Part shown: one piece after another, positions 1 to 64,000 of the stretch
How the letters are laid out: each line of letters opens with the position of its first letter
Position numbering within the stretch: position 1 is the first letter of the stretch
NCBI RefSeq assembly: GCF_005063415.1
Contig: NZ_SUEG01000001.1
Coordinates: forward strand, 1-64,000
DNA from: Mesorhizobium sp.
GTDB taxonomy: Bacteria; Pseudomonadota; Alphaproteobacteria; Rhizobiales; Rhizobiaceae
DNA length: 64,000 nt
Direction: 5' to 3'
Program-made: the position numbers and the translations under genes
Notes under the pieces: model-generated
Told to the model about the DNA's origin: nothing
The model's database searches: none
The model's input: the letters and a program-made list of their open reading frames with translations, nothing else

Positions 1-248
1 CCGAAGAACAGGCTGCCAAGCAGCGAACGTTTTCGCGGCGCAATCGCCGGCGGCGGTTCGGCAGCGACGATATCAGGCTCGTCGAAGACATCGATCTCCG
101 CCGGTGTGACCACGGCTAAATCCGCCTTCACGGTAGGCGGCTTTCGCGCCGGCGCGGCCTCGGACGCAGCATGGCGAGCCGTCGAATCTTCCTTTTGCTG
201 GGGCTCCGGCTCGATGCGAAAGGCCGCCGGTCTGCGGGGCGCACTCAT
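1..248 (-). CDS. ycjF: YcjF / TIGR01620 family membrane protein, N-terminal part
   Basis: Only the first ~82 codons lie in the window; the gene runs off the left edge. The start ATG (248-246) overlaps the stop of the upstream ycjX gene by 4 bp (ATGA), a typical translationally coupled pair. The visible part is a hydrophilic, proline- and glutamate-rich N-terminus ending in a basic stretch (RKRSLLGSLF), as in YcjF/DUF697 proteins, where the membrane segments come later. Function is not established for this family. The assignment rests mainly on the coupling to ycjX, a pairing common in proteobacteria. No truncation other than the window edge is visible. Confidence 0.75.
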   Translation of the reverse strand, partial: MSAPRRPAAFRIEPEPQQKEDSTARHAASEAAPARKPPTVKADLAVVTPAEIDVFDEPDIVAAEPPPAIAPRKRSLLGSLFF

Positions 249-1723
249 GCGAGATGATCTCCGATCAGGAACTGCAGCGCGCGGTCGAGCCTGATATGTG
301 GCAGCGACAGCGTGACGCCCTCGGCGGTGCGCTCGAGTTTCGGCGGGCGAAAGCGCACGAAGCGGATCGCGGGGTCGTCATTGTTCTGGCGGCGGGCCGA
401 TTCGGAAACGTCGAACGCCGCATCAACTTTCTCCGGCAAGTCACCGGGAAATATGGCTGTTTCGGTCTTTCCGTCAAAGGTTTCGCCATTAATTTTTTCG
501 CCACGCAATGGCGTGCCGATAATGACCGGCAAAGTCTCGCGGACCTGCTTGACCGTGCCTTCACGGGTCGCGCGCATGGCCGCCATGGCCACGACGTCGA
601 CGTCGGCGCCGGTGAAATTCGCCCGCGCCACGGCGCGGTCGGCAAGCCGCCGCACGATCGCCTGCAGCCGGTCGTGGCTTTCGTGGTGAAGGTGGTCGGC
701 CTTGCTCGCGGCCACCAATATGCGGTCGATGCGCCTCGAAAACAGGTCGGTCAGGAAGTTGCCTCGGCCGGGCCGGAAACAGGACAGGATTTCGGTGACC
801 GCGCGCTCCAGATCGGCCATCGCACCGGGGCCGGCATTCAATGCCTGCAAGGCGTCGATGAGCACGATCTGGCGGTCGAGACGCGTGATGTGTTCGCGAA
901 AGAACGGTTTGACGACATGCGTCTTGTAAGCCTCATAGCGCCGCTCCATCATCGCCTGCAGCGATCCCGAGCGGGCGCGCCGGCCGCCCAGATTTGGCAG
1001 CGGCGCGAAGGTGAGAGCGGGCGAGCCTTCAAGATCGCCGGGCATCAGGAAGCGGCCGGGCGGCAAGGTCGAAAGCGCCCGCTCGTCGAGCTTGCAGGCC
1101 TTGAGATAGGCCGCGAAGCTCTCGGCGAGACGGCGCGCCGTCATCTCGTCGGCGTCGGCGTTGGGATCGACCGGATCGGAGAGCGCCCGCCATTCCCGCG
1201 AAAGATCGACACGAACCGGCAACACGGCCATCTCGAAGGCCTCACGCGAAAAATCGGCGTAGGACTTGCTGAGCAGCGGCAGGTCGAGCAGCCATTCGCC
1301 GGGATAATCGACGATGTCGACCGACAATTTGCCGGCGGAAAACATGCGGCTCCAGCCAGAGGCCGATTCGTATTCGATGGTGAGCCTCAGTTCGGAAATC
1401 GCACGCGTCGAATCCGGCCAGACCCGATCGTCGACAAGAGCCGCGATGTGATCCTCGTACTGGAAGCGTGGTACCGCGTCGTCCGGCTGCTCTTCGAGAA
1501 AAGCGCGGGCGATGCGCCCCGATTTTTGTGCCTCAAACAGCGGCAAGCGTCCGCCATGGACCAGATTGTGCACCAGGGCCGAGATGAACACCGTCTTGCC
1601 GGCGCGGGACAGCCCAGTCACGCCAAGGCGCAGCGACGGAGCGAAAAGCCCGGCAGCGCGGCCTGACAACGTATCCAAGGCAATCTTCGCCTCGTCGGTA
1701 AAAGTCGTCAGCGATGATGCCAA
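245..1723 (-). CDS. ycjX: YcjX-like P-loop GTPase
   Basis: 492-residue cytoplasmic protein. A Walker A-like motif, GLSRAGKT, lies at about residues 36-43, followed by the family signature VDIVDYPGEW near residue 135 (a DxPG G3-like motif) and VAASKADH near 345 (an NKxD-like guanine-specificity motif). Length is usual for YcjX (DUF463). In Gammaproteobacteria ycjX belongs to stress-associated loci, but the biochemical role is not settled. It is the first gene of a two-gene operon with the downstream ycjF (4-bp overlap). A long antisense frame across it is only a codon-bias shadow. Confidence 0.9.
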   Translation of the reverse strand: MASSLTTFTDEAKIALDTLSGRAAGLFAPSLRLGVTGLSRAGKTVFISALVHNLVHGGRLPLFEAQKSGRIARAFLEEQPDDAVPRFQYEDHIAALVDDRVWPDSTRAISELRLTIEYESASGWSRMFSAGKLSVDIVDYPGEWLLDLPLLSKSYADFSREAFEMAVLPVRVDLSREWRALSDPVDPNADADEMTARRLAESFAAYLKACKLDERALSTLPPGRFLMPGDLEGSPALTFAPLPNLGGRRARSGSLQAMMERRYEAYKTHVVKPFFREHITRLDRQIVLIDALQALNAGPGAMADLERAVTEILSCFRPGRGNFLTDLFSRRIDRILVAASKADHLHHESHDRLQAIVRRLADRAVARANFTGADVDVVAMAAMRATREGTVKQVRETLPVIIGTPLRGEKINGETFDGKTETAIFPGDLPEKVDAAFDVSESARRQNNDDPAIRFVRFRPPKLERTAEGVTLSLPHIRLDRALQFLIGDHLA

Positions 1724-1785
1724 ATCTGTTCTCGCGGGCCGGTCAGGATCCGATATAGGCTTTGATGCGCGGCTTTGAAATGGCC

Positions 1786-2289
1786 TCAGATATCGGCAGG
1801 CGTCAGGAAGGCTTCGAGATAGCCGGCGCCCGGCGCAGCCTCGGCAAGACTGCCGTTGAACCGGACCGCCGCAAGTGCGGAGGCCGGGAAGCCGTGGTTC
1901 AGCATGGCCCGCGCGGTCTCCTCGCCGTCGCCTGAGAGCGCCATGGCGAGATCCTCAATCATCGGATTGTGGCCGATGACAAGCAGGGCATCCAGCCCGC
2001 CATTCTGCCGGATGGCAGCGAGGTACGCAGCGGCATCGTCGCTGTAGAGCGTGTCAAGGAACAGCACCCGGCCCGTGTCGGTGTGGCCAGCCAAGCTTTC
2101 CAGCGTCTGGCGGGCGCGCCTGGCGCTTGAGCAAAGGGTGAGGCCCGGTGCGTATTTGCGGGAACGCATCAGCGTGCCCATCGCTTCGGCATCGGCGAAG
2201 CCGGATGCATCGAGCGGGCGGTCGATGTCAGCCACGCCAGGCAGTGCCCAGCCGGCCTTCGCATGCCTCAGCAGGTAAAGTCTGGTCAC
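1786..2289 (-). CDS. SixA-like histidine phosphatase
   Basis: 167-residue histidine phosphatase (phosphoglycerate mutase-like fold). The catalytic RHG-type motif is LRHAKAGW at residues 7-14, with the nucleophilic His at 9. A second conserved His lies in VIGHNPMIEDLA near residue 105. This matches the SixA branch, which in E. coli removes phosphate from phosphotransfer histidines. The substrate here is unknown. Its closeness to cckA, a phosphorelay kinase, is suggestive only. It is transcribed away from dksA with a ~260-bp gap in front of its start, so it has its own promoter region. Confidence 0.85.
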   Translation of the reverse strand: MTRLYLLRHAKAGWALPGVADIDRPLDASGFADAEAMGTLMRSRKYAPGLTLCSSARRARQTLESLAGHTDTGRVLFLDTLYSDDAAAYLAAIRQNGGLDALLVIGHNPMIEDLAMALSGDGEETARAMLNHGFPASALAAVRFNGSLAEAAPGAGYLEAFLTPADI

Positions 2290-2487
2290 CGGATCCCCGT
2301 TGTGCCGGGCACCGAACCCGTCAACACGCCGCAGGATTTGCCATCAGAAGAGCTCCGTGCGCAATGGCAAGCGCCCCTCAAGCATAGCGAATCATGTACG
2401 GATTCGGTCGTATTCTTCGCAAAAAGGGCATCGCAGATGCTGGTTTGTCCGGGACTAACAATTGCGTGAAACTGTCGTCGATTGATC

Positions 2488-2516
2488 TTGTGCAGTTTTC
2501 GGTCCGCGAATATATA
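2488..2516 (+). promoter_or_regulatory. putative dksA promoter
   Basis: TTGTGC (2488-2493), a 17-bp spacer and TATATA (2511-2516) resemble a sigma-70-type promoter. It would place the transcript start near 2523, just ahead of the ATG at 2550. It argues against the longer open frame that begins at 2394. Confidence 0.45.
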
Positions 2517-2549
2517 GGCGCCAAATTTGGGGTTTGTTGGGTGAGTCGA

Positions 2550-2966
2550 ATGAACGACATCGTTACCGCCGATTACGTACCCTCCGAAGACGAGCCGTTC
2601 ATGAACGAGCGGCAGAAATCCTACTTTCGCCTGAAGCTCGTCACCTGGAAGAACGACATCTTGCGCGAAGCGCGCGAAACTCTCGAAATCCTGCAGCAGG
2701 AAAACGCTAACCACCCCGACCTCGCCGATCGCGCCTCCTCGGAAACCGACCGCGCCATCGAACTTCGCGCCCGCGATCGCCAGCGAAAACTCATCTCGAA
2801 GATCGATTCCGCCCTCCAGCGCCTTGACGAAGGCACTTACGGTTATTGCGAGGAGACGGGCGAGCCGATCGCACTGAAGCGGCTCGACGCGCGCCCGATC
2901 GCCACGTTGTCGATCGAGGCACAGGAGCGCCATGAGCGGCGCGAGAAGGTCTACCGCGACGACTGA
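2550..2966 (+). CDS. dksA: DksA, RNA polymerase-binding transcription factor
   Basis: 138-residue DksA/TraR family protein that would bind the RNA polymerase secondary channel and act with ppGpp. A coiled-coil region with the conserved LADRASSETDRAIELR stretch is followed by the globular C-terminus GTYGYCEETGEPI...RPIATLSIEAQ. Only one of the four canonical zinc-finger cysteines remains (in YGYCEE), as in other alphaproteobacterial DksA proteins. ATG 2550 was chosen because the distance to the conserved YVPSEDE segment fits relatives; GTG at 2541 is an alternative. The gene is monocistronic, with a strong terminator at 3003-3028. Confidence 0.92.
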   Translation: MNDIVTADYVPSEDEPFMNERQKSYFRLKLVTWKNDILREARETLEILQQENANHPDLADRASSETDRAIELRARDRQRKLISKIDSALQRLDEGTYGYCEETGEPIALKRLDARPIATLSIEAQERHERREKVYRDD

Positions 2967-3002
2967 GTCGGCGGGAAAATCAGCGGCATCGGTAAAGCGT
3001 TC

Positions 3003-3028
3003 AAAATGGCCGGTTTTCCGGCCATTTT
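3003..3028. terminator. bidirectional terminator between dksA and the FliO-like gene
   Basis: Perfect 11-bp inverted repeat (AAAATGGCCGG / CCGGCCATTTT) with a TTTT loop. The outer A/T tracts give a U-run on either strand, fitting the convergent genes ending at 2966 and 3050. Confidence 0.85.
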
Positions 3029-3049
3029 CATTGGCCGGTCGCTATCGGC

Positions 3050-3802
3050 CTATCTTTTCTGATTGGACAACTCGCCGAGGAGCTTCGTCATCTCGTCGTC
3101 GAGAGAGGGCGATGCCTTCGCCGCCGGCTTGCTCGGCGCTTGGCTGAAGCGTGGCTCGTCGAGGGAAACCTCCAACTCCTTCATCAGCGCATCGTCGATC
3201 GACTCATGCTGTGCCGGCGGCTCGTATCTTGCCGGGGAGTCCTGTTTTGCCGGCGGCGGCGCATGTCGCGAGGCATTGGCGTTGACGGATCCATAACTTG
3301 GCAACGGTGTGACGTTCGATGCCGGTTTCGGCGCCGGTGCCGGCATTGTTGCCGGCATTGTCGCTGTCTGGCGGGCTCGGACAGGGGTCGCGGTTACGCT
3401 TGCCGGCTGCGGCGGCGCTTGCCTCGCCGGCGCGGCTGTGGTCGAAGCCGACCTTGCTGCCGGCTGGTGGCTGTTGTCTCCGGTCAATGCCGGGCGGCGC
3501 AGCGCCGAGAGCCTGATGTCGCGCTCGACGACGACGTCGGTCGGACCACCGATCAAGAGCAGGTGCTCGATATCGTCGCGGCGCACCAGCACCAGCCGCC
3601 GGTGACTGTCGACCGCTGTGGCATCCATGACAGCCAGTCGCGTCTTGCGGTTCCTGCCGCCGGCGACGAATGTTCCGAATGTCAGGCTGCGGACCAGCCT
3701 GATGATAAGAAGAATGATGAGCAGAAGGACAAGTACTGCAAACGTCCATAGGATTGCTGCGGCATAACCAGGACCCGCCACGCCATCCAGCCATTGCAGC
3801 AT
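3050..3802 (-). CDS. FliO-like membrane protein
   Basis: About 250 residues. A single strong transmembrane helix near residues 14-35 (ILWTFAVLVLLLIILLIIRL) is followed by a small beta domain with VDSHRRLVLVRRDDIEHLLLIGG, the signature of FliO-type flagellar biosynthesis proteins. The rest is a long low-complexity tail rich in Ala, Pro and Thr. ATG 3802 is chosen because it has a good GGGGGA Shine-Dalgarno and sits just before the helix; the open frame extends to 3982 without family support. No other flagellar gene is nearby. It is divergent from cckA, so a cell-cycle or envelope role cannot be excluded. Confidence 0.65.
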   Translation of the reverse strand: MLQWLDGVAGPGYAAAILWTFAVLVLLLIILLIIRLVRSLTFGTFVAGGRNRKTRLAVMDATAVDSHRRLVLVRRDDIEHLLLIGGPTDVVVERDIRLSALRRPALTGDNSHQPAARSASTTAAPARQAPPQPASVTATPVRARQTATMPATMPAPAPKPASNVTPLPSYGSVNANASRHAPPPAKQDSPARYEPPAQHESIDDALMKELEVSLDEPRFSQAPSKPAAKASPSLDDEMTKLLGELSNQKR

Positions 3803-4005
3803 TGGTTCCCCCAAAATCAGCTTTCGAAGAGAGGCGACACTAGACTGTTGCGGCAGCCCACCGCAAGTTGCCTTTAACGCTTCGTGAACAGCTTGAAACA
3901 CCGGGAGCCGAACGGCGTCATTTTTAGCGGACATCTGCAGCCGGGCCTTTTCCCGACCCTGAGAATATGATTCAACCGACACCGGAATTCACGAGCAGGG
4001 GGCAC

Positions 4006-6579
4006 ATGGCCAAGGAAGCGCGCGGCGATTTCTATCCGGTACCTATCGTCGACCAGAACACGCGACCGGGTGCGGTCACCCGGCTGATCGTCTTCATCGT
4101 CGTCCTGACAGGGGCAGCGATCGTCTTCGGCCTTTTCCGCGAGCGACTTGGCGATCCATTCCTGCTCGGCATGCTTGGCGTGCTGGCGATGATCGGTGTC
4201 GGCTTTCTATTCGCCACTGCGATCGGCTTCGTGCATATCACGCCGCGCTCGACAAGCGACGAACTGTCGAAAGCTTTCGTCGATTCGATGTCGCAAGGTC
4301 TCCTGGTCACCGACACCAAAGGCCGTATCATCTACGCCAACCGGACCTATGCCGATATGACGGGTGCCGAGTCGGCCGCCGACCTCAAGACGGTCGAAGG
4401 TTTGCTTTCAGACGTTCCCGAGGCCTCGGTGACCATATACCGGCTGGCGTCAGGCCTGCGCGACGGCCAACCGGGCGACGGCGAGTTCCGGCTCGCGCAG
4501 TCCATTCGGCCAGGCGCCGAACCGGGCGCGCGCTGGTACCGCGTCCGGGCCCGCGCCTTCAGCGTTCCCGGCCAGCGGCTGCCCATGCTTGCCTGGCAGC
4601 TTGCCGATATCTCGCGGGAACGGGCCGAGCAGGAGCGGTTCTTTCTCGACCTGCAAAAGGCGATCGATCACCTCGACCATGCGCCGGCCGGTTTCTTTTC
4701 GGCTGACCAGGAAGGCCGCGTCACCTACATCAATGCGACCCTTGCGGAGTGGCTGGGCATCGACCTGGCCAGCTTCACCCCCGGCGCCATCACGCTGCCG
4801 GAGATCGTCGCCGGCGACGGCATGGCGCTGGTCCGTTCGGTCAAGGCCGACGCGGGTACCACGCGCAATGCTGTTATCGATCTCGATCTGACGACGATGA
4901 CCGGCGAGGCGCTGCCGGTGCGCTTCATGCATCGTGTCTCGGCCAGCCGAGAGGGCCTCAACGGCCCGACTCGCACCATCGTGCTCAACCGGACGCAAGG
5001 CGAGGACGCTTCGGCCGACCTCCGCGCCTCGGAAATACGCTTCACGCGGTTCTTCAACTCGACGCCGATGGCGATAGCCGGCGTCGACCACGCCGGCCGC
5101 ATCCTGCGCACCAATGCGCCGTTTCTGTCGCTGTTTTCCTCGGTCGTCGACCGCGACGCGGTCGATCGGCGTGTGCGGCTGGATACGGTGATCCACGAGC
5201 GCGACCGGCCGGCTTTCGCCGCGGCGTTCGAAAAGGCACGCCAGCAACAGGCCGACATCGAGCCGATCGATACGGTGCTGCCCGGCAATGAGGAGCGCCA
5301 CATACGCTTCTACGTCAACGCGGTCGCAGACGGTACCGGCGGCGAAGGCGCCGAGGAATCGGCCATCGTCTATGCCGTCGAGACCACCGAGCAAAAAGCC
5401 CTCGAGGGCCAGATGGCGCAGAGCCAGAAGATGCAGGCGGTCGGCCAGCTCGCCGGCGGCATCGCGCATGATTTCAACAATGTGCTGACCGCCATCATCA
5501 TGGCCTCGGACCTGCTGTTGACCAACCACCGGCCGTCCGATCCGTCGTTCCCGGACATCATGAACATCAAGCAGAATGCCAACCGGGCGGCCTCGTTGGT
5601 GCGGCAGTTGCTGGCCTTCTCGCGCAAGCAGACCCTGCGGCCGGAGGTGCTCAACCTGACCGACGTGCTCGCCGATCTCAGGATGCTGCTTGCCCGGCTG
5701 GTCGGCAACGACATCAAGCTCAAGATCGACCATGGCCGCGACCTGTGGCCGGTCAGGGTCGATATCGGGCAGTTCGAGCAAGTGGTGGTCAATCTGGCGG
5801 TCAATGCGCGCGATGCGATGCCGGCCGGCGGCGACCTCACCGTACGCACCCGCAACGTCAGCGCCGCAGAGTGCAAGACCTTTTCCTACCGCGAACTTGC
5901 TCCGGCCGACTATGTGCTGGTCGAGGTCGAGGACAGCGGCAGCGGCATCGCGCCTGATGTGCTGAAAAAGATCTTCGAGCCCTTCTTCACGACAAAGGAG
6001 GTTGGCAAGGGAACTGGCCTCGGCCTGTCCATGGTCTATGGCATCATCAAGCAGACAGGCGGCTTCATCTTCTGCGATTCCGAGGTCGGCAAGGGATCCG
6101 TGTTCCGCATCTTCCTGCCGCGGCACATTGCGGAGGCAAGGAAGGCGGGCGAGGCTGGAGAAGTGCCGGCCGCGCCTGCCAAGATCGCCGACCCAGCCAA
6201 GGATCTGTCGGGCTCGGCCACGGTGCTGCTGGTCGAGGACGAGGACGCCGTGCGCATGGGCGGCATGCGGGCGCTGAAGTCGCGCGGCTACACCGTCCAC
6301 GAGGCGTCCTCGGGCGTCGAGGCGCTTGAAGTCTACGAAGCGCTCGGCGGCAAGGTCGACATCGTGGTGTCGGACGTGGTGATGCCGGAAATGGACGGCC
6401 CGACGCTGCTTGGCGAATTGCGCAAACGGCAGCCCGACATCAAGTTCATCTTCGTGTCCGGCTATGCCGAAGACGCGTTCGCCAAGAACTTGCCGGCCGA
6501 CGCGCATTTCGGCTTTTTACCGAAGCCGTTTTCGCTCAAGCAATTGGCCACCATCGTAAAGGACATGCTGGAATCCTGA
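4006..6579 (+). CDS. cckA: CckA hybrid histidine kinase
   Basis: 857-residue hybrid sensor kinase that in Alphaproteobacteria phosphorylates CtrA through ChpT and sets the cell cycle. Two N-terminal transmembrane helices (about 25-45 and 55-75) are followed by PAS domains, the HisKA motif GGIAHDFNN with His488, an HATPase domain ([10 protein letters not shown] and [12 protein letters not shown]), and a C-terminal receiver domain with phospho-acceptor Asp790 ([11 protein letters not shown]). ATG 4006 follows GCAGGGGG; an upstream ATG at 3967 lacks such a site. The domain order and length match CckA. Whether the sixA-like phosphatase at 1786-2289 acts on this relay is not shown. Confidence 0.95.
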
Positions 6580-6662
6580 CCCTTCCAATGCTCCGCTTGC
6601 GCAATGTCGTGAGACTGCCATGATTGCAGGCGAAATGGGCGACGGGTTTTGGAAAGCATGCC

Positions 6663-7373
6663 GTGACGCCACACAACGAGGCAAGCAAGGGCGACTACGC
6701 AAGCACGGTGCTGCTGCCGGGCGATCCGCAGCGCGCTGAATGGATGGCGCAGACTTTCCTGGGAGCGCCGCGCTGCGTCAACCGCCGCCGCGGCGCGCTC
6801 GGCTTTACCGGGTTGTTTCGCGGCAAACCTGTCAGCATCCAATCCACCGGCATCGGCGTCTCTTCGTTCCTGGTCTATGTGCATGAGCTGCTGGATTTCT
6901 ACGGTGCGACAACACTGATCCGCACCGGCACCTGCGGTGGCCTGACCGCCGAGATGGCGCTGCGCACCCTGGTGATCGCGCAATCGGTGCGCGGCGAAAA
7001 TGCGGAGAGCGGCCAGGTTTTTGGGCTCTATCGTGCCGATGCCGGCCCCGATCCGGCATTGTTGGCCCAGGCGTTGGCCCGGGCTTCGGAACTCGGCATC
7101 GACCATCAGGCCGGGCTGACCATCTGCAGCGATATTTTCTATCATCCCCTGGGGCGCGAACGCTTTGCCGAAGCACAGGTACAGGGCGCGCTCGCCGTGG
7201 ATATGGAAACCAGCGCACTTTACCGCATTGCGGCCGATTTCGGCGCCCGGGCGCTGTCGATCCTGACCGTCGTCGACAATGTGGCAACCGGCGAGCAGAC
7301 CGACTATTCCGAACGCCAGGGCCTTTTCACCGATATGACCCGGCTGGCGCTCGATCTGGCGGCGGAGAGCTAG
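6663..7373 (+). CDS. deoD: purine nucleoside phosphorylase, DeoD type
   Basis: About 236 residues. Catalyses phosphorolysis of purine (deoxy)nucleosides to the base plus (deoxy)ribose 1-phosphate in the salvage pathway. Recognisable segments are VLLPGDPQRAEWMA (phosphate site), RTGTCGGL (phosphate/ribose binding), and VDMETSALYRIAADFGA (purine and ribose binding). GTG 6663 gives a protein beginning VTPHNEAS, aligning with the short N-terminus of E. coli DeoD; a TTG at 6624 is also open. It follows cckA by ~80 bp and ends in a rho-independent terminator. Confidence 0.85.
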   Translation: MTPHNEASKGDYASTVLLPGDPQRAEWMAQTFLGAPRCVNRRRGALGFTGLFRGKPVSIQSTGIGVSSFLVYVHELLDFYGATTLIRTGTCGGLTAEMALRTLVIAQSVRGENAESGQVFGLYRADAGPDPALLAQALARASELGIDHQAGLTICSDIFYHPLGRERFAEAQVQGALAVDMETSALYRIAADFGARALSILTVVDNVATGEQTDYSERQGLFTDMTRLALDLAAES

Positions 7374-7395
7374 GCGGCTTTCTGCTTCGGAGTAC

Positions 7396-7423
7396 GGAAC
7401 CTCACCAGGTTCCCCACTTTTTT
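7396..7423 (+). terminator. rho-independent terminator of deoD
   Basis: 7-bp stem GGAACCT/AGGTTCC with a CACC loop, then a six-T run (7418-7423). Confidence 0.8.
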
Positions 7424-7818
7424 CAACGCTTCGTGCAGGTCGAGGCGGTAAAGGCGCCGTCTGGCTGCTTCATGATGATGTCGAAGGACGGGGTAGTTCC
7501 GCTTTCCAGCGTCGCCTGCGTAAGCGCGATCGAGTTGCCGCCACTGGTGTAGCCGCCCAGCGGACCTAGCCAGGTGATCACGCCGTCTGCATCCATCTGG
7601 TAATTGTAGCTCTGCGGCGCGATGCCGAAGCTCACCGGACCGCTATAGACGTTTCCCTTGATGGTGATGTCGCCGAGGCTGAGGAACATGCCAAGCAGGT
7701 AGACTTCGCAATGATAGGAGCCGTCCGGCAGCTTGCCGTCGCTGAAGCCGGCGCGCGCTACGGTTGTCGTCGCCAGCAGAAGCATGGCGGTGAAAATGCA
7801 AGAAGCTCTGAAGGCCAT
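7423..7818 (-). CDS. hypothetical secreted protein
   Basis: 131 residues. An N-terminal signal peptide (CIFTAMLLLATTTVARAG, cleavage likely after ARA at about residue 23) is followed by a small, probably beta-rich domain with two cysteines, YHCEVYLLG and the near-terminal STCTKR, which could form a disulfide in the periplasm. I do not recognise the family. It stands alone, convergent with deoD and divergent from urtA, with its stop touching the deoD terminator. No function can be offered. Confidence 0.6.
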   Translation of the reverse strand: MAFRASCIFTAMLLLATTTVARAGFSDGKLPDGSYHCEVYLLGMFLSLGDITIKGNVYSGPVSFGIAPQSYNYQMDADGVITWLGPLGGYTSGGNSIALTQATLESGTTPSFDIIMKQPDGAFTASTCTKR

Positions 7819-8058
7819 GGAGTCCCCCGTTAAGGGTTCGAACTTGCCTCATTTCGCTCCGGCGCTGCAATCCTCGCCAGCGCTCATATGATGCTGCTCA
7901 AAATTAGGGCATTGGCCTATATGTGAGTAAAATTTAGGCTTATATGGGTGATCCTTTCTCGTTTCGAACATGGCAGGCGAGGTTCATCTCCTGCGGCTAA
8001 TACATTAACCGACTGACAGAGCTGGGAAATCCAAATCCTCCAACCTTGCTCCCGTGAT

Positions 8059-8074
8059 TGGCACAGCCGTTGCA
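8059..8074 (+). promoter_or_regulatory. sigma-54 promoter of the urt operon
   Basis: TGGCAC-AGCCG-TTGCA is an essentially perfect -24/-12 element, with GG at 8060-8061 and GC at 8072-8073. It lies 44 bp before urtA. Sigma-54 promoters need an enhancer protein; NtrC would fit a urea transporter. No NtrC site was confidently found in 7819-8058, which otherwise holds only AT-rich, partly repeated sequence around 7905-7950. Confidence 0.85.
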
Positions 8075-8117
8075 TGGTCTGTTCCGATGCAGTTAACCAG
8101 CTTGGGAGTTTAAAAGT

Positions 8118-9428
8118 ATGAGGGGTAGTTTCTCGACAATAGCAAAAATGTTTTCGGTCGGCGTGGTCACCGCCGGCCTGCTGATGAGCGTTCCCGCCAA
8201 GGCGGCCGACGACACCATCAAGGTCGGCATCCTCCATTCGCTGTCGGGAACCATGGCGATCTCGGAGACGACGCTGAAGGACGCCATGCTGATGCTCATC
8301 GAAGAGCAAAATGCCAAGGGTGGCCTGCTCGGCAAGAAGCTCGAGGCGGTGGTCGTCGATCCGGCTTCGAACTGGCCGCTGTTCGCCGAAAAGGCGCGCG
8401 AGCTGATCTCGAAGGACAAGGTCGCGGCGGTGTTCGGCTGCTGGACCTCGGTGTCGCGCAAGTCGGTACTGCCGGTGTTCAGCGAACTCGACAACATCCT
8501 GTTCTACCCGGTCCAGTATGAGGGCGAGGAAAGCGAGCGCAACGTGTTCTACACGGGTGCGGCGCCGAACCAGCAGGCCATTCCGGCCGTCGATTATCTG
8601 ATGAGCGAGGATGGCGGTTCGGTGAAGCGCTGGGTGCTCGAAGGCACCGACTACGTCTACCCGCGCACCACCAACAAGATCCTCGAGGCCTATCTGAAGG
8701 CGAAGGGCGTTGCTGCCGAAGACGTCATGGTCAACTACACGCCGTTCGGTTTCTCCGACTGGCAGACCGAAGTCTCGGCGATCAAGAAGTTCGGCTCGGC
8801 CGGCAAGAAGACCGCCGTTGTCTCGACCGTCAACGGCGACGCCAACGTGCCGTTCTACAAGGAGCTCGGCAACCAGGGCATCAAGGCCGAGGACATCCCG
8901 GTCATGGCCTTCTCTGTCGGCGAGGAAGAGCTTGCCGGTCTCGACACCGCGCCGCTGGTCGGCCATCTCGCCGCCTGGAACTATTTCGAAAGCGTCGATA
9001 CGCCCGAGAACGCGAAGTTCATCACCGACTGGCACAAGTTCATCAAGAATGACAAGCGCACCACCAACGATCCGATGGAAGCCCACTATATCGGCTTCAA
9101 CATGTGGGTGAAGGCGGTCGAGAAGGCCGGCACCACCGATCCGGACAAGGTCATCGACGCCATGGTTGGCGTCTCGGTGCCGAACCTGACCGGCGGTTAT
9201 TCGACCATGATGCCGAACCATCATATCACCAAGCCGGTGCTGATCGGCGAGATCCAGGCCGACGGCCAGTTCGAGACCGTGTCGCAGACGCCGGGCCTGG
9301 TGATGGGCGACGAGTGGTCCGACTACCTGCCTGACTCCAAGGACCTGATCTCCGATTGGCGCGCGCCTCTGTCCTGCGGCAACTTCAACGTTGCCACCGG
9401 CAAATGCGGCGGCAAGGGAACCAACTGA
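8118..9428 (+). CDS. urtA: urea ABC transporter, substrate-binding protein
   Basis: 436-residue periplasmic binding protein. A signal peptide ending PAKA (about residue 29) precedes the type I branched-chain amino-acid-like fold. UrtA-type segments include VGILHSLSGTMAISE, DPASNWPLFAEKAREL, FGCWTSVSRKSVLPV and NILFYPVQYEGEE. It captures urea (or short amides) for the UrtBC permease. First gene of urtABCDE, directly behind the sigma-54 promoter at 8059-8074. The length is normal for the family. Confidence 0.95.
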   Translation: MRGSFSTIAKMFSVGVVTAGLLMSVPAKAADDTIKVGILHSLSGTMAISETTLKDAMLMLIEEQNAKGGLLGKKLEAVVVDPASNWPLFAEKARELISKDKVAAVFGCWTSVSRKSVLPVFSELDNILFYPVQYEGEESERNVFYTGAAPNQQAIPAVDYLMSEDGGSVKRWVLEGTDYVYPRTTNKILEAYLKAKGVAAEDVMVNYTPFGFSDWQTEVSAIKKFGSAGKKTAVVSTVNGDANVPFYKELGNQGIKAEDIPVMAFSVGEEELAGLDTAPLVGHLAAWNYFESVDTPENAKFITDWHKFIKNDKRTTNDPMEAHYIGFNMWVKAVEKAGTTDPDKVIDAMVGVSVPNLTGGYSTMMPNHHITKPVLIGEIQADGQFETVSQTPGLVMGDEWSDYLPDSKDLISDWRAPLSCGNFNVATGKCGGKGTN

Positions 9429-9528
9429 TCCTCCCGGTCTGTCCTCCCAGACCCGCAAGCCTCCGGGCAGGCTCCTCCTCCATCCTGCCCGGAGGCGACA
9501 TTCAACCTTCAACAGCCACCAGAAACCA

Positions 9529-11145
9529 ATGATCCTGATCCGCGCGATTGGCCTGATGCTGCTCCTCCTCCTGGGGACGCTGCCGCCGTCGAACGCCGGC
9601 GAAGCAGATCTGCGCGCGGTCATCGGCAAATTCGCCACCGCCACCAATTTTCCGGCGATCGAAGCCGTCGTGCGGGAGCTTGCGGCAACCAGCGATCCAG
9701 CCGTAGAACGGCCGCTTGCCGCGCTTGCGGAGGGCAGCCTTTACGTCCGCAAGGCCGATTCACTGGTCTTTGTCGGCAAGGAGAGTGGCGACAGCATCGA
9801 GTTGCTCGATGCGCTCACCGGCGAAAAATCGGGCGAAGCTGCCAAGACCGACATCATCAAGATCAAGGTCAACAACACGCTGCGTCGCGTTATCCGCGAC
9901 GCGCTGGGCACGCTGACGCTCGGCTCCAAGGATCCGGCCGTGCGCATTGCCGCCGCCGACACCATGTTCAAGACGCCGGACGCGGCAAACATCGAGCCGC
10001 TCGACACCGCGATCACTAATGAGAGCGTGGCAAGCGTCAAAGCGCTGCTCGAGCAGGCCCGCGCCGCGTCGGTTCTCGTTTCCGACAGGCCGGAGGCCGA
10101 CAAACTGGCAGCGATCGCGCTGATCGGTGCGCGCGGCGACCGCGATGCGGTGTCGCTGCTCACGTCGGTAGAGGCTAATTCCGAAGGTGCGGTGAAGGAC
10201 GCCGCGACGGCGGCGATCACCAACATCAATTCGACGCTGGCGCTGTGGGATGCCGGCCAGAATATCTGGTACGGCATATCCCTCGGATCGGTGCTGCTGC
10301 TGGCGGCGATTGGCCTGGCCATCACCTTCGGCGTCATGGGCGTCATCAACATGGCGCATGGCGAGATGGTCATGCTCGGCGCCTACACGACCTTCGTCGT
10401 GCAGGAGGTGATCCGCAATTCCTTTCCCGGCCTGTTCGACTGGTCGCTGGTCATCGCCCTGCCGCTGGCCTTCCTGGTAGCGGCGCTCGTCGGCCTTGTC
10501 ATCGAGCGCGGGCTGATCCGCTTCCTCTACGGCCGGCCGCTCGAAACCCTGCTGGCGACATGGGGTGTGTCGCTGATCCTGCAGCAGGCCGTACGCACCA
10601 TCTTCGGGCCGACCAACCAGGAGGTCGGCAACCCGTCATGGATGTCCGGCTCGTTCAATATCGGCCAGCTTGCCGTGACCTGGAACCGGCTCTGGATCCT
10701 GGTATTCGCGCTCGGCGTGTTCGCGGTGCTGCTCTACGTTATGAAACGTACGCCTTGGGGGCTGCAGATGCGTGCCGTCACCGCCAATCGCCGCATGGCC
10801 GCCTCGATGGGCATCAGGACGCCATGGGTCGATGCGCTAACGTTTGCACTCGGCTCCGGCATTGCCGGCATAGCCGGTGTCGCGCTCAGCCAGATCGACA
10901 ACGTCTCGCCCAATCTCGGTCGTGGCTACATCATCGACAGCTTCATGGTCGTCGTCTTCGGCGGTGTCGGCAATCTTTGGGGCACGCTGGTCGGCGCTTT
11001 CTCGCTCGGCATCGTCAACAAGTTCCTCGAACCTTACGCTGGAGCGGTGCTCGGCAAGATCGTCGTCCTGGTGCTGATCATCCTGTTCATCCAGAAACGC
11101 CCGCGCGGGCTGTTCGCGCTCAAGGGCAGGTCGGTGGAAGCATGA
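9529..11145 (+). CDS. urtB: urea ABC transporter, permease UrtB
   Basis: 538 residues. A signal sequence and a ~250-residue extracytoplasmic domain of helical repeats precede a LivH-type permease domain of about eight helices. The permease motif GVMGVINMAHGEMVMLGAY starts near residue 266. The N-terminal extension is normal for UrtB and distinguishes it from LivH. ATG 9529 follows a ~100-bp gap after urtA; an upstream in-frame start inside urtA was rejected. The stop overlaps urtC by 4 bp. Works with UrtC as the membrane channel for urea. Confidence 0.93.
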   Translation: MILIRAIGLMLLLLLGTLPPSNAGEADLRAVIGKFATATNFPAIEAVVRELAATSDPAVERPLAALAEGSLYVRKADSLVFVGKESGDSIELLDALTGEKSGEAAKTDIIKIKVNNTLRRVIRDALGTLTLGSKDPAVRIAAADTMFKTPDAANIEPLDTAITNESVASVKALLEQARAASVLVSDRPEADKLAAIALIGARGDRDAVSLLTSVEANSEGAVKDAATAAITNINSTLALWDAGQNIWYGISLGSVLLLAAIGLAITFGVMGVINMAHGEMVMLGAYTTFVVQEVIRNSFPGLFDWSLVIALPLAFLVAALVGLVIERGLIRFLYGRPLETLLATWGVSLILQQAVRTIFGPTNQEVGNPSWMSGSFNIGQLAVTWNRLWILVFALGVFAVLLYVMKRTPWGLQMRAVTANRRMAASMGIRTPWVDALTFALGSGIAGIAGVALSQIDNVSPNLGRGYIIDSFMVVVFGGVGNLWGTLVGAFSLGIVNKFLEPYAGAVLGKIVVLVLIILFIQKRPRGLFALKGRSVEA

Positions 11146-12374
11146 TCACGGGACGCTTCTTTGCTGCCGGCGCCGACCGCCGCGTCGCCATCACCATCTT
11201 CATCCTGCTGGCGGTTGCCATCGTCGTGCCGCTGCTCAACCTTGCGGTCTCGCCGACAAGTGCGTTTTACGTGCCGTCCTATATCGTCGCGCTCACCGGC
11301 AAATACTTGTGCTACGCACTGCTCGCCTTGGCGCTCGATCTCGTCTGGGGCTATTGCGGCATCCTCTCGCTCGGCCATGGCGCTTTCTTCGCGCTCGGCG
11401 GCTATGCGATGGGCATGTATCTGATGCGCCAGATCGGCTCGCGCGGCGTCTACGGCAATCCGCTGCTGCCGGATTTCATGGTATTCCTTAACTACAAGGA
11501 ATTGCCATGGTTCTGGTATGGTTTCGACCATTTCTGGTTGGCGGCGGTCATGGTGCTTGCGGTACCTGGCCTGCTCGCCTTCGTCTTCGGCTGGTTCGCC
11601 TTCCGCAGCCGCGTTACCGGCGTCTATCTGTCGATCATCACCCAGGCGATGACGTATGCGCTGCTGCTTGCGTTTTTCCGCAACGACATGGGTTTCGGCG
11701 GCAATAACGGCCTGACTGATTTCAAGGACATTTTAGGCTTCAACGTGCAGGCCGACATGACACGCTCGGCGCTGTTCGCGGCCAGCGCCGTCATGCTGGC
11801 GTTTGCCGTCTTCGTCACCTGGACAATCGTCGGTTCCAAATACGGCAAGCTTTTGATGGCAGTGCGCGATGCCGAGAGCCGCACACGCTTCCTCGGCTGG
11901 CGGGCGGAGAACGTCAAACTGTTCGCCTTCACCGTGTCGGCGGTGATGGCCGGCATCGCCGGTGCGCTTTACGTGCCGCAGGTCGGTATCATCAACCCCG
12001 GCGAATTCGAGCCGTCCAATTCGATCGAGGTGGTGGTGTGGGCGGCCGTCGGCGGGCGCGGCACCATCGTCGGGCCGATCATCGGCGCGCTTCTGGTCAA
12101 TGCCGGTAAATCCTGGTTCACCGGCGTGCTGCCGGAATTCTGGCTGTTTGCGCTGGGCGGACTGTTTGTCGCCGTCACGCTGTTCCTGCCCAAGGGCATC
12201 ATCGGCATGTGGGATTCCTGGCGCGGCAACGCCAAGGCGATGCGGGCAGCCTCGGCCGCCGAGGAAGCCGGCATCGATCCCGACGCGCCAGTGCCGCCGA
12301 AAATCGATCGCTCGGCGGCGAGAAGGCCGGGCGACTGGTCGGCCTCCGGCGCCGAACCGCAGCCGGCGGAGTGA
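11142..12374 (+). CDS. urtC: urea ABC transporter, permease UrtC
   Basis: 410-residue LivM-type inner-membrane permease with about ten hydrophobic segments and the conserved WGYCGILSLGHGAFFALGGY motif. The 3' end carries a charged, proline-rich cytoplasmic tail (about the last 45 residues). ATG 11142 overlaps the urtB stop (ATGA). An open frame continues upstream to 10245 through urtB in another frame and is not part of the gene. Pairs with UrtB. Confidence 0.93.
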   Translation: MITGRFFAAGADRRVAITIFILLAVAIVVPLLNLAVSPTSAFYVPSYIVALTGKYLCYALLALALDLVWGYCGILSLGHGAFFALGGYAMGMYLMRQIGSRGVYGNPLLPDFMVFLNYKELPWFWYGFDHFWLAAVMVLAVPGLLAFVFGWFAFRSRVTGVYLSIITQAMTYALLLAFFRNDMGFGGNNGLTDFKDILGFNVQADMTRSALFAASAVMLAFAVFVTWTIVGSKYGKLLMAVRDAESRTRFLGWRAENVKLFAFTVSAVMAGIAGALYVPQVGIINPGEFEPSNSIEVVVWAAVGGRGTIVGPIIGALLVNAGKSWFTGVLPEFWLFALGGLFVAVTLFLPKGIIGMWDSWRGNAKAMRAASAAEEAGIDPDAPVPPKIDRSAARRPGDWSASGAEPQPAE

Positions 12375-12381
12375 TGGCCTG

Positions 12382-13128
12382 ATGTCGAAGAGCAACACCA
12401 TCCTCTATCTCGACGGTGTGTCGGTTTCCTTTGATGGTTTTCGCGCCATCAACAACCTGTCGCTGGTGCTCGATAAGGGCGAGATGCGGGCGATCATCGG
12501 CCCTAACGGCGCCGGCAAGACGACGATGATGGACATCGTCACCGGCAAGACGCGGCCCGACGCGGGCGAGGTCTTCTTTCACGGCGAAGTCGACCTGACC
12601 AAACACGACGAGGCCGAAATCGCCATGATGGGCATCGGCCGTAAATTCCAGAAGCCGACCGTCTTCGAAAGCCACACGATCGAGGACAATCTGATGCTGG
12701 CGCTGAAAGGCCCGCGCTCGATCTTCCCGGCACTGTTCCATCGTCGCTCGGCCGCGGATGTGCGGCAGATCGACGACATTCTCGGCATCATCCGGCTGGG
12801 CGACAAGCGTGACGAGCTCGCCGCCAATTTGAGCCATGGCCAAAAACAATGGCTCGAGATCGGCATGCTTCTGGCGCAGGATCCGAAGCTGCTGCTGGTC
12901 GACGAACCGGTTGCCGGCATGACCGACGCCGAGACCGAGGAAACCGCGCGGCTGCTTAGGGACATCGCGCGCGACCATTCGGTCATCGTCGTCGAGCACG
13001 ACATGCATTTCGTGCGCGAGCTCGGCGTCAAGGTCACCTGCCTGCACGAAGGCTCGGTCCTTTCCGAAGGTTCGCTCGATTTCGTTTCGGCCGACGAGCG
13101 CGTCGTCGAAGTCTACCTGGGGAGATGA
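12382..13128 (+). CDS. urtD: urea ABC transporter, ATP-binding protein UrtD
   Basis: 248-residue LivG-like ATPase. Walker A is GPNGAGKT, the signature is NLSHGQKQWLEIGMLL, Walker B is LLLVDEPVAGM, and the H-loop His is in VVEHDMHFV. The signature LSHGQ in place of LSGGQ is usual for UrtD. Seven bp after urtC; its stop overlaps a 23-codon open frame that leads to urtE. Energises urea import with UrtE. Confidence 0.94.
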   Translation: MSKSNTILYLDGVSVSFDGFRAINNLSLVLDKGEMRAIIGPNGAGKTTMMDIVTGKTRPDAGEVFFHGEVDLTKHDEAEIAMMGIGRKFQKPTVFESHTIEDNLMLALKGPRSIFPALFHRRSAADVRQIDDILGIIRLGDKRDELAANLSHGQKQWLEIGMLLAQDPKLLLVDEPVAGMTDAETEETARLLRDIARDHSVIVVEHDMHFVRELGVKVTCLHEGSVLSEGSLDFVSADERVVEVYLGR

Positions 13129-13196
13129 ACATGGTCTGGCGCGTTCCGTTCCATCATTTCGACCTTTCGTTCTTCAGGCGTTGGAGAAGGCACTGA
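13125..13196 (+). CDS. possible 23-codon coupling peptide between urtD and urtE
   Basis: An ATG at 13125 overlaps the urtD stop (ATGA). The frame runs 23 codons and stops at 13196, two bases before the urtE ATG, so ribosomes leaving urtD could be carried across the gap to urtE. The peptide is rich in His, Phe and Arg. There is no evidence beyond this geometry; it may be chance. Confidence 0.2.
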   Translation: MNMVWRVPFHHFDLSFFRRWRRH

Positions 13197-13198
13197 CC

Positions 13199-13894
13199 AT
13201 GCTCGAAGTCTCCAATGCCACGTTGCATTACGGCGCTGCCCAGGCGCTGCGCGGCGTCTCGCTAAAGGCCGGCGCCGGCAAGATCACCTGCGTGCTCGGC
13301 CGCAACGGCGTCGGCAAGACCAGTTTGATGAGATCGATCGTCGGCCATCATCGGCTGACGAGCGGAAGTGTTGCCTTCGAGGGGAAGGCGCTCGACCGGA
13401 GCGCGGCGTATGATCGCGCCCGGTCGGGCATCGCATTCGTGCCGCAGGGCAGGGAGATATTTCCGCTGCTTACGGTGCGGGAAAACCTCGAATCGGGCTT
13501 CGCGCCGCTGAGGCGCGCCGACCGCAATATTCCCGGTCACGTCTTCGAATTGTTTCCGGTGCTGAAGCAGATGCTCGCGCGCCGCGGCGGTGACCTTTCC
13601 GGCGGCCAGCAGCAGCAGCTTGCCATCGGCAGGGCGCTGGTGATGCGGCCGAAACTGCTGGTCCTCGACGAACCGACCGAAGGCATCCAGCCGTCGATCA
13701 TCAAGGATATCGGCCGCGCCATCCGCTATCTGCGCGACCAGGCCGGCATTGCCGTGCTTTTGGTCGAACAATATCTCGATTTCTGCCGGGAATTGGCCGA
13801 CGAGGTCAACATCATGGACCGCGGCCAGATCGTCCATACCGGCCCCGCCGAGGATCTCGACCGGGCGGACGTCCGCAAATTCCTGACTGTCTGA
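13199..13894 (+). CDS. urtE: urea ABC transporter, ATP-binding protein UrtE
   Basis: 231-residue LivF-like ATPase. Walker A is GRNGVGKT, the signature is DLSGGQQQQLAIGRAL, Walker B is LLVLDEPTEGIQPSI, and the H-loop region reads LLVEQYLDF, with Gln in place of the usual His, as is normal in LivF/UrtE proteins. ATG 13199 follows GGAGAAGG; TTG 13181 is a weaker alternative. Last gene of the urt operon. Urease genes are not in the window. Confidence 0.93.
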   Translation: MLEVSNATLHYGAAQALRGVSLKAGAGKITCVLGRNGVGKTSLMRSIVGHHRLTSGSVAFEGKALDRSAAYDRARSGIAFVPQGREIFPLLTVRENLESGFAPLRRADRNIPGHVFELFPVLKQMLARRGGDLSGGQQQQLAIGRALVMRPKLLVLDEPTEGIQPSIIKDIGRAIRYLRDQAGIAVLLVEQYLDFCRELADEVNIMDRGQIVHTGPAEDLDRADVRKFLTV

Positions 13895-14111
13895 ATTCTT
13901 ATTGATTCCATTACTTTGCAACTCTGGCGCGCTGCAGATTGCGTGCTAGATTTTGCTTGGCCTTGGTGAGTCGGCCGCTTTCCGTACCAGTTTCAACTTG
14001 GCAGATCAGGGGAAGGCGCGGCCCGCGTCGGCACGCTTGCGCGCAAGCCGTTCCCTTCCAGCGATCTGTTGTCGTCCAACATTTCGGGTGCTTGGGAGCC
14101 AAGGCCAGTCG

Positions 14112-14312
14112 ATGGAGCGCTATGTCGAGGACTACCAGAAACGACGGCTCACGGAGCGCGTCGACATCCTAACAGCCATCAACATTCTGAAATCGCAGGG
14201 GTATGACCACGACGAACTCATCGCGGAGATCACCAAGGTCTTCTATGTCGATCTCGATGCCTTTAACGAGATCGTCAGGGTTGATCGGCGTCCGGACGAA
14301 CGCGCCGCATAG
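14112..14312 (+). CDS. small conserved protein, function unknown
   Basis: 66-residue acidic, helical protein starting MERYVEDYQKRR. No signal peptide, membrane segment or known motif is visible. The ATG was chosen because the sequence upstream loses coding character and reads as GC-rich noncoding DNA (13895-14111). The terminal TAG falls before the convergent DUF72 gene. Its composition (DHDELIAEITKVFYVDLDAF) resembles small regulatory or adaptor proteins, but I do not recognise it. Confidence 0.6.
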   Translation: MERYVEDYQKRRLTERVDILTAINILKSQGYDHDELIAEITKVFYVDLDAFNEIVRVDRRPDERAA

Positions 14313-14356
14313 CCGGTAGTTTAGGACCAAGCCAGGCGGACCACCGACAGCGGGCG

Positions 14357-15163
14357 TCAGCCTGCTACCCGCTTCATCAGCGCGATGGCTCCGAATGGAG
14401 CGCGGACCTTGCCCTCGGTGATGAAGTAGACGAACACGTCGCGTGGCTTGACCGGCGCGTCGGTTGAAGGATCGGCACGCGGCAGGTCGGCCGGCACCTT
14501 GCCTTCCGCCCAGGTTTTTGCGCGCGCCGCCCATTCGTCGAGCGCCTTTGGCGTGTAGCAATCGGGATTGTCGTCGCTGCCGGTCTGCAGCCGCGCATAG
14601 ATGAAATCGCCGGTAACGTCGGCAATCGCTGGATATTTGGCATGGTCGGCATAGACGACCGCCACCTTGTAGTTGCGCGCCAGCGCTGCGAATTCCGGCA
14701 CGATGAAGCTGTCGTTGCGCACCTCGACCGCGTGGCGCAGCGCAACGCCGTCCTGCTTCTCCGGCAACAGCTTGAGGAAGGCCTCGAAGTCGTCCGGGTC
14801 GAATTTCTTGGTCGGCGCGAATTGCCATAGGATCGGCCCGAGCTTGTCGCCAAGTGCCGCGACGCCCGACCCGAGAAAGCGCATTATCGATTCGCCGGCC
14901 TCGCCGAGCACGCGGCGGTTGGTGACGAAGCGGTTGCCCTTCAGCGAATAGACGAAACCATCCGGCGCCTCATTGGCCCATTTGACGAAAGTCGGTTCCT
15001 TGAAGCTCGAATAATAGGTGCCGTTGACCTCGATAGTCGGCACTTGCCGGCTGGCATAATGCAGTTGCTTGGCCTTCGACAATTTGTCCGGGTAGAAGGA
15101 CGTGTCCCACGGCTCGAAGGTCCAGCCGCCCATGCCGGCGCGGATTGTTCCTGATTGAGTCAT
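14357..15163 (-). CDS. DUF72 domain protein (YecE-like)
   Basis: 268 residues. A TIM-barrel-like DUF72 protein, recognisable by GMGGWTFEPWDTSFYP near the N-terminus, the segment VNGTYYSSFKEPTFVKWA, LGPILWQFAPTKKFD, and FVYFITEGKVRAPFGA near the end. No reaction is established for the family. ATG 15163 has a good upstream GGGAGGA; the open frame continues further upstream without homology. It is transcribed with the following GNAT, DUF302 and uvrA genes on the same strand, but gaps suggest separate units. Confidence 0.88.
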   Translation of the reverse strand: MTQSGTIRAGMGGWTFEPWDTSFYPDKLSKAKQLHYASRQVPTIEVNGTYYSSFKEPTFVKWANEAPDGFVYSLKGNRFVTNRRVLGEAGESIMRFLGSGVAALGDKLGPILWQFAPTKKFDPDDFEAFLKLLPEKQDGVALRHAVEVRNDSFIVPEFAALARNYKVAVVYADHAKYPAIADVTGDFIYARLQTGSDDNPDCYTPKALDEWAARAKTWAEGKVPADLPRADPSTDAPVKPRDVFVYFITEGKVRAPFGAIALMKRVAG

Positions 15164-15191
15164 GGTAGTCCTCCCGGTTTGCAGAAAAGGA

Positions 15192-15662
15192 TCACGCGAT
15201 GGCGGTCGTCTCGACGGCTTTCGCCATGTCGACGACCGTCCATCCTGACCGATATGGATTGGGCCGGCGACCCGTTTCGCGAAATCCGTAGGCCTTATAC
15301 AACGAAACGTTCCGTTCCATTCTGGAATTGGTGTAGAGTCGGATTTCAGCCAAGCTCCACAGGCGCGTCTGTTGCTCGGCCCAGTCGAGCAGCCCGATGC
15401 CGAAACCCTTGCCCTGAAAGGCGGGCGCAACGGCGACGCTGAAGATCATTGTATGGTCCGCATGTCGTTCGAGAACGATCAAGCCAGCCGTCTGCCCATC
15501 TTGCTCCGAAAGCCAGACCTCGCCGCGCTCGATGTGCGGCGCATAGTCCTCGGTAACCGGGATCGGCGGTGCTCCGAGCATCGCGGTGTAAGGCGCGTAG
15601 GCGGCTTCCGTCAGCGAGATCACCGTGGCGAGATCATCGGCCCGAGCGGCTCTCATGATCAA
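15192..15662 (-). CDS. GNAT family N-acetyltransferase
   Basis: 156 residues. The acetyl-CoA-binding motif A is VAVAPAFQGKGFGIGLLDWAE (the pyrophosphate loop QGKGFG is of the Q/RxxGxG/A type), followed by a motif B region RMERNVSLYKAYGFRETGR. Substrate unknown. Starts at M1 or at M3 (15656). Its start overlaps the end of the DUF302 gene by 4 bp, so the two are probably co-translated. Confidence 0.88.
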   Translation of the reverse strand: MIMRAARADDLATVISLTEAAYAPYTAMLGAPPIPVTEDYAPHIERGEVWLSEQDGQTAGLIVLERHADHTMIFSVAVAPAFQGKGFGIGLLDWAEQQTRLWSLAEIRLYTNSRMERNVSLYKAYGFRETGRRPNPYRSGWTVVDMAKAVETTAIA

Positions 15663-16068
15663 AACTGGCCCGCGCTGGCAGCGGCCGCAATCACCTTGTC
15701 CATGCCGGCCGCTATCGCCGCGACGGCATTGCGACTGGCGTCGCCCAAGTCGTGGCGATCAGCCATCCAGTGCGCATCATTGTAGGAGAGCCAGACCTTG
15801 CCTTGCTCATCCTCCCAAGCCAACGCCTTGACCGGCAGATCGATGCCGGCAAGCTGCCGGTCCTGCATCAGCGGCGTACCTCCTTTCGGATTGCCGAAAA
15901 TCAGGAGCTGGGTTGGACGCAGTGATGTTTCGACACTGCGCGCACCGGCGGCGTGGTCGATGCGGGCGAAGACCAGCAATCCTGCACGTTCCACAGTCTC
16001 GACCAGGCGATCGATGGTTTCGGCCACGCCGAAGCGGCTTTGGACCGTGAGGAGACCGTTCTTTGCCA

Positions 16069-16072
<4 letters not shown>
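15659..16072 (-). CDS. DUF302 domain protein
   Basis: 137 residues. DUF302 fold, with the typical ends: an N-terminal [30 protein letters not shown]-type segment (helix then strand), and [19 protein letters not shown] in the middle. These small cytoplasmic or periplasmic proteins have no assigned reaction. Its start overlaps the uvrA stop by 4 bp, placing it in a uvrA-DUF302-GNAT transcription unit. Confidence 0.87.
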
Positions 16073-18990
<2,918 letters not shown>

Positions 18991-19141
18991 CGCCGGTCGC
19001 CGCCTCAGAATCTGGAATTCGTGGGATGGGCGGGTTTTCCCGACCATCCCCTATGTAGGTAATTTCGCCGCCTTTTCGAGAGACGCCACAACTCTCGACC
19101 AAAGCGTTTAACCGCCTTTCGCGCGAACGGGCAAGCGGAAA

Positions 19142-19169
19142 GAACAAAGGCTGAACACGCTCCTGACAA
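19142..19169 (-). promoter_or_regulatory. uvrA promoter with LexA box
   Basis: GAAC-AAAGGCT-GAAC (19142-19156) matches the alphaproteobacterial LexA operator GAAC-N7-GAAC exactly. On the minus strand, a TTGTCA -35-like element (19169-19164) is followed 17 bp later by a weak -10 inside the box, so LexA would occlude the promoter. Confidence 0.8.
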
Positions 19170-19567
19170 AAGCTGCCCGTACAGCCGGCTTCACAAAGCG
19201 TCTTGCGATCACATTTTTCGGTAATCGGCTATTCAAGGTTGACGTCCATGTGTCACGGGGGCAGACTCCAAGCGTCAACGAAGCCGGCCGTCTTTCGATG
19301 GCCTCGCGGCCTGGGGCTAGCCTGCGAGACGCCGCGGGTTATGCGATGAGCGCTTCGACGACGACAGTCACAACGAACAGAAGGAGAGCAGAGGCATGAC
19401 TCCACCGGATAGTTCCTTGAGGCTCCACGTGTCGCTGGAGCCGCGGCAGGTATAAGTAGCCAGGTCAGGCGTTTAGCGCCACCTGCCAACGTTGACCTGC
19501 CGATCCCCACAACAATTAGAGACTGCTAGTCGGATCGTCGGCTGAACGCCGCGAAGCATCCGAAATA
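19157..19567. other. long gap upstream of uvrA with mini-ORFs and hairpins
   Basis: No ordinary gene is visible here. Two overlapping plus-strand mini-ORFs are present: 19346-19399 (17 codons) and 19396-19455 (19 codons), overlapping as ATGA. The second has a strong AAGGAG ahead of its ATG. Hairpins follow: GGCTCCA/TGGAGCC (19421-19427, 19436-19442), and an imperfect stem CAGGT..GGCG/CGCC..ACCTG (19461-19485). It could be a leader, a small RNA or a small-protein mRNA, or chance. No Rfam family is recognised. Confidence 0.3.
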
Positions 19568-19646
19568 AAAAGCCGGCAGTACACTCCCGGCAATTTGGAT
19601 TTCAGATCCAAGAAGCCCCGTCAGTTGCAAAAGCAATGGCGGGGCT
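19568..19646 (-). terminator. terminator-like hairpins after the 98-residue gene
   Basis: Stem AGCCCCG/CGGGGCT (19614-19620, 19640-19646), with an inner TTGC/GCAA stem around AAAA. A second stem, GCCGG/CCGGC, is followed on the minus strand by TTTTTATTT (19571-19563 region). Both lie just downstream of the minus-strand gene ending at 19689. Confidence 0.55.
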
Positions 19647-19688
19647 GTTCGTTTGAAGCGCAATATTTGTGGTTCACACCAGGCGAAC

Positions 19689-19985
19689 TTAGCGGCTGGG
19701 AGGCCTGATCCCGCCGGTAGCGACATCGATGGTTATGCTGCCGGAAATCCGAACGTCGGTATCGCCGATCTTGAACGTGCCGTTGCCGCTGCTTGGAACC
19801 ACGTCGTCGGGCTCGGGCTGCGGAGTTGGCTCGGCGATGCGATAGTCGCTGGTCACACCGGGCAGGGCGCCTTTTTGCGAAGACGTCGAATTATCTTGGG
19901 CAAGTGCCATGCCCACCAGCATGTTCGTGCCCACAATGGCGGCAATGGCAAGGCATAGGCTGGATGAACGGCTGGCGGTCATCAC
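19689..19985 (-). CDS. small hypothetical secreted protein
   Basis: 98 residues. A hydrophobic N-terminus (LCLAIAAIVGTNMLVGMALAQ) looks like a signal peptide cut after ALA. A short Ser/Pro-rich linker follows, then GTFKIGDTDVRISGSITIDVATGG, a beta-strand-rich stretch resembling the surface-exposed or amyloid-like beta repeats in other rhizobial secreted proteins. I do not recognise a family. It stands alone between the uvrA upstream gap and clpP. Confidence 0.5.
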   Translation of the reverse strand: MMTASRSSSLCLAIAAIVGTNMLVGMALAQDNSTSSQKGALPGVTSDYRIAEPTPQPEPDDVVPSSGNGTFKIGDTDVRISGSITIDVATGGIRPPSR

Positions 19986-20075
19986 CTGACTATAGTGCGG
20001 CGATAGCGCCGAAGCCAGACCGGCGGCGCTGAAAGTTGCCGGCCCTCATATCGCTCAGTTCCGTTTGAAGGTGCT

Positions 20076-20681
20076 TCACGCGGCCTGCTTGCGAGTGTCG
20101 AAAACATGGTCAACGAGGCCCCAATCCTTGGCCTCCTGGGCAGTCATGAAAAAGTCGCGGTCGAGTGTGCGTTCCACTTCTTCGTAGCTGCGGCCGCAAT
20201 GGTGGGCGTAAAGATCGGTCATGCGCCGCTTGGTGCGGAGGATGCCCTCGGCATGGCGCTGGATGTCGGAGGCTTGGCCCTGGAAACCGCCGAGAGGCTG
20301 ATGCAGCACGATGCTAGTGTTGGGTAGCGCGATGCGCCGCCCCGGTGTGCCGGCCATCAAAAGGAACGAGGCCATCGAGGCGGCGAAACCCATACAAACG
20401 GTGGAGACCGGGCAGCTGATATACTGCATCGTATCATAGATGGCGAAACCGCTGGTCACCACGCCGCCCGGCGAGTTGATGTAGAGCGAGACCTCCTTGT
20501 CGGGATTGTCGGATTCCAGCGACAGAAGCTGGGCGCAGACCAGCGCCGAGGTGCCGTCGTCGATGGGCCCGTTGATGAAGACGATGCGCTCGCGCAGTAG
20601 CCGCGAAAATATGTCGAAGGCGCGTTCGCCGCGGCTCGACTGCTCGATCACCATCGGCACCAGATTGGCAAGGCCGCTCAT
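20076..20681 (-). CDS. clpP: ClpP-family serine protease, solitary copy
   Basis: 201 residues. Catalytic Ser102 lies in MGFAASMAS and His127 in [10 protein letters not shown]; the acidic residue is in the DRDFF segment near 174-176. The normal core proteolytic tetradecamer subunit would pair with ClpX or ClpA. There is no clpX or tig next to it, so this is probably a second ClpP paralogue rather than the housekeeping copy. It is divergently arranged from nothing obvious; the next gene upstream is the AHSA1 protein on the same strand. Nothing is missing from the catalytic set. Confidence 0.9.
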
Positions 20682-20707
20682 CGTTTGTCTCCGTTGACTG
20701 TTGTCGT

Positions 20708-21232
20708 TCAGGCCGCGCGCAGGAAGAGGCGCGGGGTGTTTGCGGCGATCTGGGTGTGCCTGGGAGTGCGCGCTTCAAAGGAAAGCCGGCAACCGGCGCC
20801 TGCCATCGCGATCTCCGGCATCGCTGCCCGAGCAAAACCATCATGGACGATGCGCAGATGCGTGCCGCCGGAAAAGGTTCGGTCGAGCGTAATGGTGACG
20901 ATGCTGTCCACTGGGCTGTCGTCCATTGGGCTGTCCACGGGGCTGCCGGGCGGCACCTGCGTGCCGCCGGGCGCCGGCCGCTCCCGCCAGGAATAGCGCA
21001 GCAGCCGTCCGGGATCCGCGTCGAGGATTTCGCACTCGATCGGCGCCTCCGGCGCTTTAAATGCAAAGCGGCTACCGATCGTTGGTTCAATGTCGTTTGG
21101 CATCATCCAGGCCGCGAGCAGGTCCGGCACCGTCAGCGCCCGCCACACCTTTTCCGGCGGCTCGGGCAGCTCGCACTCGAACTCGATCTTGTCTGCTGCC
21201 ATTTCCGCGCGTTCTTTGCCTCGGCTGGTCAT
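20708..21232 (-). CDS. SRPBCC / AHSA1 domain protein
   Basis: 174 residues. START-like fold of the AHSA1 type: [22 protein letters not shown] at the N-terminus, GSRFAFKA, and [14 protein letters not shown] toward the end. A small internal repeat, [14 protein letters not shown], sits in the middle. Start overlaps the ArsR stop by 4 bp. Such ArsR-AHSA1 pairs are common and their ligand is usually unknown; the regulator probably controls this gene. Confidence 0.85.
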
Positions 21233-21543
21233 TGGTCCATGTCCTTCAAAACCGTCTTGAGCCTTTCGATGCGCTCTGGCCAGAACGCGCGGTAGCGTTC
21301 GATCCAGCCGAGCAGCGGCGCAAGCCCCTTCGGATCGGCGCGGTAATAGGCGTTGCGGCCGGCCCGGCGCTCGACCACGAGGCCGGCGCCGCGCAGCACT
21401 GCGAGATGCTGCGATACCGCCGGCTGCGATACCGGCATGCCAGTGCGCAGTTCCGACACCGTCATCTCGCCGTCGGCGAGCCGCTCATAGACGGCGCGAC
21501 GTGTTGGATCGGCCAGTGCCCGAAAAATCTCTGCTTCGATCAT
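21229..21543 (-). CDS. ArsR-family HTH regulator
   Basis: 104 residues. Winged helix protein: LADPTRRAVYERLADGEMTVSELRTG, then the recognition helix QPAVSQHLAVLRGAGLV, and RRAGRNAYYRADPKGL. No ArsR metal-binding CxC motif is visible, so a non-metal signal is likely. It is translationally coupled to the AHSA1 gene downstream. It starts at M1 (21543). Confidence 0.88.
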   Translation of the reverse strand: MIEAEIFRALADPTRRAVYERLADGEMTVSELRTGMPVSQPAVSQHLAVLRGAGLVVERRAGRNAYYRADPKGLAPLLGWIERYRAFWPERIERLKTVLKDMDQ

Positions 21544-21603
21544 GCCGAAGCATAAGTCGATACTTATCGGTTTGGCAAGCAGTGTTTTACGACAGGCGAG
21601 GTT

Positions 21604-21993
21604 TTACAAACTCGCCGGAAGCCAGCGTCTCACCATGTCAGAGGATCCGCTAAACGTCGCCTCGAAAACTGGTGACGCGAGCACAGCATGGATATGAAGC
21701 GTTTCGGAGCCGACGTTTCGGAAGCCATGTTGCCTGCGCGCGGCAACAACAAGCGACTGTCCGGCAGTCAAGACGAGATGCTCTTCGTCGATCCACATCT
21801 CGGCCCTGCCGGCGATGACGGTAAGCACTTCCTCGACCGGGTGCCAATGTGTCGGGGCGCCAACCGCTGGTTCGACCCATTGTTCGAATATGCAAAGTTG
21901 AGTTGCGCCGTTGCAGGCCGAGACATGCATTCGGGTCTTTACTCCCACCCGCCATTCTTCTTGCGGCTGATCGTCATGCGCAACCATTTTCAT
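21604..21993 (-). CDS. cupin domain protein
   Basis: 129 residues. Double-stranded beta-helix with the metal-binding GAPTHWHPVEEVLTVIAGRAEMW motif (two His and a Glu) and a second His in RRQHGFRNVG. ATG 21993 has a GAGGCG upstream; the frame is open to a TTG at 22056. The enzyme or binding activity cannot be told from sequence. It is divergent from ssb. Confidence 0.85.
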   Translation of the reverse strand: MKMVAHDDQPQEEWRVGVKTRMHVSACNGATQLCIFEQWVEPAVGAPTHWHPVEEVLTVIAGRAEMWIDEEHLVLTAGQSLVVAARRQHGFRNVGSETLHIHAVLASPVFEATFSGSSDMVRRWLPASL

Positions 21994-22059
21994 GCGTTCG
22001 CCTCGATCCCATGGTCTGTGGAAATTCGACGTCAAGACACTACTTCTTACTGACAACTA

Positions 22060-22099
22060 TTGACAGTGCAGGGCCTGTATTGTAGAACGAAAAGAGAAC
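22060..22099 (+). promoter_or_regulatory. ssb promoter with LexA box
   Basis: TTGACA (22060-22065), 17-bp spacer, TAGAAC (22083-22088). The -10 element lies inside a perfect LexA box, GAAC-GAAAAGA-GAAC (22085-22099). LexA binding would block this promoter. Confidence 0.85.
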
Positions 22100-22201
22100 A
22101 AAAACGTTGTGGGAAAAGGCAGCGACGGCAGGCAGGGATTATCCGTAGCCTGTAAGGTGCAGCGACAGAAATCTGGTTTCGGATGAGCGCGGAGAAGTAT
22201 C

Positions 22202-22711
22202 ATGGCGGGTAGCGTCAACAAGGTCATTCTGGTGGGCAACCTCGGGGCGGACCCTGAAATCCGCCGCCTGAATTCGGGTGACCCGGTTGTCAACATTCGC
22301 ATCGCGACGTCGGAAAGCTGGCGCGACAAGACATCCGGAGAGCGCAAGGAAAAGACCGAGTGGCACAATGTCGTGATCTTCAACGACCAGATCGCCAAGG
22401 TGGCCGAGCAGTATCTGAAGAAGGGCATGAAGGTCTATGTCGAGGGCCAGCTGCAGACGCGCAAATGGCAGGACCAGACCGGCAATGACCGCTATACGAC
22501 CGAGGTCGTGTTGCAGAAATTCCGCGGCGAGCTGCAGATGCTCGATGCGCGGGGCGAGGGCGGCGGCCAGGTCGGCAACTATGCCGGTGGTGGTGCGAGC
22601 CGCGGTTCCGATTTCGGCCAGTCCGGCCCGGGCGAAAGTTTCAATCGCGGTGGCGCCAACAAGGGCGGCGGTGGTTCGTCGCGCGAGCTGGACGACGAAA
22701 TCCCGTTCTGA
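22202..22711 (+). CDS. ssb: single-stranded DNA-binding protein
   Basis: 169 residues. An OB-fold N-terminus ([19 protein letters not shown], then EWHNVVIF and the ssDNA-contacting [10 protein letters not shown] region) is followed by a Gly-rich flexible linker and the acidic tip DDEIPF that recruits repair and replication partners. It coats ssDNA in replication, repair and recombination. It carries its own LexA-controlled promoter. Confidence 0.97.
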
Positions 22712-22769
22712 TTTCTCGGGGCGGACTGCCCTTGCGGCGAAAAGCGCCGGCACCTTGGCCACGAAATGG

Positions 22770-22802
22770 CGTCCCGAAAATCTGTCTTGGATTTTCGGGA
22801 CG
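22770..22802 (+). terminator. hairpin after ssb
   Basis: Perfect 13-bp stem CGTCCCGAAAATC/GATTTTCGGGACG with a 7-nt loop TGTCTTG. No strong T-tract follows (TTGTGCG), so it may be a terminator or mRNA-stabilising hairpin. Confidence 0.6.
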
Positions 22803-22834
22803 TTGTGCGTTTGAGCGGTGAAAGGACGTATCAA

Positions 22835-23260
22835 GTGAAAGCAAGGGTCAAATGGGTCGAGGAGCGCACTTTCGTTGGCGAGTCCGCCAGTGGGCACAAG
22901 CTGGTGCTAGGCACTGCGTTCGGGCCGGAGGGCAAGACGCCGGGGCCGAGCCCAATGGAACTGGTGCTGATCGGCACCGGCGGCTGCTCGGCCTATGACG
23001 TGGTCCATATCCTCGAAAAGGGGCGCGAGGCGGTTGAAGATTGCGTGGTCGAACTCGATGCCGACCGTGCAGAAGCCGATCCCAAGGTGTTCACCCGCAT
23101 CCACATGCATTTTGTCGTCAAGGGCCGGGCGCTGTCACACGACAAGGTGAAGCGGGCGATCGGGCTTTCGATCGAGAAATACTGCTCGGCCTCGGCAATG
23201 ATGGCCAAGACCGCCGAGATTACCCACGACTTCGAAGTCATTGAAACGACAGCGAAGTAG
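22835..23260 (+). CDS. OsmC-family protein (YhfA-like)
   Basis: 141 residues. Begins VKARVKWVEERTFVGESASGHK, aligning with the start of E. coli YhfA, so GTG 22835 (preceded by AAAGGACG) is preferred over the open frame that starts at 22766. The GGCSAYDVV and EKYCSASAMMAK segments carry the two cysteines of the OsmC peroxidase-type site. Likely a thiol-dependent peroxidase, but the substrate is uncertain. Confidence 0.85.
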   Translation: MKARVKWVEERTFVGESASGHKLVLGTAFGPEGKTPGPSPMELVLIGTGGCSAYDVVHILEKGREAVEDCVVELDADRAEADPKVFTRIHMHFVVKGRALSHDKVKRAIGLSIEKYCSASAMMAKTAEITHDFEVIETTAK

Positions 23261-23268
23261 GGCAGTTC

Positions 23269-23898
23269 CTAAGTCGCCATCAGCGCCTTGATGCCGTCGG
23301 CGACGAACTGTACGGCGAGCGCCGCCAGGATGACGCCGAGCAGCCGTGTCAGGATCGAACGGCCGGTTTGGCCGAGAATACGGTCGATGCGCTCTGACAG
23401 CACGAACACCAGATAGGTGATGACAAGGCAGATGGCGATGATGCCGACAAGTGCTGTCTGGGCGCCAAAACCCTGAAACGAGCTTGAGAGCAGGACGGTC
23501 GCCGAAATCGCGCCGGGACCGGCAATAAGCGGGATCGCCAGCGGAAAGGCGGCGATGTTGTGGATCATGTCCCTGGTGATGGCGACGTCGCTGATCTTCT
23601 CCTTACGGTCCTGCCGGCGCTCGAACACCATTTCGAAGGCGATGAAGAACAGAAGAAAGCCGCCGGCGACGCGGAAGGCCGGCAGAGTGATGCCGAAGAC
23701 TGACAGGATCGATGCGCCGGCGATTGCGAACAACGCCATCACCAGGAATGCGATGACCGAGGCGCGTACGGAGACCTGGTTGCGCTCCTCGCGGTTCATG
23801 CCGCGGGTCACGGCGAGGAAGAGTGGCGCCAGGCCGGGCGGATCGATCGTCACCAGTATGGTGACGAAGGCGTTGAACAGGCTGTCGAAGCTCGGCAT
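23269..23898 (-). CDS. MarC-family membrane protein
   Basis: 209 residues, six predicted transmembrane helices. MarC signature VTIDPPGLAPLFLAVTRG near the N-terminus, then PLAIPLIAGPGAISATVLL in the middle. Despite the name the family is not shown to be a drug exporter. ATG 23898 has GGGAGGG upstream; an upstream start at 23946 is not needed. Convergent with the OsmC gene. Confidence 0.9.
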   Translation of the reverse strand: MPSFDSLFNAFVTILVTIDPPGLAPLFLAVTRGMNREERNQVSVRASVIAFLVMALFAIAGASILSVFGITLPAFRVAGGFLLFFIAFEMVFERRQDRKEKISDVAITRDMIHNIAAFPLAIPLIAGPGAISATVLLSSSFQGFGAQTALVGIIAICLVITYLVFVLSERIDRILGQTGRSILTRLLGVILAALAVQFVADGIKALMAT

Positions 23899-23972
23899 GC
23901 TGACCCTCCCCGCCGGCAATGCCGGATAACGGGATTGGTAGAGCAAAGCGGAGCCAGTGGAAACCGTGCGGA

Positions 23973-24503
23973 TCAGGGGCTGACGGCCCGGCGCGCCAGG
24001 AACTCGACTTCGAGCCGCCAGGTCGCGCCGTCGTCCTGCGAGCGTTCGCCCAGCCAGCGGAACGAATTTTCGGTGATGCGCGAAAAGCTCCAGCGCACAG
24101 CCGATCCGGTGCCGTCTGCGCCTTCCTGGATGATGGTGTCGCCCTCGGCGCGGCCGAGCTGGCGGCTATAGTACTGGTTGCGCGGATCGCTCCAGAAGAT
24201 GTGCCAGGCGTCGACGCCGGGGTCGTAGACGCGCAACGTCGTGCCGTAGAAGGTCCATTTGCCGAGCGAGGGCGAGGCGCCGGCGTCACGGGCAGGCAGG
24301 ATCCATACGTCCTGGATCGCGCGGCCTTCGAGCACCCAGCCGAAATGCACTTCGCCGCGCCCGGTCAGCACCTGACCGTCCTCGAGATGGCGCGTGGCGT
24401 CGAACGTCCAGGCGCCGACGAAGCGGCCATAAAGATTCAGTTTCTCGGCAAGGGCCGGTACGGGCCCATCGCTGTGCAGGGCCTTGGCAAAGGAATTGGA
24501 CAT
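23973..24503 (-). CDS. DUF1579-like beta-barrel protein, function unknown
   Basis: 176 residues with no signal peptide. The stretch GAWTFDATRHLEDGQ, GRGEVHFGWVLEGRAIQDVW, and the WRLEVEFLARR end are typical of small lipocalin-like proteins of the DUF1579 kind, in which a barrel binds an unknown ligand. Lies upstream of marC on the same strand with a 75-bp gap. It is divergent from the AraC gene, which may regulate it. Confidence 0.6.
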   Translation of the reverse strand: MSNSFAKALHSDGPVPALAEKLNLYGRFVGAWTFDATRHLEDGQVLTGRGEVHFGWVLEGRAIQDVWILPARDAGASPSLGKWTFYGTTLRVYDPGVDAWHIFWSDPRNQYYSRQLGRAEGDTIIQEGADGTGSAVRWSFSRITENSFRWLGERSQDDGATWRLEVEFLARRAVSP

Positions 24504-24589
24504 GGCTTCGCTCTCATCTTGTCAGGAGACCGTCAAGCATAGAGGCCGACAGGGGTTCTGCGCTTGGGAAAAGTTGCTATGTTTCGGCG

Positions 24590-25417
24590 ATGACGACGAG
24601 CGCACATAGGCTGGCGTCGGGCCGAGGCTGGCAGGTGTCGGATGTCATCTGCACCGCTGGTGCCGCCGACAGGCCATTCGAGGAGGAGCATCGGGATTTC
24701 TGCGTCGCCGCCGTAACCAGCGGCACCTTCCGCTATCGTGCGCGCCAGGGCACGGCGATGCTGGCGCCGGGCGCGCTCCTGCTCGGCAATCCCGGCACAT
24801 GCTACGAATGCGGCCACGAGCATGGCGCCGGCGACCGCTGCCTCTCCTTCCATTTCGGACCGGCCTATATGGAGCGGATCGTCGCCGACGTGCCGGGCGC
24901 GAAGCAGCTTGATTTCGGCACGCCGCGCCTGCCGCCCTTGCCGGCGCTGGTGCCGCTGCTTGCCGAAGCGGAGGCGGCGCGCGAGATGGCCGACACCGGC
25001 GCGTTCGAAGAATTCGCCCTGCGCATTGCCGGTGCGGCGGTGACAGCGGCTTGCAGCGCTACGGAAGGACAGAGCGCGCCGAGCCGCCGTGACCAGAAGC
25101 GCGTCGCCGAAGCGGTGCGGCGCATCGAAGTCGATGCCGACCGGCCGATCTCGCTTGCCGAACTCGCCGACGAGACCGCCACCAGCCCCTACCATTTCCT
25201 GCGCACCTTCCGGCAAGTTGCCGGCATGACGCCCTACCAATTCCTGCTGAGAGCGCGGCTGCACCGGGCAGCCGTGCGGCTGCGGACGTCGGATCAGGCG
25301 ATTTCGGCGATCGCCTTTGCGGCGGGATTCAACGATCTGTCGACCTTCAATCGCCGTTTCCGGCGGCTGATGGACGAGGCGCCGGGTACTTATCGCGCCC
25401 GCCGGCGACGCTCGTGA
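24590..25417 (+). CDS. AraC-family transcriptional regulator
   Basis: 275 residues. An N-terminal cupin-like ligand domain (AAVTSGTFRYRARQGTAMLAPGALLLGNPGTC) precedes a C-terminal AraC HTH with two helix-turn-helix units: LAELADETATSPYHFLRTFR and ISAIAFAAGFNDLSTFNRRFRR. The effector is unknown. Its target may be the divergent gene at 23973-24503. Confidence 0.88.
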   Translation: MTTSAHRLASGRGWQVSDVICTAGAADRPFEEEHRDFCVAAVTSGTFRYRARQGTAMLAPGALLLGNPGTCYECGHEHGAGDRCLSFHFGPAYMERIVADVPGAKQLDFGTPRLPPLPALVPLLAEAEAAREMADTGAFEEFALRIAGAAVTAACSATEGQSAPSRRDQKRVAEAVRRIEVDADRPISLAELADETATSPYHFLRTFRQVAGMTPYQFLLRARLHRAAVRLRTSDQAISAIAFAAGFNDLSTFNRRFRRLMDEAPGTYRARRRRS

Positions 25418-25501
25418 AAGCGAGCCACGGCCATATCGTCGCAATTGGTGTATCCTTTTGAATTTGCCGCTAAAAACCACACTGGAAAACTGCCGCGATT
25501 G

Positions 25502-25529
25502 TTGGAGTTTCGGGCCGGCTTCCTATATA
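25502..25529 (+). promoter_or_regulatory. candidate gyrA promoter
   Basis: TTGGAG (25502-25507), 16-bp spacer, TATATA (25524-25529). This puts the transcript start about 30 bp before the TTG start of gyrA. Confidence 0.4.
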
Positions 25530-25565
25530 AGCACCAAGTGATTCCTGATTAGATTGTGATCCGAT

Positions 25566-28376
<2,811 letters not shown>

Positions 28377-28432
28377 GTTTGCCACGGCGGCGCCAGCCCT
28401 ATTGGCCGGCGTTGTGAAGAAACCCCCGCAAT

Positions 28433-28585
28433 CTAGAAGTGGCGATAAGGCTTGCGGTTGCCGAAGCCTTCGAACCGCTTGGTATTGGCCTTGGCGCGGA
28501 CGCGCTGTGCTTCCTGATGCAACCCGAATACGGTGGCGATCAGCATGGCGACGGTCATTGCGGTGGCGAGCATGTAGATCAGCAT
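28433..28585 (-). CDS. 50-residue single-helix membrane protein
   Basis: Reads MLIYMLATAMTVAMLIATVF at its start, one clear membrane helix, followed by a basic, polar C-terminus (AQRVRAKANTKRF...RHF). ATG 28585 has AGGAGA about 8 bp upstream, and the frame ends at a TAG at 28433. It is shorter than the usual 60-codon annotation cutoff. No known family is recognised. The location between gyrA and coaD, on the opposite strand, gives no hint of function. Confidence 0.6.
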   Translation of the reverse strand: MLIYMLATAMTVAMLIATVFGLHQEAQRVRAKANTKRFEGFGNRKPYRHF

Positions 28586-28782
28586 GTGCGTGTTCTCCTG
28601 CGCCTAACAACGATTAGATGGGTGTTTGGTTTCATCTTCTGCAGCTGCAAACTTAGTGAACACCGCGTGAAGCCGTTGTGAGCGGCACATTCATCTGTCG
28701 TTCACGTAGGCCAAAAGGTTCATGGGGCGGGCCTGCCGATCGGATTTGCCTTTAGGGGAGAGGCTCGCTAGAAGCACCTGCC

Positions 28783-29283
28783 ATGACCGAACGCATCGCC
28801 CTTTATGCCGGCTCTTTCGACCCGCTGACCAACGGCCATCTCGACGTCCTGAAGGCGTCGCTGGCCGTGGCGGATACCATCTATGCGGCGATCGGCATCC
28901 ATCCCGGCAAGAAGCCGCTGTTTTCCTTCGAGGAACGGGTCGATCTTATCGAAACGGCCGCGAAGGCGGAATTCGGCAGCGACGGTGCGCGTATCAAAGT
29001 AGTCGACTTCGACGGGCTGGTCATCGACGCAGCCAGGAAGCATGGCGCCTCGATCATGATCCGCGGCCTGCGCGACGGCACCGATCTCGACTATGAGATG
29101 CAGATGGCCGGCATGAACGAGACCATGGCACCGGAGCTGCAGACGGTTTTCCTGCCCGCCAGCCCATCGGTGCGCACCATTACCGCCACACTTGTGCGCC
29201 AGATAGCTTCGATGGGAGGCGACATCCGCCCCTTCGTGCCGGCGGCCGTGGCCGGCGCGCTCACCGCCAAATTCGCGAAATAA
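28783..29283 (+). CDS. coaD: phosphopantetheine adenylyltransferase
   Basis: 166 residues. Fourth step of coenzyme A synthesis, converting 4'-phosphopantetheine and ATP to dephospho-CoA. Nucleotidyltransferase signature with NGHLDV (His of the T/HxGH motif), [18 protein letters not shown] and [15 protein letters not shown] near the C-terminus. Length is normal. Followed within a few bases by an intergenic repeat and then cyclophilin genes. Confidence 0.97.
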
Positions 29284-29332
29284 ATGCATGTCGCCCAAAA
29301 GTGGAACCCGGCTTTGGGTAACGACTTGCATG
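29284..29332. repeat. palindromic intergenic repeat (rhizobial RIME-like)
   Basis: TGCATGTCG..CCCAAAAG..CGGCTTTGGG..CGACTTGCA is an imperfect inverted repeat. It lies right behind the coaD stop. Similar short palindromes are common in Mesorhizobium intergenic DNA. Confidence 0.55.
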
Positions 29333-29358
29333 AACGAAGATATTCGGAGAAAGATCCC

Positions 29359-29949
29359 ATGCAGCTGAAAAAGCTTGCCTTCTTGCTTGCCGTGCTTGCC
29401 GGTCTTGTGACCGCATCCGTGTCGGCGTTTGCCGCCGATCCGGAAAACACCATGATCGTAACGCTGAAGGACGGCGACGTGACCATCGCGCTGAGGCCCG
29501 ACCTTGCGCCGAAGCATGTCGCGCAGATCAAAAAGCTGGTGCGCCAGGGCGCCTACGACAACGTCGCCTTCCACCGCGTCATCGACGGCTTCATGGCACA
29601 GACCGGCGACGTCAAGTTCGGCAACATGAAGAGCGGCTTCAATGCCGACGCGGTCGGCACCGGCGGCTCCGATCTTCCTGACCTGCCGGCCGAATTCTCC
29701 AGCACCGAGCACTACCAGCGCGGCGTGGTCGGCATGGCCCGCTCCGACGATCCGAATTCCGCCAATTCGCAATTCTTCATCATGTTCGCGCCGGCACCGC
29801 CGCTCGATGGCCAGTACACCATCGTTGGCAATGTGGTCAGCGGCATGGAGCTGGTGGACCACATCAAGAAAGGCGAAGAGGCGCAGAACGGGACGGTGAC
29901 CGACCCCGATCGCATGATCAAGGTGCGCATCGCCGCCGACGGCAAATAA
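29359..29949 (+). CDS. peptidyl-prolyl cis-trans isomerase, exported cyclophilin
   Basis: 196 residues. Signal peptide MQLKKLAFLLAVLAGLVTASVSAFA, then the cyclophilin fold with VAFHRVIDGFMAQTGD, SANSQFFIMFAP and the conserved GSDLPDLPAEFS insertion seen in bacterial PpiA. Catalyses proline isomerisation in the periplasm. ATG 29359 has GGAGAAAG upstream. It is followed by the cytoplasmic paralogue at 29978. Confidence 0.88.
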   Translation: MQLKKLAFLLAVLAGLVTASVSAFAADPENTMIVTLKDGDVTIALRPDLAPKHVAQIKKLVRQGAYDNVAFHRVIDGFMAQTGDVKFGNMKSGFNADAVGTGGSDLPDLPAEFSSTEHYQRGVVGMARSDDPNSANSQFFIMFAPAPPLDGQYTIVGNVVSGMELVDHIKKGEEAQNGTVTDPDRMIKVRIAADGK

Positions 29950-29977
29950 ACCCAAGTTTCAAAAGGATATTTCTGAC

Positions 29978-30490
29978 ATGGCCGAGATCAAGGACCGCGA
30001 GAACGCGCTCATCATGGACACGACCAAGGGCAAGGTCGTCATCGAATTGTTTCCAGACCTGGCGCCCGGCCATGTCGGCCGCATCAAGGAGCTGGCGCGC
30101 GAAGGCGCCTATGACGGTGTGGTCTTCCACCGCGTCATCGACGGCTTCATGGCGCAGACCGGCGACGTCAAGTTCGGCAACTCCAACAAGCCGTCTTTCG
30201 CACCGACCCGCGCCGGTACGGGCGGTTCCGACAAGCCCGACTTGAAGGCCGAGTTCTCCAACGCCAACCACGGCCGCGGCACCTGCTCGATGGCGCGCTC
30301 GCAGAACCCGAACTCGGCCAATTCGCAGTTCTTCATCTGCTTCGACGACGCCGCCTTCCTCAACCGCCAGTACACGGTATGGGGCCAAGTCATCGAAGGC
30401 ATGGACAATGTCGACAAGATCAAGCGCGGCGAACCGGTGCAGGATCCCGACAAGATCGTGTCGCTCAAGGTCGCGGCCGACGTGAAATGA
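29978..30490 (+). CDS. ppiB: peptidyl-prolyl cis-trans isomerase, cytoplasmic cyclophilin
   Basis: 170 residues and no signal peptide. The cyclophilin core VVFHRVIDGFMAQTGDVKFGN closely matches the preceding gene, consistent with a tandem duplication whose first copy acquired a signal peptide. SANSQFFICFDDAAFLN and the GTGGSDKPDLKAEF insert mark PpiB. Stop overlaps the next gene by 4 bp. Confidence 0.92.
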   Translation: MAEIKDRENALIMDTTKGKVVIELFPDLAPGHVGRIKELAREGAYDGVVFHRVIDGFMAQTGDVKFGNSNKPSFAPTRAGTGGSDKPDLKAEFSNANHGRGTCSMARSQNPNSANSQFFICFDDAAFLNRQYTVWGQVIEGMDNVDKIKRGEPVQDPDKIVSLKVAADVK

Positions 30491-30885
30491 CCAGCCGGGC
30501 TGTCGCGGCCATCGCATTTGTGCTCGTCGCGGCGGCCACTCCGGCGCTGGCGACGGAATCGATCGTTTGCAGCGCCGACGGCGGCGCGGCGTCGATCGAC
30601 GTTTTGATGGGACACACGGCCGTCATTGCGGTGGCGCGCGTGTGGCTGGATGCCGACGGCAAGACATGGACCACCGACGGCCAGCCGGGTTCAACGAAAG
30701 TGATCGTCGGGCAGGCATTCGAAGACGACGAGCGTATGCTGATCGATCTCACTGATGAGGGCCTCAGCTCGATCGTCGCCAAATTGCGGCTGGTCAAAGC
30801 CAGCGAGCAGTCCAGTTTCGCGATGGGCGGCACATTGAGCATAGACGGTGTCGGCGCCTGGGCGGTGACCTGCCCGGAACCTTGA
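30487..30885 (+). CDS. small secreted protein, unknown
   Basis: 132 residues. Signal peptide (AIAFVLVAAATPALATE) followed by a mature beta-rich domain with two Cys, VCSADG near its start and VTCPEP at its end, that could form a disulfide. It is co-translated with ppiB through an ATGA overlap. It may be a periplasmic companion of the cyclophilins, but this is inferred only from the overlap. I do not recognise a domain. Confidence 0.55.
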   Translation: MTSRAVAAIAFVLVAAATPALATESIVCSADGGAASIDVLMGHTAVIAVARVWLDADGKTWTTDGQPGSTKVIVGQAFEDDERMLIDLTDEGLSSIVAKLRLVKASEQSSFAMGGTLSIDGVGAWAVTCPEP

Positions 30886-30897
30886 GGCGGGGATTTC

Positions 30898-31983
30898 TTG
30901 CGCGTCGATCTTTTCGACTTCGATCTGCCGGAAGAGCGCATCGCGCTTCGCCCAGCCGAACCGCGCGACAGCGCCAGAATGCTGGTGGTCAGGCCGGGTG
31001 AGGGGCTCGAGGACCGGACGGTGCGCGACCTGCCGTCCCTGCTCAAGGCCGGTGATGTGCTGGTCTTCAACGACACCAAGGTCATTCCGGCGCAGCTGAA
31101 GGGCATCAGGCGGCGCGGCGAGGCGGCGGCGCAGGTCGAAGCCACGCTGCATATGCGGACGGCGCCCGACCGCTGGCTCGCCTTCATGCGTCCGGGCAAG
31201 CGCGTCGCCGCCGGCGATCGCATCCATTTCGGTCATGACGCCAATTCCTGCTTTCTCGGCCAACTCGATGCGACCGTGATCGAGAAGGGGGAAGGCGGCG
31301 AGGTGCTGCTCGGCTTCGACCTGTCAGGTCCGTTCCTCGACGAGGCGCTGCATGCCGTCGGCCACATCCCGCTGCCGCCCTACATCGCCTCCAGGCGCGA
31401 CGACGACGAACGCGACCGCAGTGATTACCAGACCATTTATGCCAGGGAGGAGGGTGCCGTCGCCGCGCCGACGGCAGGGCTGCATTTCACGCCGGCGCTG
31501 TTTGCGACGCTCGACGCCAAGGGCATAGAGCGCCGTTTCGTCACGCTGCATGTCGGCGCCGGCACGTTTTTGCCGGTGAAGGCGGACGACACCGCCGACC
31601 ACAAGATGCACGCCGAAACCGGTTCGGTCAGCCCGGAAACCGCCGAGGCGCTGAATGCGGCGAAAGCAAAAGGAGGGCGCATTATCGCTGTCGGCACGAC
31701 ATCGCTGCGCTTGTTGGAGAGCGCGGCTGGCGAGGACGGCAGGCTGGCAGCATGGTCAGGCCCGACCGACATCTTCATCACGCCCGGCTATCGCTTCAAG
31801 ACCGCAGACATGCTGATGACCAATTTCCATCTGCCGCGTTCGACGCTGTTCATGCTGGTTTCGGCCTTCTGCGGTTTGCAGACGATGCGCGCGGCCTATG
31901 CGCATGCGATCGAGAACCGCTACAGGTTTTATTCCTATGGAGACGCAAGTCTTCTGTTCAGGAAGGATACCGATGGACGATGA
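30898..31983 (+). CDS. queA: S-adenosylmethionine:tRNA ribosyltransferase-isomerase
   Basis: 361 residues. Penultimate step of queuosine synthesis: transfers the ribosyl part of SAM to preQ1-modified tRNA. Family segments [17 protein letters not shown] at the start, [42 protein letters not shown] and the C-terminal [15 protein letters not shown]-type end are present. Starts with TTG 30898, the only possible start. Followed by tgt, the other queuosine enzyme. Confidence 0.95.
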
Positions 31984-32242
31984 CCTTGAAACCTTCGACC
32001 GCGAAGCCTTGATCGCCGAGGTCAGGAAACTGCGCGCCGGCATCCGCCAACACCGCGACGCCACCGGCCACGATCTGTGCTGGCATCATCCCGACCTGTG
32101 GTCGCTTTTGCCCGAAAAGACCGAGCCGGCGATTGCCGTGCCGCCGTGGCCGAAATTCATGCGCGGCTGCATCCGCTACCGCCAGTCGCTCGATAAGCAG
32201 GCTCCGGACGCGGCGGTATTCGACAAGGAGTTCGATGGCTAG
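31973..32242 (+). CDS. small conserved protein between queA and tgt
   Basis: 89 residues, ATG 31973 with GGAAGG upstream; overlaps the end of queA by 11 bp. Contains [16 protein letters not shown] and a [13 protein letters not shown] segment, with His and Cys in the first. No domain is recognised. Location inside a queA-tgt operon suggests a link to tRNA modification, but it could also be a hitchhiker. Confidence 0.65.
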
Positions 32243-32250
32243 GGAATTCA

Positions 32251-33381
32251 ATGACTAACGCATTCACCTTCACGGTGCTGGCGACCGACGGCAGGGCGCG
32301 GCGTGGTGTAATCACCATGCCGCGCGGCGAAATCCGCACGCCTGCCTTCATGCCGGTCGGCACCGGCGGCACGGTGAAGGCCATGTATATGGATCAGGTG
32401 CGCGGCGTCGGCTCGGACATCATCCTTGGCAATACCTATCACCTGATGCTGAGACCCGGCGCCGAGCGCGTGGCTCGGCTCGGCGGCTTGCATGAATTCG
32501 CCTGTTGGCCGTATCCGATCCTCACCGACAGCGGCGGCTTCCAGGTGATGTCGCTGTCGAAGCTGCGGAAACTGACCGAGAATGGCGTGACCTTCCGTTC
32601 GCATATCGACGGCGGCGCCTACGAGATGTCGCCGGAGCGTTCCATCGAGATCCAGGGGCTGCTCGATTCAGACATCCAGATGCAGCTCGACGAGTGCACG
32701 GCGCTGCCAGCCAAGGAAAAAGAGATCGAGCGCGCCATGGAGCTGTCGCTGCGCTGGGCCGAGCGCTGCAAGGCGGCATTCGGCGAGCAGCCCGGCAAGG
32801 CGATGTTCGGCATTGTGCAAGGCGGCGACGTGCCGGATCTGCGGCTGCGCTCGGCGCAGGCGCTGAAGGCAATGGAGCTGAAGGGCTATGCGATCGGCGG
32901 GCTGGCTGTCGGCGAGCCGCAAGCGGTGATGCTGGAGATGCTCGACATCACTTGCCCGGAGCTGCCGGCTGACCGGCCGCGCTACCTGATGGGTGTCGGC
33001 ACGCCGGACGATATCTTGAAGTCGGTGGCGCGCGGCATCGACATGTTCGACTGCGTGATGCCGACGCGGGCAGGGCGCCATGGCCTTGCCTACACACGGC
33101 GCGGCAAGGTCAATCTGCGCAACGCCCGCCATGCCGACGATCCGCGCCCGCTCGATGAGGAAAGCGACTGCCCGGCCGCACGCGACTATTCGCGGGCCTA
33201 TTTGCACCATCTGGTGCGCTCGCAAGAGGCGCTTGGGGCGATGCTCCTGACCTGGAACAATCTGTCCTATTACCAGCAGCTGATGCGCGACATTCGTGAA
33301 GCGATCGAGGCTGGCAGGTTCGCCGAACAAGCCGAGATCATCACGCAGCAATGGGCAAACGGTGACCTCGCCGTCCGGTAG
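32251..33381 (+). CDS. tgt: tRNA-guanine transglycosylase
   Basis: 376 residues. Exchanges guanine for preQ1 at position 34 of tRNAs with GUN anticodons. Catalytic Asp93 in [15 protein letters not shown], second active Asp in the [14 protein letters not shown] segment (about 267). The expected zinc motif CxCxxC reads S305-D-C307-P-A-A310 here, so two of three cysteines are replaced, although the following YLHHL His is present. The same is probably true for close relatives. The operon is queA - unknown - tgt. Confidence 0.95.
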
Positions 33382-33540
33382 GCATGCTCGCCAGGAATCC
33401 GGCTCCAACGAGGAGCTGCACCTGCCATGAACTGTTTTGAAACGTCTGCCTAATAAGCATTGCCGGACAACGTTGGGCGAGGATCAAGAACCTGTTCGTT
33501 TCGGGGCAAGTTTCAGTTCCTGGCACGACGGTGCGGACGA

Positions 33541-34571
33541 ATGGCATCGCTTCGGCTTTCGTCTTCCGTGGCGGTCCAGCAATGGACGGCGGGGTCGTTG
33601 CTTGCCGCTCTGGTGATCGCCGTGACCGGTCTGGTCTTGCGCTTGCTTGGCGCGCGCGGCGACCTTTGGCTGGACGAGATCTGGAGCTTTGCACTGATCG
33701 AGCCGCTGACCTCGATCGATCAGATATTCTGGCGCGTCAATCACGACAACAATCATTTCCTCAACTCGGTCTATCTCTATCTCATCGGCCCCGACGCTTC
33801 GCCGCTGATCCAGCGAGGCCTGTGTTTGTCGGCGGCAGGCTGTTCGGCTTCAGTGTCGGTGGTGTTTCGCCGTTCTCGATTGCCGCCTTCGCGCAGGGCT
33901 ATGGCGGGATGATCCGCTCTCTGTTCGGGCTGCCACCCTGGTTCGGCGACGGGCCCTATATCGTTGCCGCCTGTGGTCTTGTCGGCCTCTCCGCCGGTGT
34001 CTGGCGCGGTCGCCGGGCCAGCCTTTATGCCATCGGGATTATCGGACTGCCTTTGCTCATGGCGGCGGCACATCTGCCCAATCTCGAGTTCCCGCGCTAT
34101 TTCATCATCAGCGGAACATTGCTGCTGCTCTGGGCCGGCGAGATGATTGGCCGCGGCCTGGATGCGCGCGGGACTGCCAGGCTACTTGCGATGGGGGCGC
34201 CGGCGATCGTGGTGAGTGGAAGCATTTCGTCGCTGCTCCAGTTCTATCAGTACGGACGCGGCTCGTACGCTGCTATGGTCGACGAGATGACCAGAAGTCG
34301 CGCCGCCACCTATGCCAGCAACAGTGATTTCCGCACCGCCATGGTCGTCGACTATTTTGCGGCGCGAATGGATCGTCGGGCATTGCTGGTTCCAGACGAC
34401 AGGTTGTGCACCGAACGGGCCGCCTGGCTGATCCTCGAGGGAGACGTGGAGAAACAAGCCGAACATGTCGAACCGGCGGTCGCATGCGCTCTGGCCTATG
34501 AACGGGCCGACGCGTCGAGACACTGGGGGTTTTCAGGCCTGAGCTGGACGCTCTACCGGCGACAGGATTGA
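33541..34571 (+). pseudogene. broken glycosyltransferase-39-like membrane protein gene
   Basis: The first frame (33541 to about 33850) gives an N-terminal helix, then GDLWLDEIWSF and HDNNHFLNSVYLYLIG, as in GT39/ArnT-like mannosyltransferases. It then runs into a nonsense tail that ends at 33912. A second frame, offset by +2, carries plausible family sequence from about 33850 to 34571 (GGMIRSLFGLPPW, several hydrophobic helices, and a soluble C-terminus). Together they are about 340 residues, below the ~500 typical of such proteins. This suggests an internal deletion that also shifted the frame. A sequencing error is an alternative that would require only the frameshift. Confidence 0.65.
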
Positions 34572-34599
34572 GACAGCTTTGCCCCTCCTCAAGCGCCCC

Positions 34600-35019
34600 T
34601 CAGGTGCTGAGCGACGTGGACGCGCGCAAGCTGCAGCCGGTGATCCGAAAGCTGCCGTCAGGCTGTAATTCGAGCGTGTAGACCGCCTCGTAGTCCTTGC
34701 CATCCGGGCCGACGATCAGCACCTGCTGGATGATCGAGGTCGGGCTCGTCTCGCGAACCTTGCCGAAGGAGTAGGTCTGCGGCTGGCGCACCGGCGGGTA
34801 GCCGTTGGTCACCATGTTCATAAAGGTATCGACGGTCGGAAAGATGCGTTTCACATTCGGTGCGGCAAAGCTGTAGGCCGTCGCTCCGTCATTGGCGATG
34901 AAGGCCTTCAATTGACCATCGATGACCGTTTGCGCTGCCTTGACTTCGGCGTCGCCGGCGAACGCCGGGGATGCGAAAATGAATGGAACGACTGCGAATG
35001 CGAAAAACGCGCGGCGCAT
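34600..35019 (-). CDS. DUF4864-like secreted protein
   Basis: 139 residues. Signal peptide AFFAFAVVPFIFASPAFAG, then an NTF2-like domain beginning VKAAQTVIDGQLKAFIANDG, with YSFGKVRETSPTSIIQQVLIVGPDGK and ITGCSL at the end. The DUF4864 fold usually binds small molecules, but no function is known. ATG 35019 has GGAGAC upstream; the frame upstream of it reads through noncoding DNA. It is convergent with the pseudogene. Confidence 0.7.
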   Translation of the reverse strand: MRRAFFAFAVVPFIFASPAFAGDAEVKAAQTVIDGQLKAFIANDGATAYSFAAPNVKRIFPTVDTFMNMVTNGYPPVRQPQTYSFGKVRETSPTSIIQQVLIVGPDGKDYEAVYTLELQPDGSFRITGCSLRASTSLST

Positions 35020-35261
35020 GGCCTGTCTCCGTTGTCCCTGAGAAATCGCTGTCCGAAGGTACATGATACCATACGCTTTGCAGTGCTTCAGGGTTTCAGC
35101 CGAGCGCAAACATTCGGCGCGGCAGTCCGTGTCCAGACCGAGAACGCATTGTCGAGGCGAGAACAGCCTGAGCGATGCCCGATGCTTGAAAGGCGAACGG
35201 CAGTCTGCCACAAGGGCCGCTCGATTATACCTAGAGTGTGCATCTTGGGCAGGACCAGGCA

Positions 35262-35498
35262 ATGAAGGCATTTTTCGTGCAGATAAAGTGCGATCTGGGC
35301 AAGGCCTATGACGTTGCCAGCGCTTTGGCCGATGCCGAGATCGCTTCGGAAATCTACTCGACAGCCGGAAACTACGACCTGCTCGCCAAATTCTATGTCG
35401 ACGACGAGGAAGACATCGGCCACTTCGTCAACGAGAAAGTGCAGATTCTTCCCGGCATCAAGGACACGTTCACGGTCGTCACCTTTCGCGCCTTTTGA
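35262..35498 (+). CDS. stand-alone Lrp/AsnC ligand-binding (RAM) domain protein
   Basis: 78 residues. MKAFFVQIKCDLGKAYDVA, STAGNYDLLAKFYVD and GHFVNEKVQILPGIKDTFTVV match the alpha/beta effector-binding domain of Lrp family proteins without the DNA-binding part. Such small proteins may form rings and bind amino acids or modulate full-length Lrp proteins. The start ATG is preceded by AGGACCAGG, with two-base spacing from the usual Shine-Dalgarno. Its neighbours give no further clue. Confidence 0.8.
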   Translation: MKAFFVQIKCDLGKAYDVASALADAEIASEIYSTAGNYDLLAKFYVDDEEDIGHFVNEKVQILPGIKDTFTVVTFRAF

Positions 35499-35644
35499 TC
35501 TCGTCCGGCATTGCCCGGACACGAGGCAAAGCCTGATCAAGGCCCTATTGGTGCTGCCTTAATTTTAGGCAACCGCGATATACTGATCGCCGGGGCCCGC
35601 CAAATCACCGATTGCGCTTGATTTTCTCCAGTGAGGCCAGTGAA

Positions 35645-37081
35645 ATGGCGTCACAGGGGAGTATGCGATTGGCAGCGTTCGACGAAATGCTTCCGGAAGT
35701 TTCCGGGCTGAGAAAACCGTATTCGGCTTACGATCGCTGGCTGAAGGAACAGGACCCGGCCAGGCTTACCGAGAAGATGCAAGACGCCGAACGCGTTTTT
35801 CGCAAGACCGGCATCACTTTCGCCGTCTACGGCGAGCAGGAAGCATCGGAGCGGCTGATACCCTTCGACATCGTTCCGCGCATCATTTCGGGCAATGAAT
35901 GGCGACGGCTAACGCAAGGCATCGAGCAGCGCGTCCAGGCGCTGAACGCCTTTCTCGACGACATCTACCATCGCCAGGAGATCTTGCGCGCCGGCCGGGT
36001 GCCGAAGGAGTTGATCGCCAAGAACGAGGCGTTCCTGCCCGAGATGATCGGGGTGCGGCCGCCGGCCGGCGTCTATACCCACATCATCGGCGTCGACATC
36101 GTACGCATCAGCGAGAACGAGTTCTACGTGCTGGAGGACAATGCGCGCACGCCGTCCGGCGTCTCCTACATGCTGGAGAACCGCGAGACGATGATGCAGC
36201 TCTTTCCTGAGTTGTTCCAGCAGATCAAGGTGCGGCCGGTGGAGAATTATCCGCAGCTCTTGCGCCAGTCGCTGGCCGCAGTGCGGCCGCAAAGCACCAA
36301 GGGCGCGCCGACCATTGCCGTGCTGACGCCGGGCAGCTTCAACTCAGCCTATTTCGAACATGCCTTCCTTGCCGACCAGATGGGCGTGCAGCTTGTTGAA
36401 GGACAGGATCTGCGCGTCGTCGATGGCCATGTCGCGATGCGCACTACCGAGGGCTACAAGCAGATCGATGTGCTCTACCGGCGTGTCGACGACTCGTTCC
36501 TCGATCCGCTGACCTTCCGCCCCGACTCGGCCCTTGGCGTGCCGGGCATTATGGACGTCTACCGCGCCGGCAATATCACGATCGCCAATGCGCCGGGAAC
36601 CGGCATCGCCGACGACAAGGCGATCTATTCCTACATGCCCGAGATCGTCGAATTCTACACCGGCCGCAAGGCGATGCTTGGCAACATCCCGACCTGGCGC
36701 TGCTCGGAGCCGGACAGCCTGAAATACGTGCTCGAACACATCGACGAATTGGTGATCAAGGAAGTCCACGGGTCCGGCGGTTACGGCATGCTGGTCGGTC
36801 CGGCGGCGACCAAGAAGGAATGCGAAGAGTTTTCCAAAAAGCTCGCAGCAAAACCGTCGAACTACATTGCCCAGCCGACGCTGGCGCTGTCAACCTGTCC
36901 GATCCTGACGGACAAGGGACTGGCGCCGCGCCATGTCGATCTGCGCCCCTATGTGCTGGTTTCCGACCGTATTCAGATCGTGCCCGGCGGGCTGACCCGA
37001 GTAGCGCTCAAGGAAGGCTCTCTGGTCGTCAATTCCTCGCAAGGCGGCGGCACGAAGGATACGTGGGTGTTGGATGATTAG
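35645..37081 (+). CDS. circularly permuted type 2 ATP-grasp protein
   Basis: 478 residues. The family segments SGNEWRRLTQGIEQRVQALNAF, GVDIVRISENEFYVLEDNARTPSG, VDVLYRRVDDSF-like and KEVHGSGGYGMLVGP are those of CP_ATPgrasp_2 proteins, with the active-site order permuted relative to normal ATP-grasp enzymes. They are predicted to form an amide or peptide bond using ATP. The ATG follows GAGG; it begins the cluster with alpha-E, transglutaminase and Anbu genes. The substrates are not known. Confidence 0.9.
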   Translation: MASQGSMRLAAFDEMLPEVSGLRKPYSAYDRWLKEQDPARLTEKMQDAERVFRKTGITFAVYGEQEASERLIPFDIVPRIISGNEWRRLTQGIEQRVQALNAFLDDIYHRQEILRAGRVPKELIAKNEAFLPEMIGVRPPAGVYTHIIGVDIVRISENEFYVLEDNARTPSGVSYMLENRETMMQLFPELFQQIKVRPVENYPQLLRQSLAAVRPQSTKGAPTIAVLTPGSFNSAYFEHAFLADQMGVQLVEGQDLRVVDGHVAMRTTEGYKQIDVLYRRVDDSFLDPLTFRPDSALGVPGIMDVYRAGNITIANAPGTGIADDKAIYSYMPEIVEFYTGRKAMLGNIPTWRCSEPDSLKYVLEHIDELVIKEVHGSGGYGMLVGPAATKKECEEFSKKLAAKPSNYIAQPTLALSTCPILTDKGLAPRHVDLRPYVLVSDRIQIVPGGLTRVALKEGSLVVNSSQGGGTKDTWVLDD

Positions 37082-37084
37082 AGA

Positions 37085-37222
37085 GTGAATAGTGAATAGT
37101 GAATAGTGAATAGATAAGGATATGTGTCGTTGATGTTGGTGAAATGCCCTGAAGTGACGCACGCGGCCTCGTGCCCTGGAATCTGGACAGTCACCATTCA
37201 CCATTCACCATTCACTATTCAC
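37085..37222. repeat. tandem heptamers flanking a ~78-bp core as inverted arms
   Basis: Left arm: four exact GTGAATA units (37085-37112). Right arm: three TCACCAT units and one TCACTAT (37191-37218) plus TCAC. The right arm read backwards is GTGAATA/GTGAATG, so the two arms can pair over ~28 bp with about three mismatches around a core holding no ORF. It sits between the ATP-grasp and alpha-E genes. Confidence 0.85.
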
Positions 37223-37238
37223 AGCAGGACCGCCTGAC

Positions 37239-38180
37239 ATGCTTCTCGGCCGCACCGCCAACGGGCTCTACTGGATGAACCGCTATATCGAGCGGGCGGA
37301 AAACATGGCGCGGCTGGTGGACGCCGGCCTGCGCATGGCGCTAACTCGCACTCAGAACGCTTCGGAGGAGTGGAATTCGGTGCTGCTCAGCGCCGGTTCG
37401 GACGCCGCCTTCACGCAGAAATATTCCGACTACACCGCCGCCAATGTCGCCGACTATCTGCTGCGCGACACGTCGAACCCGTCGAGCACGATGTCGTCTA
37501 TCGAAACGGCCCGTAACAATGCCCGCATGGTGCGTACCGCGTTGACGCGTGAAACCTGGGAAAGCATCAACGAAGCCTGGATGTCGCTGAAGCGGATGCT
37601 GGCCAAGCCGATCGACGAGCGCGACCTGCCCAGCGTACTCGACGCAATCAAGCGCGAGACGGCGCTGATCCGCGGCTCGTTCTACGGCACGATGCTGCGC
37701 AACGAGATTTTCGATTTTTCGCAGCTCGGCACGTATGTCGAACGCGCCGACAACACCGCGCGCATCCTGGATGTGAAATACTACGTGCTGTTGCCGTCGA
37801 TCTCCTGGGTCGGCTCGACGCTCGACAACTACCAGTGGGAATCGATCCTGCGCTCGGTGTCGGCGCACCGTTCCTATCGCTGGGTTTATGACGCCGACTA
37901 CAAGCCGAGCAACATCGCCGATTATCTGATCCTCAACGTCCGCATGCCGCGCTCGCTGACCTTTTGCTACCGCTTCCTGACGGAGCATCTCAAATTCCTG
38001 GGTGACGACTATGGGGAGCGCCACGCCTGTCATGCAACGGCTGCCAAGACCCAGGCCATGCTGACGGCCGGCTCGATCAAGGATATTTTCGACGCCGGCC
38101 TGCATGAATTCCTGGCCAATTTCATCCGCGACAACACCAGGCTCGGCGACGAGATCGCGCAGGATTACAGGTTCTATTGA
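37239..38180 (+). CDS. alpha-E domain protein (DUF403)
   Basis: 313 residues. All-alpha protein of the DUF403/alpha-E family: LLGRTANGLYWMNRYIERAENMARLVDAG starts it, the middle has MSSIETARNNARMVRTALTRE, and YVERADNTARILDVKYY. Always found next to ATP-grasp proteins of the permuted type and in Anbu neighbourhoods. It may be a scaffold or substrate carrier. Its 17-bp distance from the palindromic repeat may affect its own expression. Confidence 0.88.
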   Translation: MLLGRTANGLYWMNRYIERAENMARLVDAGLRMALTRTQNASEEWNSVLLSAGSDAAFTQKYSDYTAANVADYLLRDTSNPSSTMSSIETARNNARMVRTALTRETWESINEAWMSLKRMLAKPIDERDLPSVLDAIKRETALIRGSFYGTMLRNEIFDFSQLGTYVERADNTARILDVKYYVLLPSISWVGSTLDNYQWESILRSVSAHRSYRWVYDADYKPSNIADYLILNVRMPRSLTFCYRFLTEHLKFLGDDYGERHACHATAAKTQAMLTAGSIKDIFDAGLHEFLANFIRDNTRLGDEIAQDYRFY

Positions 38181-38226
38181 GCATGACCCCAAAAAGCGGA
38201 GACCGGTTTTCGGAAAAGCTCATGTT
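38179..38226. repeat. palindromic intergenic repeat, second family
   Basis: GAGCATGACCCCAAAAAGCGG..CCGGTTTTCGG..AGCTCATG, an imperfect palindrome between the alpha-E and transglutaminase genes. It includes the stop of alpha-E. Its GGTTTTCGGAAAAG core is shared by many Rhizobiales intergenic repeats. Confidence 0.55.
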
Positions 38227-38241
38227 CCAGGGACGAGTGCG

Positions 38242-39036
38242 ATGCGGCTGAAGATCACCCACCGGACCGAATACCGCTATGATGCGCCGGTGCATTATCT
38301 GTTGCAGCGTTTGCGGCTGCTCCCGGTGAACGGGCGCACCCAGACGGTACTGTCCTGGGCGCTGAAGATCGAAGGCGCACGCGAGGAAGTGCGCTTCACC
38401 GATCATTTCGGCAATGATACCCGGCTGTTAAGCGTCGAGGGCGAGCGCGACTTCATCACCGTCGAAGCAGCCGGCGAAGTGGTGACGCGCGACACCGCCG
38501 GCGTCTGCGGGCCGCACCAAGGTTTCGCGCCGCTCTGGCTGTTCGGCCATGAAACGCCGCTGACGACGATCGGCAGCGGCATTCGCGAGCTTGCTGCCTC
38601 GGCCGGCAAGGGTACCGACATCGAAAGGCTGCACCGCTTGATGGCGGTGATCGGCGAGCGTGTAGCTTATACGTCAGGCACCACCAACGCGACGACGCCG
38701 GCCGAAGAGGCCCTCGCGCTCAAGACCGGCGTTTGCCAGGACCACAGCCACATCTTCGTTGCCGCGGCGCGCGCCATGGATTTTCCGGCGCGCTACGTCA
38801 GCGGCTATCTGATGATGGATGCAGCGATCGAGCAGGCGGCAAGCCACGCCTGGGCCGAGGCGCATGTCTCGGGCCTCGGCTGGGTCGCCTTCGATGTCGC
38901 CAACGGCATTTCTCCCGACGAACGCTATGTAAAGGTGGCGACCGGCCGCGATTACCGCGACGCCACGCCGGTATCGGGAATTCGGCTGGGACAGGCGGAA
39001 GAACAGCTTGCGGTCACCGTCACCGTGGAGCAGTAA
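38242..39036 (+). CDS. transglutaminase-like cysteine protease
   Basis: 264 residues. The N-terminal beta domain (MRLKITHRTEYRYDAPVHY) is followed by the catalytic triad Cys165 (TGVCQDHSH), His202 (ASHAWAEAHV) and Asp218 (GWVAFDVANG). This is a complete transglutaminase-core active site, so a hydrolase or ligase rather than a structural relic. ATG 38242 is immediately after the repeat. The next gene is Anbu, 31 bp away. Confidence 0.9.
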   Translation: MRLKITHRTEYRYDAPVHYLLQRLRLLPVNGRTQTVLSWALKIEGAREEVRFTDHFGNDTRLLSVEGERDFITVEAAGEVVTRDTAGVCGPHQGFAPLWLFGHETPLTTIGSGIRELAASAGKGTDIERLHRLMAVIGERVAYTSGTTNATTPAEEALALKTGVCQDHSHIFVAAARAMDFPARYVSGYLMMDAAIEQAASHAWAEAHVSGLGWVAFDVANGISPDERYVKVATGRDYRDATPVSGIRLGQAEEQLAVTVTVEQ

Positions 39037-39067
39037 TCCCCGGCAAGATTGTTGCCAAAGAGATTCG

Positions 39068-39799
39068 ATGACCTATTGCGTCGGCCTGAAAATCAATCGC
39101 GGGCTCGTGTTCATGTCGGACACGCGCACCAATGCCGGTATGGATTCGATCTCGACCTTCAGGAAGATGCATGTCTGGGAAGAGCCGGGCGAGCGTGTCA
39201 TCGTTTTGATGTCGGCCGGCAATCTCGCGACGACGCAGGCCGTAGTCAGCCTGCTCGACGAACGCACCAAGGCAGTGGCGGAGCGCCGTGCCACGCTGCT
39301 CGAAACGCCCTCCATGTACCAGACAGTCCGGTTGGTCGGAGACACCGTCAAGGAGGTCATCACCAGTTCGTCGCCGGCGGGCGAAAAGGCGGATTCCTAC
39401 TTCAACGCCTCCTTCATCCTCGGCGGTCAGATCAAGGGCAGCGCGCCGCGCCTGTTCATGATCTATCCGGAAGGCAATTTCATCGAATCCACCGACGACA
39501 CGCCGTTCTTCCAGATCGGTGAGACCAAATACGGCAAGCCTATCATTATCCGCGCTTATGAAAGGACGATGAGTTTCGCCGAGACGGTGAAGTTGCTGCT
39601 TGTGTCGTTCGACTCGACGCTGAAGTCGAACCTGTCGGTCGGCCTGCCGCTCGATCTGCTGTTCTATGAAAAGGACACTTTCAAGGTCGGCCTCAAAAAG
39701 CGAATAAACCAGGACGATCAATATTATCGTACGATCTCGGATAGCTGGTCGAATGCGCTGAAGACCGCCTTTGCCAGTTTGCCTGATTTTCCCGAATGA
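39068..39799 (+). CDS. Anbu, proteasome-like peptidase
   Basis: 243 residues. After loss of Met1 the protein begins TYCVGLKINRGLVFMSDTR, exposing Thr1 as an N-terminal nucleophile, with Asp17 and Lys32 (counted in the mature protein) at the positions typical of proteasome beta-type hydrolases. Anbu is the ancestral family of the proteasome and HslV, found in bacteria lacking a 20S proteasome. No HslU-like ATPase is adjacent. The gene ends the four-gene cluster. Confidence 0.9.
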   Translation: MTYCVGLKINRGLVFMSDTRTNAGMDSISTFRKMHVWEEPGERVIVLMSAGNLATTQAVVSLLDERTKAVAERRATLLETPSMYQTVRLVGDTVKEVITSSSPAGEKADSYFNASFILGGQIKGSAPRLFMIYPEGNFIESTDDTPFFQIGETKYGKPIIIRAYERTMSFAETVKLLLVSFDSTLKSNLSVGLPLDLLFYEKDTFKVGLKKRINQDDQYYRTISDSWSNALKTAFASLPDFPE

Positions 39800-39857
39800 A
39801 AACCTTCGTTTTTCGTGCTCTTGGACCGCGGCTCGATGAGGCGCTACGGAGGCGAAG

Positions 39858-41231
39858 ATGAATAGCAACGAATTCCGCGAATGGTCGCTGCGAGCGGCTG
39901 AATGGGGCGCCGACTACAGAAACAGCCTTCGCGAAAGACCGGTGCGGCCGCTTGTCGAGCCGGGCGAAATCTTCAAAAGCATCGACGCCGCGCCGCCGGA
40001 AGACGGCGAAACGATGCAGGCAATCTTCGCCGATTTCGAACAAAAGATCCTGCCGGGCATGACGCACTGGCAGCATCCGCGTTTCTTTGCCTATTTCCCG
40101 GCCAACGCGGCACCGGCCTCCGTCGTGGCCGAGTATCTGGTTTCCGCCATGGCTGCGCAATGCATGCTCTGGCAGACCTCGCCGGCGGCGACCGAGCTCG
40201 AGATGCGGGTCGTCGACTGGATGCGGCAGGCGCTTGGTCTGCCGGCGGGATTCTCCGGCGTCATGCAGGATTCGGCTTCATCGGCGACGCTTGCCGCCGT
40301 GCTGACCATGCGTGAGCGCGCGCTCGACTGGCAAGGCAACAACAGCGGCCTGCAAGGCCAGCCGGTCGTGCGGGTCTATTCTTCCGACCAAGTCCATACT
40401 TCCATCGACCGGGCGATCTGGGTGTCGGGCATCGGGGAGGTGAACCTCGTGCGCATTCCGGTCGCGGGACGCTTCCGCGCTATGCAGACGGCGGCTCTGG
40501 AAGCGGCGATCGTCGCCGACCGCGAAAACGGCATGCTGCCGGCCGGCATTATCGCCAGCGTCGGCGGCACCAGTACCGGCGGCATCGACGATGTCGCGGC
40601 TGTTGCCGCGGTGGCGAAGCGGCACGGGCTCTACCTGCATGTCGATGCCGCATGGGCCGGCTCCGCCATGATCTGCCCCGAGTTCCGGCATTTCTGGGCC
40701 GGCGCCGAACATGCGGATTCGATCGTCTTCAATCCGCACAAATGGCTGGGCGCACAGTTCGATTGCTCGATGCAATTCATCCGCCAGCCGGAAGACCTCG
40801 TGCGCACGCTGGCGATCAAGCCCGAATTCCTCAAGACGCATGGCCGCGACGGGGTCATCAACTACTCCGAATGGTCGGTGCCGCTCGGCCGAAGGTTCCG
40901 CGCGCTGAAACTTTGGTTCCTGCTGCGTGCGCATGGCTTGGAAGAGGGCCTCGCCGCCTGGCTGGCTCGGGAACCGGATTTCGAGATCGTCACGGAACCG
41001 ATGCTGTCGCTATTCTCATTCCGCCATCTCGCGGCTGCGGGCGTCGACCTTGACGAGCACAATTTGCGGCTGGTCAGCGCGATCAACGATGACGGCCGCA
41101 TCTACCTGACGCAGACCCGGGTGGACGGGCAGGTGGCGATCCGCTTTCAGGTCGGGCAGTTCGAAACGACTGTGGCGGACGTCGATACTGCGTTCGAGGT
41201 CATCACTGAGATCGCGCGGAGCCTGAGTTGA
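39858..41231 (+). CDS. PLP-dependent aromatic-L-amino-acid decarboxylase family
   Basis: 457 residues. Group II decarboxylase: VMQDSASSATLAAVL in the PLP phosphate-binding region, HVDAAWAGSAMICPE with the cofactor-binding Asp, and NPHKWLGAQFDCS with Lys295 as the Schiff-base lysine. Likely substrates are tryptophan, tyrosine or phenylalanine, but specificity cannot be read. It starts 58 bp after Anbu and could be transcribed with that cluster, but it is also a common solitary gene. Confidence 0.88.
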   Translation: MNSNEFREWSLRAAEWGADYRNSLRERPVRPLVEPGEIFKSIDAAPPEDGETMQAIFADFEQKILPGMTHWQHPRFFAYFPANAAPASVVAEYLVSAMAAQCMLWQTSPAATELEMRVVDWMRQALGLPAGFSGVMQDSASSATLAAVLTMRERALDWQGNNSGLQGQPVVRVYSSDQVHTSIDRAIWVSGIGEVNLVRIPVAGRFRAMQTAALEAAIVADRENGMLPAGIIASVGGTSTGGIDDVAAVAAVAKRHGLYLHVDAAWAGSAMICPEFRHFWAGAEHADSIVFNPHKWLGAQFDCSMQFIRQPEDLVRTLAIKPEFLKTHGRDGVINYSEWSVPLGRRFRALKLWFLLRAHGLEEGLAAWLAREPDFEIVTEPMLSLFSFRHLAAAGVDLDEHNLRLVSAINDDGRIYLTQTRVDGQVAIRFQVGQFETTVADVDTAFEVITEIARSLS

Positions 41232-41311
41232 TAGCCTCGTCCAGATTGCGCCGGAGCTTTTCTCTCTGCAGTCGCCCGATGTTCATTAGCCGGCTCATAC
41301 CTGTTCATGGC

Positions 41312-41344
41312 TTTCGTTTTCAGCTATAGACGAGAAAAACGAAA
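41312..41344. promoter_or_regulatory. putative GlpR operator at the glpR promoter
   Basis: TTTCGTTTT (41312-41320) and AAAACGAAA (41336-41344) form an exact 9-bp inverted repeat with a 15-bp spacer. It lies just before glpR at 41360, consistent with autoregulation by a DeoR-family repressor. Confidence 0.45.
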
Positions 41345-41359
41345 ATGAGAGGTTGCTAG

Positions 41360-42127
41360 ATGTATCTGTCGCCGCGTCATTCCGAAATCATCCAGATGGC
41401 CAAAGATCATGGCCGCGTACTGGTCGAGGAGTTGGCGACGCATTTCAACGTGACGCCGCAGACGATCCGCAAGGATCTCAACGATCTCTGCGACCAGCGG
41501 CTTTTGTCCCGCATTCATGGCGGGGCATTGTTCCCGTCCGGCATCGAGAACATGGAATATGAGGCTCGGCGTAAGATCGCCGCCGAGGAGAAGGAGGCGA
41601 TCGGTCGCGCAGCAGCCCGGCTGATCCCGGACAACGCGTCTCTGTTCATCAATATCGGGACCACGACGGAAGCTGTCAGTAAGTCGCTGCTCGATCACAG
41701 CGGCCTGATGGTCATCACCAATAACATCAATGTTGCCAACAGGATGCGCATATATCCTTCGATCGAGGTGGTAATCGCCGGCGGTGTCGTGCGCGGTTCC
41801 GACGGCGGTGTGGTCGGCGAGGCAGCGGTCGATTTCATCAGGCAGTTCAAGGTCGATTTTGCGGTGATCGGCGCCTCGGCCATCGACCATGACGGCGCAC
41901 TGCTCGACTTCGATTTTCGTGAGGTGAAGGTGGCTCAGGCGATCATCGCCAACGCCCGGCATGTGATCCTGGTGTCGGACCAGACCAAATTCGAGCGCAC
42001 CGCGCCCGTCCGCATCGGCCATCTGTCGCAGGTCAACACCTTCATCACCGATCGTTGCGACATCCCGTCGGTGCGCAAGATCTGCCAGGAGGCAGAGGTT
42101 CAGCTGATCGAAACGTCGCTCTCTTAG
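41360..42127 (+). CDS. glpR: GlpR, DeoR-family repressor
   Basis: 255 residues. N-terminal HTH: RHSEIIQMAKDHGRVLVEELATHFNVTPQTIRKDLNDLC, followed by the sugar-phosphate-binding domain with NIGTTTEAVSKSLLD and VVGEAAVDFIRQFKVDFAVIGASAID. The usual inducer is glycerol 3-phosphate. It sits directly in front of glpD and controls the locus; two candidate operators flank it. Confidence 0.92.
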   Translation: MYLSPRHSEIIQMAKDHGRVLVEELATHFNVTPQTIRKDLNDLCDQRLLSRIHGGALFPSGIENMEYEARRKIAAEEKEAIGRAAARLIPDNASLFINIGTTTEAVSKSLLDHSGLMVITNNINVANRMRIYPSIEVVIAGGVVRGSDGGVVGEAAVDFIRQFKVDFAVIGASAIDHDGALLDFDFREVKVAQAIIANARHVILVSDQTKFERTAPVRIGHLSQVNTFITDRCDIPSVRKICQEAEVQLIETSLS

Positions 42128-42159
42128 AGGTGCCGTTGCGACATCTGTCGCCAACCATA

Positions 42160-42190
42160 TTTCGTTTGACATTCGTTATCATTTCGAAAT
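42160..42190. promoter_or_regulatory. putative GlpR operator ahead of glpD
   Basis: Three roughly 10-bp steps, TTCGTTTGAC, ATTCGTTATC and ATTTCGAAAT (42161-42190), share a TTCG(T/A) core on one DNA face. They lie ~60 bp before the glpD start. Confidence 0.4.
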
Positions 42191-42252
42191 AATTCCCGTA
42201 CGGTTTCGCAAGAACCCAAAAATGCTGCAATGCGAAATCGAGGGAGGACTCT

Positions 42253-43779
42253 TTGGGCGCATCACCGATCCATGACATTTTCGTCATCGGTGGCGGCATC
42301 AATGGCTGCGGCATCGCCCGCGATGCCGTTGGGCGGGGCTTTTCGGTCTTTCTTGCCGAGATGAACGATCTGGCCAGCGGAACTTCTTCGGGTTCGACCA
42401 AACTGATCCATGGCGGCTTGCGCTATCTCGAATTCTACGAATTCCGCCTGGTGCGCGAAGCGCTGATGGAACGCGAGGTCCTGTGGAGGAACGCGCCGCA
42501 TATCATCTGGCCGATGCGCTTCGTGCTGCCATACGCCAAGGGGCTGCGTCCGGCCTGGCTGATCCGGCTCGGGCTTTTCCTCTACGACCATATTGGCGGG
42601 CGCAAATTGCTGCCGCCGACGAAAACCTTGGACATGGCCAAGGATCCGGCCGGCAAGCCGCTGAAGCCGCTGTTTCGAAAGGCGTTCGAATATTCGGACG
42701 GTTGGGTCAACGATGCCCGGCTGGTTGTGTTGAATGCCCGTGACGCCACTGAGCGCGGCGCTATCATTCGAACCCGTACAAGGGTCGTCAGCGCCCGACG
42801 TGAAGGCAATCTCTGGACGGTCAGGCTTGAAAACGTGCGGACCGGCGATACCGAGGAGGTCAAGGCGCGGCTGCTGGTCAATGCCGCGGGCCCGTGGGTC
42901 GACCAGGTTCTTTCGGCCACCGTCGGCCTGAACGACGTGCACAATGTCCGCCTCGTGCAAGGCAGCCACATCGTCGTTGGCAAGAAATTCGACGACCCAC
43001 GCGCCTATTTCTTTCAGAACAAGGACGGGCGCATCATTTTCGCCATCCCCTACGAAGACGAGTTCACGCTCATCGGCACCACCGACCGGGACTATCCCGG
43101 CGATCCGCACGACGTCAGGATCAGTGATGCCGAGATCGACTATCTCTGCGCTGCGGCAAGCGAATATTTCGCGCAGCCGGTCAAGCCGTCGGATATCGTC
43201 TGGACCTATTCCGCGGTGCGCCCGCTCTACGATGATGGCGCCTCAAAGGCGCAGGAAGCCACGCGCGACTATGTGCTGAAGGCCGATGGAGGCGAGGGTG
43301 CCGCCCCGATCGTCAACGCCTTTGGCGGCAAGATCACCACCTACCGCCGATTGTCGGAATCAATGCTCGAGAAGATCGAGGGTTTTCTCGGCAAGCGAGG
43401 CAAGCCATGGACAGCAAACACGCCGCTGCCCGGCGGTGACTTTCCCGTCACCGGCTTCGATGGCGAGGTAGCGAAACTGAAAACGGCGTACCCGTTCCTC
43501 GACGCGCGGCTGGCCCGCCGGTTGACCCGGCTCTATGGCACCCGCGCAAGGAAGCTGCTGGGCCTCGCCAAGTCGAACGCCGATCTTGGCCGCAACTTCG
43601 GCGCCGATCTCTACGAGGCCGAGGTGCGCTACCTCGTCGAAAACGAATGGGCGATGACTGCCGAGGATGTATTGTGGCGCCGGACCAAGCGCGGCCTGCG
43701 TCTCAGCCGTGAGCAGGCGGCAGTGCTCGACGAGTTCATGCGCGGAATAAGCCGGCAGCACGTAGCGGCTGCCGAATAG
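42253..43779 (+). CDS. glpD: glycerol-3-phosphate dehydrogenase
   Basis: 508 residues. FAD-binding DIFVIGGGINGCGIARDAV at the N-terminus and the FAD-dependent dehydrogenase domain with ASGTSSGSTKLIHGGLRYLE. Oxidises sn-glycerol 3-phosphate to dihydroxyacetone phosphate at the inner membrane. It starts with TTG, preceded by GGGAGG. It is the first gene of the glpD-STPQUV-K operon, behind a likely GlpR operator. Confidence 0.96.
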   Translation: MGASPIHDIFVIGGGINGCGIARDAVGRGFSVFLAEMNDLASGTSSGSTKLIHGGLRYLEFYEFRLVREALMEREVLWRNAPHIIWPMRFVLPYAKGLRPAWLIRLGLFLYDHIGGRKLLPPTKTLDMAKDPAGKPLKPLFRKAFEYSDGWVNDARLVVLNARDATERGAIIRTRTRVVSARREGNLWTVRLENVRTGDTEEVKARLLVNAAGPWVDQVLSATVGLNDVHNVRLVQGSHIVVGKKFDDPRAYFFQNKDGRIIFAIPYEDEFTLIGTTDRDYPGDPHDVRISDAEIDYLCAAASEYFAQPVKPSDIVWTYSAVRPLYDDGASKAQEATRDYVLKADGGEGAAPIVNAFGGKITTYRRLSESMLEKIEGFLGKRGKPWTANTPLPGGDFPVTGFDGEVAKLKTAYPFLDARLARRLTRLYGTRARKLLGLAKSNADLGRNFGADLYEAEVRYLVENEWAMTAEDVLWRRTKRGLRLSREQAAVLDEFMRGISRQHVAAAE

Positions 43780-43818
43780 GGACGGCCGACTGATGCAGAA
43801 AGCCTGGGAGGAGGCATC

Positions 43819-44898
43819 ATGCTTGAACTGAGAAACGTGACGAAGACGGTGGGTGCGGCGGAACATATCCGCGACGTCTCGCTGACGCTTCAGCACGGCT
43901 CGCTCAACGTCCTGCTCGGGCCGACGCTCTCCGGCAAGACCAGCCTGATGCGGCTGATGGCGGGCCTCGACGTGCCGACCTCCGGCTCGGTCCGGTTCGA
44001 TGGCAAGGATGTCACCGGCATGCCGGTGCAAAAGCGCAACGTCGCCATGGTCTACCAGCAATTCATCAATTATCCGGCGATGACGGTCTACGAAAACATC
44101 GCCTCACCGCTGCGGGTGGCCGGCACGGATCAGGCAACGATCGACAGGGAGGTGCGCAATGCCGCCGCCCTTCTCAAACTCACGCCCTATCTCGACCGCA
44201 CGCCTCTCAGTCTGTCGGGCGGCCAGCAGCAGCGCACCGCGCTGGCCCGCGCCATCGTCAAGAATGCCAGCCTCGTGCTGCTCGACGAGCCGCTCGCCAA
44301 CCTAGACTACAAGCTGCGCGAAGAATTGCGCGCGGAACTGCCGAAGGTCTTCGCGGCCGCCGGCACGATCTTCGTGTATGCCACGACCGAGCCGCACGAG
44401 GCCTTGCTGCTCGGCGGCAACACGGCGACGCTTTCCGAAGGCAGCATCACCCAGTTCGGGCCGACCATCGAAGTGTTCCGCAAACCGGTCGATCTGGTGA
44501 CGGCGAGAACCTTCGCGGATCCGCCGCTCAACACCATTGTGCTTGCCAAGAAGGGCCTGGATTTCCTGCTCGAGGGCGGCGTGAAATTGCCGGTGCCGGC
44601 CGAACTCTTCGGCATTGCCGATGCGATCTATACGATCGGCTTCCAGCCTCATCATCTTTCCCTCGATCGGCCCAACGCCGCCGCAGTGCCGGTGCGCGCA
44701 AAGGTGACGATCACTGAGATCACGGGATCGGAAAGCTTCATCCATCTCGATTTTGCCGATGCGCGCTGGGTGATGCTGACCCACGGCATTCGTGACTTCG
44801 AGCCGGACGAGGAGGTCGAGGTGTTCATCGACCCGCGCCACATCATGGTCTTCGACGAGCACGGCCGCGCCGTGGCCGCGCCGAAGCTGGCGGCTTAG
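43819..44898 (+). CDS. glpS: glycerol ABC transporter ATPase GlpS
   Basis: 359 residues. Walker A GPTLSGKT (34-41), signature LSLSGGQQQRTALARAI (LSGGQ at 132-136), Walker B LLDEP (Asp157, Glu158), and a C-terminal regulatory beta domain as in MalK-type ATPases. The H-loop, normally YVTHDQxEA, reads YATTEPHEA, so the switch histidine is Thr190. The ATP site made from this subunit's Walker motifs should therefore be weak. It pairs with GlpT; the two form an asymmetric heterodimer. Confidence 0.92.
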   Translation: MLELRNVTKTVGAAEHIRDVSLTLQHGSLNVLLGPTLSGKTSLMRLMAGLDVPTSGSVRFDGKDVTGMPVQKRNVAMVYQQFINYPAMTVYENIASPLRVAGTDQATIDREVRNAAALLKLTPYLDRTPLSLSGGQQQRTALARAIVKNASLVLLDEPLANLDYKLREELRAELPKVFAAAGTIFVYATTEPHEALLLGGNTATLSEGSITQFGPTIEVFRKPVDLVTARTFADPPLNTIVLAKKGLDFLLEGGVKLPVPAELFGIADAIYTIGFQPHHLSLDRPNAAAVPVRAKVTITEITGSESFIHLDFADARWVMLTHGIRDFEPDEEVEVFIDPRHIMVFDEHGRAVAAPKLAA

Positions 44899-44907
44899 GA
44901 GGAAGCG

Positions 44908-45975
44908 ATGGCGCGCATCGATGTCAATCATATCCGCCACACCTATCTGCAGAACCCGCGCACGGATGCCGATTTTGCGCTGAAGGAAGTGCACCACACG
45001 TTCGAGGACGGCGGCGCTTATGCGCTGCTCGGCCCATCCGGCTGCGGCAAGACTACGCTGCTCAACATCATTTCGGGATTGCTGCATCCCTCGCACGGCC
45101 AGCTGCTGTTCAACGGCAGGGACGTGACCAATCTGTCGACCCAAGAGCGCAACATTGCCCAGGTGTTCCAGTTCCCGGTGATCTACGACACGATGACCGT
45201 CTACGACAATCTGGCGTTCCCGCTGCGCAATCGCGGCGTGCCGGAGGCCGACGTCGACCGCAAGGTGCGCGAGACGCTGGAGATGACCGGGCTGGCCGAT
45301 ATGGCCAAACGCAAGGCGCGCGGACTGACCGCCGACCAGAAGCAGAAAATCTCGCTCGGACGCGGGCTGGTGCGCTCCGACGTCAATGCCATCCTGTTCG
45401 ACGAGCCCTTGACCGTCATCGACCCGCATATGAAATGGGTGCTGCGCTCGCAGTTGAAGCAGCTTCACCGCCGCTTCGGCTACACCATGGTCTATGTCAC
45501 GCACGACCAGACCGAGGCGTTGACCTTCGCCGACAGGGTGGTCGTCATGTATGACGGCGAAATCGTGCAGATCGGCACACCGGCGGAGCTGTTCGAGCGC
45601 CCGCGTCACACCTTCGTCGGCTATTTCATCGGCTCGCCCGGCATGAATGTCATGCCGGTGGCGATCGACGGCAAGACCGCGAAGCTGGGCTCGCAGCAGA
45701 TCGAACTGCCGGGCGTGCCCAAGGCGGGCGGCGGCGCCATCGAGCTCGGCATCCGTCCCGAATATGTGCGCCTGGGAAGCCAGGGCATGGCGGTCCGGGT
45801 CAGCAAGATCGAGGACGTCGGCCGCCATAAGGTGGTCCGTGCCAATCTCGAAGGGCGCGAGATCGCCGCCGTCATCGGCGAGGACGAGACAGTTCCGGCC
45901 GATCCGAAGGTGCGGTTCGACCCGGCCGGCATCAACATCTATGCCGATTCCTGGCGCGTCGAGATGGGAGCCTGA
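44908..45975 (+). CDS. glpT: glycerol ABC transporter ATPase GlpT
   Basis: 355 residues. Walker A GPSGCGKTT (42-50), Walker B ILFDEP (Asp165, Glu166), and intact H-loop His199 (YVTHDQTEA). The ABC signature is LTADQKQKISLGRGLV, with LTADQ (140-144) instead of LSGGQ. The C-loop defect falls opposite the GlpS Walker A site, the same site that has lost its switch histidine. It is ten bp after glpS. Confidence 0.92.
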   Translation: MARIDVNHIRHTYLQNPRTDADFALKEVHHTFEDGGAYALLGPSGCGKTTLLNIISGLLHPSHGQLLFNGRDVTNLSTQERNIAQVFQFPVIYDTMTVYDNLAFPLRNRGVPEADVDRKVRETLEMTGLADMAKRKARGLTADQKQKISLGRGLVRSDVNAILFDEPLTVIDPHMKWVLRSQLKQLHRRFGYTMVYVTHDQTEALTFADRVVVMYDGEIVQIGTPAELFERPRHTFVGYFIGSPGMNVMPVAIDGKTAKLGSQQIELPGVPKAGGGAIELGIRPEYVRLGSQGMAVRVSKIEDVGRHKVVRANLEGREIAAVIGEDETVPADPKVRFDPAGINIYADSWRVEMGA

Positions 45976-45976
45976 A

Positions 45977-46843
45977 GTGGAAAAGACCTGGAACAACAGA
46001 GCCTGGTTCCTGGTGCTGCCGGTGCTGCTGCTGGTGGCGTTCTCGGCGGTCATACCGCTGATGACGGTTGTCAATTATTCGGTGCAGGACACTTTCGGCA
46101 ACAACGTCTTCTTCTGGGCCGGCACCGAGTGGTTCGAGGAACTGCTTTCCTCCAGCCGCTTCTGGCAAGCGATGATCCGCAACCTTGTCTTCTCCTTCAT
46201 CATCCTGGCGATCGAAGTGCCGCTCGGCATCTTCATTGCGCTCAATATGCCGAAGAAGGGTTGGGGCGTGCCGGTTTGCCTTGTTTTGATGGCGTTGCCG
46301 CTGCTGATCCCATGGAACGTCGTCGGCACCATCTGGCAGGTGTTCGGGCGCAACGACATTGGCCTGCTCGGCTATTACGTCAACGCGCTCGGCATCGACT
46401 ATAATTATGTGCAAGACCCTTATGACGCCTGGGTCACGGTCATCATCATGGACGTCTGGCATTGGACCAGCCTCGTCGTTCTGCTCTGCTATGCCGGCCT
46501 GGTCTCGATCCCGGATGCCTTTTATCAGGCGGCCAAGATCGACGGTGCCTCGCGCTGGGCGGTGTTCCGTTACATCCAGCTGCCGAAGATGAACCGCGTG
46601 CTGCTGATCGCCGTGCTGCTGCGCTTTATGGATAGCTTCATGATCTACACCGAACCGTTCGTGGTGACCGGCGGCGGACCCGGCAACTCGACGACCTTTC
46701 TTTCGATCGATCTCGTCAAGACGGCGCTCGGCCAGTTCGACCTCGGCCCGGCGGCGGCTATGTCGCTGGTCTACTTCCTTATCGTCCTGTTGTTGTCATG
46801 GGTGTTCTACACCGTGATGACCAATTACGACGCGGAGCGCTGA
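45977..46843 (+). CDS. glpP: glycerol ABC transporter permease GlpP
   Basis: 288 residues with about six transmembrane helices and the EAA-type loop with SIPDAFYQAAKIDGASRWAVF. Starts with GTG 45977, two bases after the glpT stop. Pairs with GlpQ to form the membrane channel for glycerol. An open frame extending upstream inside glpT was rejected because it lacks membrane sequence. Confidence 0.92.
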   Translation: MEKTWNNRAWFLVLPVLLLVAFSAVIPLMTVVNYSVQDTFGNNVFFWAGTEWFEELLSSSRFWQAMIRNLVFSFIILAIEVPLGIFIALNMPKKGWGVPVCLVLMALPLLIPWNVVGTIWQVFGRNDIGLLGYYVNALGIDYNYVQDPYDAWVTVIIMDVWHWTSLVVLLCYAGLVSIPDAFYQAAKIDGASRWAVFRYIQLPKMNRVLLIAVLLRFMDSFMIYTEPFVVTGGGPGNSTTFLSIDLVKTALGQFDLGPAAAMSLVYFLIVLLLSWVFYTVMTNYDAER

Positions 46844-46844
46844 G

Positions 46845-47755
<911 letters not shown>

Positions 47756-47759
<4 letters not shown>

Positions 47760-48199
47760 TGGAGCAGGTCGACAGAAGCCCCTGGTGGTGGGCCGTGCTG
47801 TTTCTCGCCCTGGTCGTCGTGGCCTGGGTGGCACTTCAAATCGATTTCGTGGCAATAACGGTAGGCTTCAGCGATCCGGCCAATATCCGCCTGTGGGGAT
47901 TTAACCTCTCGTCCAACCTCGATTTTTCGTGGATGGCCTGGACGTGGCCGACCGCGGCCTTCTTTGGAACCATCTTTCTGCTGCTTTGCGGCATGGCGGC
48001 GTGGGAATACGTCTCGCCGGGCGGCAATCCGCGCGTCGGCGTGCTGCGCTTCGAAACGACGCGCGGCGACCGCCTGTTCCTGTCGCTGCTTGGCAGCGCC
48101 TTTATCCATCTCGCTTGGCTGGGTCTAGTCGGACCCAATCTGTGGTGGGCTCTCGCTCTCTCCGTGGTCTACGCCGTCGGCGTGTTCCGCTACGTATAG
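47756..48199 (+). CDS. glpU: DUF2160 membrane protein, GlpU-like
   Basis: 147 residues. About four hydrophobic helices and a small cytoplasmic stretch with SPGGNPRVGVLRFETTRGDRL, the DUF2160 core. It is always found with glycerol or sugar ABC transporters in rhizobia but its role is unsettled. Start ATG 47756 overlaps the glpQ stop; ATG 47759 is equally possible. Confidence 0.85.
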
Positions 48200-48277
48200 A
48201 GGGGGAAACTGTTGGAACGGCGGCGTGCCGGCCGCCGATCCAGATCGCACTTTGAACTTTAACAGTGGAGGAAATAC

Positions 48278-50005
48278 ATGCGACGGCAATTCTTGACATC
48301 AACAACTGCGCTTGTCCTGTTGCTCGGGGCAAGCAACGCCTATGCCGGAATGGACGAGGCCAAGGCCTTCCTGGACAAGGAAATCGGCGACCTGTCGACG
48401 CTCGACCGCGCCGGCCAGGAAGCCGAAATGCAATGGTTCATCGATGCCGCGAAACCTTTCGCCGGCATGGATATCAAGGTGGTTTCCGAAACCATCGCCA
48501 CGCATCAGTATGAATCGCAGGTGCTGGCGCCGGCCTTTACAGCCATCACCGGCATCAAGGTTACGCACGACGTCACCCAGGAAGGCGACGTCGTCGAGAA
48601 GATCCAGACCCAGATGCAGACCGGCCAGAACCTCTATGACGGCTGGGTCAACGATTCCGATCTGATCGGCACGCACTGGCGCTACCAGCAGGTGCGCAAC
48701 CTGACCGACTGGATGGCAGGCGACGGCAAGGATGTCACCAACCCGAATCTCGACCTGAAGGATTTCATCGGCACCTCGTTCACCACCGCGCCCGACAAGA
48801 AGCTCTACCAACTTCCCGACCAGCAGTTCGCGAACCTCTACTGGTTCCGTTACGACTGGTTCAACGACGAGAAGAACAAGGCGGACTTCAAGGCCAAATA
48901 CGGCTACGACCTCGGCGTGCCTGTCAATTGGTCGGCCTATGAGGACATCGCCGAGTTCTTCACCGGCCGCGAGATCGATGGCAAGAAGGTCTACGGCCAT
49001 ATGGATTATGGCAAGAAGGACCCGTCGCTCGGCTGGCGGTTCACCGACGCCTGGCTGTCGATGGCCGGCAATGGCGACAAGGGCATTCCAAACGGTCTGC
49101 CTGTCGACGAATGGGGCATCAAGGTCGACGAGAATTCGCGTCCGGTCGGTTCCTGCACGGCGCGCGGCGGCGACACCAATGGTCCGGCTTCCGTCTACTC
49201 CATCCAGAAGTATCTCGATTGGCTGAAGGCCTATGCACCGGCGGAAGCCCAAGGCATGACCTTCTCCGAATCGGGGCCAGTTCCGGCGCAGGGCGCGGTT
49301 GCCCAGCAGATCTTCTGGTACACCGCCTTCACCGCCAGCATGGTCGACGCCAGCGCCAAGGCCGTGCTGAACGACGACGGCACGCCGAAGTGGCGCATGG
49401 CGCCGTCGCCGCATGGCGTCTACTGGAAGGACGGCATGAAGCTCGGCTATCAGGACGTCGGTTCCTGGACGCTGATGAAGTCGACGCCGACCGACCGCGC
49501 CAAGGCCGCCTGGCTCTACGCGCAGTTCGTCACCTCGAAGACGGTCGACGTGAAGAAGAGCCATGTCGGCCTGACCTTCATCCGCGAGAGCACGATCCAC
49601 GACAAGAGCTTCACCGAACGTGCGCCAAAGCTCGGCGGCTTGATCGAGTTCTACCGCTCGCCGGCGCGCGTCCAGTGGTCGCCGACCGGCACCAACGTGC
49701 CGGACTATCCGAAGCTGGCACAGCTCTGGTGGCAGGCGATCGGCGATGCTTCGTCGGGCGCCAAGAGCGCGCAGGAAGCGATGGACTCGCTCTGCGCCGA
49801 GCAGGAAAAGGTGATGAGCCGCATCGAGAAGTCGGGCGTTCAGGGCGATATTGGCCCGAAGATGGCCGAAGAGCATGACCTCGCCTACTGGAACGCCGAC
49901 GCGGTCAAGAAGGGCAATCTCGCTCCTCAGCTCAAGATCGAGAACGAGAAGGAAAAGCCGGTCACCATCAACTACGACGAGCTGGTGAAGAGCTGGCAGC
50001 AATAG
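48278..50005 (+). CDS. glpV: glycerol ABC transporter substrate-binding protein GlpV
   Basis: 575 residues, an unusually long binding protein. Signal peptide LTSTTALVLLLGASNAYAG, then a type I/II hybrid fold with IAQVVTDVTQEGD-like segments (residues 80-120), GFDWFN-type and TSKTVDVKKSHVGLTFIRES near the end. It binds glycerol in the periplasm. It is followed by two hairpins that may limit transcription into glpK. Confidence 0.92.
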   Translation: MRRQFLTSTTALVLLLGASNAYAGMDEAKAFLDKEIGDLSTLDRAGQEAEMQWFIDAAKPFAGMDIKVVSETIATHQYESQVLAPAFTAITGIKVTHDVTQEGDVVEKIQTQMQTGQNLYDGWVNDSDLIGTHWRYQQVRNLTDWMAGDGKDVTNPNLDLKDFIGTSFTTAPDKKLYQLPDQQFANLYWFRYDWFNDEKNKADFKAKYGYDLGVPVNWSAYEDIAEFFTGREIDGKKVYGHMDYGKKDPSLGWRFTDAWLSMAGNGDKGIPNGLPVDEWGIKVDENSRPVGSCTARGGDTNGPASVYSIQKYLDWLKAYAPAEAQGMTFSESGPVPAQGAVAQQIFWYTAFTASMVDASAKAVLNDDGTPKWRMAPSPHGVYWKDGMKLGYQDVGSWTLMKSTPTDRAKAAWLYAQFVTSKTVDVKKSHVGLTFIRESTIHDKSFTERAPKLGGLIEFYRSPARVQWSPTGTNVPDYPKLAQLWWQAIGDASSGAKSAQEAMDSLCAEQEKVMSRIEKSGVQGDIGPKMAEEHDLAYWNADAVKKGNLAPQLKIENEKEKPVTINYDELVKSWQQ

Positions 50006-50013
50006 GACCGTTT

Positions 50014-50074
50014 GATGCGGGCGTCCGCGCCCGCATCGCCATGCTCAGGGGAGGCGGCATGTTGCCGTCTCCCC
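50014..50074 (+). terminator. two consecutive hairpins between glpV and glpK
   Basis: First stem GATGCGGGCG/CGCCCGCATC (50014-50023, 50028-50037). Second stem GGGGAGGCGGCA/TGCCGTCTCCCC (50048-50059, 50063-50074), with one G-T wobble and a TGTTTG tail. They may attenuate transcription or protect the highly expressed glpV mRNA. Confidence 0.5.
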
Positions 50075-50151
50075 TGTTTGCGTGAACGGCTCCGCGCCAT
50101 CTGGCGTCGAGACACCGTAGCACCTTTGAATTCGCTTCGACGGGAGAGAGA

Positions 50152-51645
<1,494 letters not shown>

Positions 51646-51677
51646 GCAGGGATGCCACCAGATTCGCACTAATGAAA

Positions 51678-51702
51678 AACCCGCGCCGTTTCGGGCGCGG
51701 GC
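51678..51702 (-). terminator. rho-independent terminator of the BA14K gene
   Basis: 8-bp GC-rich stem (CCCGCGCC/GGCGCGGG) followed on the minus strand by TTTTTCATT. It could also stop glpK transcripts weakly. Confidence 0.75.
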
Positions 51703-51723
51703 TTGCAGCCTCTAAGCTAGGAC

Positions 51724-52188
51724 TCAGTAAGGCGACCGGCACTGCCGGCGCGGACCGTAGTTGGGCTGGTAAGTGTTGTCAGAAGCGCGATAGCTCCGAT
51801 AACGGTCATAGCACCACTGCACATGGGCATCGCCACGATAGACACGATTCTGGCTGTTGACGATGGCGCCCGTAATCAGCGCTCCGGTGGCGAAGGCTGC
51901 CAGGGGGAACCAGTAGTCACCGTGACGGCGATAGCCGCGACGATATTCGCGATAGCCGCGATGGCCACGCCAATACATGCCGTCCTCACGCGCAAAACTG
52001 CGCCGCGAGAAATCGCGGTTGAAACTCCTGTGCCTCCGCCACGGCTCGTACTGGACGGTCTGGACATTCGAGGTGAGCCCCTGGGCAGGGGGCGCATAGC
52101 TGGGCTGAGCGTTGACTGGCACGATCTCCGCGGCAGCGAATGAGATCGAAAGGGTGGTCGCCAGCAGGCACGACATGATCCTATTCAT
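51724..52188 (-). CDS. BA14K family secreted protein
   Basis: 154 residues. Signal peptide ([19 protein letters not shown]), a Pro/Arg/Tyr-rich middle, one membrane-like segment [17 protein letters not shown], and a C-terminal BA14K domain [31 protein letters not shown] with two conserved Cys. BA14K of Brucella is an immunoreactive, lectin-like protein; the role in other Rhizobiales is unknown. ATG 52188 is preceded by AAGGAGAAG. Confidence 0.88.
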
Positions 52189-52497
52189 GATCTTCTCCTT
52201 GAAACGCGTGTCCCTTGTCGCGGAAAAACGGGCAGGCTGCGCAAATTGTTCCGCTAAAAATCCCAAGTTGCTGATCTGCAAAGGTTCTCCCGATTCGCTG
52301 CTTGCGCTTGTGCCGCAAAGCGCTAGCTTCGGCCTTGCGCGAGAGGGAGGCAGTTCCGTCAACGCCGAAGTGCACCGCACGGCATGCATGACACGGCAGG
52401 AAAGTCCGGTTTGGGAGCCGTCTTTTTCCGGTTGACCGGCAGAGGCACTCTCCCTATGTTCCGCGCAATTTCGAGGGCGGCCTTTCTGAGCCCGCGG
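52189..52497. other. intergenic gap before tRNA-Lys
   Basis: About 310 bp between the BA14K start and the tRNA. It must hold the promoters of both. No ORF, repeat or recognisable RNA was found in it; the sequence is of ordinary GC composition with a TTTTTCC run near 52424. Confidence 0.6.
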
Positions 52498-52573
52498 GAG
52501 CGCGTAGCTCAGCCGGTAGAGCAACTGACTTTTAATCAGTAGGTCATGGGTTCGAATCCCATCGCGCTCACCA
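52498..52573 (+). tRNA. tRNA-Lys (anticodon UUU)
   Basis: 76-nt cloverleaf: acceptor GAGCGCG/CGCGCTC, D-arm with AGCTC..GAGC, anticodon stem ACTGA/TCAGT with loop CTTTTAA (anticodon TTT), T-arm TGGGTTCGAATCCCA. The terminal CCA is encoded. It is the only RNA gene seen in the window. Confidence 0.97.
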
Positions 52574-52582
52574 TCAATAAAA

Positions 52583-52636
52583 TTGTACGGCCGGAGACAT
52601 GGGTAACAGTTTGTACCTAAGACATGGGTGACAACC
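52583..52636. repeat. two near-identical units resembling an IS end
   Basis: TTGTAC..GAGACATGGGTAACA and TTGTACCTAAGACATGGGTGACA lie in tandem just after tRNA-Lys. They look like the inverted-repeat ends of IS481-type elements in rhizobia, but no transposase is in the window. The assignment is tentative. Confidence 0.35.
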
Positions 52637-52660
52637 TCGTGCCGAACGCATGCAGTGGCC

Positions 52661-53056
52661 TTAGCCGCCCGCGCCATCGTCCATCATCGTGCCGGTGAGT
52701 GCCTCATAGGCATTGCTGCACAGCTGTGAATGCGGACAATCCTTCACGATAAGCACTGGCACCACAGTGAGAACCGCTGCGGCAAGGATTTGCAGGAAAA
52801 GACCGAGGGCGCTCACCTTCCTGCCGAACGCGCCGGCCAGGAAAAAGTAGAGACCCTGGGCCATGCAGGCTGCCGTCAGAATGCCCAGAAGCGTGCTGGT
52901 CGCTCTTGCGAAGGGCGTTATGTAGCCGTCGGGAAAACCCGACATCCCGAGATCCATCGACCATTGCAGCGCCAGCATGACGCTCAGCGCTGACCAGACA
53001 AGGGTCGTCGTACGAGCGAACAGCGTCTGCTTTGGTTTGTTGCTCGAATCGGCCAT
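52661..53056 (-). CDS. hypothetical four-helix membrane protein
   Basis: 131 residues from ATG 53056; GTG 53065 is also possible. Three or four hydrophobic segments ([44 protein letters not shown] and [21 protein letters not shown]) and two cysteines near the C-terminus (KDCPHSQLC). No family is recognised. It lies directly behind dprA on the same strand, separated by 46 bp. Confidence 0.6.
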
Positions 53057-53102
53057 CGGGATCACAGCGGAATTGCTTGCCGGGACATGCGCAAGCTCTC
53101 GG

Positions 53103-54227
53103 TCAGATCAGTGAGACGTTGCCGCCGGCATGGCGTTCGAGCCGGCCGGCGAGGTCGAGCTCCAGCAGCACCATGAACACTTGAGCGGGATGCAGGCCGG
53201 TGTGGCGGATGATCTCGTCGACTGCTACCGGCGTCGGGCCGAGCGCCTCGACGACGCGGTCGCGGTCGTCCTCGCGCGGCGGCGGCGTTGCCGAAAAGTC
53301 GGGCGGCTCTTCGAGCGGCGATGTCCTTGGCGTCCAGACGCCGACCAGCGGCGCGATCGCACTGGTGATATCGGCGGCCTCGGTGACAAGAGTGGCGCCG
53401 TCCTTGAGCAGGCCATTGGTGCCGGCGGCGCGCGGATCGAGCGGCGAACCGGGAACGGCGAAAACCAGGCGGCCCATCTCGCCGGCCAGCCGGGCGCTGA
53501 TCAGCGAGCCGGAGCGCTGTGCGGCCTCGACCACGACCAATCCCAATGCAGCACCGGCGACGAGCCGGTTGCGGCGCGGAAAATCCTGTGCGCGCGGCTG
53601 CCAGCCAAACGGCATTTCGGAAATGATGGCGCCGCCACGCTCGGCGATCTCGTCGCACAGGCCGGCATTTTCGGGCGGGTAGGGCAAATCGAGGCCGCCG
53701 GCGAGCACGCCGATCGTGCCGGTCGAAAGGCTGCCCTGGTGCGCGGCCGTATCAACGCCGCGCGCCAGGCCGGAGACAATGCCATAGCCGTCGCGGCCGA
53801 GATCCGTCGCCAGCATCCGCGCCATCTTGATGCCGGCCAGCGATGCGTTGCGAGCGCCGACGATGGCGACCGCTGGCAAGCGGAACACCGCACTGTTGCC
53901 CCTGACCGCGAGCAGCGGCGGCGGATGATCCATGCTTTTCATCAGCGGCGGATAGTCCGCCTCGCCGATGCCGACAAAGCGGGCGCCCGCACGCCTGGCT
54001 GCCTCCAGCTCCGCCTCGGCCTCGGCAATGGACGGAATGCGGGCGATTTTTTTGGCGCCACCCGAAATCATCAGCTCCGGCAGGATCGATAACGCTGCTT
54101 CGGCCGAACCGAACCGGTTGATCAGGTCGCGAAAGGAAGCCGGGCCGACATTCGGCGTACGGATCAGACGAAGCCAGCTCAGCCGCTGCCGGTCGCTGAG
54201 GCGCGGCCCGGCATTGGGCTCGCTCAC
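53103..54227 (-). CDS. dprA: DprA, DNA-processing protein
   Basis: 374 residues. A helical N-terminal domain ([20 protein letters not shown]) is followed by the Rossmann-like core [23 protein letters not shown] and [16 protein letters not shown], then a winged-helix C-terminal domain. Loads RecA onto incoming single-stranded DNA in transformable bacteria; whether this organism takes up DNA is unknown. Start overlaps the plsY stop by 4 bp. Confidence 0.93.
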
Positions 54228-54811
54228 TCCTTGGCCCCGATCTTACCCTCGGTGCCGGCAAGCAGCCGCGCAATGTTGGCGCGGTGCTTTACGATGACGA
54301 TGAGGCTCATTGCCGCGAAAAGCCCGGCAATCTGCTGCGTGCTCAGGAAATACAGGGCCACGGGCACGACCACCGCTGCCGTCAGTGCCGCAAGCGAGGA
54401 GAAGCGGAACAGGAAGGCCACCGCCAGCCAGACGACGGCGAAGATCAGCGCCCCCTGCCAGGCAAGGGCGATCAGCACGCCAAGGTACGTGGCGACACCC
54501 TTGCCGCCCTTGAAGCCGAGCCAGACCGGAAAGAGATGGCCTAAAAACGCGCCGAAGCCGGCCCAAAGTCCGAGCTCGGGCGCAAAGCGGCCTGCGATCA
54601 GCACCGCCGCGGTGCCCTTCAGCGCATCGAGCAGCAGCGTGGCCGCGGCCAAGCTCTTGTTGCCGGTGCGCAGCACATTGGTGGCGCCGATGTTGCCGGA
54701 GCCGATGTTGCGCACGTCGCCGAGGCCGGCGGCACGGGTGATCAGCAGGCCAAACGGAATCGAGCCGAGAAGATAGCCGAACACCAATGCCAAGACGGGA
54801 CTGTAAACCAT
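54224..54811 (-). CDS. plsY: PlsY, glycerol-3-phosphate acyltransferase
   Basis: 195 residues with about five membrane helices. Conserved [19 protein letters not shown] and FKGGKGVAT loops that bind acyl-phosphate and glycerol 3-phosphate. Makes lysophosphatidic acid from acyl-phosphate, the first step of phospholipid synthesis. ATG 54811 precedes the first helix; upstream frame is noncoding. The next gene, dprA, is coupled to it. Confidence 0.94.
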
Positions 54812-54870
54812 TGTTCCCCCCCGAACTTTCCTTGGCCGAGCGGATTTAAAGACGTGACGGCCGCTCCGTC

Positions 54871-56157
54871 CTACGCCGAAAACACTGTGCGGCCCGACAC
54901 CATCGTTTGCAAGACCTTGCCTTGCAGCCGCGCGCCTTCGAAACAGGTGTTTTTCGAGCGCGAGCGGATGCCGCTCTCGCTGACGACCCATGGCTCGTCC
55001 AGATCGACAAGCGCAAGATCGGCCAACGCGCCCGGTTTCAGTGTGCCGCCGGGCAGGCCGAACAATCTTGCCGGCGCGGTCGACAGTGTTTCGACCAGCC
55101 GCAGCAGCGTCACGTCGCCATTGTGATAGAGCCGCAGCGCTGCGCCCAGCAGCGTTTCCAGCCCGATGGCGCCGGCCGCGGCATCGGCAAAGGGCAGGCG
55201 CTTGGTGTCGACGTCTTGCGGGTCGTGGGAGGAGACGATGAGGTCGATGGTGCCGTCCTTGATCGCTTCGATCATCGCCAGCCGATCTTCCTCGGCGCGC
55301 AGCGCCGGCGTCAGCCGGAAGAAGGTGCGGTACTCGCCGACATCGTTCTCGTTGAGCGACAAATTGTGGATCGACACGCCTGATGTGACGTTGGCGCCAT
55401 CGGCTTTCGCGCGTGCTACCGCGTTTGCCGCCATAGCCGTCGAAATCTTGGCAGCGTGATAGGCGCCCCCGGTCAGCCGAGCCAACGCGAGATCGCGGTC
55501 CAGGGGAATCGATTCGGCTTCGCGCGGAATGCCGGCAAGGCCAAGCCAGCTTGCGTAAAGGCCTTCGTTCATGACGCCGGCCGAGGCGAGATCGGCGTCC
55601 TGGGTTTCATGCGCGATGATGCCGCCGAAATCGCGCGCATAGGTCAGCGCGCGGCGCATCACCAGCGCGCTGGCAATAGAATGGCGGCCGTCGGTGAAGG
55701 CGACCGCGCCGGCCTCGCGCAGCAGGCCGAATTCGGTCATCTCGCGGCCTTCCAGCCCCTTGGTGATCGCTGCCGCCGGAAAGATGTTGACGATTGCAGT
55801 GTCCTTGGCGGTGCGCAGTACGAACTCGACCAATGCGACATTGTCGATCACCGGGTCGGTATCGGGCATCATGACGACTGAGGTGACGCCGCCGGCCGCC
55901 GCCGCGATGCTCGCCGAAGCAATGGTCTCGCGGTGTTCGCCGCCGGGTTCGCCGATGAAGACGCGCGCGTCGATCAATCCGGGGATGATAGTCTTGCCGG
56001 CGCAGTCGATGATCGTGGCGCCTTCGGGCGCGCCCTGGTTCAAGGCCGCCTTGCCGGCCGCAACGATTTTGCGGCCTTCGACCATGACGGTACCGACCTC
56101 ATCGATGCCGCGCGACGGGTCGACAATGCGGGCTCGGCTGAAGATCGCTATGCTCAT
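54871..56157 (-). CDS. pyrC': dihydroorotase-like protein lacking metal ligands
   Basis: 428 residues in the amidohydrolase fold. The first metal motif, normally HxH in PGLIDxHVH, reads PGLIDARVF, with Arg65 and Phe67. The HVST motif reads KIST (Lys237), and TDHAPH reads SSHDPQ with Ser310 for Asp. So at least four catalytic residues are gone. It overlaps pyrB by 4 bp. In Pseudomonas an equally inactive PyrC' is needed to assemble aspartate carbamoyltransferase, and a structural role is likely here. Confidence 0.9.
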
Positions 56158-57119
56158 GCGCCGCGGCCCTCGTGATTTCGACGGGGATCGAGCAGTGCTT
56201 CCATCACCGCCATACGTACGGCGACGCCCATCTCAACCTGTTCCTGGATGACGCTTTGAGGGCCGTCGGCGATCTCGGAGGCGATCTCGACGCCGCGGTT
56301 CATCGGGCCGGGATGCATGACCAGCGCGCCATCCTTGGCCGCTTTCAGCTTCTCGGCGTCGAGGCCGAAATAGCGGAAATATTCGCGCACCGACGGTACG
56401 AAAGCGCCTTCCATGCGTTCGCGCTGCAGGCGCAGCATCATCACCACGTCGGCGTCCTTCAGACCCTCGGCCATGGAACGGGTGACGATGACGCCCATCT
56501 TCTCGATGCCGGAGGGCAAAAGCGTCGAAGGGGCGACGACCCTGACCTGGGTACCAAGCGCGTTGAGCAGGATGATGTTGGAGCGCGCCACGCGCGAATG
56601 CAGGATGTCGCCGCAGATCGCCACGATCAGCTTCGACAGCTGACCCTTGGCGCGGCGGATGGTCAGTGCGTCGAGCAGCGCCTGGGTAGGGTGCTCATGG
56701 GCGCCGTCGCCGGCATTGACCACCGAGCAGCCGACTTTTTGGGCAAGAAGTGCTGCCGCACCGGCCGATTGATGGCGGATGATCAATATGTCGGGACGCA
56801 TGGCGTTCAGCGTCATCGCCGTATCGATCAGCGTTTCGCCCTTTTTCACCGAAGAGCTCGCTACGGACATGTTCATGACGTCGGCGCCGAGCCGTTTGCC
56901 GGCCAGCTCGAACGACGATTGCGTCCGGGTCGAGGCTTCGTAGAAGAGATTGATCTGGGTGCGGCCGCGCAGCGTCGATGTCTTCTTGTCCGACTGCCGA
57001 GAGATGGCAACGGCCCGGTCCGCCCGGTCGAGCAGAAGCTCGATATCGGCGGGGGAAAGATCGCGGATGCCCAGAAGATGGCGGTGGGGATAAAGTGGCA
57101 GGGACGATGCGTCGGTCAT
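56154..57119 (-). CDS. pyrB: aspartate carbamoyltransferase catalytic subunit
   Basis: 321 residues. Carbamoyl-phosphate-binding [20 protein letters not shown] and [17 protein letters not shown], with HPGPMNRG near the C-terminus. Committed step of pyrimidine synthesis: joins carbamoyl phosphate and aspartate. No pyrI is adjacent, and the inactive pyrC' follows it, as in the class A ATCases of Pseudomonas. M1 at 57119 is the only reasonable start. Confidence 0.97.
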
Positions 57120-57274
57120 CTCAAGTCGCTGCTATAGGGGGGAGGCCTCGCGGCTGCAAGCACCGGCTTGGGATTGGATTGGTTCTCCCCGGTATTTTCG
57201 TCGCGCGCCGTTGGCCATAGGCTATAAACCGCCTTGGCTTTGGATTCGCAGCCTTCAGGTGATAAGGACGAAGC

Positions 57275-58903
57275 GTGACTGACGACGTGACCAACCAGCC
57301 GCCGCCGCTGGCCGGCGGCAACGCCTGGCGGGGCGATCCGTTGCTGATCCAGCTTGCCGAGCGCTTTTCCGATCCGGTCCGCAAGGACCTCGACGGGCTT
57401 GGTCGTTTCGTTCTGACCCATGAGGCGCAGGAGTTGGCCCGTCTTGCCAATGTCGAGACGCCGAAGCTCAGGACCCATGATCGCCAGGGCCGGCGCATCG
57501 ACCAGGTCGAGTTCCATCCCGCCTATCACGCGCTGATGCGCCGCTCTGTTGCCAACGGGCTGCATTCGTCGGTCTGGGAGAATGGCGATGCCGAGATCGG
57601 CCGTCGCCACCAGGTGCGTGCCGCGCGCTTTTATCTCACGGCTGAGCTCGAGACCGGGCATCTCTGCCCGATCACCATGACCAGCGCTTCGCTGGCAGCC
57701 CTGATGGCCAGCCCGAAGCTGTTTCGCGAATGGGCGCCTCGGGTGACGACGCGGAAATACGATCAAAGCCAAAAGCCGCCGGTCGAAAAGGCCGGGCTGA
57801 CACTCGGCATGGGCATGACCGAGAAGCAAGGCGGCACCGATGTCCGTGCCAACGTCACCAGGGCCGAGCGGGCCGGCAGTGGGTTTTATCGCCTGACCGG
57901 CCACAAATGGTTCATGTCGGCGCCGATGTCGGATGCCTTCCTGGTGCTCGGACAGGTGCCGGAGGGACTGTCGTGCTTTCTCGTGCCCCGCTTGCTTGGC
58001 GACGGATCCGGCAACGGCTTCCGTTTTCAACGGCTGAAGGACAAGCTCGGCAATCGATCCAATGCCTCGTCGGAGGTGGAATTCGTCAATGCCATCGGCG
58101 AGATGGTTGGCGAGCCCGGCGCCGGCGTGAAGACGATCATGGACATGGTGACCCTGACGCGGCTCGACTGTGCCGTCGCCTCGTCGGCGATCATGCGGGC
58201 CGGACTGGCCGAGGCTGTCCACCACACGCGCCACCGCAAGGTGTTTGGAACCAATCTGATCGAGCAGCCGCTGATGCAGCGTGTGCTGGCCGATATGGCG
58301 CTGGACGTTGCCGCCGCTACCGCGCTGTCGTTCCGGCTGGCGCGCTCCTTCGACGAGGCAGCCGGCGACCGCGGCGAGGCGGCCTTCGCCCGCGCCATGA
58401 CGCCGGTCGTCAAATACTGGGTCTGCAAGATCGCGCCGCCGCTGCTCTATGAAGCAATGGAGTGCCTCGGCGGCAACGGCTATGTCGAAGAGGGGCCGCT
58501 CGCCCGCTACTATCGCGAAGCTCCGGTCAACGCGATCTGGGAAGGTTCAGGCAACGTCATGGCGCTCGACGTGCTACGTGTGCTGGGGCGTGCACCCGGC
58601 CTGTTCGATGACGTGCTGTCGGGCATCGACCGCGATCTCGGTGCAGGCGGACGCGGCACCGTCGGCGTGCTCAAGGCGGCAATGCAGGTCGCGGCTACCG
58701 ACGAGGGCTCGGCGCGGCTGTTGACAGAACAATTGGCATTGTCGGCGGCGGCGGCAGAGCTTCGCAGGCTGGGGGCAGGGCGGATCGCCGACGCCTTCGT
58801 CGAAACGCGCCTCGCCGGCCAGTGGCGCAATACCTATGGCATGATCGATTCGCGCCATGATGCGCGCATGATCATCGATACGCTCTACCCGCCGATCAAC
58901 TAA
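57275..58903 (+). CDS. aidB: AidB-like acyl-CoA dehydrogenase
   Basis: 542 residues. Acyl-CoA dehydrogenase fold with GMGMTEKQGGTDVRANVT, FMSAPMSDAFLVLGQ, TRLDCAVASSAIMRAGLAEAVHH and ECLGGNGYVEEGPLARYYREAPVNAIWEGSGNV (FAD and substrate segments). The long N-terminal and C-terminal regions are those of AidB, a DNA-binding flavoprotein linked to the alkylation response in E. coli. Its role outside that organism is uncertain. GTG start at 57275. Confidence 0.85.
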   Translation: MTDDVTNQPPPLAGGNAWRGDPLLIQLAERFSDPVRKDLDGLGRFVLTHEAQELARLANVETPKLRTHDRQGRRIDQVEFHPAYHALMRRSVANGLHSSVWENGDAEIGRRHQVRAARFYLTAELETGHLCPITMTSASLAALMASPKLFREWAPRVTTRKYDQSQKPPVEKAGLTLGMGMTEKQGGTDVRANVTRAERAGSGFYRLTGHKWFMSAPMSDAFLVLGQVPEGLSCFLVPRLLGDGSGNGFRFQRLKDKLGNRSNASSEVEFVNAIGEMVGEPGAGVKTIMDMVTLTRLDCAVASSAIMRAGLAEAVHHTRHRKVFGTNLIEQPLMQRVLADMALDVAAATALSFRLARSFDEAAGDRGEAAFARAMTPVVKYWVCKIAPPLLYEAMECLGGNGYVEEGPLARYYREAPVNAIWEGSGNVMALDVLRVLGRAPGLFDDVLSGIDRDLGAGGRGTVGVLKAAMQVAATDEGSARLLTEQLALSAAAAELRRLGAGRIADAFVETRLAGQWRNTYGMIDSRHDARMIIDTLYPPIN

Positions 58904-59063
58904 GTGCCGTCGCCCAATTCGCTGCCGCTCTCGCGCCGCCTGTGGATGGCCGTTAACCTTAACGAATGGTTTCCATTGCGGCGACCGGTGGCAAAGCCCA
59001 GTGTTATGGTTAAGGCAAGGATTGTTCAGCTTGAGCGGCTTTGCCCTGCGAAGCAGGAGCGTC

Positions 59064-59618
59064 ATGCGGCATATTCTGAGCTCTTTTCTGGCATTGCATT
59101 GGGCGGCCGTTTTCGCCCTGCTGGCGTTCATCTGCATCGACGGAAATCGAGGCGTCGCGACGGCCCTTGGCGTGCTCGGCGTTCCCGTCCAGAACACTCG
59201 ATTTGCCGATCTCGAAAACGCCGTCGTCGTGGCGCCGCTCGCCGTGGCACTGCTTGTCGTCGCGGTGCTGTTCTGCTGGGCCTTTGTTGAAGCACTGACC
59301 AGCGACGCGACCAACCCGGACCCCGCCGACAGCGTCGTGCGGATCGCCTTCATCTCCGCCTTGGGCGTGCTGTCGCTGATAGTCATCGGCGGCGCCGCGC
59401 AAGGCATCAATGGGCTGTTCATGGTTGTCGCGGTGCAATTGGCGGCACTTCTGGCGTCCTATGTCGCGATGCTCGCCGAGCGGCGGTCGGCCGTTGCCGC
59501 GGCAGTTCCAGGAACCGGCGAAATCCGAGCGGCCGCGCATGTCATGGCCAAGGCAGCGGCGCATAATTCCTCGCTTGCCCGCATTTCCGGCCGGCTGGAT
59601 TCGAGGGATGACCGCTAA
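59064..59618 (+). CDS. hypothetical membrane protein
   Basis: 184 residues. About four hydrophobic segments (LSSFLALHWAAVFALLAFIC, VVVAPLAVALLVVAVLFCWAF and two more), followed by a polar C-terminus of ~45 residues rich in Ala and Arg. ATG 59064 has AGGAGC upstream. Coupled to the next gene by a one-base overlap (TAATG). No family is recognised. Confidence 0.65.
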   Translation: MRHILSSFLALHWAAVFALLAFICIDGNRGVATALGVLGVPVQNTRFADLENAVVVAPLAVALLVVAVLFCWAFVEALTSDATNPDPADSVVRIAFISALGVLSLIVIGGAAQGINGLFMVVAVQLAALLASYVAMLAERRSAVAAAVPGTGEIRAAAHVMAKAAAHNSSLARISGRLDSRDDR

Positions 59619-59929
59619 TGCGCACCTTGTTCGCGCTGTGGGCGGCTCCGCTCCTCTTGTTTTGGGGCTGGTTCTTTCTGTCGCTCAACGACATCAATTT
59701 CGGCTATGTCATGCTGAGCCGCCAATTGCACGATCTCGTCTTCCAGCTCTATGGACAGATGCTCGGCGTCGATCCCGCGCTCATTCCGGGCATGGTGGCA
59801 AAAGCTTGCGTATTCGACGGGCTGCTGCTGATGGCGTTCTGGGCATTTCGCCGCCGCAAGGCAATCGGCGGCTGGATCACGACGATGCGCAACCGCTATT
59901 TCGACCAGGCATCGACGCCGAGCGCCTGA
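59618..59929 (+). CDS. small membrane protein
   Basis: 103 residues. Two hydrophobic segments: [21 protein letters not shown] and [15 protein letters not shown], with a basic C-terminus. Coupled to the preceding membrane gene and probably working with it. Its 3' end overlaps the convergent ruvX by 34 bp. Function unknown. Confidence 0.65.
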
Positions 59930-60381
59930 AGGCGGTCGAGAACGCCCTGCAAGATAAAAGCGGCCGCCGCAGAATCGATCTTGCCGGCGCGTTTCTTGCG
60001 GGAAAAATCCATCTCGATCAGCGTCCGCTCGGCCGCCACCGTCGACAGCCTTTCGTCCCAAAAGACGAACGGCAGATCGGTCAATCCAGCCATATTGCGC
60101 ACGAAAGCGCGGGATTTTTGGGCGCGCGGGCCTTCCGAGCCGTCCATGTTGATGGGGAGGCCGATCACCGCGGCGCCGGCATTTTCCTTCTGTAGCAGAG
60201 CGAGCAGCACTGCGGCATCGAGCGAGAATTTCCTGCGCATGATGACAGGGCGCGGGTGCGCGAAGGACAAGCCACGGTCGGAAACCGCCACGCCGATCGT
60301 CTTGTCGCCGAGGTCGAGACCGGCCAGGGTTTTGCCGCCGCCGAGCCGGGCCGGCAACTCCTCGATGGTGATGATGCCCAA
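59896..60381 (-). CDS. ruvX: RuvX (YqgF) Holliday junction resolvase-like protein
   Basis: 161 residues. RNase H fold: [17 protein letters not shown] with the first catalytic Asp, and [20 protein letters not shown] with a second. Implicated in 16S rRNA 5'-end processing in E. coli and possibly in recombination. TTG 60381 is preceded by AAAGGAAAAG and starts the family-typical [12 protein letters not shown]; the frame continues upstream to 60528 without homology. It overlaps its convergent neighbour. Confidence 0.88.
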
Positions 60382-60497
60382 CGGCTTTTCCTTTGACCGC
60401 GACGCCGCACGTCCTATACGCGCAAAGCGTGCGTGGCACTTTAATTTCGCCGTCGGCGTTCTATCCTCTACCGAAACAAAAATCGAGGAAAGCATTG

Positions 60498-61205
60498 ATG
60501 AGACTGACCTGGTACGGACATTCGGCATTCCGAATCGAAATCGAAGGCGCGAAAATCCTGATCGACCCCTATCTGGTCGGCAACCCGTCGTGGACGGGCG
60601 GCTGGGAAGGGCCGGCCGAAGGGATCACGCACGTGTTGCTTACCCATGGCCACAGTGACCACATCAGCGGCGCCATCGAAGTGCTCAAGAAGAGCGGCGC
60701 GATGCTGGTCGCCAATTTCGAGATTTGCATGTACCTGGTCGGCAAGGGCGTCGGTGACAAGCAGATCAATCCCGGCAATATCGGCGGTACGGTCGATTGC
60801 GGCGGCTTCACCACCACCTTCGTTCAGGCTCTGCATTCATCGTCCTTTCCGGGCGAGGGTGGCCAGAATACCTATCTCGGCAATCCGGGTGGGCTCGTCC
60901 TGCACTTCCCCGAGGACAAGACGCTTTATCATATGGGCGACACCGATATTTTTTCCGACATGGCGCTGATCAACGAGTTGCATGAACCGAAGATCGGCAT
61001 CGTGCCGATCGGCGACCGCTTCACCATGGGTGGCGCGGTGGCAGCCCTTGCCTGCCAGCGTTTCTTCAAGTTCGAGACCGTCGTTCCCGCCCACTTCGGC
61101 ACGTTTCCGATGATCGATCAGACCGCCGACAAATTCGTGGCCGGGCTGGACGGAACAGGTGTGAAAGTGGCGTTGCCGAAGATCGGCGAGACGATTACGC
61201 TGTAA
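60498..61205 (+). CDS. UPF0173 metal-dependent hydrolase
   Basis: 235 residues. Beta-lactamase-like fold with the metal motif [13 protein letters not shown] (HxHxDH) and further His in [18 protein letters not shown] contributes the bridging Asp. Close to the UPF0173 (YtkL-like) branch. Substrate unknown. ATG 60498 follows GAGGAAAG. Confidence 0.9.
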
Positions 61206-61229
61206 AGAAAGCCGGTCCGGAACGATACG

Positions 61230-61646
61230 ATGCGCTTGAGAAATTCTCTTTGCATTTCCATGCTGGTTGCCGCGTCGCCGACGCTGGCCGCGGAGAATTT
61301 CATCGAGGGCGTCTATCTGCAATCGGAGGACCTCTGCGCGCAGGCCAAAAAGGATACGCTGCAGACGGTGATCGAGGGTGGCAATATCGTGCTGTCGGCA
61401 AATGGCCTGGAAAGCATCGAATATAATTGTGAATTCCTGCAGATCACCAAAGCGACACGCTCACCAAGCTGGGCGGTGACCGCTATATGCCAGGAGCCGG
61501 GCTACGTCTTTCCCGATGTTCTCTCACTGACACAGATGAGCCCGAAGCAGATCGACCTGGTATCGGTTCGGCCTGCCACCGACGAAGGCGAGCAGAGCGG
61601 CAACGGCGGCAGTTATTTCCTCTGCGACGGCGTGGCGATGCCATAG
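61230..61646 (+). CDS. small secreted protein, unknown
   Basis: 138 residues. Signal peptide ([19 protein letters not shown]) and a mature domain with four Cys ([31 protein letters not shown]), probably two disulfides. Starts 24 bp after the UPF0173 gene. I do not recognise a domain; it lies before gatC but need not be related. Confidence 0.6.
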
Positions 61647-61722
61647 GGCAGTTGTCGGCACGATGCATGTTGCGCGGCACGCGCTGCGCCGCTATAGCGC
61701 TGGTTTTCCCCGAGGCACGAAC

Positions 61723-62010
61723 ATGTCCGTTGATATAAAAACCGTGAAGCGCGTCGCGCATCTTGCCCGCATTGCGGTGAGCGAGGAGGATGCAGAGCGC
61801 ATGACCGGCGAACTGAACGCCATTTTGGGCTTTGTCGAGCAGTTAAACGAGGTCGATGTTTCCGGCGTCGAGCCGATGACCTCGGTCACGCCGATGGCAA
61901 TGAAAAAGCGCCAGGACGGCGTCACCGACGGCGGCAAGGCAGCCGACATCGTCGCCAACGCGCCGGCGACCGAAGAGAATTTCTTCCTTGTGCCGAAGGT
62001 CGTGGAGTAG
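61723..62010 (+). CDS. gatC: GatC, Glu-tRNA(Gln)/Asp-tRNA(Asn) amidotransferase subunit C
   Basis: 95 residues. [20 protein letters not shown] near its start, [16 protein letters not shown] in the middle and [10 protein letters not shown] at the end match GatC. A small chaperone-like part of GatCAB, which amidates mischarged Glu-tRNA(Gln) and Asp-tRNA(Asn). Starts the gatC-GNAT-gatA operon. Confidence 0.96.
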
Positions 62011-62017
62011 CAGGCCG

Positions 62018-62476
62018 ATGGCAATCGAGATCGCCGCGGAGACGCCGCTGCAGGACGATGTGCGCGGGCTGGTCGAGGAGCTCAATGCCACATTGCTGGA
62101 GCTGACGCGGCCGGAGCATTGCTACCATTTGACGGTCGAGCAGATGGCGGACCGCGACACGACCGTCTTCATCGCCCGCGACAACGGCCTTGCCATCGGT
62201 TGCGGCGCATTGAAGCGCCACGATGCTGTCGTAGGCGAGGTCAAGCGCATGTATACGCGACCTTCGCATCGCGGCCGCAAGATCGGCGCCAAGATTGTCG
62301 AGCGTATCGAGGCGCTGGCGCGCCAAGAAGGGCTTAAGCGTCTGGTGCTGGAGACGGGCGACCGTCATCCCGCCGCCTGGACCGTCTACGAACGAGCTGG
62401 TTTTTCGCGTTGCGGCCCGGTGCTGAATTATCCCGATTCTGAGTGGTCGGTGTTTTACGAAAAGAGCCTTGCCTGA
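62018..62476 (+). CDS. GNAT family N-acetyltransferase
   Basis: 152 residues. Motif [27 protein letters not shown] with RGRKIG as pyrophosphate loop, and a motif B region [20 protein letters not shown]. The insertion of an acetyltransferase between gatC and gatA in one operon is notable. The stop overlaps the gatA start (TGATG). Substrate unknown. Confidence 0.88.
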
Positions 62477-64000
62477 TGAGCGACCTGACCCAGCTGACGA
62501 TTTCGCAGGCCCGCGCCAAATTGCGCTCCAGGGAGATCACCGCCACCGAAATCACCGAGGCTTATCTGTCGGCGATCGAGCGAGCCAATCCGGCGCTCAA
62601 TGCTTATGTCGTGGTCACCGACGACAGGGCGCGCGACATGGCCAAGGCCTCCGACGCGAAACTGGCCAAGGGCGAGGGCGGGTCGCTCGAGGGTATCCCG
62701 CTCGGCATCAAGGATTTGTTCGGCACCGAAGGCGTCCACACCCAGGCCTGCAGCCATGTGCTGGATGGCTTCAAGCCGCGCTATGAATCGACTATCACCG
62801 CCAATCTGTGGGCGGATGGCGCCGTCATGCTCGGCAAGCTCAACATGGACGAGTTCGCGATGGGCTCGTCCAACGAGACCTCGTATTACGGGCCCGTCAT
62901 CAACCCGTGGCGGCGTTCGCGCCTCGACACAGTGGTGATGCCGACGACACATCAGGGCGAGGGCGGCTTCGTTTCGGCGGGCGGCACCAGGACCGCGCGC
63001 ACGTTGGACAATGCCCAACTGGTGCCGGGCGGTTCGTCCGGTGGCTCGGCATCAGCGGTCTCGGCCTTCCTGTGCGCCGGCGCCACCGCCACCGACACCG
63101 GCGGCTCGATCCGCCAGCCCGCCGCCTTCACTGGCACAGTCGGCATCAAGCCGACCTATGGCCGCTGTTCGCGCTGGGGCATCGTTGCCTTCGCCTCGTC
63201 GCTCGACCAGGCCGGGCCGATCGCGCGCGACGTCCGCGACGCCGCGATCCTGTTGAAGTCGATGGCTTCGGTTGACCCGAAGGATACGACGTCCGTCGAC
63301 CTGCCGGTGCCGGACTACGAGGCGGCGATCGGCCGCCCGATCAAAGGCATGAAGGTCGGCATCCCAAAGGAATATCGTGTCGACGACATGCCGGCGGAGA
63401 TTGAGGCGCTGTGGCAGAAAGGCATTGCCTGGCTGAGGGATGCCGGTGCCGAGATCGTCGATATCTCGCTGCCGCACACCAAATACGCGCTGCCGGCCTA
63501 TTACATTGTGGCGCCCGCCGAAGCTTCGTCCAACCTCGCCCGTTACGACGGCGTCCGCTATGGGTTGCGCGTGCCCGGCAAGGACATTGTCGACATGTAT
63601 GAAAACACCCGCGCCGCCGGCTTCGGGCGCGAGGTCAAGCGCCGTATCATGATCGGCACCTATGTGCTTTCCGCCGGCTATTACGATGCCTACTATCTGC
63701 AGGCGCAGAAGGTTCGAACCCTGATCAAACGTGACTTCGAAAATGTGTTTGCCGCAGGCGTCGACGTCATTCTGACGCCGGCAACGCCGTCCGCCGCCTT
63801 TGGCATCGCCGACGAGGACATGGCAGCCGACCCGGTCAAAATGTATCTCAACGACATCTTTACGGTGACGGTGAACATGGCCGGCCTGCCCGGCATAGCG
63901 GTCCCGGCTGGGCTCGACGCCAAGGGGCTGCCGCTCGGCCTGCAGCTAATCGGCCGGCCCTTCGACGAGGAAACGCTGTTCCAGACCGCCCACGTCATCG
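62476..64000 (+). CDS. gatA: GatA, amidotransferase subunit A, 3' end cut by the window edge
   Basis: The visible 508 codons carry the amidase signature: Lys in [15 protein letters not shown], then [21 protein letters not shown] and [12 protein letters not shown] with the catalytic Ser-cis-Ser-Lys triad. It releases ammonia from glutamine for GatB. Between INPWRR and LVPGGSSGG lies an insertion of about 28 residues relative to ordinary GatA proteins ([20 protein letters not shown]). The gene continues beyond position 64000. Confidence 0.96.

Follow-up and report, generated by a model that had tools for sequence, protein, structure and literature searches.

The window, a stretch of 64,000 nucleotides from a Mesorhizobium genome, contains the gene tgt for a tRNA-guanine transglycosylase (Tgt), its pathway neighbour queA and a small ORF between the two (Table 1). 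The tgt product was identified as a bacterial Tgt by a full-length match to the equivalog profile TIGR00430 above the curated cut-off (465.4 bits against 306.75, E 1e-139) and by a match to PF01702 (509.2 bits against 26.3). Among proteins of solved structure, Z. mobilis TGT is closest to it, and its nearest named relatives are Mesorhizobium proteins of up to 91% identity, with records very near the window possibly excluded. The preQ1-type pocket GGLAVGE is located at G216 to E222 and is invariant in the 55 rows of alignment A1. No other Tgt gene is present in the 6.17-Mb genome (G000), and a second, zinc-binding copy, as in a Zur-type zinc-sparing pair of paralogues, was thus not found there. 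An earlier, sequence-only reading of this DNA had noted queA in the operon region and presumed that queuosine is made; queA, the next enzyme of the pathway, indeed lies upstream of tgt, and with queC, queG and queF also encoded in the genome the presumption stands.

Table 1. Features of the tgt region in the window
Feature	Position	Strand	Basis or remark
queA, next pathway enzyme, upstream of tgt	30898..31983	+	NF001140, E 3.7e-145
89-aa ORF between queA and tgt	31973..32242	+	11-bp overlap with queA end; ends 8 bp before tgt
tgt, tRNA-guanine transglycosylase, 376 aa	32251..33381	+	ORF and profile matches; single copy in genome
D93, active-site Asp (Z. mobilis D102)	32527..32529	+	alignment to Z. 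mobilis TGT, survey
D267, active-site Asp (Z. mobilis D280)	33049..33051	+	alignment to Z. mobilis TGT, survey
Eroded CxCxxC, S305-D-C307-P-A-A310 (Z. mobilis C318/C320/C323)	33163..33180	+	translation, alignment to Z. mobilis TGT
'HHL' pair H319-H320; H320 corresponds to the dimer-interface residue H333 of Z. mobilis and is no zinc ligand	33205..33210	+	alignment, survey, accessible passages of PMC5395182
N336, at the position of the fourth zinc ligand (His349 in Z. mobilis)	33256..33258	+	alignment; column 336 is His in 158/158 three-Cys sequences

The small ORF encodes an HDLCWHHP motif and gave no Pfam or NCBIfam match. Twelve of 25 genomes from the same genus have it (a 13th at E 9.5e-4 only), as against none of 16 others of the order. 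We rejected it as a compensating neighbour, since it is confined to the genus whereas the loss of zinc ligands described below is order-wide.

The structural zinc of TGT ties the CxCxxC loop to the following His-bearing helix, beside the dimer-interface helix. For the Z. mobilis enzyme we take the ligands to be C318, C320, C323 and H349. In this part of the chain a window residue n aligns with Z. mobilis residue n+13, so that the four ligands fall on S305, C307, A310 and N336, and the ligand set CxCxxC...His of the zinc metalloprotein is replaced by S/C/A/N in the window Tgt. The segment reads S305 (AGC at 33163), D306, C307, P308, A309 and A310, in agreement with the coordinates, frame and motif given by the sequence-only reading. 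That reading had further left one cysteine and a nearby histidine in place. The cysteine, C307, is indeed kept; the histidine had been misassigned, since H319 and H320 form the 'HHL' of the dimer interface and the fourth ligand, the His of "T-x-H-N", aligns with Asn336. The survey of distinct sequences, comprising 326 Tgt rows (168 eroded and 158 intact) with a divergent low-similarity group kept outside these rows and outside all trees, is in line with this assignment: column 320 is His in 326 of 326 sequences, while column 336 is His in all 158 sequences with three cysteines, without a single CCC row lacking it, versus 29 of the 168 eroded ones. Judged by alignment, three of the four zinc ligands are therefore lost in the window Tgt, not two. 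In the available passages of the literature, TGT zinc is bound by three cysteines and a helix-borne histidine, printed as His248 in the QTRT1 paper (PMC6165067), and Z. mobilis His333 is part of an aromatic hot spot of the dimer interface together with Trp326, Tyr330 and Phe92 (PMC5395182).

The survey covers the window's phylum, with genomes chosen from the best-scoring matches listed, a selection which favours high scores. Within the window's order, where 60 of 146 matching genomes were retrieved, mainly one per family code, all 64 genomes read are eroded (45 family codes). Named loci give the same picture: among the 80 that best match the window protein, which are not a random sample, 64 of 64 from Hyphomicrobiales are eroded, as are one from Geminicoccales and one from Parvularculales; five from Rhodospirillales, one from Rhodobacterales and one from Acetobacterales are intact, and seven without an assigned order divide into five eroded and two intact. 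A tgt gene was found in 270 of 289 genomes of the class. From its other orders 117 genomes were read, 85 with an intact and 33 with an eroded copy, one contaminated bin having both; by family code, 14 of 85 are only eroded, 70 only intact and one is both. Two loci (L258 and L274) scored as CCAH by the aligner, where letters stand for positions 305, 307, 310 and 336, show CxCxxC by eye with a one-residue insertion and were counted as intact. Outside the class, but within the phylum, 64 of 64 genomes are intact (63 by script, one by eye). Since erosion lowers the score and the listed matches are the best-scoring ones, nine further low scorers from outside the class were also read, of which eight are intact and one (G329) was left unscored, giving 72 intact genes out of 72 readable ones. 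In G329 tgt is found in two frames (L342 and L344, covering profile positions 5-291 and 284-365, the latter with a stop), which is either a genuine break or an assembly error.

The divergent group of 30 low-similarity genomes from the class comprises 25 with CCCH, one ambiguous case (L358, CDGECC) and four clear losses, LISH (L365), ISSH (L370), GSGH (L374) and CLIY (L369), so that ligand loss extends beyond the main lineage. All 30 of these genomes have Asp at positions 93, 147 and 267. Column 320, read in 38 more divergent sequences (the two G329 pieces uncounted), is Tyr in five and otherwise His. Several bins contain two tgt matches. Both copies were read in G191, where both are eroded (L123 and L144, L123 being identical to L121 of G119), and in G201, which has an intact copy on a very long branch (L002) and an eroded one (L126); we do not trust these as pairs of zinc and non-zinc genes, the bins being 8-10% contaminated. 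Erosion had been described as a property of one protein, and an alignment of Tgt across Rhizobiales had been proposed as a check. As far as these alignments go, it belongs instead to the whole order, with further losses in the class, and an order-wide state is more than chance.

The extent of the loss varies among the 168 distinct eroded sequences: three ligands are kept in 2, two in 25, one in 124 and none in 17, and all five named Bradyrhizobium Tgts belong to the last kind, with Trp at 307. Single-loss forms exist in two different families, CCSH (L138) and CCLH (L124). C307 is retained in 147 of the 168, so some constraint on the site persists. A search of the zinc segment for Cys or His enriched by at least 30 points in the eroded sequences over the 158 intact ones found none. 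Elsewhere in the chain H277 and, to a lesser degree, H118 (165/168 eroded versus 106/158 intact) are enriched, and D312 is present in 111/168 versus 16/158.

Codon 277 (33079-33081) encodes a His in place of the Thr or Asn of intact enzymes (150/168 eroded versus 1/158 intact). It is located in an R-x-G-R-x-G stretch after the active-site Asp and changes three times on the tree; a change in tRNA contact is possible from this position. Columns 277, 46, 145, 364 and others which differ between eroded and intact sequences could not be tied to erosion, as only four independent pairs were available among the results listed; with these four pairs, D312 changes the same way as erosion in 1.9, a figure that carries no weight as evidence. 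Two loci of one family (L279 and L326, code f198) read S-x-N-x-x-C, with the first and second Cys and the His gone and a Cys at 310, which has perhaps been regained.

The retained C307 and the enriched H277, D312 and H118 could be taken as signs of a rebuilt site, in which metal is kept by C307 and other groups such as H277, D306, D312 or water. We consider this unlikely. H277 aligns with Z. mobilis N290, outside the zinc segment, and since it changes only three times on the tree it mostly marks one clade; the zinc segment itself shows no newly enriched Cys or His, 17 sequences have none of the four ligands, and the five named Bradyrhizobium proteins among them have Trp at 307. The suggestion of the sequence-only reading that the enzyme binds zinc differently or not at all can thus be upheld, with the ligand counts and the absence of replacement ligands in the segment favouring 'not at all'.

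Residues 310 and 336 covary. Among the 168 eroded sequences His336 accompanies Ser310 in 28 of 49 cases and Leu310 in 1 of 5, but Ala or Thr310 in 0 of 110. The tree test used 166 rows and gave eight independent pairs with a difference in His336; Ser310 differs in the same way in 6.2 of them, in the opposite way in 0.2 and not at all in 1.6, which is marginal (median p 0.03, range 0.016-0.22). With the roles exchanged, 17 pairs differ in Ser310; His336 changes along with it in 5.5 of these, stays the same in 11.5 and goes against it in none. Five neighbouring columns tested likewise on this tree showed no comparable trend. Two runs on smaller sets were unable to reach significance; L199 and L201 were left out of the 166-row test and of one of the smaller ones. 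Of the losses in the divergent group, LISH and ISSH agree with a Ser-His pairing, whereas GSGH, with His336 beside Gly310, and CLIY do not. Taken together, we hold with moderate confidence that 310 and 336 are in contact once the metal is gone. Five Rhizobiaceae loci (L051, L059, L061, L065 and L066) have His336 beside close relatives bearing Asn, always with Ser310, which suggests that His336 returned in a Ser310 background.

For the number of origins, trees were built without the zinc columns from sets thinned by identity (at 86% for one set and at 66% for the 69-row set, the latter leaving out L002, L199, L201 and rows with many gaps). The label eroded or intact changes 8 times on a 153-row tree and 6 times on the 69-row tree (6-8 over bootstraps), with at least 4 changes forced by starred branches in either case; deep branches are weakly supported and the number of losses is approximate. 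When all 33 eroded rows were held as one clade, the log-likelihood was 96 lower (p-AU 0.0004). A single origin is rejected and loss has therefore recurred, so that on these trees ligand loss in Alphaproteobacteria has more than one origin. A single ancestral loss that was spread by horizontal transfer would account for the recurrence of similar S-x-C-x-x-[AS] patterns in distant families, and the weak deep branches leave some room for it; however, the rejected clade, the changes forced on the trees, the separate single-loss forms and the different patterns of the divergent group (LISH, ISSH, GSGH, CLIY) all argue for repeated loss and make transfer improbable.

The gene is under purifying selection, with dN/dS of 0.08-0.17 against ten near relatives, on the strength of which decay was rejected, and the raw N/S count, summed over all pairs of the eleven, is lower in segment 300-344 than in the whole gene (0.32 versus 0.55). 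Window D147 aligns with Z. mobilis D156, which we take to be the base-binding Asp. That the catalytic Asp residues are kept, as had been read from the sequence, is borne out: the positions of D93 (Z. mobilis D102), D147 (D156) and D267 (D280) are Asp in 168/168 eroded and 158/158 intact sequences. Across all 326 sequences D264, Y317 and H320 are likewise invariant and F83 and Y313 mostly kept, so both the active site and most dimer residues are intact. The pocket G216-E222 is invariant in the eroded sequences save for Ser219 in 4, a residue also present in 40 of the 158 intact ones. An AlphaFold2 model has a mean pLDDT of 92.7 (93-97 per block over residues 301-340) and superimposes on Z. mobilis TGT entries with an rmsd of 1.2-1.7 Å among the 50 matches listed, although the method is little sensitive to such substitutions and the model is not informative on stability. 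The model alignment leaves out L094, which has a stop in frame.

Published work within the order, as far as its text was accessible, points the same way. A queuosine-dependent HeLa phenotype of S. meliloti is lost on mutation of queC, queF or tgt, and preQ1 rescues the queC and queF mutants, not those in tgt or queA; the evidence consists of phenotypes, and the word 'boronate' is absent from the text available (PMC3568095). When the B. henselae Tgt was supplied to an E. coli queDF tgt mutant, Q-tRNA-Asp came back in part, as seen by APB Northern, at preQ1 down to 10 nM (PMC11570991). Four Bartonella loci and one Sinorhizobium locus of our set are S-C-A-N; these are congeners, not the published proteins. 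By this analogy the Tgts of the order appear to keep working. A decaying gene or an inactive enzyme, with queuosine coming from elsewhere, is very improbable: it has in its favour the loss of three ligands in an enzyme stated in a Metallomics paper to require zinc for activity (accessible part of PMC9508795, citing Chong 1995), but it conflicts with the sole tgt of the genome, the low dN/dS, the active-site Asps in 168/168, the largely present remaining pathway (queC, queF, queG, queA) and with the S. meliloti mutants and the complementation by the B. henselae enzyme.

We therefore propose, with a probability of roughly 0.8, that the window protein is a functional Tgt which inserts preQ1 but lacks the structural zinc of its family, with a pocket that would be held by ordinary side-chain packing. 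Alphaproteobacteria would have given up the zinc tie between loop and helix several times. In the main lineage the third cysteine was presumably lost before the first, with CCSH and CCLH as existing intermediates, and this may have left a Ser310-His336 pair, probably hydrogen-bonded, at the place where Cys and His formerly bound the metal together. Later, in Hyphomicrobiales, Ser310 would mostly have been replaced by Ala or Thr and His336 by Asn, Ile, Val or Ala, leading to a packed pocket. Loss of ligands might thereby spare zinc. Against a zinc-free protein we count the retention of C307, where a weak or different metal site is conceivable, and the only partial complementation by the B. henselae enzyme in the accessible text. 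The wider statement, that Tgt shed zinc several times within a class-wide elimination of zinc from the translation apparatus, usually via a Ser-His hydrogen-bond stage, has in our view an even chance of being correct; if it is, TGT is not intrinsically a zinc enzyme. The natural series CCCH, CCSH, SCSH and no ligand presents a structural metal site dismantled while the enzyme is kept, supplies ready test pairs and cautions that rhizobial Tgt should not be presumed to carry a zinc site.

Compared with the Z. mobilis and E. coli enzymes (TIGR00430, PF01702), the window Tgt shares the fold, the active-site Asps, the GGLAVGE pocket and the hot-spot residues Y317 and H320 of the dimer, and differs in S305, A310 and N336, which replace C318, C323 and H349. 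The B. henselae enzyme comes from the same order and has the same pocket numbers, 216-222, in the accessible text, with S-C-A-N in the four Bartonella loci; that study, however, concerns the substrate (preQ1 or queuine), and its main text contains neither 'zinc' nor 'cysteine' (PMC11570991). 'Zinc' is likewise absent from the main text of a second Bartonella paper, and no mention of missing Tgt zinc ligands was found in the titles, abstract openings and opened passages of the literature searched, with subscription papers mostly outside it. Queuosine has been linked to metal homeostasis (PMC9508795, passages available). According to the accessible part of the S4 paper (PMC3087516), zinc-free forms have taken the place of nearly all zinc-binding ribosomal proteins in Alphaproteobacteria, a trend which a zinc-free Tgt would fit by analogy; there, however, C+ genes were replaced by C-minus genes, with transfer in the case of S4, whereas tgt was altered by substitution in its only copy. 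QTRT2, the non-catalytic subunit of eukaryotic TGT, is likewise a TGT fold missing a hallmark, but as a mirror image: in the passages available it retains zinc but no longer has the catalytic Asps (PMC6165067).
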